Shown: positions 1 to 64,000 of the stretch, in pieces | How the letters are laid out: every line of letters begins with the position of its first letter | How positions within the stretch are numbered: position 1 is the stretch's first letter | NCBI GenBank assembly: GCA_947568835.1 | Contig: OX387603.1 | Span: 26,064,651 to 26,128,650 of the forward strand | From: Protonemura montana | Taxonomy: Eukaryota > Arthropoda > Insecta > Plecoptera > Nemouridae | DNA length: 64,000 bases | Reading direction: 5' to 3' | Notes under the pieces: model-generated | Databases searched by the model: none | What the model saw: the letters and a program-made list of their open reading frames with translations, nothing else | What the model was told of the DNA's origin: nothing | Translations under genes and position numbers: made by a program

Positions 1-1205
1 GCCGAATCGATCCCCCGTCCTCCATCCCTCATCAGAGTTCATTACATGTGTCGATTCGGGGGACCCGGCAGAAGGCTGCGTTGTCACAATCATTCATATT
101 CCACGCGTACGAGTGCGTTGGCGCGTAATGGCCGGCACCTGCAAGCGCGCTGGGTGATTTACAAGCACCCCCCTGCCCACCCCTGAACGGGACGGGACGG
201 GACGGGGGGCTGATTAGGCGGGGGTCAGTGCGACACTCCATTTGCACGCACGGCGCGGTCCTGTCAGGCGCTTCCTGCATAAAAGATATGCTCGATCGAC
301 GCTGCCTGCCAACCATTCGCCATGTGTGTACATGGATGGTGTTGTGCCCAGATTGCCACGGCCTCTAGCGTTGCCACGGTTTAATAAAACAGATTCCTTT
401 ATCTGTCGCATCGGAGCGCGCAATCTGTTCCAGTGAATTGTGCGTTCGATTGGCGCTCGGATTTCGACAATTGTTTCGACGTAAATCAGCGGTTTTAATC
501 AAACTTTGTGCCAAACGGGCTGACAAATCGTCGGCGTAGCGTTTTCAAAAAAAAAGAGACGCTTCGACGCCGCGCGGCCCGCGCGAGTGGAAGGTCCCGA
601 CTTCGATCCTCTCCGCGCGATGAATGCCTCCAATTGCCGCGCGGCCAAAAAGTTTTCGCTCGGCATGTACAAGTGCTGCGTTAGCATCGCACGGCGTTCA
701 CCAGAGAGTTCTCACGCGGCGTCGAATTTCAAGGCAGATTTGTCCGCCTGCCGCCTAATCTCGGCTGAAGGGTGGGTGGGTGGGTGGGTGGGTGGGTAGG
801 GGGTCGCTTCTTCGCGGCTAATGCATGCGGCCACCGAGTTGGCCGGAGAGTTGGGAGCTCGTTAAAACTTTGACTGTTCACCAGCACGGAGGGCAACTTT
901 GACTTGTGTGTGTGTGCCTATGCCCGGACGGGGCCAGCCAGCCCCCCGACGAGACTTCAGACGAGATGTTATGTTGGGGGGGTCTAGGACTTGGAGAGGA
1001 GCGGCCGGGGGGGCAAGGGTTGCTTCTCGCACATCAACTTTCGGCGTCTTCAAGTGATATCACTCCACGTATGTTGTGCCAAACTTGCAGACGGGCTCTA
1101 ATTCATGCCTGGCAACGTGTTGTAATTAGAGGGATCGCACTCCCCACAGCCTCTGTGATGCATGGCTTCCAAGTCACGGTATTGAACGCGATATGGCGCT
1201 AAACG
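1..1205. other. Gene-free stretch, left edge
   Basis: Mixed-composition sequence with several short overlapping open frames on both strands, none with codon bias or a recognisable family. Apart from the GGTG microsatellite I see no repeat or RNA gene. If the recursive-splice candidate just downstream is real, this is intronic. Confidence 0.5.
771..797. repeat. GGTG microsatellite
   Basis: About seven tandem GGTG units, seen directly. This is a simple tetranucleotide repeat with G-triplets that could form a quadruplex on the plus strand. No coding frame is associated with it. Confidence 0.9.
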
Positions 1206-1212
1206 ATGCTAA

Positions 1213-1248
1213 ATTTAACACACGTTTTCTGTCGTTCCAGGTAAGCAT
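1213..1248 (+). promoter_or_regulatory. Candidate recursive splice site (fused acceptor/donor)
   Basis: A pyrimidine-rich run (TTTTCTGTCGTTCCAG) ends at 1240 and is followed immediately by GTAAGC, a good 5' splice site. A possible branch point (TTTAAC, about 1213-1218) sits roughly 24 nt upstream of the AG. A zero-length exon of this kind is the signature of recursive (ratchet) splicing, best described in long Drosophila introns. The motif is seen directly; its use is inference. It fits a long plus-strand intron ending at the terminal exon at 29018. A chance juxtaposition cannot be excluded. Confidence 0.35.
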
Positions 1249-1249
1249 C

Positions 1250-3338
1250 GCTCTGAGGGTTCCCACGTCTACATCCACACCTCTATAGGCACACCTGGAG
1301 TCAGGGCGTTTCTATCTCGTGTGAGTATCCGTCAACCTACGCGTCAATCACAGTAAACGCTCCCAATCGAATCGCATGATCGACCGATTGATTGCGACAA
1401 TTTAGCGCCCACCGACTTCTTCTACTCGCCGTCGGCACAGCGGCTACCCTCACGCGGCACGCAATCACGCGCCGGCTAATCGATCAGATCGCCGGTAATC
1501 AAGTGGGCTGCAGTCCCGAGCTAATCAGGAGGGGGCGGGGGACAAGGGCATCGTCAGCACCCCACGCGGGGAGCCCGGGGACAAAGGAGCAGAACAATGC
1601 ACGTTTCAACTGAGAAGGAAATGCGTCCCAAGTCGAGGAAATGGATCGGTGTCATTAGCCAGATCGGGGACGTCTCGGGGTACGCGTCGCAGAGTGTTTT
1701 CCAGTCGCCATGCACCGACGACAGGTAGAAATGAATGTATGGATATCTCATAATTCATACTGTCCTCGTTCGAGGGCGGTGGAGTCGTGGGGGACGGGGG
1801 GGGGGGGGGGGGGCGTTGGGGCAAAGTGCGGAAGAGCTCGCGAACTCGTAGCAGCCGCCATGGACCGCATCCCGCTCTGAAACAACAGCAATGCTGGGCC
1901 GGCGAATTAATAATCCGAGATGAAATCGAAGTACTGCACACGCGGTACCGTACGAGTACTCGCGCGTAATTTATCGAGAGATCTGATTTATGTCGCGCGA
2001 CGGACCGCACACTTTTTATCCGCGCAGCGTGGAAAACTATAAATTTGCCTCGGCGCGCGGTTTTCCACCGATCTGCGCCAAGGAAAAAAATGGAAACAGA
2101 CGAAAAAATGTCAGAAATAACTTTTTAATGAATTTTAGATAGGACCTCGGATAAAACTTTGTCGCGACTAATTAAAAAAAATATATAAAAAGGAAACTCT
2201 GGCAGTTAGTTTTGTTAGTTTGTTTGTTTGGCGTGGCGTGGTGTACCGACACCCTATGATGGGTACATGCAGAGATTTACAGCCATTACGCTCGGCTGGC
2301 GGCGCAGATCTCTTTGTATTATTAAACGCAGTTCGGTGGATCTGGGTGGTAGTAAGTGATCCTCACACGGGCAACATATTTGGGGCTAACGAGTTGGGAA
2401 GTATCGAGTCAGGGGGGGTCTACACTCCACCCCTCCCCCCCCCCCCCATTAGAGGCAAAACAGTGCACACGTTTCCCCGGCAAACTTGCCGAGCTTGGCA
2501 CAAGTTTCTTACAATCTATCGAACCATTACTTAGCTAGTTAGGTGATGTTCGTCAGTCAGCCACCAGGGCAAGACGGTTGGGGGGGGTGTCGAATTCGGG
2601 ACCTCGGGGAACATGGCGGCAGCTTCTTGCAGCGACTTGCCGACAAGTTTCCAGGCTAGTTCGAGGAAATGCAAGCTTAAATGCAGTAGCTGATTGCTAG
2701 GAGAAAAGCCAGAGACAAGGGTTAGATTAACGATGTATGGTGGTAAGAACCTCCGTCTCTCATGGCAAAGGCAACTTTGACTTGCGAGGTTATTTGATGT
2801 AAGGCACATACAAACCGCAATGCAATGCATTGGATTAGATAGCAATTAAAACAAAGCTCAGGCTTTTTCTATTGCGTAGCAACGCCGTATTAACGGTCAA
2901 GGAACCAAATCACCCTGCTTTAAGCTTGGTGATAGTAAACTTCAGTAGCCAGCGTCTCAGTGAAAGCTCTCACCCAGCATAGCGAAGCTAAATAATCAAA
3001 GTCCTGCACTTTTCAAGACTCTCTCAGATCTGCGTGTCTCCGGCAGACAAAGGTGTCGGGTGACGACGACGACGTCACGATCTCGGCGAGGTCATTACAC
3101 GTCTTTGATCGACTGCACTTGTCCCCGGCGTCGCGACGCTAAATTAGGGCGTCAAAGGCGCGGCTTTGTCAACGTCGCGGCGGTGACATCGAATCGTGCA
3201 AAACACTTGAACTTTGAGACGTGTCTGTGTCGGGCATGCCGGGAAGCCGTGACGGCCGCACTATCGATGGGCACGTGTTTCACCACGAGAACATTGTTCA
3301 GAGTTAGCGACTCTGAACGACATTCGCTGGCACGGTGA
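1250..3338. other. Gene-free stretch with G18 and C13 tracts
   Basis: Contains poly(G) at 1796-1813 and poly(C) at 2435-2447. The long-looking frames that cross these tracts encode only glycine or proline runs. No exon pair with good splice sites and codon bias was found. An AT-rich patch lies around 2080-2190. Confidence 0.5.
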
Positions 3339-3339
3339 G

Positions 3340-3520
3340 GGATGTTGAGCCGGTGGTCGCCTTAAAGCGGTTTCGATAGGACTATGAACCTCGCTTGAAG
3401 GCTATGTTTGGGCCATTATCATCCGCACAATCACTTACTAATTCACGGGCTTAATTATGACAGGGCCACAGACTCACTTGTCAAAACAGTGCGTCGTTAA
3501 ACACAAAAAATCAATCAATT
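3340..3520 (+). mobile_element. 5S-SINE tail fragment (degraded)
   Basis: The fragment begins with a GTTGAGCCGGTGGTC motif matching the GTTAAGCCGGT module of the complete element at 40012-40461. It ends with the same terminal sequence, TGTCAAAACAGTGCGTCGTT, followed by AAACAC and a short A-rich tail. The 5S-derived head and upper tail are missing, and the middle is strongly diverged. This is an old 5'-truncated plus-strand copy. Confidence 0.7.
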
Positions 3521-4496
3521 ACGAACTTGACCTTCCCGTGCACCGCTGACTGCACCCAAACGCAGGGTCGGCGTTTTCTCCAGGCCCGGGCCTATCCACG
3601 ACGCCTCCCCCAGCACTACAACGTGGAGTCCCCGCCAACCACGTCGCGGCCACCACGAACAAACCGTTTCGCGTTATGTTTTGACATTCAAGATAAAGAA
3701 GGCCGCGCTATTTGTCATCCTCGCGGACATCTGACGGGCGCCTCGTGATTTCCCGCGTTGCCAAGGAAACGCTTCATCATCCGACTATGCTAGTCGCTAG
3801 CGTGCGCGTGCGCGAACGCTAGCGCACGCTGTCTGGACGTGCAAACTTGACTAATAAATAATTAACAATGCGACGAGAAAGTTTTTCTTTGTCCCGAAAA
3901 GACGCCGGGAAAAACAAGAGGTGCCGGTGTTTCCTGTGAAGGAGGATGGCGTTGTGGCTCATTTCATGTGCATTGCCTTGTGATGGAGTTGTCGACAACA
4001 GGACGTTCTGAACATTGTCCGTGTAAACTGTGGTCAGGCATGGTGTTTAGATATAGTTGTTTCGAGGTCATAGGTCATTGATAACAATGCTCGAAAAAGC
4101 AGAAACATTTAACACATTAGAACCTTTCGATGGAATTCCCATCATGTTAAAAAAAAAAACGATCCCAAACCAAATCTTCCCGACCCCCTTTCAACAGTTT
4201 CAACAAAGCGATGCTTGAAGTGGCCACCTGCTTTTTGCATCTCCGACCTTTTGCGATCGAGACGCTTTTCCGGCTTTTCCGGCTTTTCCCCGGCGGCGCG
4301 CTCTCGCGGCAAAACATTGGTAACTTCCGTCGTGGAGAGCACTCGACGTCGTCCACACGGGTCTTACCTCGAGGACACTTGCCACTGGTCTGGCTGATTC
4401 GGCGGCTTTTCATTCGGCAAACTCTTGCTAAACGCAACTCACCTTCATAGAGCATCTCTGCAAACATCCGCCTTCGCTTAAAATTGATCGATTGAT
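3521..4496. other. Gene-free stretch
   Basis: No supported gene. A minus-strand frame of 106 codons (4147-4467) contains two donor-like sites but has no codon bias and starts in a poly(A)/poly(T) region, so I treat it as chance. A GC-rich imperfect hairpin (GCTAGCGT / ACGCTAGC) lies near 3797-3824. Confidence 0.45.
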
Positions 4497-4730
4497 TTGT
4501 GGTGTTTAACGACGCGTTGTTTTGACAACTGTTCCTGTGTCACTGGTCTGGTGGCGTTGATAATTGAGATTAATGTTAATACACTTTACCTACATTAGAA
4601 GAGAGGAGAAGAAATCCGGTGCCGGCACGTAGCCTACTCCTGTCGAAGAGCACCAATGTAGAGCACCGGCTTAACGTCCCTTCGGAAGAACGGTACAACT
4701 CGAATGACAGGATTCCTCCATAAATCCATA

Positions 4731-4863
4731 CTCTCGTGCTATTTTATTATTATCAACACAATAACCGTCTCAAAATTTGATGCCCATGAGACGGTTATAG
4801 TGTTGATAATAATAAAATACCCCGCGCAAGCGTTTGCAATTTAAATCAGATTTCTTCTAAAGA
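4731..4863. mobile_element. Foldback unit A (32-bp inverted repeat)
   Basis: Arms at 4741-4772 and 4787-4818 are reverse complements at 31 of 32 positions, separated by a 14-nt spacer that contains TGATGCCCA. The unit starts with CTCTCGTGCT and ends just before a CTCTCATGCT. It is nested inside the SINE at 4497-5390 and shares its arms and downstream sequence (ACCCCGCGC then GCGTTTGCAATTTAAAT) with unit B. Unit A looks like a deletion form that lost the central tRNA-like part. Confidence 0.8.
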
Positions 4864-5181
4864 CTCTCATGCTATTTTATTATCATGAACAATATAACCG
4901 TCTCAAAGATTGATGCCCAAACGGGGACACGAACCACGATCTCCACCTATCGCGGGTGTTGCTCTAACCCATTAAGCTACTTGGACACTGGCTTTTTGAG
5001 ACAATTTTAGTGTATTTGATGTATGTATATGTGATACATGATATATGTGTATTTTTATTTTGATATGTCCCCGTTTGGGCATCAATTTTTGAGACGGTTA
5101 TAGTGTTGATAATAATGAAATACCCCGCGCATTGCAAGCGTTTGCAATTTAAATAATATCTCATCTATATACTCTCATGCT
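4864..5181. mobile_element. Foldback unit B enclosing a tRNA-like core
   Basis: Arms at 4874-4929 and 5066-5121 are inverted copies of about 56 bp, with small gaps in the left arm. The loop (4930-5065) holds a tRNA-like segment. The unit is bordered by CTCTCATGCT on both sides (4864-4873 and 5172-5181); a near-identical copy (CTCTCGTGCT) precedes unit A. These three direct repeats suggest target-site duplication or tandem duplication of a unit. Units A and B appear to be a tandem pair of one family. Confidence 0.75.
4917..4990 (-). repeat. tRNA-like segment (SINE-type, not a working tRNA)
   Basis: On the minus strand the segment has an A-box-like TAGCTTAATGGG and a perfect B box GGTTCGTGTCC with tRNA-like spacing. 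The anticodon loop lacks the invariant T33 and the acceptor stem is not closed, so a functional tRNA is unlikely. It is better read as a tRNA-derived pol III promoter inside foldback unit B. Part of it overlaps the unit's left arm. Confidence 0.65.
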
Positions 5182-5395
5182 GTCTCATCCCTTCTAACCT
5201 CTCTCCCAAACAGACCTGGTCGTGTGTATGATGGTAATTTAGCTAACTTCGCTGATCTTTCCGATCTTATGAGGGTCGATATCACTAACAGGAATTCAAA
5301 AAACTATTTGATGGTCACCCTCAGGGCAGTGTTGCTTAACTTCGGTGATCTCACGAAGACAAGTGTTTCCAACACGACAAACCGTTCGGTTCCTC

Positions 5396-8300
5396 AGCAA
5401 AGTAGATACGCACCTGCAGGTGGCGGGTGTCGGTCATCGCCTGCAGACGCGATGGGTTGCAGCATAGGTGTGGATATCTCACGACTCTATCGACTGCAGC
5501 TAATAGTGAGTGGAAGCGATCAATCAATAATTAGTCTGCGAACGTGCTTGGGTTCAAAGTGGCCAGTCTCTCGACGCACGTTGTTTGTTTTTCCACGGTG
5601 CACAGCGACCTCCTTCGCGCACCTACCTCTGCACGCAGAAACACGTAGCGTCGATCAATTACAACCTGTCTATAACGGCGTCCTCGTGAAATTGCGGCCG
5701 AGACGGAGCGCATTTCTTTTCCAGTCCAAGCAAATATCGTATCAGGTAATTCGCCGTGGCTATATCACGCGGTATCTCGCATGGCGATCTTGTCGGCAGT
5801 TTGGTCGGCCGTTTGGCACGATATAGGTACCTACACAGTGTTCACTGCGATCTGAACGCCTAGCTCTGTGGGAGCAGCGCCCAATCTAGCATCGCCGTAG
5901 TGCAGCGAAGATTTCGGCAAATAAAATCGAGCCCCTCGTCATGGAGCGCTGGGCATCGCCTCCCCCGGCCCCCCTTTCCCCCCGACCCACGTCAGGAAGC
6001 AACTGGGGAGGAAATATTGGAAACCGTCCTCTCTCTAGAATATAGACCGCGTTCCTTGGCTTGGAAAATGCAATAACTCACATCTTCAGATAACTTCATA
6101 AAAAAAAAGCACGGAGTAAATTCCTTATCAATTAAATAGTTGGCCCCGTGGCCGCCAGACGAACGGCCCGGTCGAACCGTGGCCGAGCCGTGGCCGTCGA
6201 GCGGAGAGGACGCCGTCGAGCGGATGGCCGCGAGGAACGCCGCTTAAAAAAGTGTATCATACGAGAAATGAACACGTCGCGTCGACGATCACGTATCGTC
6301 CTCCATCCTCGTCTCGGTAGGTCTCTGTCGCACCCAATGCGGTGGTCAATCAGGCGTAACATGAATGGAGCTCACGGCAGACGTGCTACCAACCTGCGTT
6401 TCTTTTCTTTCTTACTTCCTTGGGTTGGTACCGAACGAAAATTGCTGGAATCTTTGGTGCAAAATAATAATAACGACCGCACACTTGCTCATCTGAGTCA
6501 TATGATTCCCAGGCGCACAAAGCGATGGTTGGTTCAATCGGACCGTGCCCTGCACGACGACATGCGAGTTTGTCCACGGTACCGACACCTCGCACCGTCT
6601 TGCGGTGGGCGCTGGCGACGAAATTAAACACCTGTGGAGCACAGTGTCCGTCCTCGAGCGCACTTGCTGCAAAGCCAATTAGTTTTAAAGGCAATTAAAA
6701 GTATGGCATAAATTCATATAATTGAAACCACGGCTTTAACAGACTCAGCTCAACGCTCAAATACTTTTCGGTCCGGTTTTTATTTCGTCTCATCGTCCCC
6801 AAGACTTCTCGTCGAACGAAAAAGTCATCCTGGACGCCGATTTGCGCCCGAGCCCACTCGTAGACCTTGTCGTTAAGTCAAAAGAGTCGCTCGGCTAGAT
6901 TGAGGCGTTAGATCTTTATCGCGGACCCAATCGGAAATTGGAGATTTCTTTAAGCGTCTCTGCCGATTGTCATAGAGCGCCGTTTTCCGGGTTGGACGGC
7001 GATCGAGGAGACCAAACTGAACGTGAAAATGCCTTCACGTTGGTGGACGTTGGTGGACGTCGACGACGACGACGACCACGAGCTAGCCGTCATCGATCAA
7101 AACGTCAATTAAAAAAACTCTCCCCGATCTACGGGCACATGCACTTCCGTTCGTGCAGCATTGCACCGCACGTAGTAATGATGTTTTAGTTGCAACTACA
7201 CAAAAGCCGGGACGAGCAATTAGAGGCCGTACTACTGAAAAAAACGAGACGGCCGTGATCGCAGCGCGCCTGGCGGTGTTCTTTGACAGCAATCCACTGT
7301 CTCCCTGACATCCAGACCAACCGGCGTCACGCCACTTTTACTTATGACTGGCAACAACACAACAAGTTTATAATCAACATTGCAGAGCAACTCACGCTCA
7401 AAAGCAAACCGATCTTCTGTAATTTCATTAGAAACAATTTTGCAACGAACAATGGGTCGGTTATTTTCATAAACAGACGACGGCGTACGTGAGTACCTAC
7501 ACACGCCGCGGCGCGATTACCCCCGTTTGCGTGCAATCAATTTGCTCTGGCTACTCGATGACGGCGACATCAAAGCGCGTCGTCCTCCTGTCGGCCTAAC
7601 GCGCTGAGTAGTATTGACGCCACGTAGGCCCGCATGTAGGACGATGCTAAACTCTAGACTGATGCAGGGCTTGGCGATGGCCCTTTGCACTTTGTGAAAG
7701 ACTTTGTGAATGGGAACTTCCAACGGATCCGATCGGTGTAATGTCCCCGGTCCTTTGCAATGGACGCGCGCATCAATTCGCTTTTCGCCCGGCAACTCGC
7801 GACGTCATCAGGCACCCAGCGCTCCTCGGGCCGTTCAGGTGCTCGCCAATGGAATGTCGAACACAACCGCAAACCGTTTATCCCTTCACTGCACACAGCT
7901 GGCCATGTGTCAATATTTTTATGCTTCGTGCTGATAGATTAGAGAAGAAAATGATAGTTATTACCGAACGATCAGGACGGTTTTAAATAATGCTACCTTC
8001 TTATATGTAGTATGAGCAGGATAAGAAAAAATGCTGTTCTTGTGGGTCAAGTTTTTTCCCCGTTAAGACGAGCCGTGAAGAATGCGTTCCTCCTCGGCGA
8101 TGGGCGTGGAAAAGTTAAGGTCTGGCAAATCGTGTTCGATCGAGAACCGTCGTACACGTACAGCCATGAAATATCGTTTTGCTAATTTTCGCGTTCGAAC
8201 AAAGTAATACCCGTTTGACATCGCCATGTTTGACAGCGCAAACATCGCACGGCTAATAAAGTTAATTGTCGCACAAATCGCGCGCTCTCTGCCGCCTCCA

Positions 8301-8690
8301 TTGTCGCCAGGCGTCCACCGCAATCATCCCGTCGCCGTCGCCGTCGCCGTCGGCGTCGCGCAAAGCCCCGCCAGGAATAATTATACCTCTCTTTTCGAAT
8401 TAACGTCGCGGTGCCGGGCAAAGATAACCGACGTGCTCGCAGGAAGCTTTGGCAGCAGTAAAACATCCGATCGATCCGGATTATTAAACCGTGCACACAC
8501 ACACTAAAGGAGGACAACGCCAACGCTCGTAAAAAGCTGTACCAACAAACACTAAAATAGCTGGCAGCGGTAAAACCAGGGGCGCTGGGCCCGGTGGGGT
8601 CAAGTGCTTGGTCAAGAGATGTCACCTGTCAGGTGGACCTTCTTACTCTACCCTTGGCGTGGGCGTTTGTCTGGGATTGTCGCGTGGGCT
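5396..8690. other. Gene-free stretch
   Basis: No supported exon. GAC/GTC-rich patches occur near 6160-6240 and 7040-7085, and a (GCCGTC) microsatellite at 8331-8358. The frames across these patches are arginine-rich on every strand, as expected for such repeats, and no family was recognised. Confidence 0.45.
8331..8358. repeat. GTCGCC/GTC microsatellite
   Basis: Tandem GTCGCC units, seen directly. Similar GAC/GTC runs recur elsewhere in the window (13311-13345, 22166-22200, 26228-26255, 34053-34098, 47660-47690, 63607-63630). Confidence 0.85.
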
Positions 8691-8726
8691 GCGTTGTGCT
8701 AACAGCTGTGTTCTGTGATTGTGCAG

Positions 8727-8774
8727 GTAATTCTCGAGGAGGACGGAAGGGCAGGACGGAAGGACGAGAGAGCA
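8727..8774 (+). CDS. Candidate 48-nt cassette exon, or recursive-splice exon
   Basis: A strong acceptor context ends at 8726: GTGCTAACA as branch point about 25 nt upstream, then TTCTGTGATTGTGCAG. The segment is purine-rich (enhancer-like GGACGGAAGG) and ends at a GTGAGT donor at 8775. At 48 nt it keeps phase, and one frame reads VILEEDGRAGRKDERA, while another reads into NSRGGRKGRTEGRES. It begins with GTAATT directly after the AG, so it could instead be a recursive-splice exon that regenerates a donor. Third-position bias is absent. No homology recognised. Confidence 0.25.
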
Positions 8775-9718
8775 GTGAGTGACCCGGCTATGTCTCAAGA
8801 AAGGAACTGAGATACAATCATTTCTCCCTTCGGTCAATACCCAATGGGACTCAATATAAACGCGCTAACAGTTAACCGGCGAAATACTCCACGAGTGATA
8901 TTTCATCGGGAAAGATATTTTGGATGGGAATATAGGCTTATTGTATAAATATAAGGACCGGCCTACTTGGAAAGCTTTTAGCAGATCAATAGCGACCAAC
9001 TTTTATTGGTAAAGATGAAGAAAAAATAATAATAATAAAGAAGGGGAATAGAAAACTCGGGCTGAGTTTATTTGCCGACTTTGTTATACTTTTGAGATAC
9101 TTTGCAGATATCTAGGCAGTAAATAAAATTGCCCTCCGAATAAAAATACAAGCGATTGGCCGACGGAATAAAAATTATCTCCTATTAATCTCTGTTACCC
9201 TCCACGACTCGACAGAGAGAGAGAGAGCGAGAGAGACTCCTTTCGCCGCGCTCTCGAAGATAGCGCACAGAAATTTATTTGTCGCCGTAATTTTATGAGC
9301 CCGCCCCGGCCAAGAAGTTTATGAACGTGACGCTGCTTATAAATCTTTTGTTTCGCTCGTTTCGCGCAAAAAAAAAATGTCATAAACCAATGGTATATGG
9401 CCCGAAATCACGCATTACTCCCGATGCCGGCATCGCTGTCGAGTGGAATCCTGTAGGCGGTGCCCGACGACGCCGTCCACGAGCGTCACGCGGTCCACGA
9501 CGCACTAACTTCCACCGACGCCTCCCCTGCAGGAAACTACAATTACAAATTGACCAGCCACCAGCTATGTCCACCAAAGACAGATCCTCTTTGCCAGGAC
9601 AAACAAATGCTGGCTTATCCCGTGCGAATAGGTAGAGATTAGCCCGGCAAGGGGGCCGTGAATGGACATAGTCTCGCTCGTTTGGGCGATCCAATTTGCC
9701 ATCCATTCTCCAGGTAAT

Positions 9719-9764
9719 CCCCCCCCCCCCCCCCCCCCCCGACTGCCCCCCCCCCCCCCCCCCC
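9719..9764. repeat. Double poly(C) tract
   Basis: C22 and C19 separated by GACTG, seen directly. The minus strand is correspondingly poly(G) and would be expected to form quadruplex or triplex structures. Confidence 0.95.
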
Positions 9765-10263
9765 AATCCGGCACACAAAGGCAGGGACCGCGACGTCCCG
9801 GGTTTTGCTCTCCACGGGGTGTCCCGGCGTAGAGCCGGCAGGGGGGCAGAGTCGACATTCTTCCTCGCTCGTCGTCGGGCACCCTTATTCCGACACCTTG
9901 GAGGCAATTTCACTGGAACGGACCCCACCTGAAGGCGATGTTGCTGTCTTGACTGACTCTAGAGTAGAGCTATAATCAACGGTCTCTTGTAGCCAACTTA
10001 GAGAAGGCGCCTGTGCACAACAAAGTGACTTCTGTCACATTCGAGAATGACAAAGGTGTTATTTTGCATTCTTTGCAAAATTGTAAACTCTCAAAATTAA
10101 TTTGGCTAGAGCTTATTATAGCATCACAAGATTTCACAACCAGACGGTGAAATCGCCGCATTTCGCAGGCAACCCCTGTCAGTGCGCGGGTGTAGCTTGG
10201 AAAACTACGAGCCCGAGCTCGAACCCCGACCCCGAAAGACCGCGCTGCTGTTGGTTGGGCGGA

Positions 10264-10287
10264 GGGGGGGGGGGGGGGGGGGGGGGG
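10264..10287. repeat. Poly(G) tract, 24 nt
   Basis: Uninterrupted G24, seen directly. It is one of the longest mononucleotide tracts in the window. Confidence 0.95.
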
Positions 10288-13200
10288 AAGGCACCATTTA
10301 CCCACTTCTTGCACAACACAGAAACACTTCGCCTTTCTTTTTCTTACCTGCCACGGGCTGTCACTCAGAACTGTCACTTTTCAAAATAGAATACGAGGAT
10401 CCTCCGGGCAGGGGTGTGTCCCGGCCTCTTGGTTAGGGGCTAACTGGCCCGTACACAGACACGGTCTACCCGTGTAAAGGAACCAGAGCTAATCACTTTC
10501 CAAACTCGGGCCGCGTTCGACGACGACGGGGTCCTAATTGCGTTTGGTAGGCGAACGCGTTGATAGTTAGCATAGGACGCCGTCATCTCACCGCTTATGG
10601 GAATAACTACGTTTTAATGGCAGCGTCATCAGCACGTGAAGGTAGATATCCTGCGATTGCCTCTCCGCGGGCCTGAAACGAACTCACAGCGGCCGTCCGA
10701 GCGGCCGCCCTTACTCATCCTCGTAGCCGTCGACAGCTTATTAACTCGCATGCAAATGTAATTATGTCGTAAGCCTTGTTTCGACGAGGTCCACCTGGCC
10801 GGCTGACGAACGACGCACCGGCTTCCCTGATTATGCCCTGGGATCGCAGAGACGATGGATAAAGCCGGCCTGAAAGACGAACGGGCTTTCATAAAGAACT
10901 ATTTAAGCCGGTACAAAAAAAAAAAAACTCGGCCATGCTATTGATATAGATTTGGTTAAAGAGGATCTGATTTGCTTCTCAATCCCCGGTTCCATGCAGC
11001 CTTTTTAATCTCGGATCTCTTCCATCGGCCATGTTTCTTTGTTGTCTTTTTTAAGTATGCCCTATCTGTGATCTCGCTGCAGTGGAGAGACGATAGGACG
11101 CTCAGTCGTCCCTTAGAGCGTTAAAAGTGTACAAAGTAAAAAGTATCAAGGGTCGTCGCGAGGAGGTTACTTCGGCGACCTCTTAAGTCGTCGGCTCGAC
11201 AGAGACGACCGACAAGAGACATCTTATTCATGCTTTCCGCGGACTTCTTACACGACGATGTCGTCGAGACCGCATGGACGAATGTGTGCAAGCTGACATT
11301 GCATGACCGAGGGCGATTCACTGTCAACCCTGGCCTAACTGCGGCCACCACAAGAGGTCGTCCCTTTCCGCACATGTCCACACAATAATTGATAGATTTA
11401 GTAAAAAAACAACATTTAAATTCGAGCAGCAGCTGTCAACGTTTTGGTAAAACAATCCACGAGACCGAGCGTTACTGCTTGTCGTCTTTTCCGTCCGGGT
11501 TTTTTTTTTTTCTGTCGCCGCTGTTGTTGAAAATAATAACATAACATTTGCTAAATTCGAGTGCAATTAAAAGCATGTCGCTACCGTTTTAATTACATAT
11601 AAAACAGAGCGTTCTTGACATACGTGGTCGACATGACTGGCAAGGAAATAATATGTCGGTAAACATGTTTACCATGTGGTGATTACGTTTGAGTCGAGTG
11701 GTGTTTTAATGGGGGCGCATTGTGTTCTGCCCCAAAGACCAGCTTGATTCAGCTTCCAGCCTTACTTAACTTAACCTAACTTTAAACGTTCTGCTGAGCA
11801 AAACGAGCCGGCAACACGTGGCCACGGTAGCTATGATGGAGCAAACCTCGCGGCAATTAAATGATTACGACTCAAAATATTGAAAAATGTAATTTGATCT
11901 TAGAGTGTAGCATCAATGACGAATATTTCAGCGAAATCAAGTCTCAAATGCGAGCAATCTGCGAGAATTAACGAGAAATTAACTCTGAAAAAGACACGGT
12001 GTCTCCATCTAAAAGCAACTACCATTTTGTCGGTATTTTCCCGCGAGGCCAATTCAACAATAGCGTTGTAACTCTGAACCTATAACCCCGTAAAGGCAGT
12101 GCACGTTATAATGTCTCTGTTATGATTATCAAAGACGCTTGCGCAGTGTTGTAGCTGCCAGGAGGCTGCTGTCAAAAAGTGGCTACTAACTCATTCGCGG
12201 TCTATTCAGCGCGGCCGTGCACGAGTATTGCATAATTCACTCCGCAGCTTTTTTTTAGGCGCGTGTTCACCGTACCTAGCTAGGGAGGAAGTTTGCCTAT
12301 ACAAAGGGGGGGACACGGAGTCGTTGAACAATCCACGTCGACTGGCAGAAAGTTACCCAGCGACTAACTAACTTGCTAACAATTGCCTGACGCAGAATCC
12401 AAGAAAAACTCCATACATACACAGCGCACTTGTAAACTTCCCCCCCACAAGCAATTATCCGCAAATTTAACGAGCAATTCGAGCAGCTCGCGATCTTTCA
12501 ATCCACGCTTCCGCTCGGCTGTGCAGCGCGACGTCGACGACGAAGAATGCGTTGACGATGTTTACAAAATGTCGGTCTTTTCATCGCGCCGTCCCCCCCC
12601 CCTGCTCGTTTTCCGCGCGATGGAGTCGCCATTCTTTCCCACTCAAAGCTATACAGTAGGCCACGAAAATATCACCGAGGCTTTGAGGAATGTCCCCGGC
12701 CCATGCGCAGTCGGTCGGTGGCTCTCACGGGCCCTTCGTAAGCACCATCAGGGACAGGGACAAAAGAGACCTATCCCTCAATGGAGCTAATCGACCAAAA
12801 TGTCATAATAGAAACGCTTTGGTGACATTTTGCAGCAATGATTTTTTTTTCCCTCGGTTCTGAATACCGTGCACTCACATAGGGAAACCACCATTGTCAA
12901 AATATTATCATAGACGGCAACCATATAGCTTCGTGGGTGCAGCCTTAACGAGATCCCACAGCTACCTCTGCGTTGGTCCGAATGAAACGCCGCGTACGCA
13001 TGCTCGACGGGCGAGCGATAAGCCGAACTCAATTCCCTCCAAAATTTCTTACGAGCAAGATTGTCATCTGTTTTCGCAGGAAGATATAATCCGTCATTAC
13101 ATTGGCGCCAGCGCGGCGATGCTCAGCTGTTCTGACCCAGAAAGTTTCGACGTCGCCGAGTTTGAGACAAAAGTATGGCGGACCACCGACGCCAATGCTG

Positions 13201-13573
13201 GAAAAGTGACAGCCGACGCCGCAAGGCTTTGGCTTGGCGGGAAGTGAAGGGTTGGGATGGGGGCGATAAGAGACAGTTCAATTTGCTCACCGGTTTGAGG
13301 TTTTGGACGGCGACAGTCGTCGGCGTCGGCGTCGTCGTCGCGGTTGCCGTGGCCGTTGAGAAATGCATTGTGACGATCCAGGATGCACTGGAGGGTCGTG
13401 ACGTCACCAGCAGAACGCCTGGCGGGGACATTCTGCAACAAATCGAACACAAAACTGAAATTGCGAACAAAAATAGAGCTTGCTTAGGACAGGCATTCTC
13501 TAGCCACAACGCGCTCCTTCATCGCCCTCGAATCGTGGGTACGTGGTCCCCGAAAGCCAGCCGCAAAAATATT

Positions 13574-13784
13574 TCTGTGATCTCACGAGAACCGATGTTT
13601 CGAACACGCCAAACCGTTTGGTGGTCACCCATCCAATACCTGACCCAGCGCAGTGTTGCTAAACTTGGATGATCTCACGAGGACTGGTTTTTCCAACACG
13701 CCAAACCGTTGAGTGGTCACCCATCCAATACCTGACCCAGCGCAGTGTTACTCAACTTTGATAATCTCACGAAGACCGGTGTTC
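13574..13784 (-). repeat. Tandem 5S-derived 92-bp repeats (short array)
   Basis: On the minus strand these are head-to-tail copies of the SINE head. Two GGTCACCCATCCAAT starts, at 13623 and 13715, are exactly 92 bp apart. A partial unit begins at 13574 and the last unit fades near 13784. The 5S-like motifs GGATGGGTGACC (box C) and GATCTCACGAGAACCG are visible. The SINE tail is absent on either side. The array is more diverged than the one at 58179. Confidence 0.8.
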
Positions 13785-14880
13785 GATCCCAGGGAAATCA
13801 TAAAGCACTCGCGTTTGCCAAGCGTGATTCCCGCGTGACGCCAGAATCTTCTGATAAGGGAGATGGGTGGTGGATGGGGGACGTTGCATATTACACAAGT
13901 CGGTTTGCCGGTGGGTGGCACAGGGTGGGGATGGGAAAAAGAGTCTGCTCGCTACCAGCAACCTCATACGAGACACGAACTGAATGCATAACGCGCAACG
14001 TAACGCTACCGGCAAGCCAAGTACGACGCCGTCGAGGGTATGCACGCCGCGCAGAGTTGCAACGCTCCCGACCGACCGACCGAGGGTACATTATTAACTA
14101 CTCCGAGTTCGGGTTAGCCTTTTAGCAACACGGTGTGCTTTTGTCGAGAGTAAGAGAGACAGAGAGACTTTCAATGCTTCCCACGGCATTATTTATGAGA
14201 CAGAGTATATATGCGGACATTTTTTTAGTGGTTGATGTCACTTTAAACCCCACTTTTTCTTGGTGGGAAACAAAGGGTTGGCGTTCGCCAAGTGGCTGCC
14301 ACTCACGGAATGCATCTAGATGGCGTCGTGATCGCCTATAAGGGTTTCCCCCCTGCACAGCATTCGCCACTTTGTATACACGAAACCAATGGCAAGTCAT
14401 CGAACTGCTCTCTGCAGAAAGGTGCAGATAAATAGTCCCTATTCCCGAGTTCTTTGCAGGACCTCTCGAGTCTATACTGCAAAACTCCTCCAGCTATTGA
14501 CAGTCTATCATAACCAAGTGACAGCCAGCGTTATCGTCGCCCGGGCAAGAGTTTCTTTTAAACAACAAAGATCTTCATTTTAATGAAACACGTGTCCAAC
14601 GCGCTTTAAACCAAAATATTTTGCACGAGTTTTGGTGACTTTGAATAACCTCGTCATTGAAAAAACTCTCACGAGTTATTCCATTTCTTTGAGTGGCCAT
14701 ACATCACAATGTAGAGAAAGAAAGCGGGTTGGCAAGAAAGGTATTAATATTTGAGATATATATTTTCTCTCGACTGAACCCATACTTTAGCCCCGGGGCA
14801 TTAAGGGCTACGTGCACTGCGTCCCTAACGCGGCTAAGCCGGGCGCGACTAACTCCCGTCTTGCCAGTCTCGCCGTGATG

Positions 14881-14906
14881 CCGCCGCCGCCGCCGCCGCC
14901 GCCGCC
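14881..14906. repeat. CCG trinucleotide repeat
   Basis: Almost nine perfect CCG units directly followed by ATG. The frame after this ATG runs only 27 codons (to an in-frame TAG near 14988) and has no recognisable product. Confidence 0.9.
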
Positions 14907-16269
14907 ATGTTTCGCCAACTCGTACATCCGGAGGCTGGAAACGCGCAGCATTGCAGGGACGTCTCCGCAAAACGTTGGCCGCGTAATTAGTGCATGTACT
15001 TGCATTGTTTGGTAACTGCAACAGCTGGAAACTGCATGCAAAACACGGTCCTCATGACAGCTCGACCGAGGACACGGCGCCAATTCCCAATCAAACTTGT
15101 TCCGTGTTTCCCCTCCACGGCCAGCCTGTGATAAAATTCTTGTTACCACGGGGATATGGATCAGCGTGCTAATATCCCAGGAATGCGGAAATTCAGCGGC
15201 TGTCAAAAATTTCATTATCGCATTCCGTATTTCGAAAATAAGAACACAAATGGAAATGTATTTTATCGGGAAAGGCGTGTGTGTGGGGGTAGGGGAGGGG
15301 AGGGGAACGGGGGACCGCGTATTGGCTTTTCGCCAGAACTTTTCTAATTTCCCTGTCCAATGATTCGAGGTTAAGCCCGACCGCACGGCTGTCTCGTTAC
15401 ACCTCGTATGAAACAAAACACGAGCGTGAGCATCCACGTGACGCTGGATCGCGTGCAGGCAATTCACAAAAACCACGGCCAGGGGACGTCGCGACGCCAA
15501 CCTCAGCGGCCGCGCCGGGCGTTGCAATATCACGTCGACTCTCCCCCCCCCCCCCTGCCCCACCTCGCCCCCCCGCTTTACCCCACGACGTCGACTTACA
15601 GCGACGCTCTCATGTTTTAAAAACAATCGGAACAGAGTTCAACTCGAATTGTCCACTTGGGAGCGCTGCCGTCGACGAACTCGTGTGTTTTCGACGCCGA
15701 CGCCGGCGCCGACGCTAAGAAGCACGGCGGGGGAGAGCACTGCCGGGACAACCACAAAACTTTCTTACACAATTCTCACCCCTCCCCCCCTTCCCCTCGC
15801 ACGGCCGTCCCCTGAAAGTCTACTGTTGGGGGCAATAAATTTCCGAAGATAGGAGATAAGAAACCTACTTTCACTAATCTCGTGACTTGAGACAGAATAT
15901 CTTGTTCCTGTGTAACGCCTTCCCTCGACCACCCTCCGTACCTAGCCTATGGCCGGGGTCCCACAAGACTACGATATACCTCCGTAATTCCAACCAATTA
16001 ATGGCGGTGTGCTACTATAAATTAGGATACACTTCCGCCTACCCCTGGGCCCCGTTTCACCCTCTCACCGCGCGGGTCCTCTCAACGTGTTCTAGTAACA
16101 TCCATCTTGCTTGTGATGAGCATTTCATTTTGATTAGCACCCGCTTATTTTGGGCATTTTAGATCTTCACTTTACAGAGCCCTATCAGAGCCATATCAGA
16201 GCCATTAGATCAGCGAAACGAGTTTGCCAATTTCGGGGCCAATTTTTTAAAATCCCGAATGTAAACCGA

Positions 16270-16410
16270 AATGTTTAGGAAGCTCGAATCTAGTTCTAAT
16301 TTTTTTGGGACGCCTGAATCTGCACAATTTTTTTGCAACTCCTATAAATCTTAGGCTTAATCTTAGGAAACTCGAATCTGGGCCCGATTATTAGGAGCCC
16401 GAATCTGGGC
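16270..16410. repeat. Degenerate tandem motif, CTCGAATCTGGGCC-like
   Basis: Four diverged copies of a ~20-bp motif (TAGGAAGCTCGAATCT, ACGCCTGAATCT, TAGGAAACTCGAATCT, TAGGAGCCCGAATCT) spaced irregularly. No coding or structural role is visible. Confidence 0.55.
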
Positions 16411-16651
16411 CAAAGCACGGCTCTGTTGAACCAAACGCCGCACTTGATTCGCGCGTTGACGTATCGCCGACCAGTCCGCGCCAAGGCTGTGAGTCTCCCA
16501 GATGTTCCTTTTAATAACGCAGCCCGCCGAGGATGGCGGCGAACCGGCCAACAGATTTAATTAAACTTTGCTGCACACATTATGGACTAAATACTGTCGG
16601 CCCCACGCACGTGTTACTCCCAAGCCGCGGCGGTGGCGGGAAGAGGGTGAA

Positions 16652-16674
16652 GGGGGGGGGGGGGGGGGGGGGGG
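16652..16674. repeat. Poly(G) tract, 23 nt
   Basis: Uninterrupted G23, seen directly. Confidence 0.95.
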
Positions 16675-16917
16675 CGATTGCAACCCTTCGTTCACTCGCG
16701 CGCAAGGGAGACGTGGTTTGGAGCGGAGACCACCGAACAGTGCCGGGGAGATCTCGAGGGAGGCCCCGAACCTCGTCTTGAGGATGCAACGCTGCATGCC
16801 GTGCTCATTGGTGTGAAACTTCTACGTCAGTAGGCGGAAATCGTCGCGAAAATTCGCAAATTCCCAGAGTTATAACTTTGTACGCAAAAATGTGTTGTGA
16901 TGTACTTGATTTAATTT

Positions 16918-17340
16918 TGGTTTCTAGCAACGCACTGTTTTGACAACGAGCTTTTTGGTTTAATGGCGTCAGCAAATGAGTGGGTGATAAAATTAACCTT
17001 ATATTATGATGATGATGAACCTCACCAATCGTAGAAGAGAGGAGGGGAAACCCGGAACCGACACGTAGCCTACTCCTGTTGAAGAGCATTAAGGGGACCA
17101 CCGGCTTAACGTCCCTTCCGAAAGACGGTACAACGCGAACAGCAGGATTTCTCCACAAATCCATGCTGTCGAGAGGTTGATAAGCAAGACGAATGAAGTT
17201 GCTGTACTTACTTTCATCCCTCCAACCTCTCTCCCGAACAGAACTGGTCATGTGTATGATGGCCACCCATCCAATACCTAACTCAGCGCAGAGTTGCTTA
17301 ACTTCTGTGATATCATGAGAACTCCACTCGACAGTCAAAT
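16918..17340 (-). mobile_element. 5S-derived composite SINE
   Basis: Near full-length minus-strand copy. The 3' end at about 16918 reads CTAGCAACGCACTGTTTTGA, complementary to the tail terminus of the copy at 40012. It is followed by an ATC-type repeat remnant (GATGATGATG near 17008), the CCGGCTTAACGTCCCTTC module, the TGTCGAGAGGTTGATAAGCA block, and the 5S-like head from about 17262. The head is cut near 17330, before the segment matching the 5' end of 5S. No insertion is present, so this copy gives the intact order of the tail missing at 4731-5181. Confidence 0.88.
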
Positions 17341-17344
17341 CTCT

Positions 17345-20300
17345 CGTGCTTCCATCTCAACCGTAGACAACCTTCAAATCGTTCTCATCTGGAAACATCG
17401 TGCCAACTTGACGCGAAGACTTCGCGGTATCACACCGCGCTGCGGTCGCCGACGACGCCTGCCCAACGCCTCCCACGGCCGGACGTGTGCTCGGCGACGT
17501 GGAGGCACGGCGTGCAGGCCACCGCACTGCTGCGGTTTCCTCGCTTTCCTGAGCGCACACTGGCCGTGGGCGATGCGTTTTGTTGCTCGTTTGTCCAGCG
17601 AATTCCACCTGCACTGCACGAATCTCGGCCTGCCCGATCAGACCAACGTACCAACAAATATTCAAACGAACCGAAATGAATTGATACAAAAATAAAACGC
17701 GTTGGGACAAAACACAGTCGCAAACGCATTAAATATTTCTAGCGTTTTAATCGAGTACACCGAGCGATGCAAAGTTCCCGCAAAATGAAACAACGCAGAA
17801 TATATTTTTTTAAGACTCGGAAATCGTTTGCACAATGATGAAATATCCTGAACATTGCCAGCGTTCGCAATTTAATTAAGAGTAAAATCGCAATCAGTTT
17901 CCCATTAAACGTTCGAGTGTAAAAACACCACCGAGTTTATTCCGAGCTCGATTCTTGATAAGCAGCTCTCGTTTCAACTCTTCTTCGAAGCGAGCTCGAA
18001 GCCAAGCGCATCCGATGTGAGCCAACGCCCCCCACCAAGCACCCGTCTCACTGCACCCTCATTGCACTCTCATTACACGGGCAATTGTTTGTTTACAATC
18101 ACGGTAACACGCACAAGTCCAACGCACTCTCTCGCATCATGCGTGCTCGTCGATCGATCCGCGTCACGCTGGACAAAGTGCGTCCTGACTCTCTGTACCT
18201 GCGTGTAATCGACCCAACGCACTTGCACCGTCTCTGTACACTATATGCAGTGTTATAGTCCTATATTTTTTTGGTATACGCTGGGTTATCAGGCTGTGAG
18301 TTCCAAATGCCGTGGTCATCACTAGGTTAGATACTGGGGGAGGGGTGTTTCTAATTTTTTACCTTTAGTCTATTCACTAGTTAGTTCACAGATAGTTTAT
18401 TCCTATCAACACTAAAACTACGACTTGGTGTTGGGGTAGCTGCAATCGCGCTTTCCTCGGGTGGGTTGAATGAGTACGTTGACTGCTTGGAAAAACCATT
18501 GCATACCCATCCAGATCATACGAACCGCTACCATACACGGACTACCCACTTTTCGGAATTAACCTTTCTTTTCGAGTTTGCATAGTGCAGGTTGTAGGGA
18601 AATTAAGAATTGTCGTTGCAAAACGCATTTTAAAGTTTTACAAAGAGTATTTACTGGGCGTATACACTGAAATTTTTTTTTTTTTTTTTTTTTGTATACG
18701 GCGTATACCCTCGACTACACCACTGACTCTATGTACTCCTCCATTGCAAGCGTATCGAGTTCGACGTGTACACTTGTGCCGGTACTTGTAAATCATCACA
18801 ATTTGATCTTTAATTAATTAGTTACCTGCTGGCTTGGCCGACTGGCTCCCATCAAGGCGATCTGCCATAGGCTGTTTACCAATGCACACACAGCCAATCG
18901 AGAAGCCGTGCCTCGTTGCACGGCCCGTTATACGCGTTTCCGCCCACTCCCGCGAGATGCACGCGATTGTGTCAGAGTTAATTAAAAATCGCGTAGCCAA
19001 CCGAGCGGCAAATCCTCAGAGCGACTTCGAAAAACACGACACGTCGATCGCATTTTCACGCACGGTCCCGTGGAGGATGTCACTGCTGGTTGTCGGCTTC
19101 CCCAGCCGCTATTGCCGCCGTGTTGTGTCCGGCACGGCGATGGCCGTGTCGGATATCAATTAACGCAAGTGCGTGCGTTTAGCGGGATTAAAAGGGTGTG
19201 TGCGGTCGTCGATTTGGCCGTGGCGTTGGTAACAATTGTCCGAGCGTGGGATGAATCCGGTACGCGACATGGCATCAGAAGTTAATCGCGACTCCTGCTG
19301 TCATTTGGGAATTATGACGGTGATGCGTTCTGATACCTGGAACGGATTGGTGAGGAAGGCGATTTGAAGAACTTTAACTTCTGCCTGGTTTTAGTGTGAC
19401 CGTTGTCTGATGCTATTAGCATTTCACTCATAAAGTTGTTTGCCAAACAGTCCTTACTTGGAGCTTGGAGTTTACACTTCGAGTTCGCCTGGAAAAGCGC
19501 TGCCTGGCGAGTTCGGGTCAACGCATAAAAATGGTTGACAAGTAAAACCAAAATTGATATTGAATAGGCATATTTTTGATGAAGCTGCGACCAAAGAAGA
19601 TTATGTGCAAGTCAAATTTGAAGAAAATTAAGGCAATTTAGTGGAGTTGCAATTTTAAGTTAGTAAACAAGAAACTTTGCATCGACGCGTCTGGATGTTA
19701 ACTTGAATTTTACACCTCGGCACGCAGCGCTCTTTTGGTAGATAACTAAAAGTGGGACCTCCAACTGGGACGGCCTGGTACATGAGTAGGTATCTGTCAC
19801 AGTTAAAGAAGATAACAATAGTTCCCCTACACCTAGTTCTAGTGTGAGTGGAAATAATCACAGAGTAACAATGTGACTCAACTGTAGCCGGAACGGTTCA
19901 AGGCCTAGCATGGTCCGTGTCCATGAATGGTGCCAGCATCAACGACAGAACGCACTCCGCGGACCAAACTGACACCGATCTGACCGTCGTCTCGCATCGT
20001 CAAGCATCGAAATGAAGATCGCACACCTTTTTTTTACCCACCGCCGTCGCCCGGGCATCTTCCGTGACGCTATATGTGGTTTCTTGCCACTCGGACCGGG
20101 GTTCGTGCCCCGCATGAAACCCGGTCAAATTATTCTCTTCAACTACCATGTGGCATGTGGTGAGTTCTGGACGCCCTCGACTTGCCATCAGTGAATCCAG
20201 AAGCTTGACTTGCGTGCAACTTGAGATCGTCCGCACCATCGGCCATCGCGGCAGTCGCCGTTGACAAATGTATTCTTGCCAGTCATGATTCGTATAGAGG

Positions 20301-20590
20301 CACGAAATAATCGGCGTCCTTGGCGGGCCGGCGTTGTACGGAACCCGTCATGCGTTTACACGACGGCGACGTCTTCGATTCCAATCCAATCCGTGTTGTC
20401 ACGTGACTGGCGACTCATCGAGGACAATGGCGACGTCGACGGGTACCTGACAAGAGTTTTTCTCTCGCCGTTGTACTCGCGCGCGGAGCGTGGGACCGTT
20501 TCCACGAATGACCGGGGGGAAAAAAAAACTTCAGAACGACTGTTTAATTGAAATGAACATCTAGCAGCAATCACGGCCATCTAAAGCTCG
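17345..20590. other. Gene-free stretch with T21 tract
   Basis: A poly(T) of 21 nt lies at 18673-18693, and a fragment related to foldback unit ends lies near 17834. Open frames here show no bias or known domains. Confidence 0.45.
17834..17880. mobile_element. Fragment of the foldback-unit end
   Basis: AATGATGAAATATCC, then GCGTTCGCAATTTAATT, resembles the shared right-hand sequence of units A and B (AATAATGAAATACCCC, then GCGTTTGCAATTTAAAT). The rest of the unit, including inverted arms, is not visible here. Confidence 0.5.
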
Positions 20591-20593
20591 TCA

Positions 20594-20700
20594 GCAACTT
20601 CTGTCGAAGAACTGTACAACTCGAACAACGGGACTCCTCCACAAGACCGTGCTGTCGAGAGGTTGATGAGCAAGGCGAGTGAAGGCTTGAGTCGCATTCT
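20594..20700 (-). mobile_element. 5S-SINE tail fragment
   Basis: Contains CTGTCGAAGAACTGTACAAC, GACTCCTCCACAAGACC and TGCTGTCGAGAGGTTGATGA in the order of the central SINE tail on the minus strand. Both the 5S head and the 3' terminus are missing. Confidence 0.7.
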
Positions 20701-20947
20701 ACCGTAAGCCTCTCAGATCTTAAGCGCGTACGCAATAAAATGATTAATTTCCGTGAAAAAAAAAAAACGTTTCGCGAGAGCCGTGCAAAATCGAAATCAT
20801 CCTAGGGGCTCTGATTTTAAATATTAACCGTCCAATTAAAACTGAGCTGGCAGCCAAACTTTGGCTTGCATGACGTGTACCTCCTACTCCCGGTGCACAC
20901 ATACACACGACGGGATCAGCTAACAGGGTAAATATTGTACGACTCAC

Positions 20948-21045
20948 AACGTGCGCGCGCATCCCGGGGCCAGATCAGAATTCGGAATGATCAACAGCAC
21001 TTCAAATGCCAGAAACGCTTCACGGCTGCCGCCTGGTGGAGGAGG
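20948..21045 (-). CDS. Candidate internal exon (98 nt), product unknown
   Basis: On the minus strand a pyrimidine-rich acceptor (CGTTCTTCTGTCGTTCCAG) ends at 21046, and a GTT|GTGAGT donor starts at 20947. Only one of the three frames is open: 32 codons beginning PPPPGGSREAFLAFEVLLII, with proline-rich then hydrophobic character. Third-position G/C is about half, so there is no coding bias. Unrecognised; splice-site pairs of this quality arise by chance in windows of this size. Confidence 0.22.
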
Positions 21046-21188
21046 CTGGAACGACAGAAGAACGAGGTGCCAGCCTCCTTGGTTCTGGTGGAGGTTATAT
21101 TCAGGTTTGAGTGGTATTTGAGCAAGAGACTTTTGATTTTGAAGGCGGAACAGCGAGTATCGTAGGAAAACCGTGGATATATCAGCAG

Positions 21189-21257
21189 TGTCCAAATAAT
21201 GTCCCCTCTAATGTCCAAATAGCGGCCAAATAGTCCCCAAATAGCGCCCAAATAGCA
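21189..21257. repeat. Degenerate CCAAATAG tandem repeat
   Basis: Five CCAAATAR motifs at irregular 11- to 24-bp spacing. Seen directly; no function inferred. Confidence 0.55.
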
Positions 21258-21453
21258 TTTAATTTCAGGGAATCAGTGCTCGCCGAATGCCCCTTAAAAG
21301 TGTTCTTGTATTCTGTTCATGAAATCCCAAATCAAGCCACACGATCGCCCAATGCACAGCTGCCTCCAAAGCCTCGAATAGGGGACACCCATTTGCCGAG
21401 AATCGGGAACACCCCTACAGGCAACAACGCACCACATTTCTGTTCCAAAAGCT

Positions 21454-21490
21454 AGTGTTATTATTTTTTGCTGCAAAAAATAATAACACT
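21454..21490. repeat. Perfect inverted repeat, 18-bp arms
   Basis: AGTGTTATTATTTTTTGC is followed by a single T and its exact reverse complement. It could extrude as a cruciform or fold as RNA. No mobile element boundary is visible around it. Confidence 0.9.
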
Positions 21491-24400
21491 CCCTTCTACC
21501 ATTCTGCGGAGTATTACACGCTTCCGGCACTGGTTTTTTAAATTGGGTGCAGCTCTGTGGATGTAAATAAATTGCAACTGCCGGGGAACGAACGCCGTAC
21601 ATTGTCCGCTCGCTCGCAGTTCTACAGAGCATTCATTTTTTTCTCGCGCGAAACGAATCGAATGGTTCCTGGAAATGCATTGTGTGCAGCAACGCAGCGA
21701 GTCGATTGTTTATCTGCGCTCTAATTGGCCGTGTCTTAATGAACGCGTTTCATCCAGTGATTTGTGAAAAATTGTGCAAAGCGAGCTCCGAAGGCCTGTG
21801 GCGTTATCAAGGCTGGCACTTTCAGCACATTGCCACAAGGCTTCATCTTCATAGCGTCGCGAGCGACAGCTTAAAAAGCGGTGACCTTGCTAAGCTTCGG
21901 CCTTGATAATCTGTGACCTTGGCACCCCTCTTACCCGGCCAGCTTCGCTCTGGTAGCCGACTTCCTGCCCCACAAAGCTGCGGCCGCTTAGAGCGCGACT
22001 TAGCCCCACTCGCCTGGCCAACGCCTCCACCCCAGGCAGACTTAGCGCCGTATCTCGCCAGGGTCTGAGTTCCCGCAACAACCGCTTTGAAACTCTTGAG
22101 CAAACACGCGCTTGCAGCGTCGAGTTTTCCGATGCCATGCACTTCGCTGTGTAAACGCCTCGGTACGACGACGACGACGACGCCGCCGTCGTCGACGTCG
22201 AGTGGGGACATGAAAGGATGTGTGCGGAATGCTGTTACCGCGACGGCGGCGCCCGCGACACGTGAGGGAAATGCCGCATGAGTGACGTAGATTCTTAGAT
22301 TGTCGACGAGGAGCTAGGGGTGTGGAAAGTTGGCTTCGAGGCTGCCGTGTCGGCGATGCGCTTGTTTTGAGACAGTTTGACTAGCAGTGGATGGAGATGG
22401 AATTCATCCCGGTCGTCGGTACATGATAGTGATTGATGCTCTTCTATTTGTCAGCTCTATTGATCGTTCGCTGTGGACCAAATAAGCTAGTGTCATTGCC
22501 GGCAACCCCCTGTTTAAACTGTCTGCTGATCAATGATTAGTCCCTACACACTGACATCCGAGCATTTACCCTGGTTTCCCCAGATCCCAGCCCGTTCCCG
22601 AAACGATCTCGCGACGGCACGCCGTTTCCCACCCCTGGGGCACGGCATGCATATTGGCAGAATAAGGACTTGTATTCGGGGGTGGTTTCCCATGCTATTC
22701 GCGGAGGCGGCGGTCTTCATATTATTTGGAACGGGGGATGGCTTGGGGGGGGGAGGGGGGATGGGGGACCGGGATCTTCTGTAAAGACCGATTCTTGGCA
22801 GCGTATCCCCCGGATTGCGTCAGCGATAGTCGTGCAAGCAATTCCGGCGACAACGGCGCGGCCCGGGCTCGAACGCCGACGCTCTGGGCACGCACAGCTG
22901 TACGAGTCAGAAAATTCGGCTCGTTTCTTCCCCGCCGCCGTGCCCCTTTCTTTCCGTGACAACCCAGGACTTCCTTCGGGTCCGTGCCATACCCGGTTCC
23001 TCGACTGCCAGGCACAGAGCCCGTAATAAGCAGCGGCAACCTCCAGGCAAGACACGCGCTCCGTTCCTGTTCCCGACTTGGCCGGGACCCGGAAAGGAGC
23101 GCGCCGACCTCTAAATTCTTGATCGCATCCTGAATGATTCACATCGGTACTCGGGGATTTCTTTCCTCTCTCTAGCAACACTCGTAAACACGGCGACTTT
23201 ACGCACAACTACGTGGCTGGGGGGGGGGGGGGGGGGCGACGCACAAGATAGGGGGGGTCTCCCAAGAAAAGTGTGTAAAAGTCATTATTCTGAGCCGTTT
23301 TAATTCTTGATGCCCGGCACCTGGCCGATAATTCATGATACGTGTTTTCGCCCGGCAAGAACCGGCCGCCAGGCTGCGTGCACGCCAGCCGACAGAGTGC
23401 ATTGCAAGACGGCGACTCATTGAAATGCCGCGCGATGCACCAATATTTGACACGGGCACGAATGCATAATTCAGAGTGCGCATGCACCGCGATCCCGGCC
23501 CCGTGAATGCATGCAATTATCGCGGCCAAGCGATTGTCATTCCATTGGACCGCTGCACCGAAATGCTTGCTGATGAGGCTGTTGCGGTCATGGTGGAGAT
23601 TTATTATTGCCGTAGTTAACGTTGCCGAAGCGATATTGTTTGATGCGCTATTGCAGTGCTGGGTTCATAACCCCTCCGGTAGGAACATGCCGAGGGTGAA
23701 ATAGCGGCTTGTCGCAAAGGAGCGAACATTTAATCGCGCATTGACTTCGGGGCAGATCAAGTTTCCCGTCAGTCTGTCTGTCTCACAAAGTACCTAGCAG
23801 AACAACAAGAGAACCAACCTCACGCGCTGTTTGTCCAATTTGATGGCTTTTCTTTGCGCCCAGCAGTTTTTCAATCTCGACAAAATTGAATAAGAACCGA
23901 ACGCGAAAGAGAAAAACATATATCTCGTCGGTTAAAAAAAAAAACCCCGAGGCAATCCTGCAGTGTTCTTGCACGAAAGAGTTTTAAAACATTGCCACGA
24001 CCAGGATCGAGCGATTCCTGTGGGATGCAAGTAAAGGGTTTGGCGAGCCCGGCTTGCGGAGGCTGATACATCCTGATAACGACTAAGTGGTGATACAGCG
24101 ACGTGGGCCATGCGCTGACCGACACCACGGCAAGCAATAAACCAGCAGAAAACAATGCCGGCCGTGGTTTATTGTGCAAACAAAAGCATCGACTTCGGCC
24201 GAGACGATCGCCTTCTTTACTACGCCTTTGATTCCACGCGTGGGGCCTCCACGCACTAAAACACGCGTGGAGCACGCATTCGACCCGCGCGGGAAATCTC
24301 TTTTATTAGCAAACCTTTTTTAAGTTCTTTCGATGACCGCATCGCTTATCGCGCTCGTTAACAGAAAAGGCTTATAGAACTAGAATTTAACCGTCCACTA

Positions 24401-26221
24401 CTATGAACCCACGGCGCCTCCACCGTCGACGCCGCCGCAAACTCGAACCCTCGACATGTTTACGCTGACATCGGAGGCCATTCTTCTCGGCGGCGGGCGC
24501 CCGTTAAGGGACATAAAACAAGGTCCGTTGAACGACAAACGACGACCCACGTACACAATCTATAAAGTAAATGTGCTGAAACAAAGAAGGACGCCGTTGA
24601 CAAGAATGCCCGGACCGCGACGTGGACAGGTACGTCGCCTCGGCATCGATCGTTCATCTCCGCCGTGCCGCCGCATAGAGAAGCGTCGACCGAAGCAAAC
24701 AGCACGTGGTGTGTGTGGGGGGAGGGGGAGGGAGAAGTGGAGTATGTGCTCGACCAGACCATACCATGGACCAGACCGACGTCACTTCATCCATCATGCG
24801 GCGAGATGTGCGGCGCAGCGAGCGGCGATTGATGGAACCTGCCGACCGGCCCCGGGGAGAGTTATAGACCGGCCAGAGAGTGCGGGTGGAGACGGTTTTT
24901 CGGGAGAATGGGGGCCGCACTGACCTATCCCCTTTCGAGCTATCACTTTCCTGGCGGGCACTCTGTTATGGAAAGCACCGCGGCGACCGACGCGACGCCG
25001 CGAGATGAAGAGGCTGTCCGTCGGTCAGCTTTGATGGATCGCCACGAGAGTCTGCGGTTGTCGGCCAGACGGACTAATTTCTGTGCAGAAATCGCGTGCG
25101 CTCTTCGCGGAGAGATCTCCACGTCCTGTCATCATCGCCCCCCCCCCCCCCGCACCCTACCGAGCAATCAGCGTCGTCGCGCACCAAAAACGTCTCACAA
25201 AGTTAGCAACACACGGATTTGTAGTTATTAATAGCGTCGGTCGACGACGAGAAAGATTTCCCGGAGTCACGACGCTGGACAATCGACGCCTCCTAATTGC
25301 TTCCTTTCATGGACGTCGTCGCCGCGGTCGGACTCGAGTGACTCCACGAGCGGTGGCGGCGGCGGGGGCGAGGGGGGTAGGTGTCGAGTGGTCAGATGTT
25401 GGGTTCGTTAAAAACGCGTTCGTCCGCAAACATGTCCGACTCGTTTTCACGAGGCTATCGCGCGTAGAGCCGATCTTGCCCGACTTGGCCCGATCTTGCC
25501 CGACTTGGTCCGATTTGGCGGGTGATAGAGTGTGGCCGGCACCGACAAGGGGGGGGGGGGGGGGGGCGGGGGGGGGAGGAGGACGCAAATTGCGAGTTAC
25601 GACTCGGTGAGATGGGAACTAAGCCGAGGACTTACACCCCAAGCATCTGGATCAAGTTAGAGTCCGTGCGCGAGCGCGTTAATTATCCCTCGAGGGACCA
25701 AGGCGGGAAGAAATAAGGAAAACAATCTTTTCCTCATTTCGTGAAACTTTGTGCGCGCATAACTTGCGCGGGCAGAGTGAGAGAGAAAACAGAAAGGGAG
25801 AGAGTGCAAAGAGGCTGTTTAACATCTCAAGCCTTATACTTGCAAACTGCGCCGCACGGCGCGCTGCCAGCGTGTTTGACTCTACGCGTGCGCGTTACGT
25901 GACACCCGACGCAAAGCGACGACGATTTGCAAAAAAACGTCGTCTTCAAGGCAGCGAGTGAGTAAATCGCCCCCCTCCCGCGCTGATGGCAAGAGGTGCA
26001 AATAAAATGGCAAGACCACCCCACCGCCGCGAGTGGCGCATTAGGAAACTAATAGGTAGTACGTCGATTCGCCGCTCGAATCGCTGCACTCGAGAGTCGA
26101 AAGTAATTCACCGTTTTGCTCCCAAACCCTGTGTCAACACCGAGTCGACGAGCCCCCCCATCCCCCCCCCCCTTACACCCCCCCGTGAGGTCGTTACTCA
26201 GTCGGCTAACGACGAGGCACC

Positions 26222-26254
<33 letters not shown>

Positions 26255-26855
26255 ACGTAGCGCGCGGACGCCGCGGGCTAACTAGGCACTAACGTGCGAC
26301 GTGACATCAATGCTCGATTACAGCGGGCGGTGGCAAGGAGTGGCCAAGGCGGTGGATGGGATACGATCTAAGACAAGACAGTTGTCGCGAAGACACGGTC
26401 TCTGGAATACGTTTCGAACAAAGTTCCCCCGCGATTTTGGCGCGAAATATAATCTCCAGTGCCACCTAGAATGTTTTGTGCATCATTTGAACTGTGCTCG
26501 TCGTTTGTCTCGGCTTCTTTGCCGATAAGGAGGGGTCTAGTTGTCTCAAAATCCATATATATGTGCATATCTTCTAGAAAAATTAAGGTATTCTTATGTT
26601 ATATTTTTTTTATTGATTAATACACATTTGGTTATAATATAAATTTTTTTGCGATTTATTAGACCGTCAGTTGAGTTGCTATGTCTCTTAGTTGACCTAA
26701 AAATGTTTGAGACTTTAAACCCCACGTGTGGGTCAAGTTGTCTCAGACACTGAGGCTAGTTATCTCAATGAGAAATTTCGTCACGTGGTCATATAATTAA
26801 TTTAATTAACATCTGCATCAGTTACTTTATGACAATATCGAGTCAATGTTCGATC

Positions 26856-26883
26856 ATTAATGGCAAAATATTTTGCCATTAAT
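26856..26883. repeat. Perfect 28-bp palindrome
   Basis: ATTAATGGCAAAAT followed by its exact reverse complement with no spacer. It sits in an AT-rich patch (26570-26880). Could be a binding site for a dimeric factor, but nothing else supports that. Confidence 0.9.
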
Positions 26884-27644
26884 AGATGTCGCAGGCGCGA
26901 GGTAATTAGCCGCTGCGCTCTTGCAATTGAGCAAATTGCAACCCACTTCCGGCGCCTTTTGTTCCAGTAAATCGGCTGCACTAGAAAATGTCTTTGCTCT
27001 AGTTAGTTTGAGAGAGACAGAGAGAAGGATAGACGTCTTCTGAAAATGAATTTTCAATACTCATCAAAGATTCCGTGAGAAGCGGATGAGTGCCGTTGTT
27101 TAGTCGACCTGCGCGCGCTCTTCGCGGGAGGCGGCGAACAACAGCACTACAGATGTAGCAATTACCGTAGCGTTCTTTTGTCTTCCCGACGTCGCGGCGA
27201 TCGATATCGTGAGGCGTTAAACTCATCGCGTCCGATGGCCCCCGGGTGTCGACGGCGTCCTCTACTTCGTGTAATCAGAGGAAATGGAGGGTAGCGATTC
27301 GTGAAGGGGTGGCCGGTTTGGGGGTTCGGCGATGATAGGGGGAAAAAGGCGGCCGCCCACGTGTCTATGCGCTTCCGGTTTCCGGGACTATGACGACGGT
27401 GAAACGCTTCTCTTTTGCACGACGTTTTAGCGCCTTTGACTTGCGGCGATGAGGATTAGCTTCGTCTTGGTGCAGGGACTTCATTTGCCTCTGCACTGCG
27501 GGTACAGGGTAGGGGATTATTTCGACCTTTGCCAAGGGAAAGTCCTAAACTGAAACAATTGAAGTGGTTTACGAAGCATTGTACCTGAGAGCTGTGACAC
27601 TGTCTCATGGCGTCGAAGGATGACGTCGAACCTAATCGCGCTTA

Positions 27645-27960
27645 AAAGAGACGAGAGGGAACCCGGTGCTGGCACGTAGCCCACTACTGTTGAAGAGCAC
27701 CAAGGGGACCACCGGCTTAACGTCCCTTCCGAATTACGGTACAACGCGAACAGCAGGATTCCTCCACAAATCTATTCAGTCAAGAGGTTGATAAACATGG
27801 CGGGTGAAGTTGTTGAACTAACTTTCAACTCTCCCACCTCCTCCAGAACAAACTGATCATAAGTATAATGGTAACCCATCCAATACTATAGTCTAGTGTT
27901 GCTTAACTTGAGAGAACGCATGAGGACCGAAGTATTGACACTTTAAACCGTTCGTTCTCG
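27645..27960 (-). mobile_element. 5S-derived composite SINE, truncated tail
   Basis: Minus-strand copy with the tail blocks GGTGCTGGCACGTAGCC, CCGGCTTAACGTCCCTTC, CAAGAGGTTGATAAACATGG and a diverged head (GGTAACCCATCCAATACT through AAACCGTTCG). The 3' terminus (GTCAAAACAGTGCG part) is absent, so it ends inside the tail near 27645. The head shows more change than the tail. Confidence 0.82.
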
Positions 27961-27964
27961 AGAC

Positions 27965-29017
27965 TGAACCAAGCAGGATTAAAGGATTATTATTGCGATG
28001 AAAAGATGAATATTTCAGGCGTATTCCAGGAATATGTTCATAAGCGATTAGCGGCGTCCCTTGCCAAGGGGGGCTTGTGGACTCTTTCAATCCATGGGTC
28101 ACAGGGATTTTCGCAAGGGATTGCAATGAAACATATGACGCTCGTATTGGTCAGGATTGGTCCGGATTGGACCAATTCACACAATGCGATAATCCACCGC
28201 GCCGATTCGAATCCATTACGCCGGCTTAAACGCGATGGAAAAGCGTTTACAAGATGAATGCGGAAACGCGGCGCGCGAATTGCCGATTGAAATTAATCAA
28301 AGAGACCGAATCTATATCGGCCGCATCGGTCACGTGTTGCATGCGTCTGTCGCCAGGAAAATCGAAGGGTAAATCAAACGATTGTCTGCATCTCGCCGCA
28401 AAGCGGATCGGCTCGCTGGGATTACCAGGAGTCCCATGTTCGCATCCCGTGTTTGTGTCCTCTTCTTAACGTGTATCGCTATTCGGGCCAAACGCCCCCC
28501 CCCCCCCCCCCCCCCAGCCCGCTTGCTAAGCCGTATGAGTCCGTCACCGGGCCAGGATTTGTCTGCCATCTCCTCCAAGATAATATCAACGCTCGTCAAA
28601 GCAATTTGCGGATAGTTTGGCGAGCTCGGCGGCCGACGGGCATTCAAAGGTTCGCATTGAATCTGCGCAAAAACCTGGGCATTACACGCGAAGGGGAATC
28701 GACGGGTTTGGGTTTATTCTCTCGTTGTGTGTTGAGCCTTGAGGGAAGGTGAAGACCGGTCCATTTGGACAACACTCGAGACGCATGGCTTGTTATTTCC
28801 CCATAGACCTAAAGCAGAGAATCGGGTGCCGGGCAATCCGTGCGGGTCGTGGCCACGGGGATACTCAATTGGTTGGCGTGAGGAGGGGAGCAGGGGGGAC
28901 AGGGGGGACCCTTCAATTACCCGTCAAGCCAGACAATACTAAACCCAGAGTCACGATTGAAAATAAAAGTGTGATAATAAGGCGCTAATCATTTCGATGC
29001 TCGCTTCTCTGTTGCAG
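27965..29017 (+). other. Putative intron upstream of the terminal exon
   Basis: No exon with support was found here. Contains C21 at 28495-28515. The right end carries a good branch point (CTAAT at 28985-28989) and pyrimidine tract, as expected for the 3' end of an intron. Confidence 0.45.
28495..28515. repeat. Poly(C) tract, 21 nt
   Basis: Uninterrupted C21, seen directly. Confidence 0.95.
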
Positions 29018-29073
29018 TGGTGGTCGACGGCGCGGTCCACGGCTCGGGGGACGAGGTGTACACGGCCATGTAA
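29018..29073 (+). CDS. Candidate 3'-terminal coding exon ending in a YTAM tail
   Basis: The acceptor is good: CTAAT branch point with A about 29 nt upstream, then TTCTCTGTTGCAG ending at 29017. After two bases completing a split codon, the frame reads VVDGAVHGSGDEVYTAM and stops at TAA (29071-29073). All 17 sense codons end in G or C and 12 begin with G, a strong coding signature for so short a stretch. The last four residues YTAM fit the YxxM consensus bound by PI3-kinase p85 SH2 domains, with acidic residues before the tyrosine. The final T-x-M also loosely fits a class I PDZ ligand. A receptor or adaptor tail is therefore possible, but the family is not recognised and upstream exons were not found. 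Confidence 0.5.
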
Positions 29074-29735
29074 TTGGGGGACGCCGTCGACGCGGTGGCC
29101 TCTCGTCGCCGACCTCTCGCCGGCCGCCGAGCTCTCACCGAGACAGACTGTTCGCCGGAAGAACACTCCGCGTTTGGATATCGAGCATGCCGATGAACAA
29201 GTTCATCGAATGAGACTTCAGACACTTCTACTTCGTTGACCCTCTGCGAGGGCGCAGGCAGGAGTGCGTCGTGCCTAGCGACGGAGTTCGGACCCTGGCG
29301 TTGTTTTTCACTACGGCCGGTGTGGGTAAACGCCCCCCCGGTCAGCTACGGTGCATCGCCGCGCGCGCGGACGTTGAGGTGCCCGTCTAGCGCAGGAAGC
29401 AGAGGCGACGACGAGCGCGGGACAGGAACGCGGGACTAATGCGGTTGACGAGGTGATTGCCGACCGCGCGGGCAAAGTGGCCGCTAGGAGGCGTCTAAGC
29501 AAGACAAAAGGTCGAAACAACTGACAGCGCGCCGGCAAAGAGGACGCGCTCTGGTCTGCCCGTGCCGGGGGCGAATCATGCGCGCGATTTGTCAAGCTCG
29601 GCTCCACAAGTGAACATTATTTCCAACAACAACGACGAGCCGCCAGCGACTGTCATTATTTTCCCCCCAACAAAAAGGAGGACCTCGCGCGAGACGGGAG
29701 ACTTTTGTGCAATAAAACGAAGCGAGCGCGGGAAT
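29074..29735 (+). other. Putative 3' UTR
   Basis: Follows the stop of the candidate terminal exon and runs to the AATAAA signal at 29711. It is GC-rich and CpG-rich, and no other feature is seen in it. Its status depends wholly on the exon call. Confidence 0.4.
29711..29716 (+). terminator. Candidate polyadenylation signal
   Basis: A canonical AATAAA followed within about 25 nt by a TU-rich element (TTATTGTTATGTT). The spacing is right for cleavage near 29730-29740, and it is the first AATAAA after the stop at 29073. Confidence 0.45.
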
Positions 29736-32700
29736 TATTGTTATGTTCAAACGGAGGACCACTCCGAGTGTGATTAAAAACAAACGAGAGATGGACAGAG
29801 GTCCGCGGCTTCCTGCGTCATTTATCTGCGACCCTTCGATGACATTCCTCGAGACTGCTGGGAACGGCCTACCACGTGAACCTGGCCCCGAAGAACATGG
29901 TCACAGTGCTCTGAACTAAAACCCGACGTTCCTATTTCAACGTTTAGCGACCTGTCTCCACAAACCGATGAAACGCAGAATAATTCACTAATTCCATCCG
30001 TCTGACGGGCACCCTGTGCACATCAGACCATCGTATGGGAGGACGTCATTCTGCTCGCGGCAACAAAGATGATATCCGTCAAGCAAGCAGGACTGAAGCA
30101 CTGCAATCTTCCTTTTCTTCTCTGTGCAAAGCCTCGTCGTCGTGAAAGCTTTGCCATTGTGAATGCACGCAACAACCGGCCAGTCATGTTCGGTTATTAT
30201 TACCGGCAGGGTACAGTACTGGGTACTCGACACAACGGCTTCCGTGTCCGTATGCAGTACGCCCGGCCGTGGTAACAATAGCGATTCGCTATCCGAAAGA
30301 ATTTATTTTCGTGAAAAAAAAATCACAAAACAAATAAACTGATAAAAGAGCGATGTAAAATGTAGATGAGATGTAAATAGAGTCGATGGTGGATAACTAT
30401 AAGAAAATATGAATGCAAATTACTTTGCGAAACTCTGTGATGTTGCGGTACGGTAAACGAGAGTGCGTCGGGTGACGCGGGGAAGTTAAAAAATGAGCTT
30501 ATTATTATTATTATTATTATTAATATGATTATCTATTACAACTTTTAATAATATATTCTCATGAATCATCGTATTTTCGCCAACTTGTTATCCTGCCTAA
30601 ACCTGTATTACGAACAGCTGTTGATGGACGAAACTGGCGACTGTCCTCGTCGCTGGCCACCGAGAGAAAAATCACGGTGACACATCATCGAAAAGTTTGA
30701 CATATCAATCCGGTCACGATTCAGGAGTCCATGCTTTATTCGCAAAAACAAAAAAAACTCAACGACAATGTTTAAACGTCACTTATTAATCAATCGGATC
30801 TGATCAAATTTATAACCTATACTGAATTAATGTTTAAACACACATACATTCTATAACCCCGAGATTACATTCCATAATACGCATTAAGGAGCCGAACTGT
30901 ACATAAATGTGTACATTTGGGTCGTGTTTGTAAATTGAAAGTATACATATAGCCATTATAAAAAAACAAAAAAACAAAAACCCTAGTCACTATTATAATA
31001 AAACACATTGAATGACATAACTTAAGCGTTGTATCGACATAATTGTGAATCAATAAATTTCTAGTTATTTCATTCTCCACGGGACTTGTGTTTTTTGTGC
31101 GTTTCTGTGTATTTATTTACCTCGTAGTCATTCCACGGTAACGAGTTCCTTCATAGTCGGTTCGAATCAAGATCCCGATCCCATCTGTCCGCATCGACAG
31201 TCGCATCGCATCGCATCTCGCCGTCGACAGCTAGTGAAATCTGGGCTGCGTGAGCCACGCAAGGTGCGTGTCACCACGCACTGCGTCGCGTCTAGGGTGC
31301 AAGGCTGATCTGAGATGTCGTGACTGGCGTCGCGACGCTGGTTGCCGACGCCGGTGGCAGGTAATGTGTTGTTTGGTGGTCGTGGTCCTATGGTAAGACT
31401 GGTGAAATCTGTGTGTCTAAATGTGTTTCGCGTTGAAGGATGGGCGTCGAAAGAGTGCGACAAACAAGAAGCACGAGTTTGCTCGAAACTGTGGTAGTGG
31501 TCGACAAACCGTTGAATCTGGCGTCAAAACGGTCAGGAATGTCAAAAAATTCACTCGGGAAATATGAAAATAAAACGGAAATGACGTGTCATAGATCAGC
31601 GTTAATACGATCGGCATTATTTCTAAAGTTCGATAAAGTCTTATAATGTCTAAGGTGAAGTAGAAAGATTGCTAAATTTATCACGGATAATACCTTTTCA
31701 ACAGGCAAACAGGCACAAACACCATTGATAAAGTAGCCAAACTGTGTCTAAAAACCAATAGTTACTCTCATGTACCAATGTACTTAAGTACTCTCACAGT
31801 TTTAACAGATTTTCAGATCTAGAAAAAAAATCCAAAATGTATCCGGGTCCATTGTTTCCAAAAACGCATAGCTAACTTGAGTTCATGAATTGTGATGATT
31901 TCTATGATTAATCGTCGAGCTACTTGGTCAGTGGAGCGCAAACAAAAACACAGAAAAATAAATACAAAATATTTCATATTTTTGCCCTGATAGTCAAATT
32001 AAGTCTTTACTTAGCTCTTAACGCTCATTCAGTAACGTGATATCCAGTAACCGCATTGCACTGCGCAGCTATAATTAAATCGCAAACCCCTATGATTAGG
32101 TCGGCGCGCGCAGCTGATTCGAATTTTGAATTTTTAAAGAGCAATCTGGCGCTGCCAAACCTAGGTCAACTATCGGCGAGAATTAATCAACAAAGCGACC
32201 GAAAGCACATCATTTTCAGCCGAACAGAGTCGTTGTGAGGCAGTCATTTTGCCAGATAATGCAGATTGATGTGTCAACCGTTGCAATGATTCATGCAAAC
32301 TACACTACCTACCTACTGATGCACCATCACAATACCCTATATACGACTTCCAGGCCATTCAACTGCAGGTAGGCGCTCGTTTCATTAAATTTTGTCAGCG
32401 GCCATGTTTAATTAAAGGCAGTTACGAATTCAAATTAACAGACAAAAACTAGAAACTATGAAAACAAAAACACCGCCAGCCAATCCGGACGCGAGGACAG
32501 TCTGGCACCTAATAATTATCGCCCGATACGGATCGAAAGACATAAACGCCACATTAACATAGAGACTGGACTAACGAGAGGCTTCCTGTGCAATTAGCTA
32601 GTGCGGCCCGTGTCCAGTCGACCGGGTCTCTAGGGTGCCCATCCGCTCTTCTCACGCCACGCTTGCAGACGACGGGGTGCCCTAATCCGAGCTCGAACCC

Positions 32701-34052
32701 CGGCCACCGACGCCAACTCGCATCGAAATATCTCAACCTGGGATACAACTTCATCCCCCAAACGTGCAGCCAATGGCCGTGTTCTGAGCATCTCTGAATA
32801 TTTCCTCCAATCTTTGCCCGAGCGAAAAGAGCTTCCCGCTTTGCTAGCTTATTTCTAGCAGAGATGCTGGACCATACAACCACAATGCATGATGCACGCC
32901 ATGATGTTCTCTAAAAGAGTTATGCCATTTTTTTCTTCTACGCAGTGCTTTATCCAAGTTCTTGAATTTTAGTTCCAACTCTGATTCACTGTAAAGATTA
33001 GAGAGCATGGCGTGTTCATGAATAAATTTATTTTTCCAGATATACCGACCAGATAGCGGCGATTCTGGGAGATGGTCGGTGGATAAGCCGGGGCTTTGGC
33101 CAGATCGTCATAACACACGGCACACATTTCGTGAAATCCCAATTAACGGCAGGCACATCTCAACCACAGCTTCATGCACAGAGGACAATTCAGAGTCTAA
33201 CCAAAGCGCAGATTCTCGGTTGCGTGGAAAGTCTTCATCGTTTCCTTGGGCGGCGAAAAATGGCGCACTCCCACAATGCCACCCAGACTCCATCGCGTTT
33301 TACGCATGTACTAGCTTGCATGGCGAGTCTGTCAACCCTTGATACGACGCTCCCACTAAATGGACGCGTCAGAGATAACGACGCCACGCTCCCGAGGCGC
33401 CGATTCGGTGTCATAACGCATGGCGTCCCACCTCGACAGAGCTACAAAGTCCCACCCCTTTGGTCGCATCACGGTGCCCTTTCACAGACGCAAACGCGCC
33501 ATTATGGACACGCTTCAAGTCACCTCCATCATACGCGTCAAAGATGCAAAGACGTAATTGCTTCCTAGTGTAGTATTGCGAACGGTACGCAGTTCTTCCG
33601 GGCGCGACGCGAGTTGCCCCACCTTTGCACGCCGTCGAGAGGCGCCCGATCAGGGATCCCCCGCCGAGCCCGTGTTCCCGACAGGGCAAGGCGCGAGACG
33701 GCCGCCGCGTTCAAGCGAGCGGCAAACTTTTCAAATTGTACTCCAATTTATTTTAATTACGTGACTGTCTTACGCCGGCCGGGCCGAACGGAGGCGCGCA
33801 CCGGCTTCTCGCCCGAAAGTAATTTAAAATTATTTTAGCGGTAGCACAATTTCTCTTGATTTCTTTATCGCGCTCCACGCAGACGCGCAGGCGCACGGCA
33901 CGGACGCTTTCTATGTCCGCCTCGCTAGCGCGGGTCTTTAATATGAAGTTATCATTAGATAAACTGATAAAAGATAATGTATTCTTCCATTTCCTTGGCG
34001 CGGGCCTGCACGCGCGGGGCGATCGGTTTTTATGTCTACGCCGTGCAGCAGT

Positions 34053-34098
34053 GACGCCGACGACGCCGACGACGACGACGCCGACGACGACGACGACG
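34053..34098. repeat. GAC/GCC trinucleotide repeat
   Basis: About fifteen GAC or GCC units, seen directly. Overlapping frames on both strands encode runs of Thr/Pro or Val/Gly. Confidence 0.9.
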
Positions 34099-37000
34099 GG
34101 CGGCACAGCCTATTATAACTGCTCCTCGAGAAATTACAATTCCGTCCGTGACTTCCATGGGAATGTCTCTTTGGAAACGCTATCTATTCTCCCCTCGGCC
34201 CCCCAGGCCCCCAGCACGCGGCGTCTTCGCTACCCCTTTCTCGGAGGCGCAATGTCCCACACCCCCGGCATTCACCTCGCAACATCATTGCCGGCGCTAA
34301 TGGGGGTGGCTTTCTAACAAGGCAACGGCTCGACGCTGAGAAAGGCGAGGGTGAGAAAAAGTTGGAGGATCTTTGAGTATAAAATTGAGGTTGATGGTAT
34401 TTTCCCCAAGACCTGTCATTTCACGCACAGCCGCCGTAATAACATCTTTTCTCATTTCGCATTTTCCGCGGACAAGGCGTCGGCGGGTGGTTTTTTTTTT
34501 GTGTAAAGAAGAAGGCGCCGAATTGTCAAAATCCCGCGCGAATAACTTTCGGAGCGCGCCGAGAACCGTTTTTTCCTTCGACTCCTGAATTATCGACCCC
34601 CCCGGGGGGTTGAATAGTATGTTTTCATTACGTCGTTTGCCACCGTGCGGCGGGCATCGGCGACATCGGCACTTGGCGTCGCGACGCCTCGTGTCGTCAC
34701 GCGCGTGCGCCCGAGTTTATGTTGTCATTATTAGAGTATCTCCCCCGACTCGCTTTGTGTCTCGCATAACTCACCAGGGGGGCGGGAGGAGGGGGAGGGG
34801 GCGGGGGCGCCAAGATAGGTCACTTCCAAACAGGTTGAGGATCAAAATAAACGGCAGGTGATTCGTTTCAATTAGCCTTCAGCCCCGAATTTGAAAGTTT
34901 AAAATTCAAGAAGAGAGCGAACAGCTGATAAAGCGAACGCGTCTTGGTTTGGGCCAAGTTTCCGCGACTTTCTTCGCCCGTCTGTCTTTATTATTCTTCC
35001 CCCGTTATTGCATTCTTCGCTCGACGTCCCCCCCCCCCCCTGCCCCCCTCCTCCGTCACTATCCCTGACGCCGGGCCATCATGGCGTTCGCCGACCGGCC
35101 CTCGGCGCACAACCCGCCCCATCAACACCTCGCCTCGTTTCATACGAGCTCACCGTGTTCCCGCTTAACGCCTACCCCATTTGCATGCGCCTCAAAGCGC
35201 GACGGCTTCCTTGAAAAGCCAGTCCCGTATCAGACAAAGTAGACAGTAAAAAACAACAAGAGTAATTTTCTAACTGTAAGGACTGCCATTTAACCGGGGT
35301 GCTTAAAAACAACAGCTCCACGGCACGGTGTTGTTCGCCGATGTTTGCCACTGCCTGCAAGTGCCCTACACGATATGTCGGTGCAGGGGTTGGGGGTGAA
35401 TTTGCATGGGCGTTAGCACCTTCTTCATTGCCCCGTAATTCCTCGTTATGCGCTCGGAGCGCGGCACGGAGGCGGTTGTGTTTGCTCTTGACGTTAGCCC
35501 TGGCGTCCGCGGAATGCTGATCGGGCTTTGCTCTGACCCACGCCACGGGCAGCTATGGGCATCTTTCGGGGACTGCCGTCCATGCGTAGGTCGATATTTG
35601 ATGGCACACGCATGGGAAACTGCCGAGAGAAGACTGCGTCTAGTGACAGTCTTGCAACCCGAATGGAGGCGTTAAACTGTGATGCTAGAGTTCGACACAG
35701 TTGCCATGCTCTGTGGACGCCAATCTGCTGCCACCAACTCGTGGCCCGGAGCACGTGACCACCTTGTACCCGCGGGTGGAAAGGGAGTCGTTACCTCTTC
35801 GAGAATCTCGGCCAAGGCGTTGGGCTACATCTCACAGGTCTCACAGGGACGCCGATTTGATTCTGCAACAGAAGGAAACAGTCTTCAAAATACGGTCACA
35901 ATTTCATCGGTCAAATGCTGGTGAAGAGTTAGTGACATCTTGTTTGAAAACTACAGGAGGTCACAGAAATGTTCTTATTGAAACTTCTTTCATGAGTAGT
36001 AGACAAAACAAACAAACAAAAAACAAAAATAAATATTTTTATTTTCATGTTTATTTCTATATAAGCTGGAGACCAAGGGAGCGGGAAACACGAGATGTTG
36101 AAGAGGGAATGGAGAGTGAATAAGAGTAGTCGAGCTGAAAGCAATTTTATATAAACTAGAACAGCTGTAAAGTAATTTGGATGAACGAAGGAAATAAAAA
36201 CGAGGAATAAAGGTACGTGTAACACAAAATAACCGTGTGTATTCAGGTGTCTTTAGCAAAGCTCTCGCAAGACGACTTCCCATTGCCCGCACCTAACCAG
36301 TCTCCATATCTCATGCGACAGCCAGCTCCCTTGCACACAACGCGTACACGCAACACATTTAGGACGCACAATCCAGCCCCGGCACATCATTCACTGCCTG
36401 CTGTGTTAATACGACGCTTATATATTTGAAATCCGACGCCCATGCGACGCCCCATCATTCAAGCGTCGCGACTCCGACGCCGAGCATCAAACGCGGTGTT
36501 ACGTCTTCGAGATTGGCGCGACGCCTTTGTGCCGCCGCGTGACTTGTACATGAGAACCAGGCGGCGACGCCGGGAACTCGGAGGGGAGGGGTGCGTGATT
36601 TCGCACCGATCTAGAGGCGATGCTAAGCGACATTTGATAACGCAAGACGAGTGGAGTCACCGACGGCGAGCGCCGCGGACGACAGGGAACGAATCGCCGA
36701 CGTCATGTCGACGACTTATCGACAATTTATCGACACAAAACACGGTCGGCGCCGACCAAGCAACTCTGACAACACGAGACGATGTATTTGAGTCATGTCG
36801 AATCCCTATGGCGGTGCCACACAAGAAACAAGTGCATTGTTATTTGTTGTGAGTAGACTCCGATGACCTTTCCGTCATTAAAATTCTGCTGATAAGAGAA
36901 TGTTAGTGGCTCGGGTTTGACCTGCATACTTTCGATCACGTCGTTCTGGGACCGATTGGCTCTCGAGTTCACGCCGAAGGTCAACGAGAAGCGTACCGAG

Positions 37001-37631
37001 CACAAGAATGTCTGGGGGTGCGCTCGAAACGGGAGCCCACCAAACCTAAGGCGTTTCGCTTTCTACGAGTCAAAGTTCGGAGCTCGCCCACAGCACCGAG
37101 TCGAACGCAGACCCTTTTTTTCCAATTTAACTTTTCCCTTTCGCGTGATTTTCCGTTAAGTGGTATCCGTCAACTGCCAGAAGTTGTTTCCAAGTTGTTT
37201 CCAGCAATCACATTTCAAAGACAATTAACATTCCCCGTCAGTCGGAAAGAGATCAAAGCACCGACTTGATTTGTGAGTGGCCTCGTGAAAGTGATTCGCG
37301 AAAAGACTCCGAAGGGGCTGAGACTGCTCGACAGACACGGGCCGTGGCTCTCATGAACGAGTTCAGCCCTCCTCGTCGACCCTCTGAGCCCTACCATTGT
37401 GAACAACTCGCCTCGCAAATGAGACGGGAATTTCTTACAATGAGCCTTATAGATTTTTTCATCATTACCGCTCTCAGTCAAAGTTGACTCGCCAGGGAAA
37501 TTGACACACGGGGGGGGGGGGAGGGGCGCCTGGTTTCTCGACGACGGCGACGGCGGTGTAACATTTTAGACAAAAGCTGTTGAAAACTTGAACGACGATG
37601 GGAAGGGTGGGGTTAGGAGGGGGGTGGGGGA

Positions 37632-37651
37632 GGGGGGGGGGGGGGGGGGGG
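37632..37651. repeat. Poly(G) tract, 20 nt
   Basis: Uninterrupted G20, preceded by a G-rich region from 37580. Seen directly. Confidence 0.95.
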
Positions 37652-37804
37652 CGAGAGACGTCGCGGGTGAAGTTTATTAAAGTAGCGCTCGTTCTTGCGC
37701 GCCGAGTAAGTTTTCTGTCCAAACAAGACGAATTGCGAGACGGGCGCACAAAAGGAAGCCGTTGCCGGGGCGCTGCTGTTCATCTGTCAACGTTTATGAG
37801 CTAG

Positions 37805-38494
37805 TTAACATGCATCATGCAATGCTCGGCGCCAACGTGGCACGTCAAGCCGAGCCAAGGGCTGCAGACCTAAATGTTTCGGGTAACAACTCTCGCAGAC
37901 TGACAGCTGTGACATTTTTGAGTTTATAGCACATAGCGTATTGTGTGCACCATTAAACCCACGGTCATCTGTGTGGTTAAGGAACTCTGCATGTTTGAAA
38001 ATGGTCTGCTTGGGGCCGAGACCCCCGCGGACGTCGATACCGGAGTGTCGGTGCTGAGCTGTGATTAGGGGCAAGTCTGACAGTGACATCTGGGGACGGG
38101 CATGATAAATATTGACAGTGGCAAAGCGCCGAGGCGGAGGACGCGCACTTTTTTGCGAGGGATGCAAGTTTTTCGCGCCGATCCGAAAGAACCGTGATAT
38201 GTCCTGAGAACTGGGCCGTTCATAGACGTTCTTAGAAACAGCTGCGAGGTGGCGCAAAGCTAGAAACACTTTGAAATTAATCAGTGTTCTAGGTATGAGT
38301 GAAAGGGGTGCCCCAATATCTTGATTGGATGACTCGTTTAGCCAACGGAAGCGGCAATAAAACATGAAACCAGGTAATTGCTTCTCGCTTCGGGATTGTA
38401 ACGGCACACGGTTCGTGTCCGAGCGCACTAAGAACACGAGCCAAAGGGGTGCGCGAATCAACGGGTTGTTTTTCCAAAGGAAATCACCGCCCAC
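37805..38494 (-). CDS. Unrecognised 229-codon open frame
   Basis: An uninterrupted frame starting with MGGDFLWKNN and ending RRALHDAC. It does not depend on simple repeats. Around its last third (QHRHSGIDVRGGLGPKQT) 15 of 18 codons end in G or C, but the rest shows no bias. No signal peptide, membrane segment or known motif was seen. An ORF this long is only marginally unexpected in 64 kb of near 50% G+C. It could be chance, a decayed gene or part of an unknown mobile element. Confidence 0.2.
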   Translation of the reverse strand: MGGDFLWKNNPLIRAPLWLVFLVRSDTNRVPLQSRSEKQLPGFMFYCRFRWLNESSNQDIGAPLSLIPRTLINFKVFLALRHLAAVSKNVYERPSSQDISRFFRIGAKNLHPSQKSARPPPRRFATVNIYHARPQMSLSDLPLITAQHRHSGIDVRGGLGPKQTIFKHAEFLNHTDDRGFNGAHNTLCAINSKMSQLSVCESCYPKHLGLQPLARLDVPRWRRALHDAC

Positions 38495-40011
38495 AGGACG
38501 TCTAGGATGGCGCCCCGCCCGAGTATGGGGTGACTCACGCTACTCGATGGCGGTTGCTATGGTACTCAGGACTGCTATTCGGGAATACGTCCACACTGAC
38601 GAGCTCTCCGGCCATTCTGGAGGACTGTCGTTCGACAATCATCCACCGAACTAACGGGCTGAAAGCCTCCGGTGCGACGGTAAATAGACAGAAAGGAATA
38701 CATTCATATCCAGCTGGAAACTCATATATAACACATCTGTTCTGTTCTGTGAATACTTTCTTGAAATTTTCTAAAGATTTCTTGTGTAATATCTGCTTTT
38801 GAAGGCATTCAGAATCAGCGCAAGAAAACTCTGCGAAGAAAATGCACGAGCAACTGCAAGATATGCCAATTATCCGAGAAAACGCGGCTTTTTTTAAGAG
38901 TTAGAAACGGGAAATTCCTTTGATGTTGCAAATCATCAAACAGTTAGTTTATTCAAACTTGTTCTGCAAAACCTGCAACATTCCGTGTCATTTAACAGGT
39001 AAACGAAATTCAAATATGAGCTCTTTTCCTGTGCAAGAAAGAAGTAGCCGGGGTTTCAGCACAGCGCTGAAGCAAACATGTTATTTCAAAGCTACTCTTC
39101 ACAAGTGCACCTAGATGAAAATGTTGTAATTGCCAAGCACGAAGCGCCGCGTCGCGCGCGCTCTCTACGCGCATGGGTGCGTTTTGGGTTGAAATTATCA
39201 TGCGGCAGCGAGTGGAAGTGGTTGCCAGGCCAGCCGCATGCAGCGCGCCCGGGGCGCGAAAACACAAACGAGTAGACGGCCAAGCGGGACGCGACGCACA
39301 CCAGTCCATGGTAATCCAATATTACAAAGCATTCGCGTCGTTATCAAAGTCGACGCCGTGTGTTGCGATTGTACTGTCCACCAGCGGGCAATTCAAACGA
39401 AATAACCACCAATTACTTTTGACGACGCCATGCCATGCGCAGGAACTCGGTAGCGAAAGCAGATAAGCCACGTAGCCGTCGCCCTGGTGTGGGACGGGAA
39501 TCTTCCTGGAGATCATTACATACCGGCTCGGTTGGCGGGGAGATACAATGACTAGATCGCTAAAGGGAAGAGCTGGATAATGAAAGGCAGCGACGAGTCT
39601 TTGAGCTGTAGCGTGTCATTAGTGGTTACCAACCCATTACGTCTTCTTTCAATTCCCTGATCAAACCAGCTGCCAGTCGAGTGACTCTTGCTCTTCTAGG
39701 TGGAGACGTTCTGCGCGGGCAAATTCAGAAGCACATCTTCTTTCGATTTTACGCTTGGCGAGAGCAGTAATGCATCTGCACCGAGCAGCGAGTGCTCGAG
39801 AAGCACAGGGTTAACTCGAGAACAGTGAGGCGGTTAGCTCGCTCGCCCGGCTTACAGTTGCACCATCCAAAGTAAAAGCTTCTTCGGATTATCTTTCCAT
39901 TTCCGGAATTTCGTTCATATATTTTCAAAAACCAGCTACCTTATAGAAACCTAAATATGGCGAGGGGAAAGGAGGAGTGCCACACCATATTATGGAAACT
40001 GCTGCGAGCGG

Positions 40012-40461
40012 ACCGAACGGTTTGGCATGTTGGAAACACCGGTTCTCGTTAAACCACCGAAGTTAAGCAACACTGCGCTGTGTTAGGTATTAGATAGGTG
40101 ACCATCATAAACATGATCAGTTCTGTTCGGGAGATAGGTTTGAGGGATGAAAGTTAGTACAGTAACTTCACTCGCCTTGCTTATCAACCTCTCGACAGCA
40201 TGGATTTGTGGAGGAATCCTGCTGTTTGAATTGTACCGTCCTTCGGAAGGGACGTTAAGCCGGTAGTCACCTTAGTGCTCTTCGACAGGAGTAGGCTATG
40301 TGCCGGCACCGGGTTTCCCCTCCTTCCTTCTAGGCTAGGCTAGGTTCATCATCATCATCCTCATCATCATCCACTCATTCAACGACGCCATTAGACCAGT
40401 GCCGCATGGCCAGATGTCAAAACAGTGCGTCGTTAAACACCACAAATAATAATAACAATAA
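40012..40461 (+). mobile_element. Complete 5S-derived composite SINE
   Basis: The 12-bp direct repeat TGCTGCGAGCGG occurs at 40000-40011 and again at 40462-40473, marking the insertion. The 92-bp head (40012-40103) follows animal 5S rRNA: CACCGGTTCTCG, CCACCGAAGTTAAGCAAC (box A region) and a GGTGACC box-C end. The ~355-bp tail carries CTTATCAACCTCTCGACAGC, CTTCGGAAGGGACGTTAAGC, an ATC repeat (40340-40372) and the terminus TGTCAAAACAGTGCGTCGTT before an AAT-type tail. Structure matches the SINE3 class (5S-promoted). A partner LINE is inferred to recognise the shared 3' end; none is seen in this window. Confidence 0.93.
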
Positions 40462-40473
40462 TGCTGCGAGCGG

Positions 40474-42519
40474 TAGCGGCACTTCAACGGTTGCAGATTG
40501 GTAATCAGTCACTTCTCATTTCACTCGTGCGTTTGCTAAAATGTAACAAATTTGTCTCGACTTCACCTTCCTCACACCAACTCCACGCAACGTGAGATGG
40601 TCTACGCACTAAACTCGGTCGACATTTGCCACGCACGATGCCACGGTGCGTCAGAGCACGCTCGCAGACACCCGTGGTGGGACACAGTACGCCATCTAGC
40701 AGCCAACTAACAACCAGACCCAGCGCTCAAAGAAAGGTCCACGGACCAAGGCCGTCTACATCGCGTGGTATATCTCAGCAACGTGGATGTGTCAAGATCC
40801 TATCCAAATCATGCTCCTATAAAACAATTATCCATCTTCCACTTTTCTAAAACACAATAACGTCAGCAATCCAGCACTGTCCACTCCTCAACCAACAAAT
40901 CACAGCTTGCAGCCATATTTTTTTAAACGCGCCAAGAAAATTACTCGCTCGCCGAAGACGTAAAAACAAAATGATGGTGCAATATCACTGCTCACTGCTG
41001 TTGTGTGCACAGCACCGTCAGAGTTGATGATTCGGTACTTAAAAGTGCCCTCTGGCCGCTAATGAAGCATGTGCTCGCCAGCGGGTTATTAAGCGACCCG
41101 CGCCAAGTGCACTGTCGACAGTCAACCCCGCCCGCGGTCTCGCTGCCAGTAGTCGGCGTCGGCGACAACCCCTGGAGTTATGCGCGCCGACTAAAAGCAT
41201 TATTAACAAGGATAAACGACGCGCGCACGTTTTTCACCGCCTAATGACCGCGCACGCAATAGAGATTAATAAAACGGCACTGTACAACCATAACCTGTGT
41301 AGGTCGGTGCCCATACTATAGACCGACACGGCGCGGTGGTATATGACACCAATTAATTCGGTCATGTTACGCACGAGAAGAGTAATGAGCCCCTGCCGAT
41401 GGCTTGCCGCCATTATTCGCTCTCTGGTCGTGTCATTTAACATTGTACAATTTTTAAAAGCATTGTACATCATAAGCTGTCCGATCCACTAATGTGGGTT
41501 CAGGTGTGAGTGCAGTGGTAACGTGTTGAAACGCCCCGATCGGGGGGGTAGGGTGTTGGGACAGGGACGCAACGCTACCTGCCACGGCTTGCCTAGCGGA
41601 GCACAGCGTGCAAGGGTCGCCGTCAAATCGACGCCCCCGCCCCCACACCCCTTTGGGTTCGGAACGACGATAAAGTGGAGCCAGGGCCAAGTTTCAAACA
41701 CAAATGGGGTGATCGCCGATGTAGATGTTCTTCTCTCAATAAAAGAAAGTTTGGATGAGTTGAGCTGAGACTTGATCCTTGTGGGGGGAGTTGGGGGGGG
41801 GGGGGGGGGGGATGCAAATAAAGCGGGTAATTGACGGCGTTGGTTCTGCCAGTCAGCAACTTCGAGACCCGCCACCAGAGTCGCTGCAGACAACGGGCGA
41901 CGGGGGAAGAAAAGAGAGTGAAGAATGCATTCGCTTTTCTTCCAAACATGCCGGGAGCTGATCTGCTCGCCAACAAATTTCAAAAGTATTTTATAGAGTC
42001 GAGTACATGATGCTTTATTCGTAATGCCTTTTTTTAAGTTTCTGAATAAAAGCTTGAATGTAAAGCTTAAGCATTTACAGCTTTGTTATGCGAGATGTTT
42101 TCGTATATAAACTCGGTAATATTTGCCAGCCATTTTCAACGCTTTGAGTGCGAAATTAATGCACTCTAGACGACCGTTGAATTACAACCTCGCCGTAATC
42201 CCAACCGTTGCTCAGCAGCTATCGACATAATTAAAGGCAAGGTTTTTTTATGTCCCCAACTTTCACGATAGACTTAAACAATGCCTTTCACAAGACTAAC
42301 TTTCTTATCTCTGTTTAACCACGCTGAAAGCAAAGTTATTTTTTGCTAAATATTTTTTTTTTGTAACACTCCTTACCATTTAGAATTTAGCATTGTTCTT
42401 GTGGCACAATTGTCAACTGACAGTCGTCGAATAACGGGATTACCCTACCATACCGCTCGGTGGTCGATGCCCGATATCTGCACCTATAACAATAAGTGAC
42501 TTTCAGAAGGACGACGCCG
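40474..42519. other. Gene-free stretch
   Basis: No supported gene. Contains G19 at 41793-41811. Frames near 41490-41980 are distorted by this tract and by C-rich runs. Confidence 0.45.
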
Positions 42520-42953
42520 AACCGTTCTGTCGTTGAGGGCAGGTTATAGGTAGAGTTTCAACGTCAATGTTACAGTCTCTGCGTGAAAGATGGCCGCCAA
42601 ATGACTACCTTACCGACAAAAATGCAGAGTACCGGAACGTCACGTTAAGTGGAGCCACTGTCGTATGAAATTTAATTTCGATATTTCTTGTAGGTTACTC
42701 GCTTTTTAATATCTTTACGTGTATATCAATCGTTGAGGTAAACATTGATGGAGATTTTTTGAGCATGAAAAGTTTCAAAAACGAGTTAACCTACGAGAAA
42801 TATCGAAATTAAAATTCATACGACAGTGGCTCCACTTAACGTGATGTTCCGGTACTCTGCATTTTTGTCGGTAAGGTAGTCATTTTGTGGCCATCTTTCA
42901 CGCAGAGACTGTAACATTGACGTTGAAACTCTCTATCTTTAACCGTTCTGTCG
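42520..42953. mobile_element. Long inverted-repeat element with 13-bp direct repeats
   Basis: Arms at about 42551-42706 and 42776-42936 are near-perfect reverse complements (~155-160 bp), separated by about 70 bp. The 13-bp sequence AACCGTTCTGTCG flanks the element at 42520-42532 and 42941-42953, consistent with target duplication. No frame inside is long enough for a transposase, so it is a non-autonomous foldback or MITE-like element. Its AAATTTAATTTCG plus TTACTCGC core is shared with elements at 50469 and 59252. Confidence 0.85.
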
Positions 42954-44754
42954 AGAGTCCATGGTATAGGAAATCTGATCTCGCCGAGACAGAGCGGCGG
43001 TATCGGACATTCAAACCCGACGCCTCGGTTCCCAACATACGTCGGCAAAGCAGTCAGAGTGTATTCCAGGAGAGGCGTCCCGTGGGAAACATAGGGACGT
43101 CGATCATAGCGTCACTTACACTTCTACAAACGTATAGGCGATGACGAGTGCGGGGAGAGGAGGCGTCGTCACCACATGACATGTACGTCATCATCTGCCA
43201 GGACGAAACGCTCCCTGGCGGTTGCGTGTGACGTCAGTGCGTTAGTGACAGGTCTGGGCGAGCGTCCATCGAGCTAGTCGTGGCATCGGCGACGCCATCG
43301 TGTCAAAGCTTGGCGATGCAGCTTGCAGGAACACGAGGAATTAGCGACAAATGTAACTACACTAAACGAGTCAGGACAGCTGCGTTTCAGAGGCCAGTTC
43401 GCCGTCTAGCAATCGTGAAAGCCACCTGACATATCATAAGAAAAGAGCCAACAACACATTGTCAAGGCTTTCTGGACCATCTTGCCAAAATTTCAGAATC
43501 AATAAATCAAATTAACCGACAGTCTCGCAAATCTTCTTTCAGACCATTACAACCTCTTCCAGCAGATCAACTTTTTGCGGTTTCGAACAAAATTTCTGTT
43601 ATCAATCTCCAGATGAAATTATCAGTGCGACCATAGCGCGATGAATAATTCACGTCGCTCCAGAATGCGAGCGCGTGCTCAAGAGACGTTTGCCCGATAG
43701 TTTAGGGACGGGCCGACGAGAAGTCGAAATTGAGAATCAATTTCTGCAAGCGCGCCGCGAGCGAACTCTCGCTATAACACGCATTACGCGCCGCCTAATG
43801 GCGGCACTGATAAATCCGACGCCATTGTTAAGGCGTCTCGGCAGCATTAATCCCAGATAGCGTCCCGACGCCGCCGATGCCGCTTTCTTAAACCTGGGCC
43901 CATTATCCGCGGGATAATTCATTCCTCCTTCGCGAGCGCTCTCACCCCCTCCCCCTCAGTGGTAGGGTGGCTAATCTCGCCGGGTTAACGTGAGCCATGG
44001 GGTACCGTGGGGTACCCGTTTTGCCGCATCGGCATCCGCCATTCGGCAGCCGAGTCCAATCCTCGGCGTCTGGCACCCGTTTATCATTCTTGAGAGGAAT
44101 TAAATCTCTGGGCCAGTACTTTAATACGGCTTTTAAAATTAGCTCCGCCGGGGCGCAGAACAAACTCCAATTTTAACGAAAATTAACGAACCTGACTCCG
44201 TGCGCGCTTACAATTTGTTTTTTGTTTGCTCGAGCGATAAGCGCGCCGTCGCAGTACGTGGCCCGTTGCTAGGCAAACATATGGAAGCACGTTGTCGCCG
44301 GGCAACCGAGAAGTTTGCAAGAAGCTAATAAGAAACTGTGGTCTCCGCTTATATGAGCTCGGAATCAAAACTTTCTGTGCAGCTTTCATTTGTTAAAAAA
44401 AAAACGAGGCAAACAGTTTCGAGGCGTTGTGTAGCGTGTTTGGTTGTTTTTGGTGCCGTGAAATGGCCCGAGCCGTGGACCTTACGCGGTTCTTGTCCGT
44501 CCCGTCCGAAGAGCGACTCCTTGCCAAACCACAGGCACACCTCACACCCTCGCCCGAGTCCAGAGACCGCGTGTTCGCCTTCCCGAAGACGGGCCCTTTC
44601 TTGCGACGGGCTACGAGCAAAGGAATTATTCATTCCCGTTCCTTCCCGGTCGGTGTGGCCCACTTCCGGGATACGTCTTCGCGCCACTTCCGGCGTCTTT
44701 TTGAATATTCGCCTCTGGAATACGAAGCGTTTGCCATTCTTTGGCGTCGAGGGC

Positions 44755-44777
44755 GGGGGGGGGGGGGGGGGGGGGGG
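44755..44777. repeat. Poly(G) tract, 23 nt
   Basis: Uninterrupted G23, seen directly. Confidence 0.95.
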
Positions 44778-44984
44778 CCTTGTTTTGATCCTGGCTCGAG
44801 TGGCAAGCAACAACTGACGCACGATGAAATGTGCAAATGGAGATCTCAAAGAGAACGTTTCTTTCATGTATTAGTCACTTACATGCAACGCAGCCGAAGA
44901 CAAATTCTCTCTCGGCGGTGTTCTTAAATAAATATATTTCTTTTATTATTTATTAATTCAGCCCCTTCCGGGCGCCCCTTGCCT

Positions 44985-45395
44985 TTACGTCCCTGCTAAG
45001 TCCCCCCCCCCCCCCCATCTCACCCCACCGGGCCCAGAACACAGTTCGTTGAACATTAGCAATGCAAACATTTTCGGTCCTCGGCAAGGCGCACGGAGTG
45101 GACTGAAAACTGAATAGCACAACGGAAAATGCTTTATAAACGTGCTACGAATGATAAAACGGGCTACTATGGCGGTGGTTGGGGGGGGCAGGGGGGGGCA
45201 GGGGGGGGGAGCAGGGGGGGCAGCTAGTCTATAGGGGAGGCAGACAGAGACTGCATGAAAAACTCGCAACAATATTTTGATTTTCTCCGTGCCGGGAAAT
45301 CGTAAAACAAACAGCAGCGTGATCCGGTGCGCACCAGCGCCCGTCGGATTCGAGTTTCGAGCCGCCCGTTCCTGGTCCACGCGGGGCCGTGTGCA

Positions 45396-45431
<36 letters not shown>

Positions 45432-45518
45432 CATATTGGGTTTCATTGAGCGCAAAACGATATCGTAACCTTCTCGTTGCTGGTTACACACGCGAGTCAT
45501 TTGCCGCGCGCTTTCCAT
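44985..45518 (-). CDS. Candidate ORF with poly-alanine run (first-exon-like?)
   Basis: On the minus strand an internal ATGG at about 45434 is followed by twelve GCC codons (poly-Ala), then CTRPRVDQERAARNSNPTGA, in which most codons end in G or C. Upstream codons are also open (start MESARQMTRV). Poly-Ala starts of this kind are common in animal nuclear proteins. Downstream the frame degenerates into G/C-tract proline runs, and no strong donor was found to end an exon. Most likely only the GGC repeat is real. Confidence 0.15.
45180..45223. repeat. GGGGGGGGCA minisatellite
   Basis: Three to four ~10-bp units of eight G followed by CA, the last interrupted. High quadruplex potential on the plus strand. 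Confidence 0.85.
45396..45431. repeat. GGC trinucleotide repeat, 12 units
   Basis: Twelve perfect GGC units, seen directly. Perfect runs of this length are prone to length change. Confidence 0.93.
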
Positions 45519-45921
45519 CGAGTAGCGTTCTGTTTGTTCTGTGTGGCAGCCATGGCTAACACAGCTTCAAGTATGCAACGTCCACCGTTCATAGTACCGC
45601 AGCAATAGCATCGCGACACGTTGATGCTTGATTTCCACTTTCTTTGTTCTTTACTGTTTAAGTTTCGAGTCATCTTTTGGCGCCGAGAAAAACTCCCCAT
45701 TAAAGATGCATGTCCGATCTGATCGAAAGGAGCTGAGTATGACGCATCGCCCCTGGCCGTCGACGGACACCTCCAATCGACGCCGTCGTCGGCGAACTCG
45801 TCAATAATGCACGTCAGCTCACTCTCCATTTCCAGGGCAGATTGCAGATAGAGCGACGCCTAGCGCCGTCGTTCCAAGACGTATGACAGCCGGGATCGCG
45901 ATCCAAGAAGCGCCGTCACGT

Positions 45922-45941
45922 TTATATATATATATATATAA
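45922..45941. repeat. TA dinucleotide repeat
   Basis: About nine to ten TA units, seen directly. Confidence 0.85.
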
Positions 45942-47358
45942 GAAGCGATCCGAAAAACAAACGAGACGAGGCAGTAGCTAAAAGGTTGTTGCCGATAATA
46001 GCGTTAAATATTCCATTGTCTGTGACATCACAAACACCTTTCGCCGTCGGAGGTTGATGCAATTTCCAGCAGGCTTTGAACGCCGCACGCCGTCTCCGTG
46101 CCGCTCTCGCGAGAAAACAAATTATCGCCTCACTTTTGTCTCCGTCGCGACGCCGACGCCGTTAACTGGCTCTGTGCGCGCTCACATTAGCGTCGCTCTT
46201 ACCAGATTACCTGCGAGAGCGCGAGCAAGATTTCCACCGCCTCCCCGCGACGTCCCCGTCCGCCCGCCCGCACGACGCCATCTCGCGGTAACGTGAACAC
46301 AATACGGGCCGCGGTGCTAAGTTATTTACAAGATTTGCTGCTTAAGCTTTATTGGCTTTTGTCTTTGCGCGGAAAGAATGACGAAGGAACAGATTAAACG
46401 TCGGCAGCCTAACGTTGCACGCATTGGTTAGCGTCAACGCCTTCCCTCCGCGCCATGACCTCGAGAGAGCAAAGGGGGGGGTGGTGGGGCGAAAGGAAAC
46501 CCTTGTTTGATTAACTGCGACTGCTAGCTGGCTAATGGGAGTGAGTTTCCTTTATAAGGGGGCAAAGCGTTGCAACGTCTTATGATGTAATTAACATTGG
46601 AGGATAAAGACTCTCGACGCAATGACAGTCTTTAAAGAAGCTGTCAAGCCATATCTAAACCTACATGTCCCATACCCTGACCATCATTACATAGCAACGA
46701 TCACAATATATTCCAATGCGGGTTTCAATTGATGACTTGCTCGCTTTCATTGCACCAGAATACCCCTTGCTGCTCCAACACCGCGCGTTAACTTGATGAC
46801 TACCTCCCTCGCCTAGCCGAGATCGGCAACAGCGTTCCGTCGAGTTGACAATTTTACTCCTGAGCCTCCATACGATACTCCAAAGGACAATGCCTGTAAA
46901 AACGCCTCAAAGTGCAACGTCTGGCTCGGCCTTTGTTTCTGGGTGCTGACACGTCAGCAGACAGCCGTTCGGTGATTGCTGACAACCGGAGGCTCGATAA
47001 AAAGACAACAGCACGAGCGCCTCTTCGGCCCTGATCCTCGTTACGCCAGTACGAGCAGTCTAACCAGGCAGCTAGAGAACGGTGGGGAAAAAATATTAAA
47101 CACTCTGCATTTTCAATTGGCTAGCAACGGCGAATAATTGAGAAGAGGTCGGTGCTAGACAGAGATTACATCTCAGACGTTGCCGGGGAGCACGTGTCCT
47201 ATCGCTTCGTGCGAATCATAAATCATTTGAATTTACTTTTGATCACGTCTTGTGCCCCCAACCCCCCAACAGGAGCGCCGTGCATTTGTAACTCTTATTT
47301 TCTTCGCTGGTACAGAGCACGCTCATTAATATCATAATTCACGCAAAAAACGGACGCG

Positions 47359-47381
47359 CCCCCCCCCCCCCCCCCCCCCCC
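47359..47381. repeat. Poly(C) tract, 23 nt
   Basis: Uninterrupted C23, seen directly. Confidence 0.95.
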
Positions 47382-48961
47382 AACCCCGTTCCTCGGTGTC
47401 AACCTCTTTTCGATAACAGCGATAAGACCGCACGTGCACCCCGCGTTTTTACCCGCGAAGCTCGCAGGGCGCGCGCACACAACTGGCGCAGGAGATTTTG
47501 TAATCATCATCACTCAACTCGCGTCTGGTGACGGCAAAGTTCGTGCCATGTAGCGACTATTTTCCCCCGACTCAAGCGACGTCTTTCTTCCTTTTGTCAG
47601 ACGAGAAAATGCATTTCGAAGCGATTCGCATAATAACATGTAGATACACGCGACTTCGGCGGCGGCGTCGGCGTCGGCGTCGTCGTCTCTCAATGGGCGC
47701 GAGTCGAGACGCACGATGATGATGTTGTTTGGAAATGTAGGAAGTCAGAATGTGCGGCGATAGATCATACAACCTCTAAGATACCTGTCGCCGATCAAAG
47801 CCGTGCGCGGCGGCGCAGTATACCCAGTCGAAGTAATGTAGCAAACCTGTTGATTGAATATCGACGCCGTTCACCGTGGCAAGGGGACGAACAAGAGGAT
47901 CGCTGCAACAATTTGCTGGGGGTTGGTGGGGCGAGGGGGGCGACGGTCTTTGTCGAGTGCCAGAACAGAGTCGTCGTCGATAATGACAAACGTTCGATCA
48001 CTCGCGATATCGGGTGGGTTCTGCGATAGTTTCGCGCAGTGCCGCCATTATCGCGCGATACGCTCGCACAAAGAAGTGTTGGTACGCATGTAGGGGGGCT
48101 GGGGGGGGGTGTTCGTTTAGAGGAGCCTCGCTGCCGGGACATGCCAGACATGGGGACAAAGAGATCGGGGAGATTCCGTCTGGCGTGGCTCGGTGCAGTC
48201 GCAGGGAAGAAAACGGGATCGGTTGTGAAGCGTTCGGGATGCAAATGCGAATGGCCTGGAAGCTAAGAAATAAAAAATAACATGTCGCAACTCTTTGTGG
48301 CTGGAGATTGGATGTGCTCGTCAACTTTCTCGTCGGTCAGCCGATGCGACCACTGATTGCCGAACATAGAAGGCTTTGGTTTGCTTTTGTTCTCAATCGC
48401 TAAACCTGATCACATCCTTTTTGTCGGAAATATAAAATGTTTGCCGGTCGACGACGCGATCACGTAAGAGGTTTTTAGTGGATGTAAGCATGTAAAGAAT
48501 TTGAATGAGGACGCTTTGGTATTATAAAAGAAACGTATTAACATTTTTCGTTTCCGCTTTTAGTCAAAACGTGCGTTTTGACTCGAGAGCATAAAAGAAA
48601 GTGTACAGATTCGATGCCACCGATTGGCAGTTGAACCAACCCAGAATGTACTGGCAGTAATGGCCGAGAAACAACCGTGGAACCAAAATAAACCCATGGA
48701 TATTCATGGGAAACCATGTCGGGTGGGAATAGACACTAAAGAGGCATATGCACGGTGCTCTTTACTCGTTGGATTCACCCACGAGGGGCCCGTCGCAGCT
48801 TTCATAGAGGACGCCGCCGAATGCGACTGCAACCGTGTAAACCCGTGCAGAGGCTCCATAGACATCTTGCCGCCAGACGATTATCCTTCCCAAGTTAGTG
48901 CCCGTCGACGCGCACCCAGCAGGCCGACAAAAGAGTGGAAAACAATATGTAGGGTGGAGGA

Positions 48962-48986
48962 GGGGGGGGGGGGGGGGGGGGGGGGG
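48962..48986. repeat. Poly(G) tract, 25 nt
   Basis: Uninterrupted G25, the longest homopolymer found in the window. Confidence 0.95.
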
Positions 48987-49210
48987 AGCGTTGGGTGGGA
49001 TTAGAAGCCGGTTGAGCGACGCGGCTGGGAAAGCAACCAGCTGAGCACGCTTACATTCCGCCGCCATCTTGGCTAGCCGGGCGCCTTCCGCCTAGCCGCA
49101 CATTGCCGGCGTGAAGCCACCCAGAGCATGCTTTGTCGGGGACCGGGGGCGTTAACACCAGCATGCGCCTCTCTCCGATGGCGTGTAGCTATCTACTTTA
49201 TTCCTTGCAG

Positions 49211-49297
49211 CTCATTTCCCGCTCTACTGCAATGACAACACCACACAGGCGGCTTGGCACAGAGGACGCAACAGCAGCGCGCCAACGGCGATGCGGT
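49211..49297 (+). CDS. Candidate terminal exon, product unknown
   Basis: A strong acceptor (TACTTTATTCCTTGCAG) ends at 49210. In the frame starting at the third base it reads HFPLYCNDNTTQAAWHRGRN then SSAPTAMR and a TAA; 21 of 28 codons end in G or C. There are two N-x-S/T sequons and one cysteine. A second frame stays open longer but lacks bias. The stop TAA overlaps a weak donor (GCG|GTAATC), so an internal exon is also possible. Not recognised. Confidence 0.22.
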
Positions 49298-49299
49298 AA

Positions 49300-50468
49300 T
49301 CACGACAAGCTTCCTGTATGTTTCCCCGTTCGATTTCCAGGAGATAGGCTGTGTTTTCCCTGATTTTCCGGGGTACACCGCGCGTTAATGGGACCGTGTT
49401 TTGGTCTCCAATTAACAGCGTGAAATGAACGTTGCAGGTGTGCCGATTGCCGCAGCGGGCGCCTGCAACGGCGTTTGACACCACCATGTTTCGTATGAAG
49501 TGGTTACTCGGCAAACGAGACGCTGAGCCAAGATTCGGTGCAAGTCTTGCGAAGAGAGAAAATAAAGGAACTGTACGCAATTTTATGCAAAACATGCAAA
49601 TGACGCATTATGGTAATGCCGAGTTGACTTAGGAACAATAATAGCCAGATATTGGAGCACAAGAGAATATAAACTAATTAAACGTCAAAATCGGTTTAAA
49701 GTGAATAAATTTGTTGATTTTGTAAAGTTTGCGCCTCCCCCGTCGACGAAAACATCCCTCAGCGCGTAAAACGAAATGCAAATTTCGCCACAGAGTTCTT
49801 GCTGCCCTCCCCCGCACACAGGTCAAGCTCTGGCCTCCCAGAAATCGGCTACAACGTTGACCCACGAACTTTGGCTAGCGAAGCTTGCAGATTGGGTTAG
49901 CGAAGCCATCGAACGCAGTAACTCCGCCGACCACGTTCCGCCAAAGGGACACGCAAAAATGACCCCAACTTTGAGATGAACGAGAAGCGAGAGCGCGGAC
50001 CTCGTCAAACGAGTCGCGAATCAAACGACCGCCATCGCTTTTCGATTGAAACTTTGTAATTGCTCATTAAACGTAATCACTCTTCTGTATGTAGCACGTC
50101 ATAAATAACGAGGCGCTTTTTTAACGCGGCAAATAAAAGACCATCGCGCGTGTGTGCTGCTAATTGAGTTACATATTCCGTTAGTAAACATAGAGCACAA
50201 ATAGGCACGGCTGATGAACGATGACAAGTGCAGGTCTAGTCGCCAAGAGCGGCCCGTTTCACTCCATTATCGACTGTGTGGCACGAGCCATTAGAAGTGA
50301 TTTTCAACGTCGACGCTAGTGCAAGCGTTGGTCGCACGGATCGCGTACTCCGTATTGGCTTTTGTGTTTCTGGGTTTCGTCCCCACGGCCTTATGTTAAA
50401 CTGTGTTCGTGGAAAATCTCGTCCGGTCGATTTCTCTCAAAGAATCTACCAAAACCGAAGGGAATTTC
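49300..50468. other. Gene-free stretch
   Basis: Ordinary mixed sequence. No gene, RNA or repeat identified. Confidence 0.45.
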
Positions 50469-50720
50469 AGTTGCTACCAGATGAAGTCACCGTCGTCTCA
50501 AGAGCTGAGAAATTTAATTTTGTTATTGCTCACAAATAACTCGCATTTTTTATTCACTTTCTTAATTTTAATCACGTTGACGCTCACAATAATAATGTTT
50601 TTTACTGTGAACCTGTATTGCGCTTAAATCATTTTTATCAATCCTACCTTAGACTAAATTTTTAATGTAGTACTATTTGAAAAAGAACGGTCGCAAGCGC
50701 CATCGGGTGGCAGCTACCAT
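50469..50720. mobile_element. MITE-like element, family of 59252
   Basis: Left end GTTGCTACCAGATGAAGTCACCG and right end GCCATCGGGTGGCAGCTACCAT are partial inverted repeats. The interior has the shared core AAATTTAATTTTGTTATT and an ACTCGC motif. About 250 bp with no coding frame of note. Confidence 0.65.
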
Positions 50721-50994
50721 AGCAACGTATTGGCGCTTCATTTTCTTAACAGAACGTCTAACATTAGCCCATGAACACTGACTTAACCTGTAAACCCAAC
50801 GACAGCTCGTTTAAAACAAGCGCTGCGACTCACTTCCAACAAAATGCGCATCGCCACGCACCCAAAGTCGAGTCTCTTCGACGGCGTCCCTCCGCGCGCC
50901 CGCCAAGATATTGCGAGTCAAGCGAGCGGAAAGCACTAGACATCGCCAGAAACGGAATTGCCGCCCCCCTCCCCTCCTTCGTTCGTCGGGTTGC

Positions 50995-51028
50995 CGTTGT
51001 TGACTCTCTCGGAGGCGAGTCAACAACG
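50995..51028. repeat. Perfect hairpin, 12-bp arms
   Basis: CGTTGTTGACTC and its exact reverse complement flank a 10-nt loop. Seen directly; no adjacent gene to which it could be assigned. Confidence 0.85.
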
Positions 51029-54000
51029 CGAAACAAGCTCTAGACGGGCACACATCTGCAATTAATTCCGACAAGACAGACGACGACGAGGAGGACGACG
51101 CCGGCAGACAGAAAGACCGAGACGCAAGCAAACAGTTTTTGCCGGTTCTTCAATTACAGTTCGCAATGAGCTGCTGTCAGTCACGCTGCGACGGAGGCGT
51201 TGCGACAGCTTTGACTTGCGCGACGAGGCGACGTCATGCATAAGATCGGGGCGTTTTGTGGGGTGAAATGGGGGCGATTCTCTATACGAGGTAAGTGACA
51301 GTCACGATAAGCACAGACAAAGATTTCTGCAAGATTGATCGGTCCATTGCATGTGTCGGGAGGAAAGAAATTTCATATTTTGTTTACTTTTCTGACTCGT
51401 GCTAACTTTTCTAACCAATTACCGCAAGCTTAAAAAAAAAGGATGTGCTTGAAGATGGACATTGTGTTGTAATATTTTTCTGAACATTTCACGCAAAGTT
51501 CCTTCTGTCATTTATATTTATAATTCACACAACATTTTGGAAAAATTGTTGGACTTAATTTGACATTTGAAGCACAGGTTGGAAAGTTTAATTTTTTAAC
51601 TACTATTTGCTGTTCTTGCGCATGTCAATTCGAGTGTCCACCTTGCCTAAATAACATGGCAGACCAACAAACTAACAAATTCCAACACGCGTTTCTACCG
51701 ATCCAAGCCCCAACAGAGACTTGGTCCGGACAGTACCCCTTAGAGCTGTCGCCTGAAACCGCCCGGGGCGATCTGCGGCCGCCACGCGTCGAGGATAAAT
51801 CTCGAGAGGACGCCGACGCTCCAGGGAGCTTGCGGCCGGTGACCACGACGCCGTCCGGGCTGCGGGGACGCCGTCGAATCGACGGGGAGACTTCGGCATG
51901 GGCCAGGCGGGAGGCGAGTTTATCTCCCTACTGACAGGGGTAGCCGTTGTACGTCTGACAAAACTGACGCTGAAAGGCAGAGGCCTTCGATCCAGTGAAT
52001 CAACGTTCTGCCCCCCCCCCCCCCCCCTTCCCCCCGGAAAGGCAACGTATGATTTGTCCTCGTATGTATCCAACCAAGTGTAAATAGAACAGTTGCGACT
52101 TCTCCACGCGGTTAGGAAATAAAAGCGCCTGAACGCAACCCGCAGAGCAGACATGGCTCCTCCACTTCAACAAACAAATTTCAAATCTATGACATGAAAC
52201 AGTTGCTCGGCGCTCACTGCAACCAACGTGTGTTGAACGGACGCCGCGATCAGCGAAACCTGGCGGCGTCGGTCGCAAACTAAGCGAACGCGGCGAGCAA
52301 AACGAATAATAACTCTTATTTTTGTTAACGCGGACGTATTGCGAGGCAAACATCGCCGCGTATTGATATTATGTAAATGTCTCCGCGGCGTTTCGCGGCA
52401 ACCGTGACGTCACATCGCCAAACAATTCACTGGGTTATTTACTAGACTACGGTTGGGAAATACTGGACGTGCCAGACTGACGTTTGAACATGTGCTGTTC
52501 GTCACACGCCTCCAGTCCCGCTAGAACTGCACGGAAACTGAAATATAAACGGCAACCTTCATTGCCCCACGCACATAGCTAGCACTGATCTATGCTAATG
52601 CTGAGATACTTTTCAGCGTTTACCTGTACGACCATTGCACTGACATGTGGTCATTCTAACAGAAATGCTCCTCCCAGAGCTAGAAATTCCTGCATCTACT
52701 TCAATTCCTACTCCCACGAAGACTTAATTGCCAGCCCTATCGCAGATTTATTAAACCCACTTCTAGTGGGCATGCAACCTGCTCTTCTCTATCTGCATGT
52801 CACGGCAGAGTTTTGATCGTCACAATCTTACTTTCGTGTCGGTCTTTTTACTGCCTCTCTCTCTCTCTTCTCGATTCCATCTTGGAATGTCAAACCAACT
52901 AACTACCAAGCATGACAGCATTATACCAACCGAAAAGCTGAACAATCCATTCTACCTCCACGACATAGTTGATCCTTGCATGAATCCTTGCATGTCCGCA
53001 CATCAGAGATTCCTGGTGCTTGCAACGGGCTGCACAATCCTTGATAGTGTAAGGCAGAGGCGATGTAGTGTGAAGCGATCGCCATGCTACCATGGCGGGA
53101 TGGGGGATACGGCAAAAAAAAAAAAAATCAGCGTTTCCAGATCGACGCGAGCTCCTGATTGCCTACAAACCATGGTTAAGACGGCGTCGTCTCCAACTGC
53201 TAACTACTGCACGGGCGCCATGGCAACGGGTAGCGCCGCTCTATGCAAATGCCGACGCGCATGTCTATGCAAAGTGCATTACCAAGCACATAATTGCCCG
53301 ACGTTCCCTCTCCGTGCCTACAATTATTCCAGACGGCCCAGGATTTTTCCGGTTATTTTCGCCGTCCTCTCCCGTGGGGGTTGGAATTTTCAGACCCTCA
53401 AACGGGGGTGGCAATTAGTATATATATATATGTATATATTTTTTTAAACGGGACGAGCATTATCCATGGACTAGACTGTAGTATAAAACGGTGTCGAAGC
53501 TCTGGGAATAGTTCCCAAATATGCGGTCTGGCTCTCGCAGCTAGCTTTGCGTCAAGTAGACAGACGAGATCGGCGCGAACCAAGGAGGCGTTTAGCAAAT
53601 CCTTCACTCGGCGCTGCAAACGATATTGATAAGTGTCAATGTCGGCTTCAATTTCGACGGAAAGCTGGGTTATTGAATAAAGAACACTCGGCAGGCGGGT
53701 CGGGAGCCGCTTCTAGGGGATGCCGATGAATAATTCCAAGAGTTTCAGCAGCGCGCGGCCCTCGAGAAAGCAACTTAATCAATCAGTTATGTTGTTGATC
53801 TCTTCTCCCGCTAGCAAGCGTTATTAATCGCTTCTTTGAGACGGTCGTCCATCATCGTCGGCGGCCCGAGAGCGAGCGAGCGAGACGACGCAGACAAATG
53901 CCGCTCGCTGCAAACTTTCCAATCGTTTCGTTCGAGGAGGCGCACTCTTCCGCGCGTCGCCCCGCGATAACTGAAACAAGGTTCTCTGCGTCACAGCCAA

Positions 54001-55198
54001 TCACACGACCTGCCGACGTTCTTTGCCGAAAAAACCTGCTCCCGTTTCGCGTTTTTGGAAACCCCGCCGACCACATAGCCAGGAAAAAACTTTCTCTCAT
54101 TCGGGGAAATTATTTTCCCCGAAAGTCAGCCTCTCAGTAGAGAACCACGGCGAGCACCCTAATTATTTTCCTGCCATTCATACCGTGCCGATGACCCTCC
54201 AGCTCAACCGACTTCGCCGCCTCCACCCTCCACCGGCAGCCAACGCCGATCACTCTTTCATCAGCTGATCTCCATCTTACTCCCAGGAATTTGTTATTCA
54301 ATCCATCAAGCCGTGGCTCATTAATCAATTATGTCGGGAATTAGGCGCGCGCACCACCGTGGCACGACGCACGGCTCCAACTTTCAACTTCATTCCGAGC
54401 TCATCAATTCCGCCGGAAAACTGTGCACGCCGGAAAATTCGGCGTTTTCAATTAGGGATTTGCATTTTCACAGATCGAAATGAAATTATTGGCTCTTAAG
54501 TAATCTTTTTCCCAGCGAGAGCGGCGGCGATTTGTTCCCGTCTTCCAGGAAGGGGGCCATTACCCTCGCTGGTTCCCGGTTTGATTCCCGACTCGCAATT
54601 ACAGTCCCCGGCGTCTGCACCCGGGCATTCCGAGCGCCCCAGAGTAATAAGTCGGCGTCCGCTCCCTTGGATAATATATCCCCCGTCACGAGTGATTAGA
54701 CAGCTTTCCGGCCGGATTCCTTCCCGTCCTCAGCCGGGTAATATCACATTCCCCGCGTGGCGACTCCTCGCCGGCGTCCTTCACATTTTTCCAGTTGGTC
54801 GGGCGAAAACGGCGCACATATTTATCTAGTGCATTTTTCATATTACGGCAGAATGCGCCCAATGACCCACGACTTCCCGGATTATCTCGTTGACAGGCCC
54901 CGGCCGATACGGTCGAGGTGGCCGGGTTCGGCTTCCACTGACCGCTGGGTGGACGACGACGCCAACATCACACTCATCAGTTTGCACCGAGGATCGCAGT
55001 TCGGAGGATCGAGGATAGGAACTTCAGTTTGCACAGATCGCTAGATCTAGATCGGTCTCACCCAGAACTGTGGCCGCTCTTTGCCCGGAGGACTTCGATG
55101 ACGCGGGCTAATTACGCCAGAGCGGCATTCCGTCACGCGCTGATTCTACCAAACGGCGTTATGTCAAACGATGCGGCCACGACAGACCACGCGCGACG

Positions 55199-55219
55199 CC
55201 CCCCCCCCCCCCCCCCCCC
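55199..55219. repeat. Poly(C) tract, 21 nt
   Basis: Uninterrupted C21, seen directly. Confidence 0.95.
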
Positions 55220-57741
55220 TCCACAATGTGTTTCACCAGACGAGCAAATAATCAAGTGAGCTACATGTCTGTCTGTGCGGGCATAATGCACGGACAAATG
55301 GCAAGACCACCCCATGCGTGGGGGAACTTTTGCACGAAGCATATCACTAACAAACTGGGGGTTGCTTTTTCATTACATTAGGACCGTGCCAACTCTTCCA
55401 GGCTCCGATTCGCGTCCACCCCTTTGTTTTCAAAAACAACATATTCACCCGCTCAGCCGGACAAAATTTACTCGCGTAAACGAATATTTTACGAGGCCTT
55501 TAATAACCAACGGCAGTCCTACCAATCTCGTGTGAATGATCGGCCCGGCCGTGGTGGGCTCGCATGGCAACAGTGGCAACGCCGCACTCCGACAACGACC
55601 GTGCATTGCCCAGCTGACGGCGACATCAATCAACGAGGAAACATGTCAAGGTGCCCCCAAGTAATTATCAATAATAATAATTGCAACAAGCTAGTCAGCT
55701 CTGGCGTGAAATAGTATGGCTGGTGCGAGGGGGACTCAAAGTGATGGCGCCGCAGAAACGACCCAGCGAGGGGCGATTCACTCGCTCCACGCAATTGCGA
55801 GTGATTCAAACGTGCACGTGGCATTCTGGCCGGACTAATGCTTCAATATTTGCGAAGTGAATGGGATTACTTTGGTCCACGGATGAGGCCTCACCGAAAA
55901 GTCGCCGCGTTGCCAAAACGGGGCTGGCGAACGTCGGTCGGCGGTTTTCCCAGAGTAACTAACGGCCGAGTCCGTCATTGGATTAGCGGCAAAGAGCGAG
56001 CAGAGCAGAGCCGACGGCGACCGGTGCCCGGCAATCGAGACGCGAGCGTAGCTAATTACGGGAATTGATCAGCATGGGTATGCAATCGCGAAATGGCTTC
56101 AAGACTTTGCCTGCGTTACAGCAAGGGTCCACGAAGCGAGGCGTTTGATCTACATATCGTTGTCGCTTGCCGTTCAGGCTTGGAAACGTAGCTAAATTTA
56201 GACCCAACGAGCAATCCAGACCCAGACGTTCGTTCCCTTTGAAAAGCCGTGGTCCACGCACTGACAGACGAAGAACAGTCTCTCTTTTTTTGTCAGCGAA
56301 ATCCTCGACGGAATCCTGCAAAGCAATTCACCCGCGCCTGACAGCCGAAAAGGAAGTAATTTTAAAACGTGTTACTCATCGGCAACGCCCCTGCCCCCTT
56401 GGCGGCGCTTATTGGATTTCCACGGCTCAATTGAACGAGTGTTTAATAAAAAAAAAAAAGAAAGCGCGCGAAAACTGCTAATAATTTCAGTGCTCAACGG
56501 CGCCGTGCCTGTCCCGATAGAAATGACGAATTTTCTAATCTCATTTCCTCCACCGCCGGGAAATCGGGAGGCGCGATGCGATTTTCTGGAATCCCAGGAC
56601 TTGTCGCGTAGGTCGGGACTAATCTGCTCCAGAGTTCAGCCCGAGTAGCTCGTGTTTTCTTGGAAGACATGCGCACAAATGCATTGCACAAGCATCTATG
56701 TACCCTATAATCTTGATGACGATGCAAGATGATGTACAAGCATATATGTACCTACACTATCTTGATTACCTAGCACGAATACCCCGCAAGATAAGCCGGA
56801 AGCCACTTCTCGCCGGCCCCCGCTGTAACTTCCGGGCAAAAGAAAGACATCTCCGTACACCCATGAAAACTGACTCACCATCTTCTCGTCCTCGGCAACT
56901 AGTCCCAAAGTAGGTTACACACACGCGGTCTTCGTCGTCAACGACGTCAGCACAATGCGCCGGTATCCGCCGAGACAATGGCGCCCCCTGTGAATAGAGG
57001 CATACACTACCAACTGTTTCAGCAGTAATTACCGAGTAGTTAGAAGCCTAATTATCCCGAACACTCGACACGGGGACAATAACACGGGGCACGGCGAGGT
57101 AGATCTAGTTCGCTCGGTTCGTTAGGGCGACAATTCCGCCGAGAAGCACGCGGACATGCGCCTTGCGAGCCGGTGGCGTGCCGCGAGATCAAGTGGCCGT
57201 GCACTTGACAGGACAATCGCGAAGCGCATCGTTACGTCGAGAAGCGACCGTGATGACGGGGAGGAACAAGACGTGGTTCTTGGTTGCCATGCGACGGTTT
57301 CATTGTTTTTCAGTGCACTCAGCTGAGGGTTGCAGGGTGTTTTCCAAGTTAATCAACGGCCACACGATATTTGCACGGCCTTCTGTAAGTGTACTTCCGA
57401 AATGTCGAAATGTCGAAATTGTCAGGACTGCTCAAACCTCTGAAGAAGTAACTAGTATATGTTGCGAAACTTCGGGAAATTTAGTAGCCCTTTACTTAGC
57501 ATTCAAAACCCAGTTCAAATAGTTTTTGTTAAAACTAGTGCTAAGGATAAATCAAGGAGACATGAGTCTAAAAACCATCATAAAAATATGACCTTTTGGA
57601 AAATAACAATTTTTTTCACCGTCTTGCACCTCATTAAAGTGACCTCATAACTAGACGTGATTGCTAAACAATAATTGTGACAGCAAGTGCTTTGAATTGC
57701 TCCATCAGGCCGTGCTAGAAAGCTGCTCTCCGACTTCAAAC

Positions 57742-57826
57742 GGTCACCCACCCAGTGTCCGACTAGACAATGTGTTGCTTAACTTCGGTCGAAAACTACA
57801 TACCCTAAACCGATGTTCTGTCACGG
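57742..57826 (-). repeat. Single degenerate 5S-derived head
   Basis: On the plus strand it begins GGTCACCCACCCAGTG, continues through TGTTGCTTAACTTCGGTC and fades at about 57826. It matches the 92-bp head of the SINE but with more substitutions, and has no tail. It lies 350 bp from the large array at 58179 in the same orientation, so it may be an outlying unit. Confidence 0.7.
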
Positions 57827-57868
57827 CCACTAGAGAAACTTCGTTGTCAAAAAGCTGTTTTGTTGCAG

Positions 57869-57928
57869 TCCCCCTCCCCTGTCAACAGCAGCCAGTTCGG
57901 CCACCGTGCGCCAACCACGCCGAGGGAA
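57869..57928 (+). CDS. Candidate 60-nt exon, product unknown
   Basis: Bounded by a strong acceptor (AGCTGTTTTGTTGCAG, ending 57868) and a perfect donor core GTAAGT (from 57929). Length 60 keeps phase. In frame 0 it reads SPSPVNSSQFGHRAPTTPRE, with 16 of 20 codons ending in G or C; all three frames are open. Another frame that ignores the donor gives a cysteine-rich tail ending CTCSR at 57999. The Ser/Pro-rich reading would fit a disordered linker. Not recognised. Confidence 0.28.
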
Positions 57929-58178
57929 GTAAGTGCAGGAAACTGCAGTCCAAAGTGAGATGTCCCGGCACAGATCTGTCATGCACATGCAGCCGCTGAA
58001 TAATGCATGTCTGGTAGCGAGTTCATTTTGTCGAGGCACTTCCTCGGATGTAGTGCACCGTGCACTTGATGGTAATATATTATTATTAACGACTCGTTGT
58101 CTCTCGGGGTAACCTCGTGGACGACAAGTCGTGTCTTTCCTGGAAAATAAACTCCACACCCTAGCTACCTGTATACGC

Positions 58179-58711
58179 GGTCACCCATCCAATGTCTGAC
58201 TCAACGCAGTGTTGCTAAACTTCGGTGATCTCACGAGGATCGGTGTTTCTAACACGCCAAACCGTTCGGTGGTCACCCATCCAATACTGGACCCAGCTCA
58301 GTGTTGCTTAACTTCGGTGATCTCATGAGAACCGGTGTTTCCAACACACCAAACAGTTCGGTGGTCACCCATCCAATACTGGACCCAGCTCAGTGTTGCT
58401 TAACTTCGATAATCTCACGAGAACCAGTGTTTCCAACACACCAAACAGTTCGGTGGTCACCCATCCAATACTGGACCCAGCTCAGTGTTGCTTAACTTCG
58501 ATAATCTCACGAGGACCGGTGTTTCCAACACACCATACAGTTCGGTGGTCACCCATCCAATACTGGACCCAGCTCAGTGTTGCTTAACTTCAGTGATCTC
58601 ATAAGAACCGGTGTTTCCAACAACTAAACAGTTCAGTGGTCACCCATCCAATACTGGACCCAGCTCAGCGTTGCTTAACTTCGGGGAATGAGAAACCGTT
58701 TGGTGGCCAGA
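58179..58711 (-). repeat. Tandem array of six 5S-derived 92-bp units
   Basis: GGTCACCCATCCAAT recurs at 58179, 58271, 58363, 58455, 58547 and 58638: four steps of exactly 92 bp, then 91. On the minus strand each unit equals roughly nt 1-92 of 5S rRNA, including GAAGTTAAGCAAC (box A region) and GGATGGGTGACC (box C), but lacks the last ~28 nt. Units 2 to 5 are almost identical, indicating recent amplification; unit 6 is rearranged at its end. No SINE tail adjoins. Each unit keeps a potential internal pol III promoter, though activity is unproven. Confidence 0.93.
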
Positions 58712-58719
58712 CCTTCAGG

Positions 58720-59250
58720 TGTCAGACAAAAACCCTCGCTCGCCAGTCGGGACACTAAACACTCGCCCGAACGTAATAACATGCGGATTAAAACATCCAG
58801 TTGTTAGTTTAAAAAATTTCGCTGACGTGTAATATCCTGGTAGCACTGGTCTCGGTTTCTGCCGTCGACTCTATTTGCATGCCATCTGTCCCGGCGACGG
58901 CGACCCGCCGTAAGCTGCTCTGAATTGCGAACGCGCTGTCCGGTATTCAAATTTAGGTGTTCCATTAAAAGACGTAATGCGCTCATAAACATTACAAAGC
59001 ACTCCATACAGCCGCGACTCCTGCACTGGCAATTATTGAAATAAAAAGAGAAAATCCCTCAAATGAGTTTGTGCAAAAAACGAAATTATCCTCTTTCCCC
59101 CTCGTTGTGTAAGGGTACATATCTAAAAGGGGGGAAGGTAAAACGACAACCAAGCTAGAGATTGTTGAGTGTAGTCATTGAGTTTACAGGTTCGGTCAGA
59201 GAGTTCCAGCGATAGTGTCAAACTGTCCCGTGAAAAAAAATACTAATAAA
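58720..59250. other. Gene-free stretch
   Basis: Spacer between the 5S-derived array and the MITE-like element; no recognisable feature. Confidence 0.5.
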
Positions 59251-59251
59251 A

Positions 59252-59477
59252 ATGGTAGTTGCTACCAGATTGAGTCATCGTTTTTTTGTAGATATAAGAA
59301 ATTTTATTTCGTTATTTCTCGCAGATTACTCGCGTTTGAGACTTGATTTCACTCAAATATTCTTCATTGATGCTAACTTTTACGATTACTTACACATTTA
59401 TCGTAGATTAAGTCGTTATTATTTCATTTTAATACAACTTTGGGTGGCCGCAAGCGCCATCTGGTGGCAGCTACCAT
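59252..59477. mobile_element. MITE-like element with ATGGTAG ends
   Basis: Terminal inverted repeats ATGGTAGTTGCTACCAGAT (left) and its near reverse complement ATCTGGTGGCAGCTACCAT (right), differing at two positions. Length 226 bp. The interior AAATTTTATTTCGTTATTTC and ATTACTCGC are shared with the elements at 42520 and 50469. No clear target duplication. Confidence 0.75.
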
Positions 59478-62400
59478 TGCCAAGTGTTCATTTCCAAGTG
59501 AAATTTCAGTTTGATAATATAGACGAGTTCGTGTGTTTTTGTCAGAACGCTAAAAATGTGCAAATGCTTTGTAAATAAGGACAAAACTGATTGTTTTAGA
59601 ACTGAACCGATTGTTTTTACAAATAGAATATATAATATACATTTAATTTTAAGAACCTGTGATATGTCTTTACATTCAAATGAATGTTCACACAACAATA
59701 AGCAAACTAACTATGTTTAAATCTGTAAATTCAACTGACCTATGGCTGCTCTATTGGTTCCAAACCTGACTTAATGCTGTGATCCACTCAAGAGTTGTCT
59801 TTCAGCAGTTGTTCGAAATACTTCTCAGCCAGCTTAGACCACGAGGTAAAATTTATCGGGCACACGACAGAACAGGATGGCCCTTTTCAGATGCACTTTA
59901 TCCGTCGCGAAAGTACTTGGAAGGTAAAACGAAATCGGAAAGCAAGTAGACGTTGTCCCCGAGGTACTGTCGGCAAAAAAATAGGTAAAAGAACTGCAAC
60001 TGCAACGATGGACTTGCAGATGTTATCAGTCTCAAGGCGCCTTTAGGAACCCGGATTTCTTGTGTAAAAGAAAAAAGATAGAGAGACAGAGGCTTTGGGC
60101 GTCCGGACAGAAGAAGTAAGACGGACACAGCCGACAAGAACGCTTGAATAATTCGTGTGACGAGCACCAGCGACTAGCGCGAGGACAGTTTCAGTGCCTG
60201 TCGGTGAAACGACTCTCATGGCCACGAAATTGAGCACGACTTGCCAACAAAATACGACCTGTGTAACAAGGCCCGAAAATAAAACCCCTGGCATCTCCGA
60301 GCAAGTCCCGCGAATAGAGGTGCAGCAACTAACAAATTCATAAAAAAAAAGCACAGTTGAGAATTTCAACTTCATTAACTCTGCCGGGGTCAGAGTCACA
60401 AAACTCGCACACTTTCCACCAGGCCGAGTTCGATGCTGGCTTACCTTTCCGGTCACAGTCGCCGCCTCATTGACCCAAATGCCCAACTACTGGTCATCGG
60501 TTGAAGTCATAGGAGAGTAAGCGCTCGTTTGCCGTCAGGATGGCAAACATGTCAGCTAAGACTCGAGGCAAGTGGCTACGACTGGTTATGCAAATCAGAC
60601 AAGATCATAGAAACCAGAACATCCCGCCTGTCCTCCTTGACTCCCTACGAGTCTGCGACGAGTCTGCCACGAGATAGCGCAAACGTCCCCCCACGAAAGC
60701 GACTCGCGCAACGCGTCCCGGTTTTTTCGCACCAGTTATTTGGCTAAGTATGACGCATCGCGGTGTTTGGTATCTGCCGGGCCGTGCGACGCTCCTGGTG
60801 GCGGGTTGATGTATTTATGGCCGCCATGTTAAGTCGCTCCATGGCCTGGGGGAGGGTGAAGCCCACCCGACCCCGGTCGGTTCAAATCGACACAGCGCCC
60901 CTCGCGGAAGCGGCAGCCCATGAAAGCTCGCCGAGGGGACTCCGTTGGGAGGTCGTCGGGTTATAAGAGCGTACAAGCTGGGCCGGCGCAGAAAAAAAAA
61001 CAAGGTTGAGTGTCGTGTGCCCCTGAACGCAGCCCGCAGAGCAGACCCGGCTCCTCCACGGAAAGAAAGTGCCTCTCTAAGCCCAACCTTTGAATGTAAG
61101 ACAGTTAACTCAAATTCACATTCCAAACTTTGAAGCGCCATAGTTCAAGCCCCTTGCGTTAAACTCTTGGTCGCCCCACGCATGTTTTTTAAATTTTAGA
61201 CGCTTTCCAACGTCGTTGAAAAACCTCGGTAATTCCACCCTTTTGTGATGTCACTAATTCCCTACGAAACTCGATTCGATCGCACGCGCCGCAACCCGCA
61301 ACGCCCAAAGCCAGAACGGAGTCACTGCCCACTTGATTCCCTGCAAACGGTTCATTAGATGGCCGTCACCCTTGGTCTTTTTAGCGTGATATTAATAAGG
61401 TTCGCACGCCGACAAAGTGCTGGTAAACAGGGTGTTAGCGTCGTCAAGGGCTTAACGGCCGACTCCCGGGTATCCGGCGCTCGGGAGTGCTATCTGATTG
61501 GTCCCGCATTCCGAGTGGATTACCATTAATTAGCGCGACTCTCGGGGCCGGCACTCCGCTTCGGCACTGCCGCTGTGTACAGTGCGAACTGGGCTGGCAA
61601 TCTGAAGGATCGGCATATCCGGAGACTTTCTAGCCTGCTCTAAAGAGTGTTTAAAGAGTATTCACTGCCAGACGTTCACAACTGTGGTGAAGAACCGTTT
61701 CAAAAAAAGGCTTTGAATTGCAGTTGTAAACAAAGAATTAAACTGGAATATCAATATAAGCGGATTAATCATTTTCAGACATGTTACTAAGTAGGATCAA
61801 TACTCGATCGTACTCTATATGTTCAACACATTTTGAATCTTTGTTGAAGTAATGTTTAGTGATTTGGCAAAAGTTGAGCTTTCAGTGTTTGATGTTTTCT
61901 TGCTAAAAGTCGAAATTAATGTTCATTTCTGAATGGTTTCCATAGAATTAAAAAATAAACGTGCCATTTGGCATGAATGCTTACAAGCAACTTGGACCAC
62001 TGGTTCCAATCATGCAATGCAGAGCAATTTTAGATGCCTGGAACCAGACCTGAGCCGATTGCATCAAACCAACCCCAATTTACATCTCAGCCTTTTCATT
62101 ACACCAAAAACCATTGCCTGGTGTACACGTGATTACACCAAAACCATAGCCCCTAACCATAATGCGCCGTCGAGTCGTCGTAAAAACAGTCACGACAACT
62201 CACAACTACACTTGGGAAAGTGCTCCGCACAAAAGCGTCGACACACACACTCGCCGGCAAGTAATTCAAACGTGAAATGAACCTCGGTGTGCTCGAGCGA
62301 GATTGCGTCGTCTGTGTCGTGGGTGGTGCAAATCCAGGTTAATATCGTCGCGGTGTACCCCCGCGGAATGTGGCGACCTATAGCCTGCCCCTGCTCGAGG

Positions 62401-62500
62401 TCAGCACGACGTCCATGTCAGCCAGTGTCCGTCGCCGGTAAAGTGTCGCTCGTGTGGGGGTTTGGGGGGGAGGCGTTTACCGCGACCCGTCTCTCTCATT
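59478..62500. other. Gene-free stretch
   Basis: No supported gene. A 147-codon minus frame (60043-60486) has no bias or recognised motif. The region 61640-62000 is AT-rich. Confidence 0.4.
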
Positions 62501-62504
62501 GCAG

Positions 62505-62560
62505 TGGTCGGTTTCTCTGTAATCTGTGCTATCGTCGGGGGGCCTTGGGGGCTGCAACTT
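62505..62560 (+). CDS. Weak candidate terminal exon
   Basis: Acceptor CCCGTCTCTCTCATTGCAG ends at 62504. In the same phase as the exon at 29018 it reads VGFSVICAIVGGPWGLQL and stops at TGA. An AATAAA lies near 62628. The peptide is hydrophobic and codon bias is absent, so this is much weaker than 29018. Confidence 0.12.
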
Positions 62561-62811
62561 TGACTGGAAGTACGGTTGTACAATGGTGGTAGTAAATATA
62601 AATACATTCTTTAACTATATTCGAAGGAAATAAATTATGTTTTTGCGATGAATTGATTTTAAATTTTTGAATGGCATAGCTATTGATCAAATCAGATAGG
62701 AGAACATGCTAGGAAACGTTGGGAAACATTTCTGCAATTGGCTTTGCAGGCTTAGTCAGCGTCGCAGCGCTTCGCGAAAAATGCTGACCGAAAAACAATT
62801 ATTCAGAAGAA

Positions 62812-62910
62812 ATTTGTAGTAGCTACAGAAAAGTCACCGTCGTTCTGAGAATTAAGAAAATTAATTTTGTTATTTAGTTTTTACTGGCGTCAACTTCAAC
62901 TATTGATACA
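62812..62910. mobile_element. Partial MITE-like element, family of 50469
   Basis: GTAGTAGCTACAGAAAAGTC, ACCGTCGT and AAATTAATTTTGTTATTTAG match the left end and core of the element at 50469. The right terminal repeat is not visible. Confidence 0.5.
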
Positions 62911-64000
62911 TAGATGTATTGAAATCAGCCGAACGCTCGCAATTAGTTATATGAGTTTGACTTTTTGCCCGTTAAGCCCATTGTTACAAACGTCACTTGC
63001 CCATTGCCCACTTGGTATCGACCCACGATATAAGGAATGTATTTGCTTAGGAAAGTAAAAATTGGCATTTTTATAGAAGACACAACCAAAACAACTGTCC
63101 GGCCAGATCAAGCTCATGTCAAGTCTTTAATTACAAAGAAGCACTTGGGGTCTTCTGTTGCCAAATCACTTGTTCAAGATCATAGCTCCCATTGGGAGAA
63201 GCCGTGTGGTACGCGACATTTCGGCCGCTATCTGCAACGTCGCCATCTTTGGGACGCAGTTAGATGGCGTCGTCGTCCTCGTTTGCTAACGGCGACGCTC
63301 AGCGCAAATATTCGACGTCGCCAGCGAAAGGGTGGCCAGCAAGCTTTGCGATCCCGCCGCGATAGCGTGTATGTGCACTGCGACGCTATCATACCGGCAA
63401 CGACCCCATCCGTTATCGTCATCGGAAGTATCCAGAGGTGTATGTAGGTACGCCATAGATTCCAGAGCATCGCCGAGATTCTTATCCTAGAGTCGTTTTC
63501 ATAACTTTTAGACATTCCGCGATGCGTTATCGGCCTTCTTGGAATCGGACTTAAGAACTGTCGCCGTATAAACAAAGTTGTATGGCTGCTACACTCCTTT
63601 AACAGCGTCGTCGTCGTCGTCGTCGTCGTCGTGTTTGGAAACAAAGAGCAGCTCCCGAAATCTGAAAGCTCGGCAGCACAACTCGCGTTACGCCAACTTT
63701 TGTTGATTTTGTCGAAGAGTCTCACAAAAGCCATTTCCACCAATGAGATTACAGCCCCGCAGAGTCGTGCTGTTAAAAGTCACTCCAATCAAACAGATAG
63801 AGGAAAAAAAACTTTATTCTTTATTGATAATGAAATTTATTAGCTACATTCTGTAGTTGGACAGAGAGAGAATAACACGGCACTCCACCTAGCTAAAAAA
63901 ATATGCCCGCGGTTTCTTTGAAAAGAGATGTTATTTTCCAGCGCTCGGAATCAACGTTGGAAAGTTGGAAAGTATTCCCGTCGAGCCGAGGGGACGTCCC
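62911..64000. other. Gene-free stretch, right edge
   Basis: Contains (GTC)8 at 63607-63630. A 136-codon plus frame and a 171-codon minus frame overlap across arginine-rich composition and are not supported. Confidence 0.4.
63607..63630. repeat. GTC trinucleotide repeat, 8 units
   Basis: Eight perfect GTC units, seen directly. Confidence 0.92.

Follow-up and report, generated by a model that had tools for sequence, protein, structure and literature searches.

Satellite-like arrays built from the front end of a 5S-headed SINE in Protonemura montana

SINE-derived satellites (sSats) are known from squamate reptiles, where they belong to tRNA-related SINEs; the accessible text of that report treats earlier SINE-satellite examples as inconclusive and the restriction of sSats to squamates as uncertain (Vassetzky et al. 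2023, PMC10702118). A 5S-like conserved part, as found here, also characterizes the PcP190 satellite of frogs, whose 190-bp unit combines 120 bp of 5S-like sequence with a variable region and likely came from 5S rDNA, according to a report whose main text does not contain the word 'SINE' (PMC11675491). The unit described here is unlike it in being 92 bp long, spacer-free and SINE-derived, and does not have the PcP190 make-up of a whole 120-bp 5S-like part plus a variable region. Among retroposons, HaSE3 of Helicoverpa has, like the element analyzed below, a 5' region that resembles 5S and carries boxes A, IE and C, and some target-site duplications, whereas the main text of its report mentions no tandem arrays and lacks the word 'tandem' (PMC3272025); arrays are present here. 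A search of the literature, with subscription papers mostly beyond reach, turned up no published case in which a 5S-derived SINE had given rise to a satellite.

The analyzed window is a 64,000-bp stretch of the 258.5-Mb, 34-contig assembly of Protonemura montana (C2:26064651-26128650), and S-numbers denote positions in its 5S-headed SINE. TRF reports 58179-58684 as tandemly repetitive, with a period of 92 bp and a score of 821. In the minus-strand sense, the array at 58179-58711 consists of a leading 74-bp partial unit and five complete ~92-bp units, so that the array and period described in an earlier note on this DNA are real and its count of six head-to-tail units falls to five plus a leading piece. 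The complete units form a type A array of the SINE head at 58179..58637 (minus strand; TRF, BLAST, unit limits and identities), four of 92 bp at 58179-58270, 58271-58362, 58363-58454 and 58455-58546, and one of 91 bp at 58547-58637. The leading piece (58638..58711, minus strand) covers approximately SINE positions 42-92 (S46-93 in one comparison) together with what is left, in rearranged form, of a preceding unit.

Each complete unit aligns to 5S positions 1-92, with 74.5-76.6% identity to the 5S gene, bearing out the earlier reading of the units as the first ~92 nt of 5S. The near-identity then ascribed to units 2-5 describes the three units at 58271-58546, which are mutually 94.6-96.7% identical, but not the unit at 58547-58637, which shares 89.1-94.6% with them. 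The 3'-most unit (58179-58270) is an outlier, with 80.6-86.0% identity to the other window units. As would be expected at the edge of an array, it agrees with the SINE consensus at unit positions 8 and 15, at which 58271-58546 have a private state. Over its whole length it is 83.7% identical to the window SINE, not more than its neighbor, at 84.8%. Unit identity within the window array is 89.5%, more diverged than the within-locus average of 95.4% (232 pairs); between loci it is 92.0% (4,424 pairs).

With box limits that we take to be those of Xenopus 5S, AAGTTAAGCAAC is present in five of the six window copies (five units and the leading piece). All six copies stop inside box C, leaving TGGATGGGTGACC, 13 of 18 nt. 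The earlier statement that both boxes are intact in most units thus stands for the first and fails for box C. No target-site duplication was found for the window array, the longest word common to its flanks being 6 bp, and the SINE profile detects no adjoining tail. A 16-bp stretch that may be left over from the end of a SINE, GTCGTTAATAATAATA (58078..58093, minus strand), lies ~85 bp 3' of the array and was picked out by eye alone, post hoc. Placement of the array within a larger dispersed repeat was rejected, as flanks 57600-58170 and 58730-59300 match fully only themselves, other genome matches being side matches of 39-102 bases. Some 600 bp from the array and outside these two flank queries, a piece at 57501-57581 (at least 81 bp, the query having ended at 57501) recurs near head arrays L007 (97.5%) and L076 (92.8%).

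The parent SINE is ~450 bp long, with the 3' end GTCGTTAAACACCACAAATAATAATAA and target-site duplications of ~11-14 bp. Among 30 loci selected by their tails, 23 are flanked by shared words of 11-14 bp, and ten of the 23 represent a single insertion in multiple copies. The window holds a full-length, single-head copy at 40012..40459 (plus strand), identified by the Rfam 5S model (55.5 bits) and the SINE profile (40060-40468, 494 bits). Its 5S-derived head spans ~40013-40131, its tail runs to 40459 and is followed by TAA-type repeats, and a 12-bp target-site duplication, TGCTGCGAGCGG, flanks the element. A 5S-like head with internal pol III boxes and target-site duplications are features of 5S-derived SINEs of the SINE3 type, and this element shows both. 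Neither the unit consensus nor the window SINE contains a run of four T. From S93 onward the SINE matches at ≥92% at 40 scored places out of 4,743 candidates, and its 17-base tail anchor occurs exactly 5,258 times genome-wide.

Rfam model RF00001 matches 40013-40131 end to end (model 1-120), scoring 55.5 bits for S1-124 and 44.0 bits for S1-92, a gain of 11.5 bits from the 3' part. Helix I is restored in register: S2-10 and S111-119 pair at eight of nine positions, a value reached by 118 of 100,000 shuffles, or by 435 of 20,000 when the register is left free. Plain alignment of S93-121 with the 3' end of the 5S gene is not significant (534 of 5,000 shuffles), so the assignment of a ~120-nt head leans on structure more than on sequence. 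The model match and helix pairing indicate a 5S-derived head of ~120 nt, not 92. The earlier equation of unit length with head length was therefore wrong, and the 92-bp unit comes from within the head.

Other traces of the SINE in the window, all on the minus strand, include a diverged copy from ~S31 without array (16911..17322; SINE profile 399 bits, BLAST), a second diverged copy (27558..27909; SINE profile 266 bits) and an isolated head piece, S1-69 (5322..5390; BLAST). A second type A array, absent from the earlier note, lies at 13578..13783 with 2.2 units of 92 bp and 87% matches (TRF, BLAST). The window's four longest stop-to-stop frames gave no Pfam match at E 0.01.

The earlier note had called for a genome search for 92-bp arrays of this unit and for a count of arrays with and without SINE tails. 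The exact S92-to-S1 junction that defines the 92-bp unit occurs 1,200 times genome-wide, against one occurrence of a control. The same SINE gave rise to a second satellite, a 91-bp unit from positions 49-145 whose S145-to-S49 junction lies on the 6-bp direct repeat AAGTTA; this junction occurs exactly 16,986 times (control 0), and the S86-99 word, also inside the 91-bp unit, 21,939 times (control 1). By arithmetic from its junctions, the 91-bp satellite amounts to at least ~1.5 Mb, 0.6% of the assembly. At C1:990209-993957, exact 91-bp junctions are spaced at multiples of ~91 bp across 3.7 kb. S92-to-S1 junctions lie at 62 separate loci on C1 and C2 alone.

Sixty-nine loci were fetched by pattern or similarity searches, not as a random genome sample: 39 because they contain the S92-to-S1 junction or are extended arrays of that kind, and 30 for SINE-tail similarity. 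They contain 212 internal repeat junctions, 208 of which are of two kinds in 4-nt bins: 114 S92-to-S1 junctions in 36 loci and 94 S145-to-S49 junctions with the 6-bp overlap in 22 loci, ten of these loci being copies of one insertion. The remaining four comprise three near variants of S92-to-S1 and one S77-to-S1.

A third satellite comes from a different source. A tRNA-Ser-like sequence at 4912-4987 (minus strand) sits in a dispersed element with apparent inverted-repeat arms, recognized by eye; given that setting, its candidacy as head of a second SINE with the same tail was dropped. A 52-bp part of it is tandemly arrayed elsewhere (L003 2743-3276, L039 1781-3119), with 8,849 exact genome-wide occurrences of the array junction word and 2,283 of an ordinary word (controls 0). 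All three satellites (92, 91 and 52 bp) contain a pol III box A. Two of them run from the presumed transcription start to the downstream box, C in 5S and the start of B in the tRNA-like sequence. Since a second pol III gene-like sequence has become a satellite, such sequence could itself seed satellites here, with transcription as the cause of satellite birth; the head-to-head founding join would then occur at the RNA level at the transcript 5' end, or bound TFIIIA/TFIIIC would provoke duplication. We regard this as unlikely.

The 39 head-array loci come from three rounds (7 + 12 + 20), with L008 dropped for overlapping L003 and L110-L113 left uncounted. Fifteen of the 39 continue past the head into the SINE (beyond S118), L003 only to S133 and L096 only to S128. 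No tail was found at the other 24, the window array included, and the SINE origin of those 24 accordingly rests on unit sequence. L071 is a two-headed, nearly full-length SINE (S1-93, S1-436), with a 12-bp target-site duplication, ACCAGAGTAGGA, ahead of the first head and after the 3' end. L079 carries S1-436 with five extra heads, and L069 has six extra heads followed by a 91-bp array, after which SINE tail fills the remainder of the sequence retrieved. No target-site duplication was found at multi-headed L069, L074, L075, L076 and L079, or at L110-L113; retroposition of multi-headed elements thus rests on L071 and the shared junction.

Several head arrays share flanks, in the sets L070/L104, L072/L073/L077/L110 and L092/L102/L105/L107. 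Because such flanks are common to several tailless arrays, those arrays lie in other dispersed or duplicated repeats, and other repeats or duplications have thus spread head arrays. Tandem repeats of 41 and 53 bp occur within ~0.5 kb of head arrays at L004 2286-3507, L007 2510-3507 and L005 2629-3507.

Array size changes at fixed insertions. One SINE insertion is present in 11 copies among the 30 tail-selected loci (L010, L013-L017, L021, L032, L036-L038). The ten array-bearing copies contain 2, 3, 5, 5, 4, 6, 5, 5, 4 and 2 extra 91-bp units, with 3' flanks 99.1-99.9% identical; L013 and L017, whose flanks differ at 0.07% (99.93% identical), have three and six, the copy with three lying at C15:12642018 and that with six at C11:17958185. 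The eleventh copy, L032, has no extra unit and flanks 96.3-96.6% identical to those of the other ten; its state could be a collapse rather than ancestral. For ten of the 11 copies the nearest contig end is less than 1 Mb away, for L032 ~1.6 Mb, and the insertion with its flanks looks like a subtelomeric segmental duplication. When these 11 copies are counted as one, a 91-bp array is present in five of 20 insertions (L018, L027, L031, L035 and the 11-copy insertion). For the 92-bp unit, L073, with ~2.3 head units, and L077, with ~5.3, have both flanks in common (95.5%, 98.4%), whereas L072 resembles them on the 5' side only. In situ growth is observed directly for the 91-bp array, and for the head array rests on the L073/L077 pair.

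As a whole, these data are best explained by a SINE-derived satellite whose head was duplicated, recopied and then grown locally, an account that we hold with considerable confidence. An ancestral element would have acquired a duplicate of S1-92 directly before its head, which joined S92 to S1, the very first base of the element. Copies bearing at least two heads would then have been inserted at new sites. At single sites, DNA-level slippage or unequal exchange would have raised or lowered head number and homogenized the inner units. Some arrays, including that of the window, now lack a recognizable tail, and others are carried by surrounding repeats. The S92-to-S1 join uses up no homology, which is consistent with a founding event located where the element begins; we infer that the first head duplication arose during reverse transcription, the simplest course being a jump of template at the 5' end of the RNA. 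Later growth would reflect slippage or unequal exchange. The two AAGTTA words 91 bp apart in the SINE allow the same processes to explain the 91-bp junction, which may have arisen more than once.

If the arrays had formed wholly at the RNA level, by repeated template jumping at insertion and without later growth, the homology-free join at the SINE 5' terminus and the target-site duplication outside the first head of two-headed L071 would both be expected. Copies of one insertion nevertheless hold between zero and six 91-bp repeats, with flanks up to 99.93% identical, and units are more alike within than between loci, which makes a purely RNA-level origin quite improbable.

Selection could instead maintain the arrays as clusters of pol III/TFIIIA sites. 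Box A and part of box C are less diverged than the remainder of the unit (0.0315 vs 0.0606, permutation p 0.0275; 21 non-CpG box positions, with box C outside the search pattern, vs 46 others, in 97 units from 28 loci), and the unit consensus and window SINE are free of four-T runs. This divergence test is weak and uses pattern-found loci, an active parent SINE would pass on the same bias, and none of the window units has a complete box C; a selected function is hence very unlikely.

The converse direction, in which a satellite of truncated 5S genes came before the SINE and its unit was taken over as the SINE head, can be judged from how the three sequences compare. Over 92 positions the consensus of the array agrees with that of the SINE at 88, the SINE with the gene at 68 and the array with the gene at 69; array units and SINE have 21 common states absent from the 5S gene. 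At the four positions where array and SINE differ, the gene state is found in the array at two (S70, S82) and in the SINE at one (S33). This distribution and the many tailless arrays would suit a satellite that came first. Array-like states occur in sampled SINEs too, in L027 at S70 and S82 and in L035 at S39 and S82. Since sampling picked the SINEs that best match a single young copy, an older subfamily is under-sampled, and the source of the array units is likely to be such an older SINE subfamily, judging from these shared states. Further, the SINE retains 3' sequence of 5S that is missing from the unit, with 11.5 extra bits and helix I back in register, and the idea raised in the earlier note of a tandem repeat supplying SINE heads consequently finds no support.

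No truncated gene was seen among the scored 5S matches of this genome. All 47 scored 5S matches, the best 47 of 52,711 candidates, exceed the Rfam threshold and are full length (119 nt, model 1-120). A 92-nt truncation of genuine 5S genes, the finding that the earlier note had named as telling against its reading, is absent among them and was rejected; with units that end at 5S position 92, the array is, as that note had held, not a normal 5S gene cluster. Many 5S genes lie in a ~9.5-kb repeating unit at one end of C11 (C11:70-105743). Histone 3' stem-loops beside 5S genes in two of seven scanned loci (L043; L046 1501-1850) point to linkage of the 5S and histone genes in Protonemura montana.

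An array that preceded the SINE is a slim prospect. The opposite route, from SINE head to tandem repeat, was the other one envisaged in the earlier note and is borne out by the 21 shared states, the 88 of 92 agreement, the 15 of 39 loci that run into the SINE and, for a second SINE segment, the change of array size at a fixed insertion. The tails on these loci and the varying unit number at one insertion support derivation of the satellite from the SINE with local growth. Although assemblies are known to handle tandem arrays poorly, an artefact or chance repeat is scarcely credible here in view of 1,200 exact junctions of one kind (control one) and 16,986 of the other (control zero), S92-to-S1 at 62 separate loci on C1 and C2 alone, and a window array of 533 bp between flanks without a second full-length match.

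The SINE-derived arrays of Protonemura montana resemble squamate sSats in several respects described in the accessible text of PMC10702118. Tandem units are shorter than the SINE and come from a fixed part of it, here S1-92 of ~450 bp. Long squamate loci are more homogeneous, and units here are 95.4% identical within and 92.0% between loci. Copy number varies at some orthologous loci there and among copies of one insertion here. In squamates a longer end unit reaches the SINE terminus; here 15 of 39 arrays run past the head, not all to the end, and the window array does not. The preference of squamate sSats for chromosome ends may have a counterpart here: of the S92-to-S1 loci, 16 of 20 for C1 and 32 of 42 for C2 are in the outer 2 × 20% of the contig, but SINE tails also crowd one end of C1 (41 of the first 100 matches listed lie in 6.6 of 23.3 Mb at one end). 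Three of the five sSat characters are found: a unit that is a SINE segment, at least four monomers (five in the window) and higher within-locus identity. Unlike squamate sSats (PMC10702118, accessible text), the head here is 5S rRNA, and two satellites from one SINE can share an element (L069).

The closest mechanistic parallel, as far as the accessible text of PMC4432496 describes it, is the VNTR of SVA/LAVA, likewise a tandem array in a non-autonomous retrotransposon, with DNA-level change of repeat number at microhomologies. Its repeats are 30-50 bp, GC-rich and a standing domain of the element, whereas those here are the 5S promoter head or the head-tail border (PMC4432496). One genome holds the whole series, from single-copy SINEs and SINEs with few repeats to extended arrays and arrays without a tail, and includes an insertion with zero to six extra repeats, so that satellite birth and copy-number turnover are directly measurable. 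The front end of a 5S-headed SINE turning into satellite-like arrays is an example of one kind of repeat becoming another, and extends the sSat kind, described for tRNA-related SINEs, to a 5S-headed SINE.
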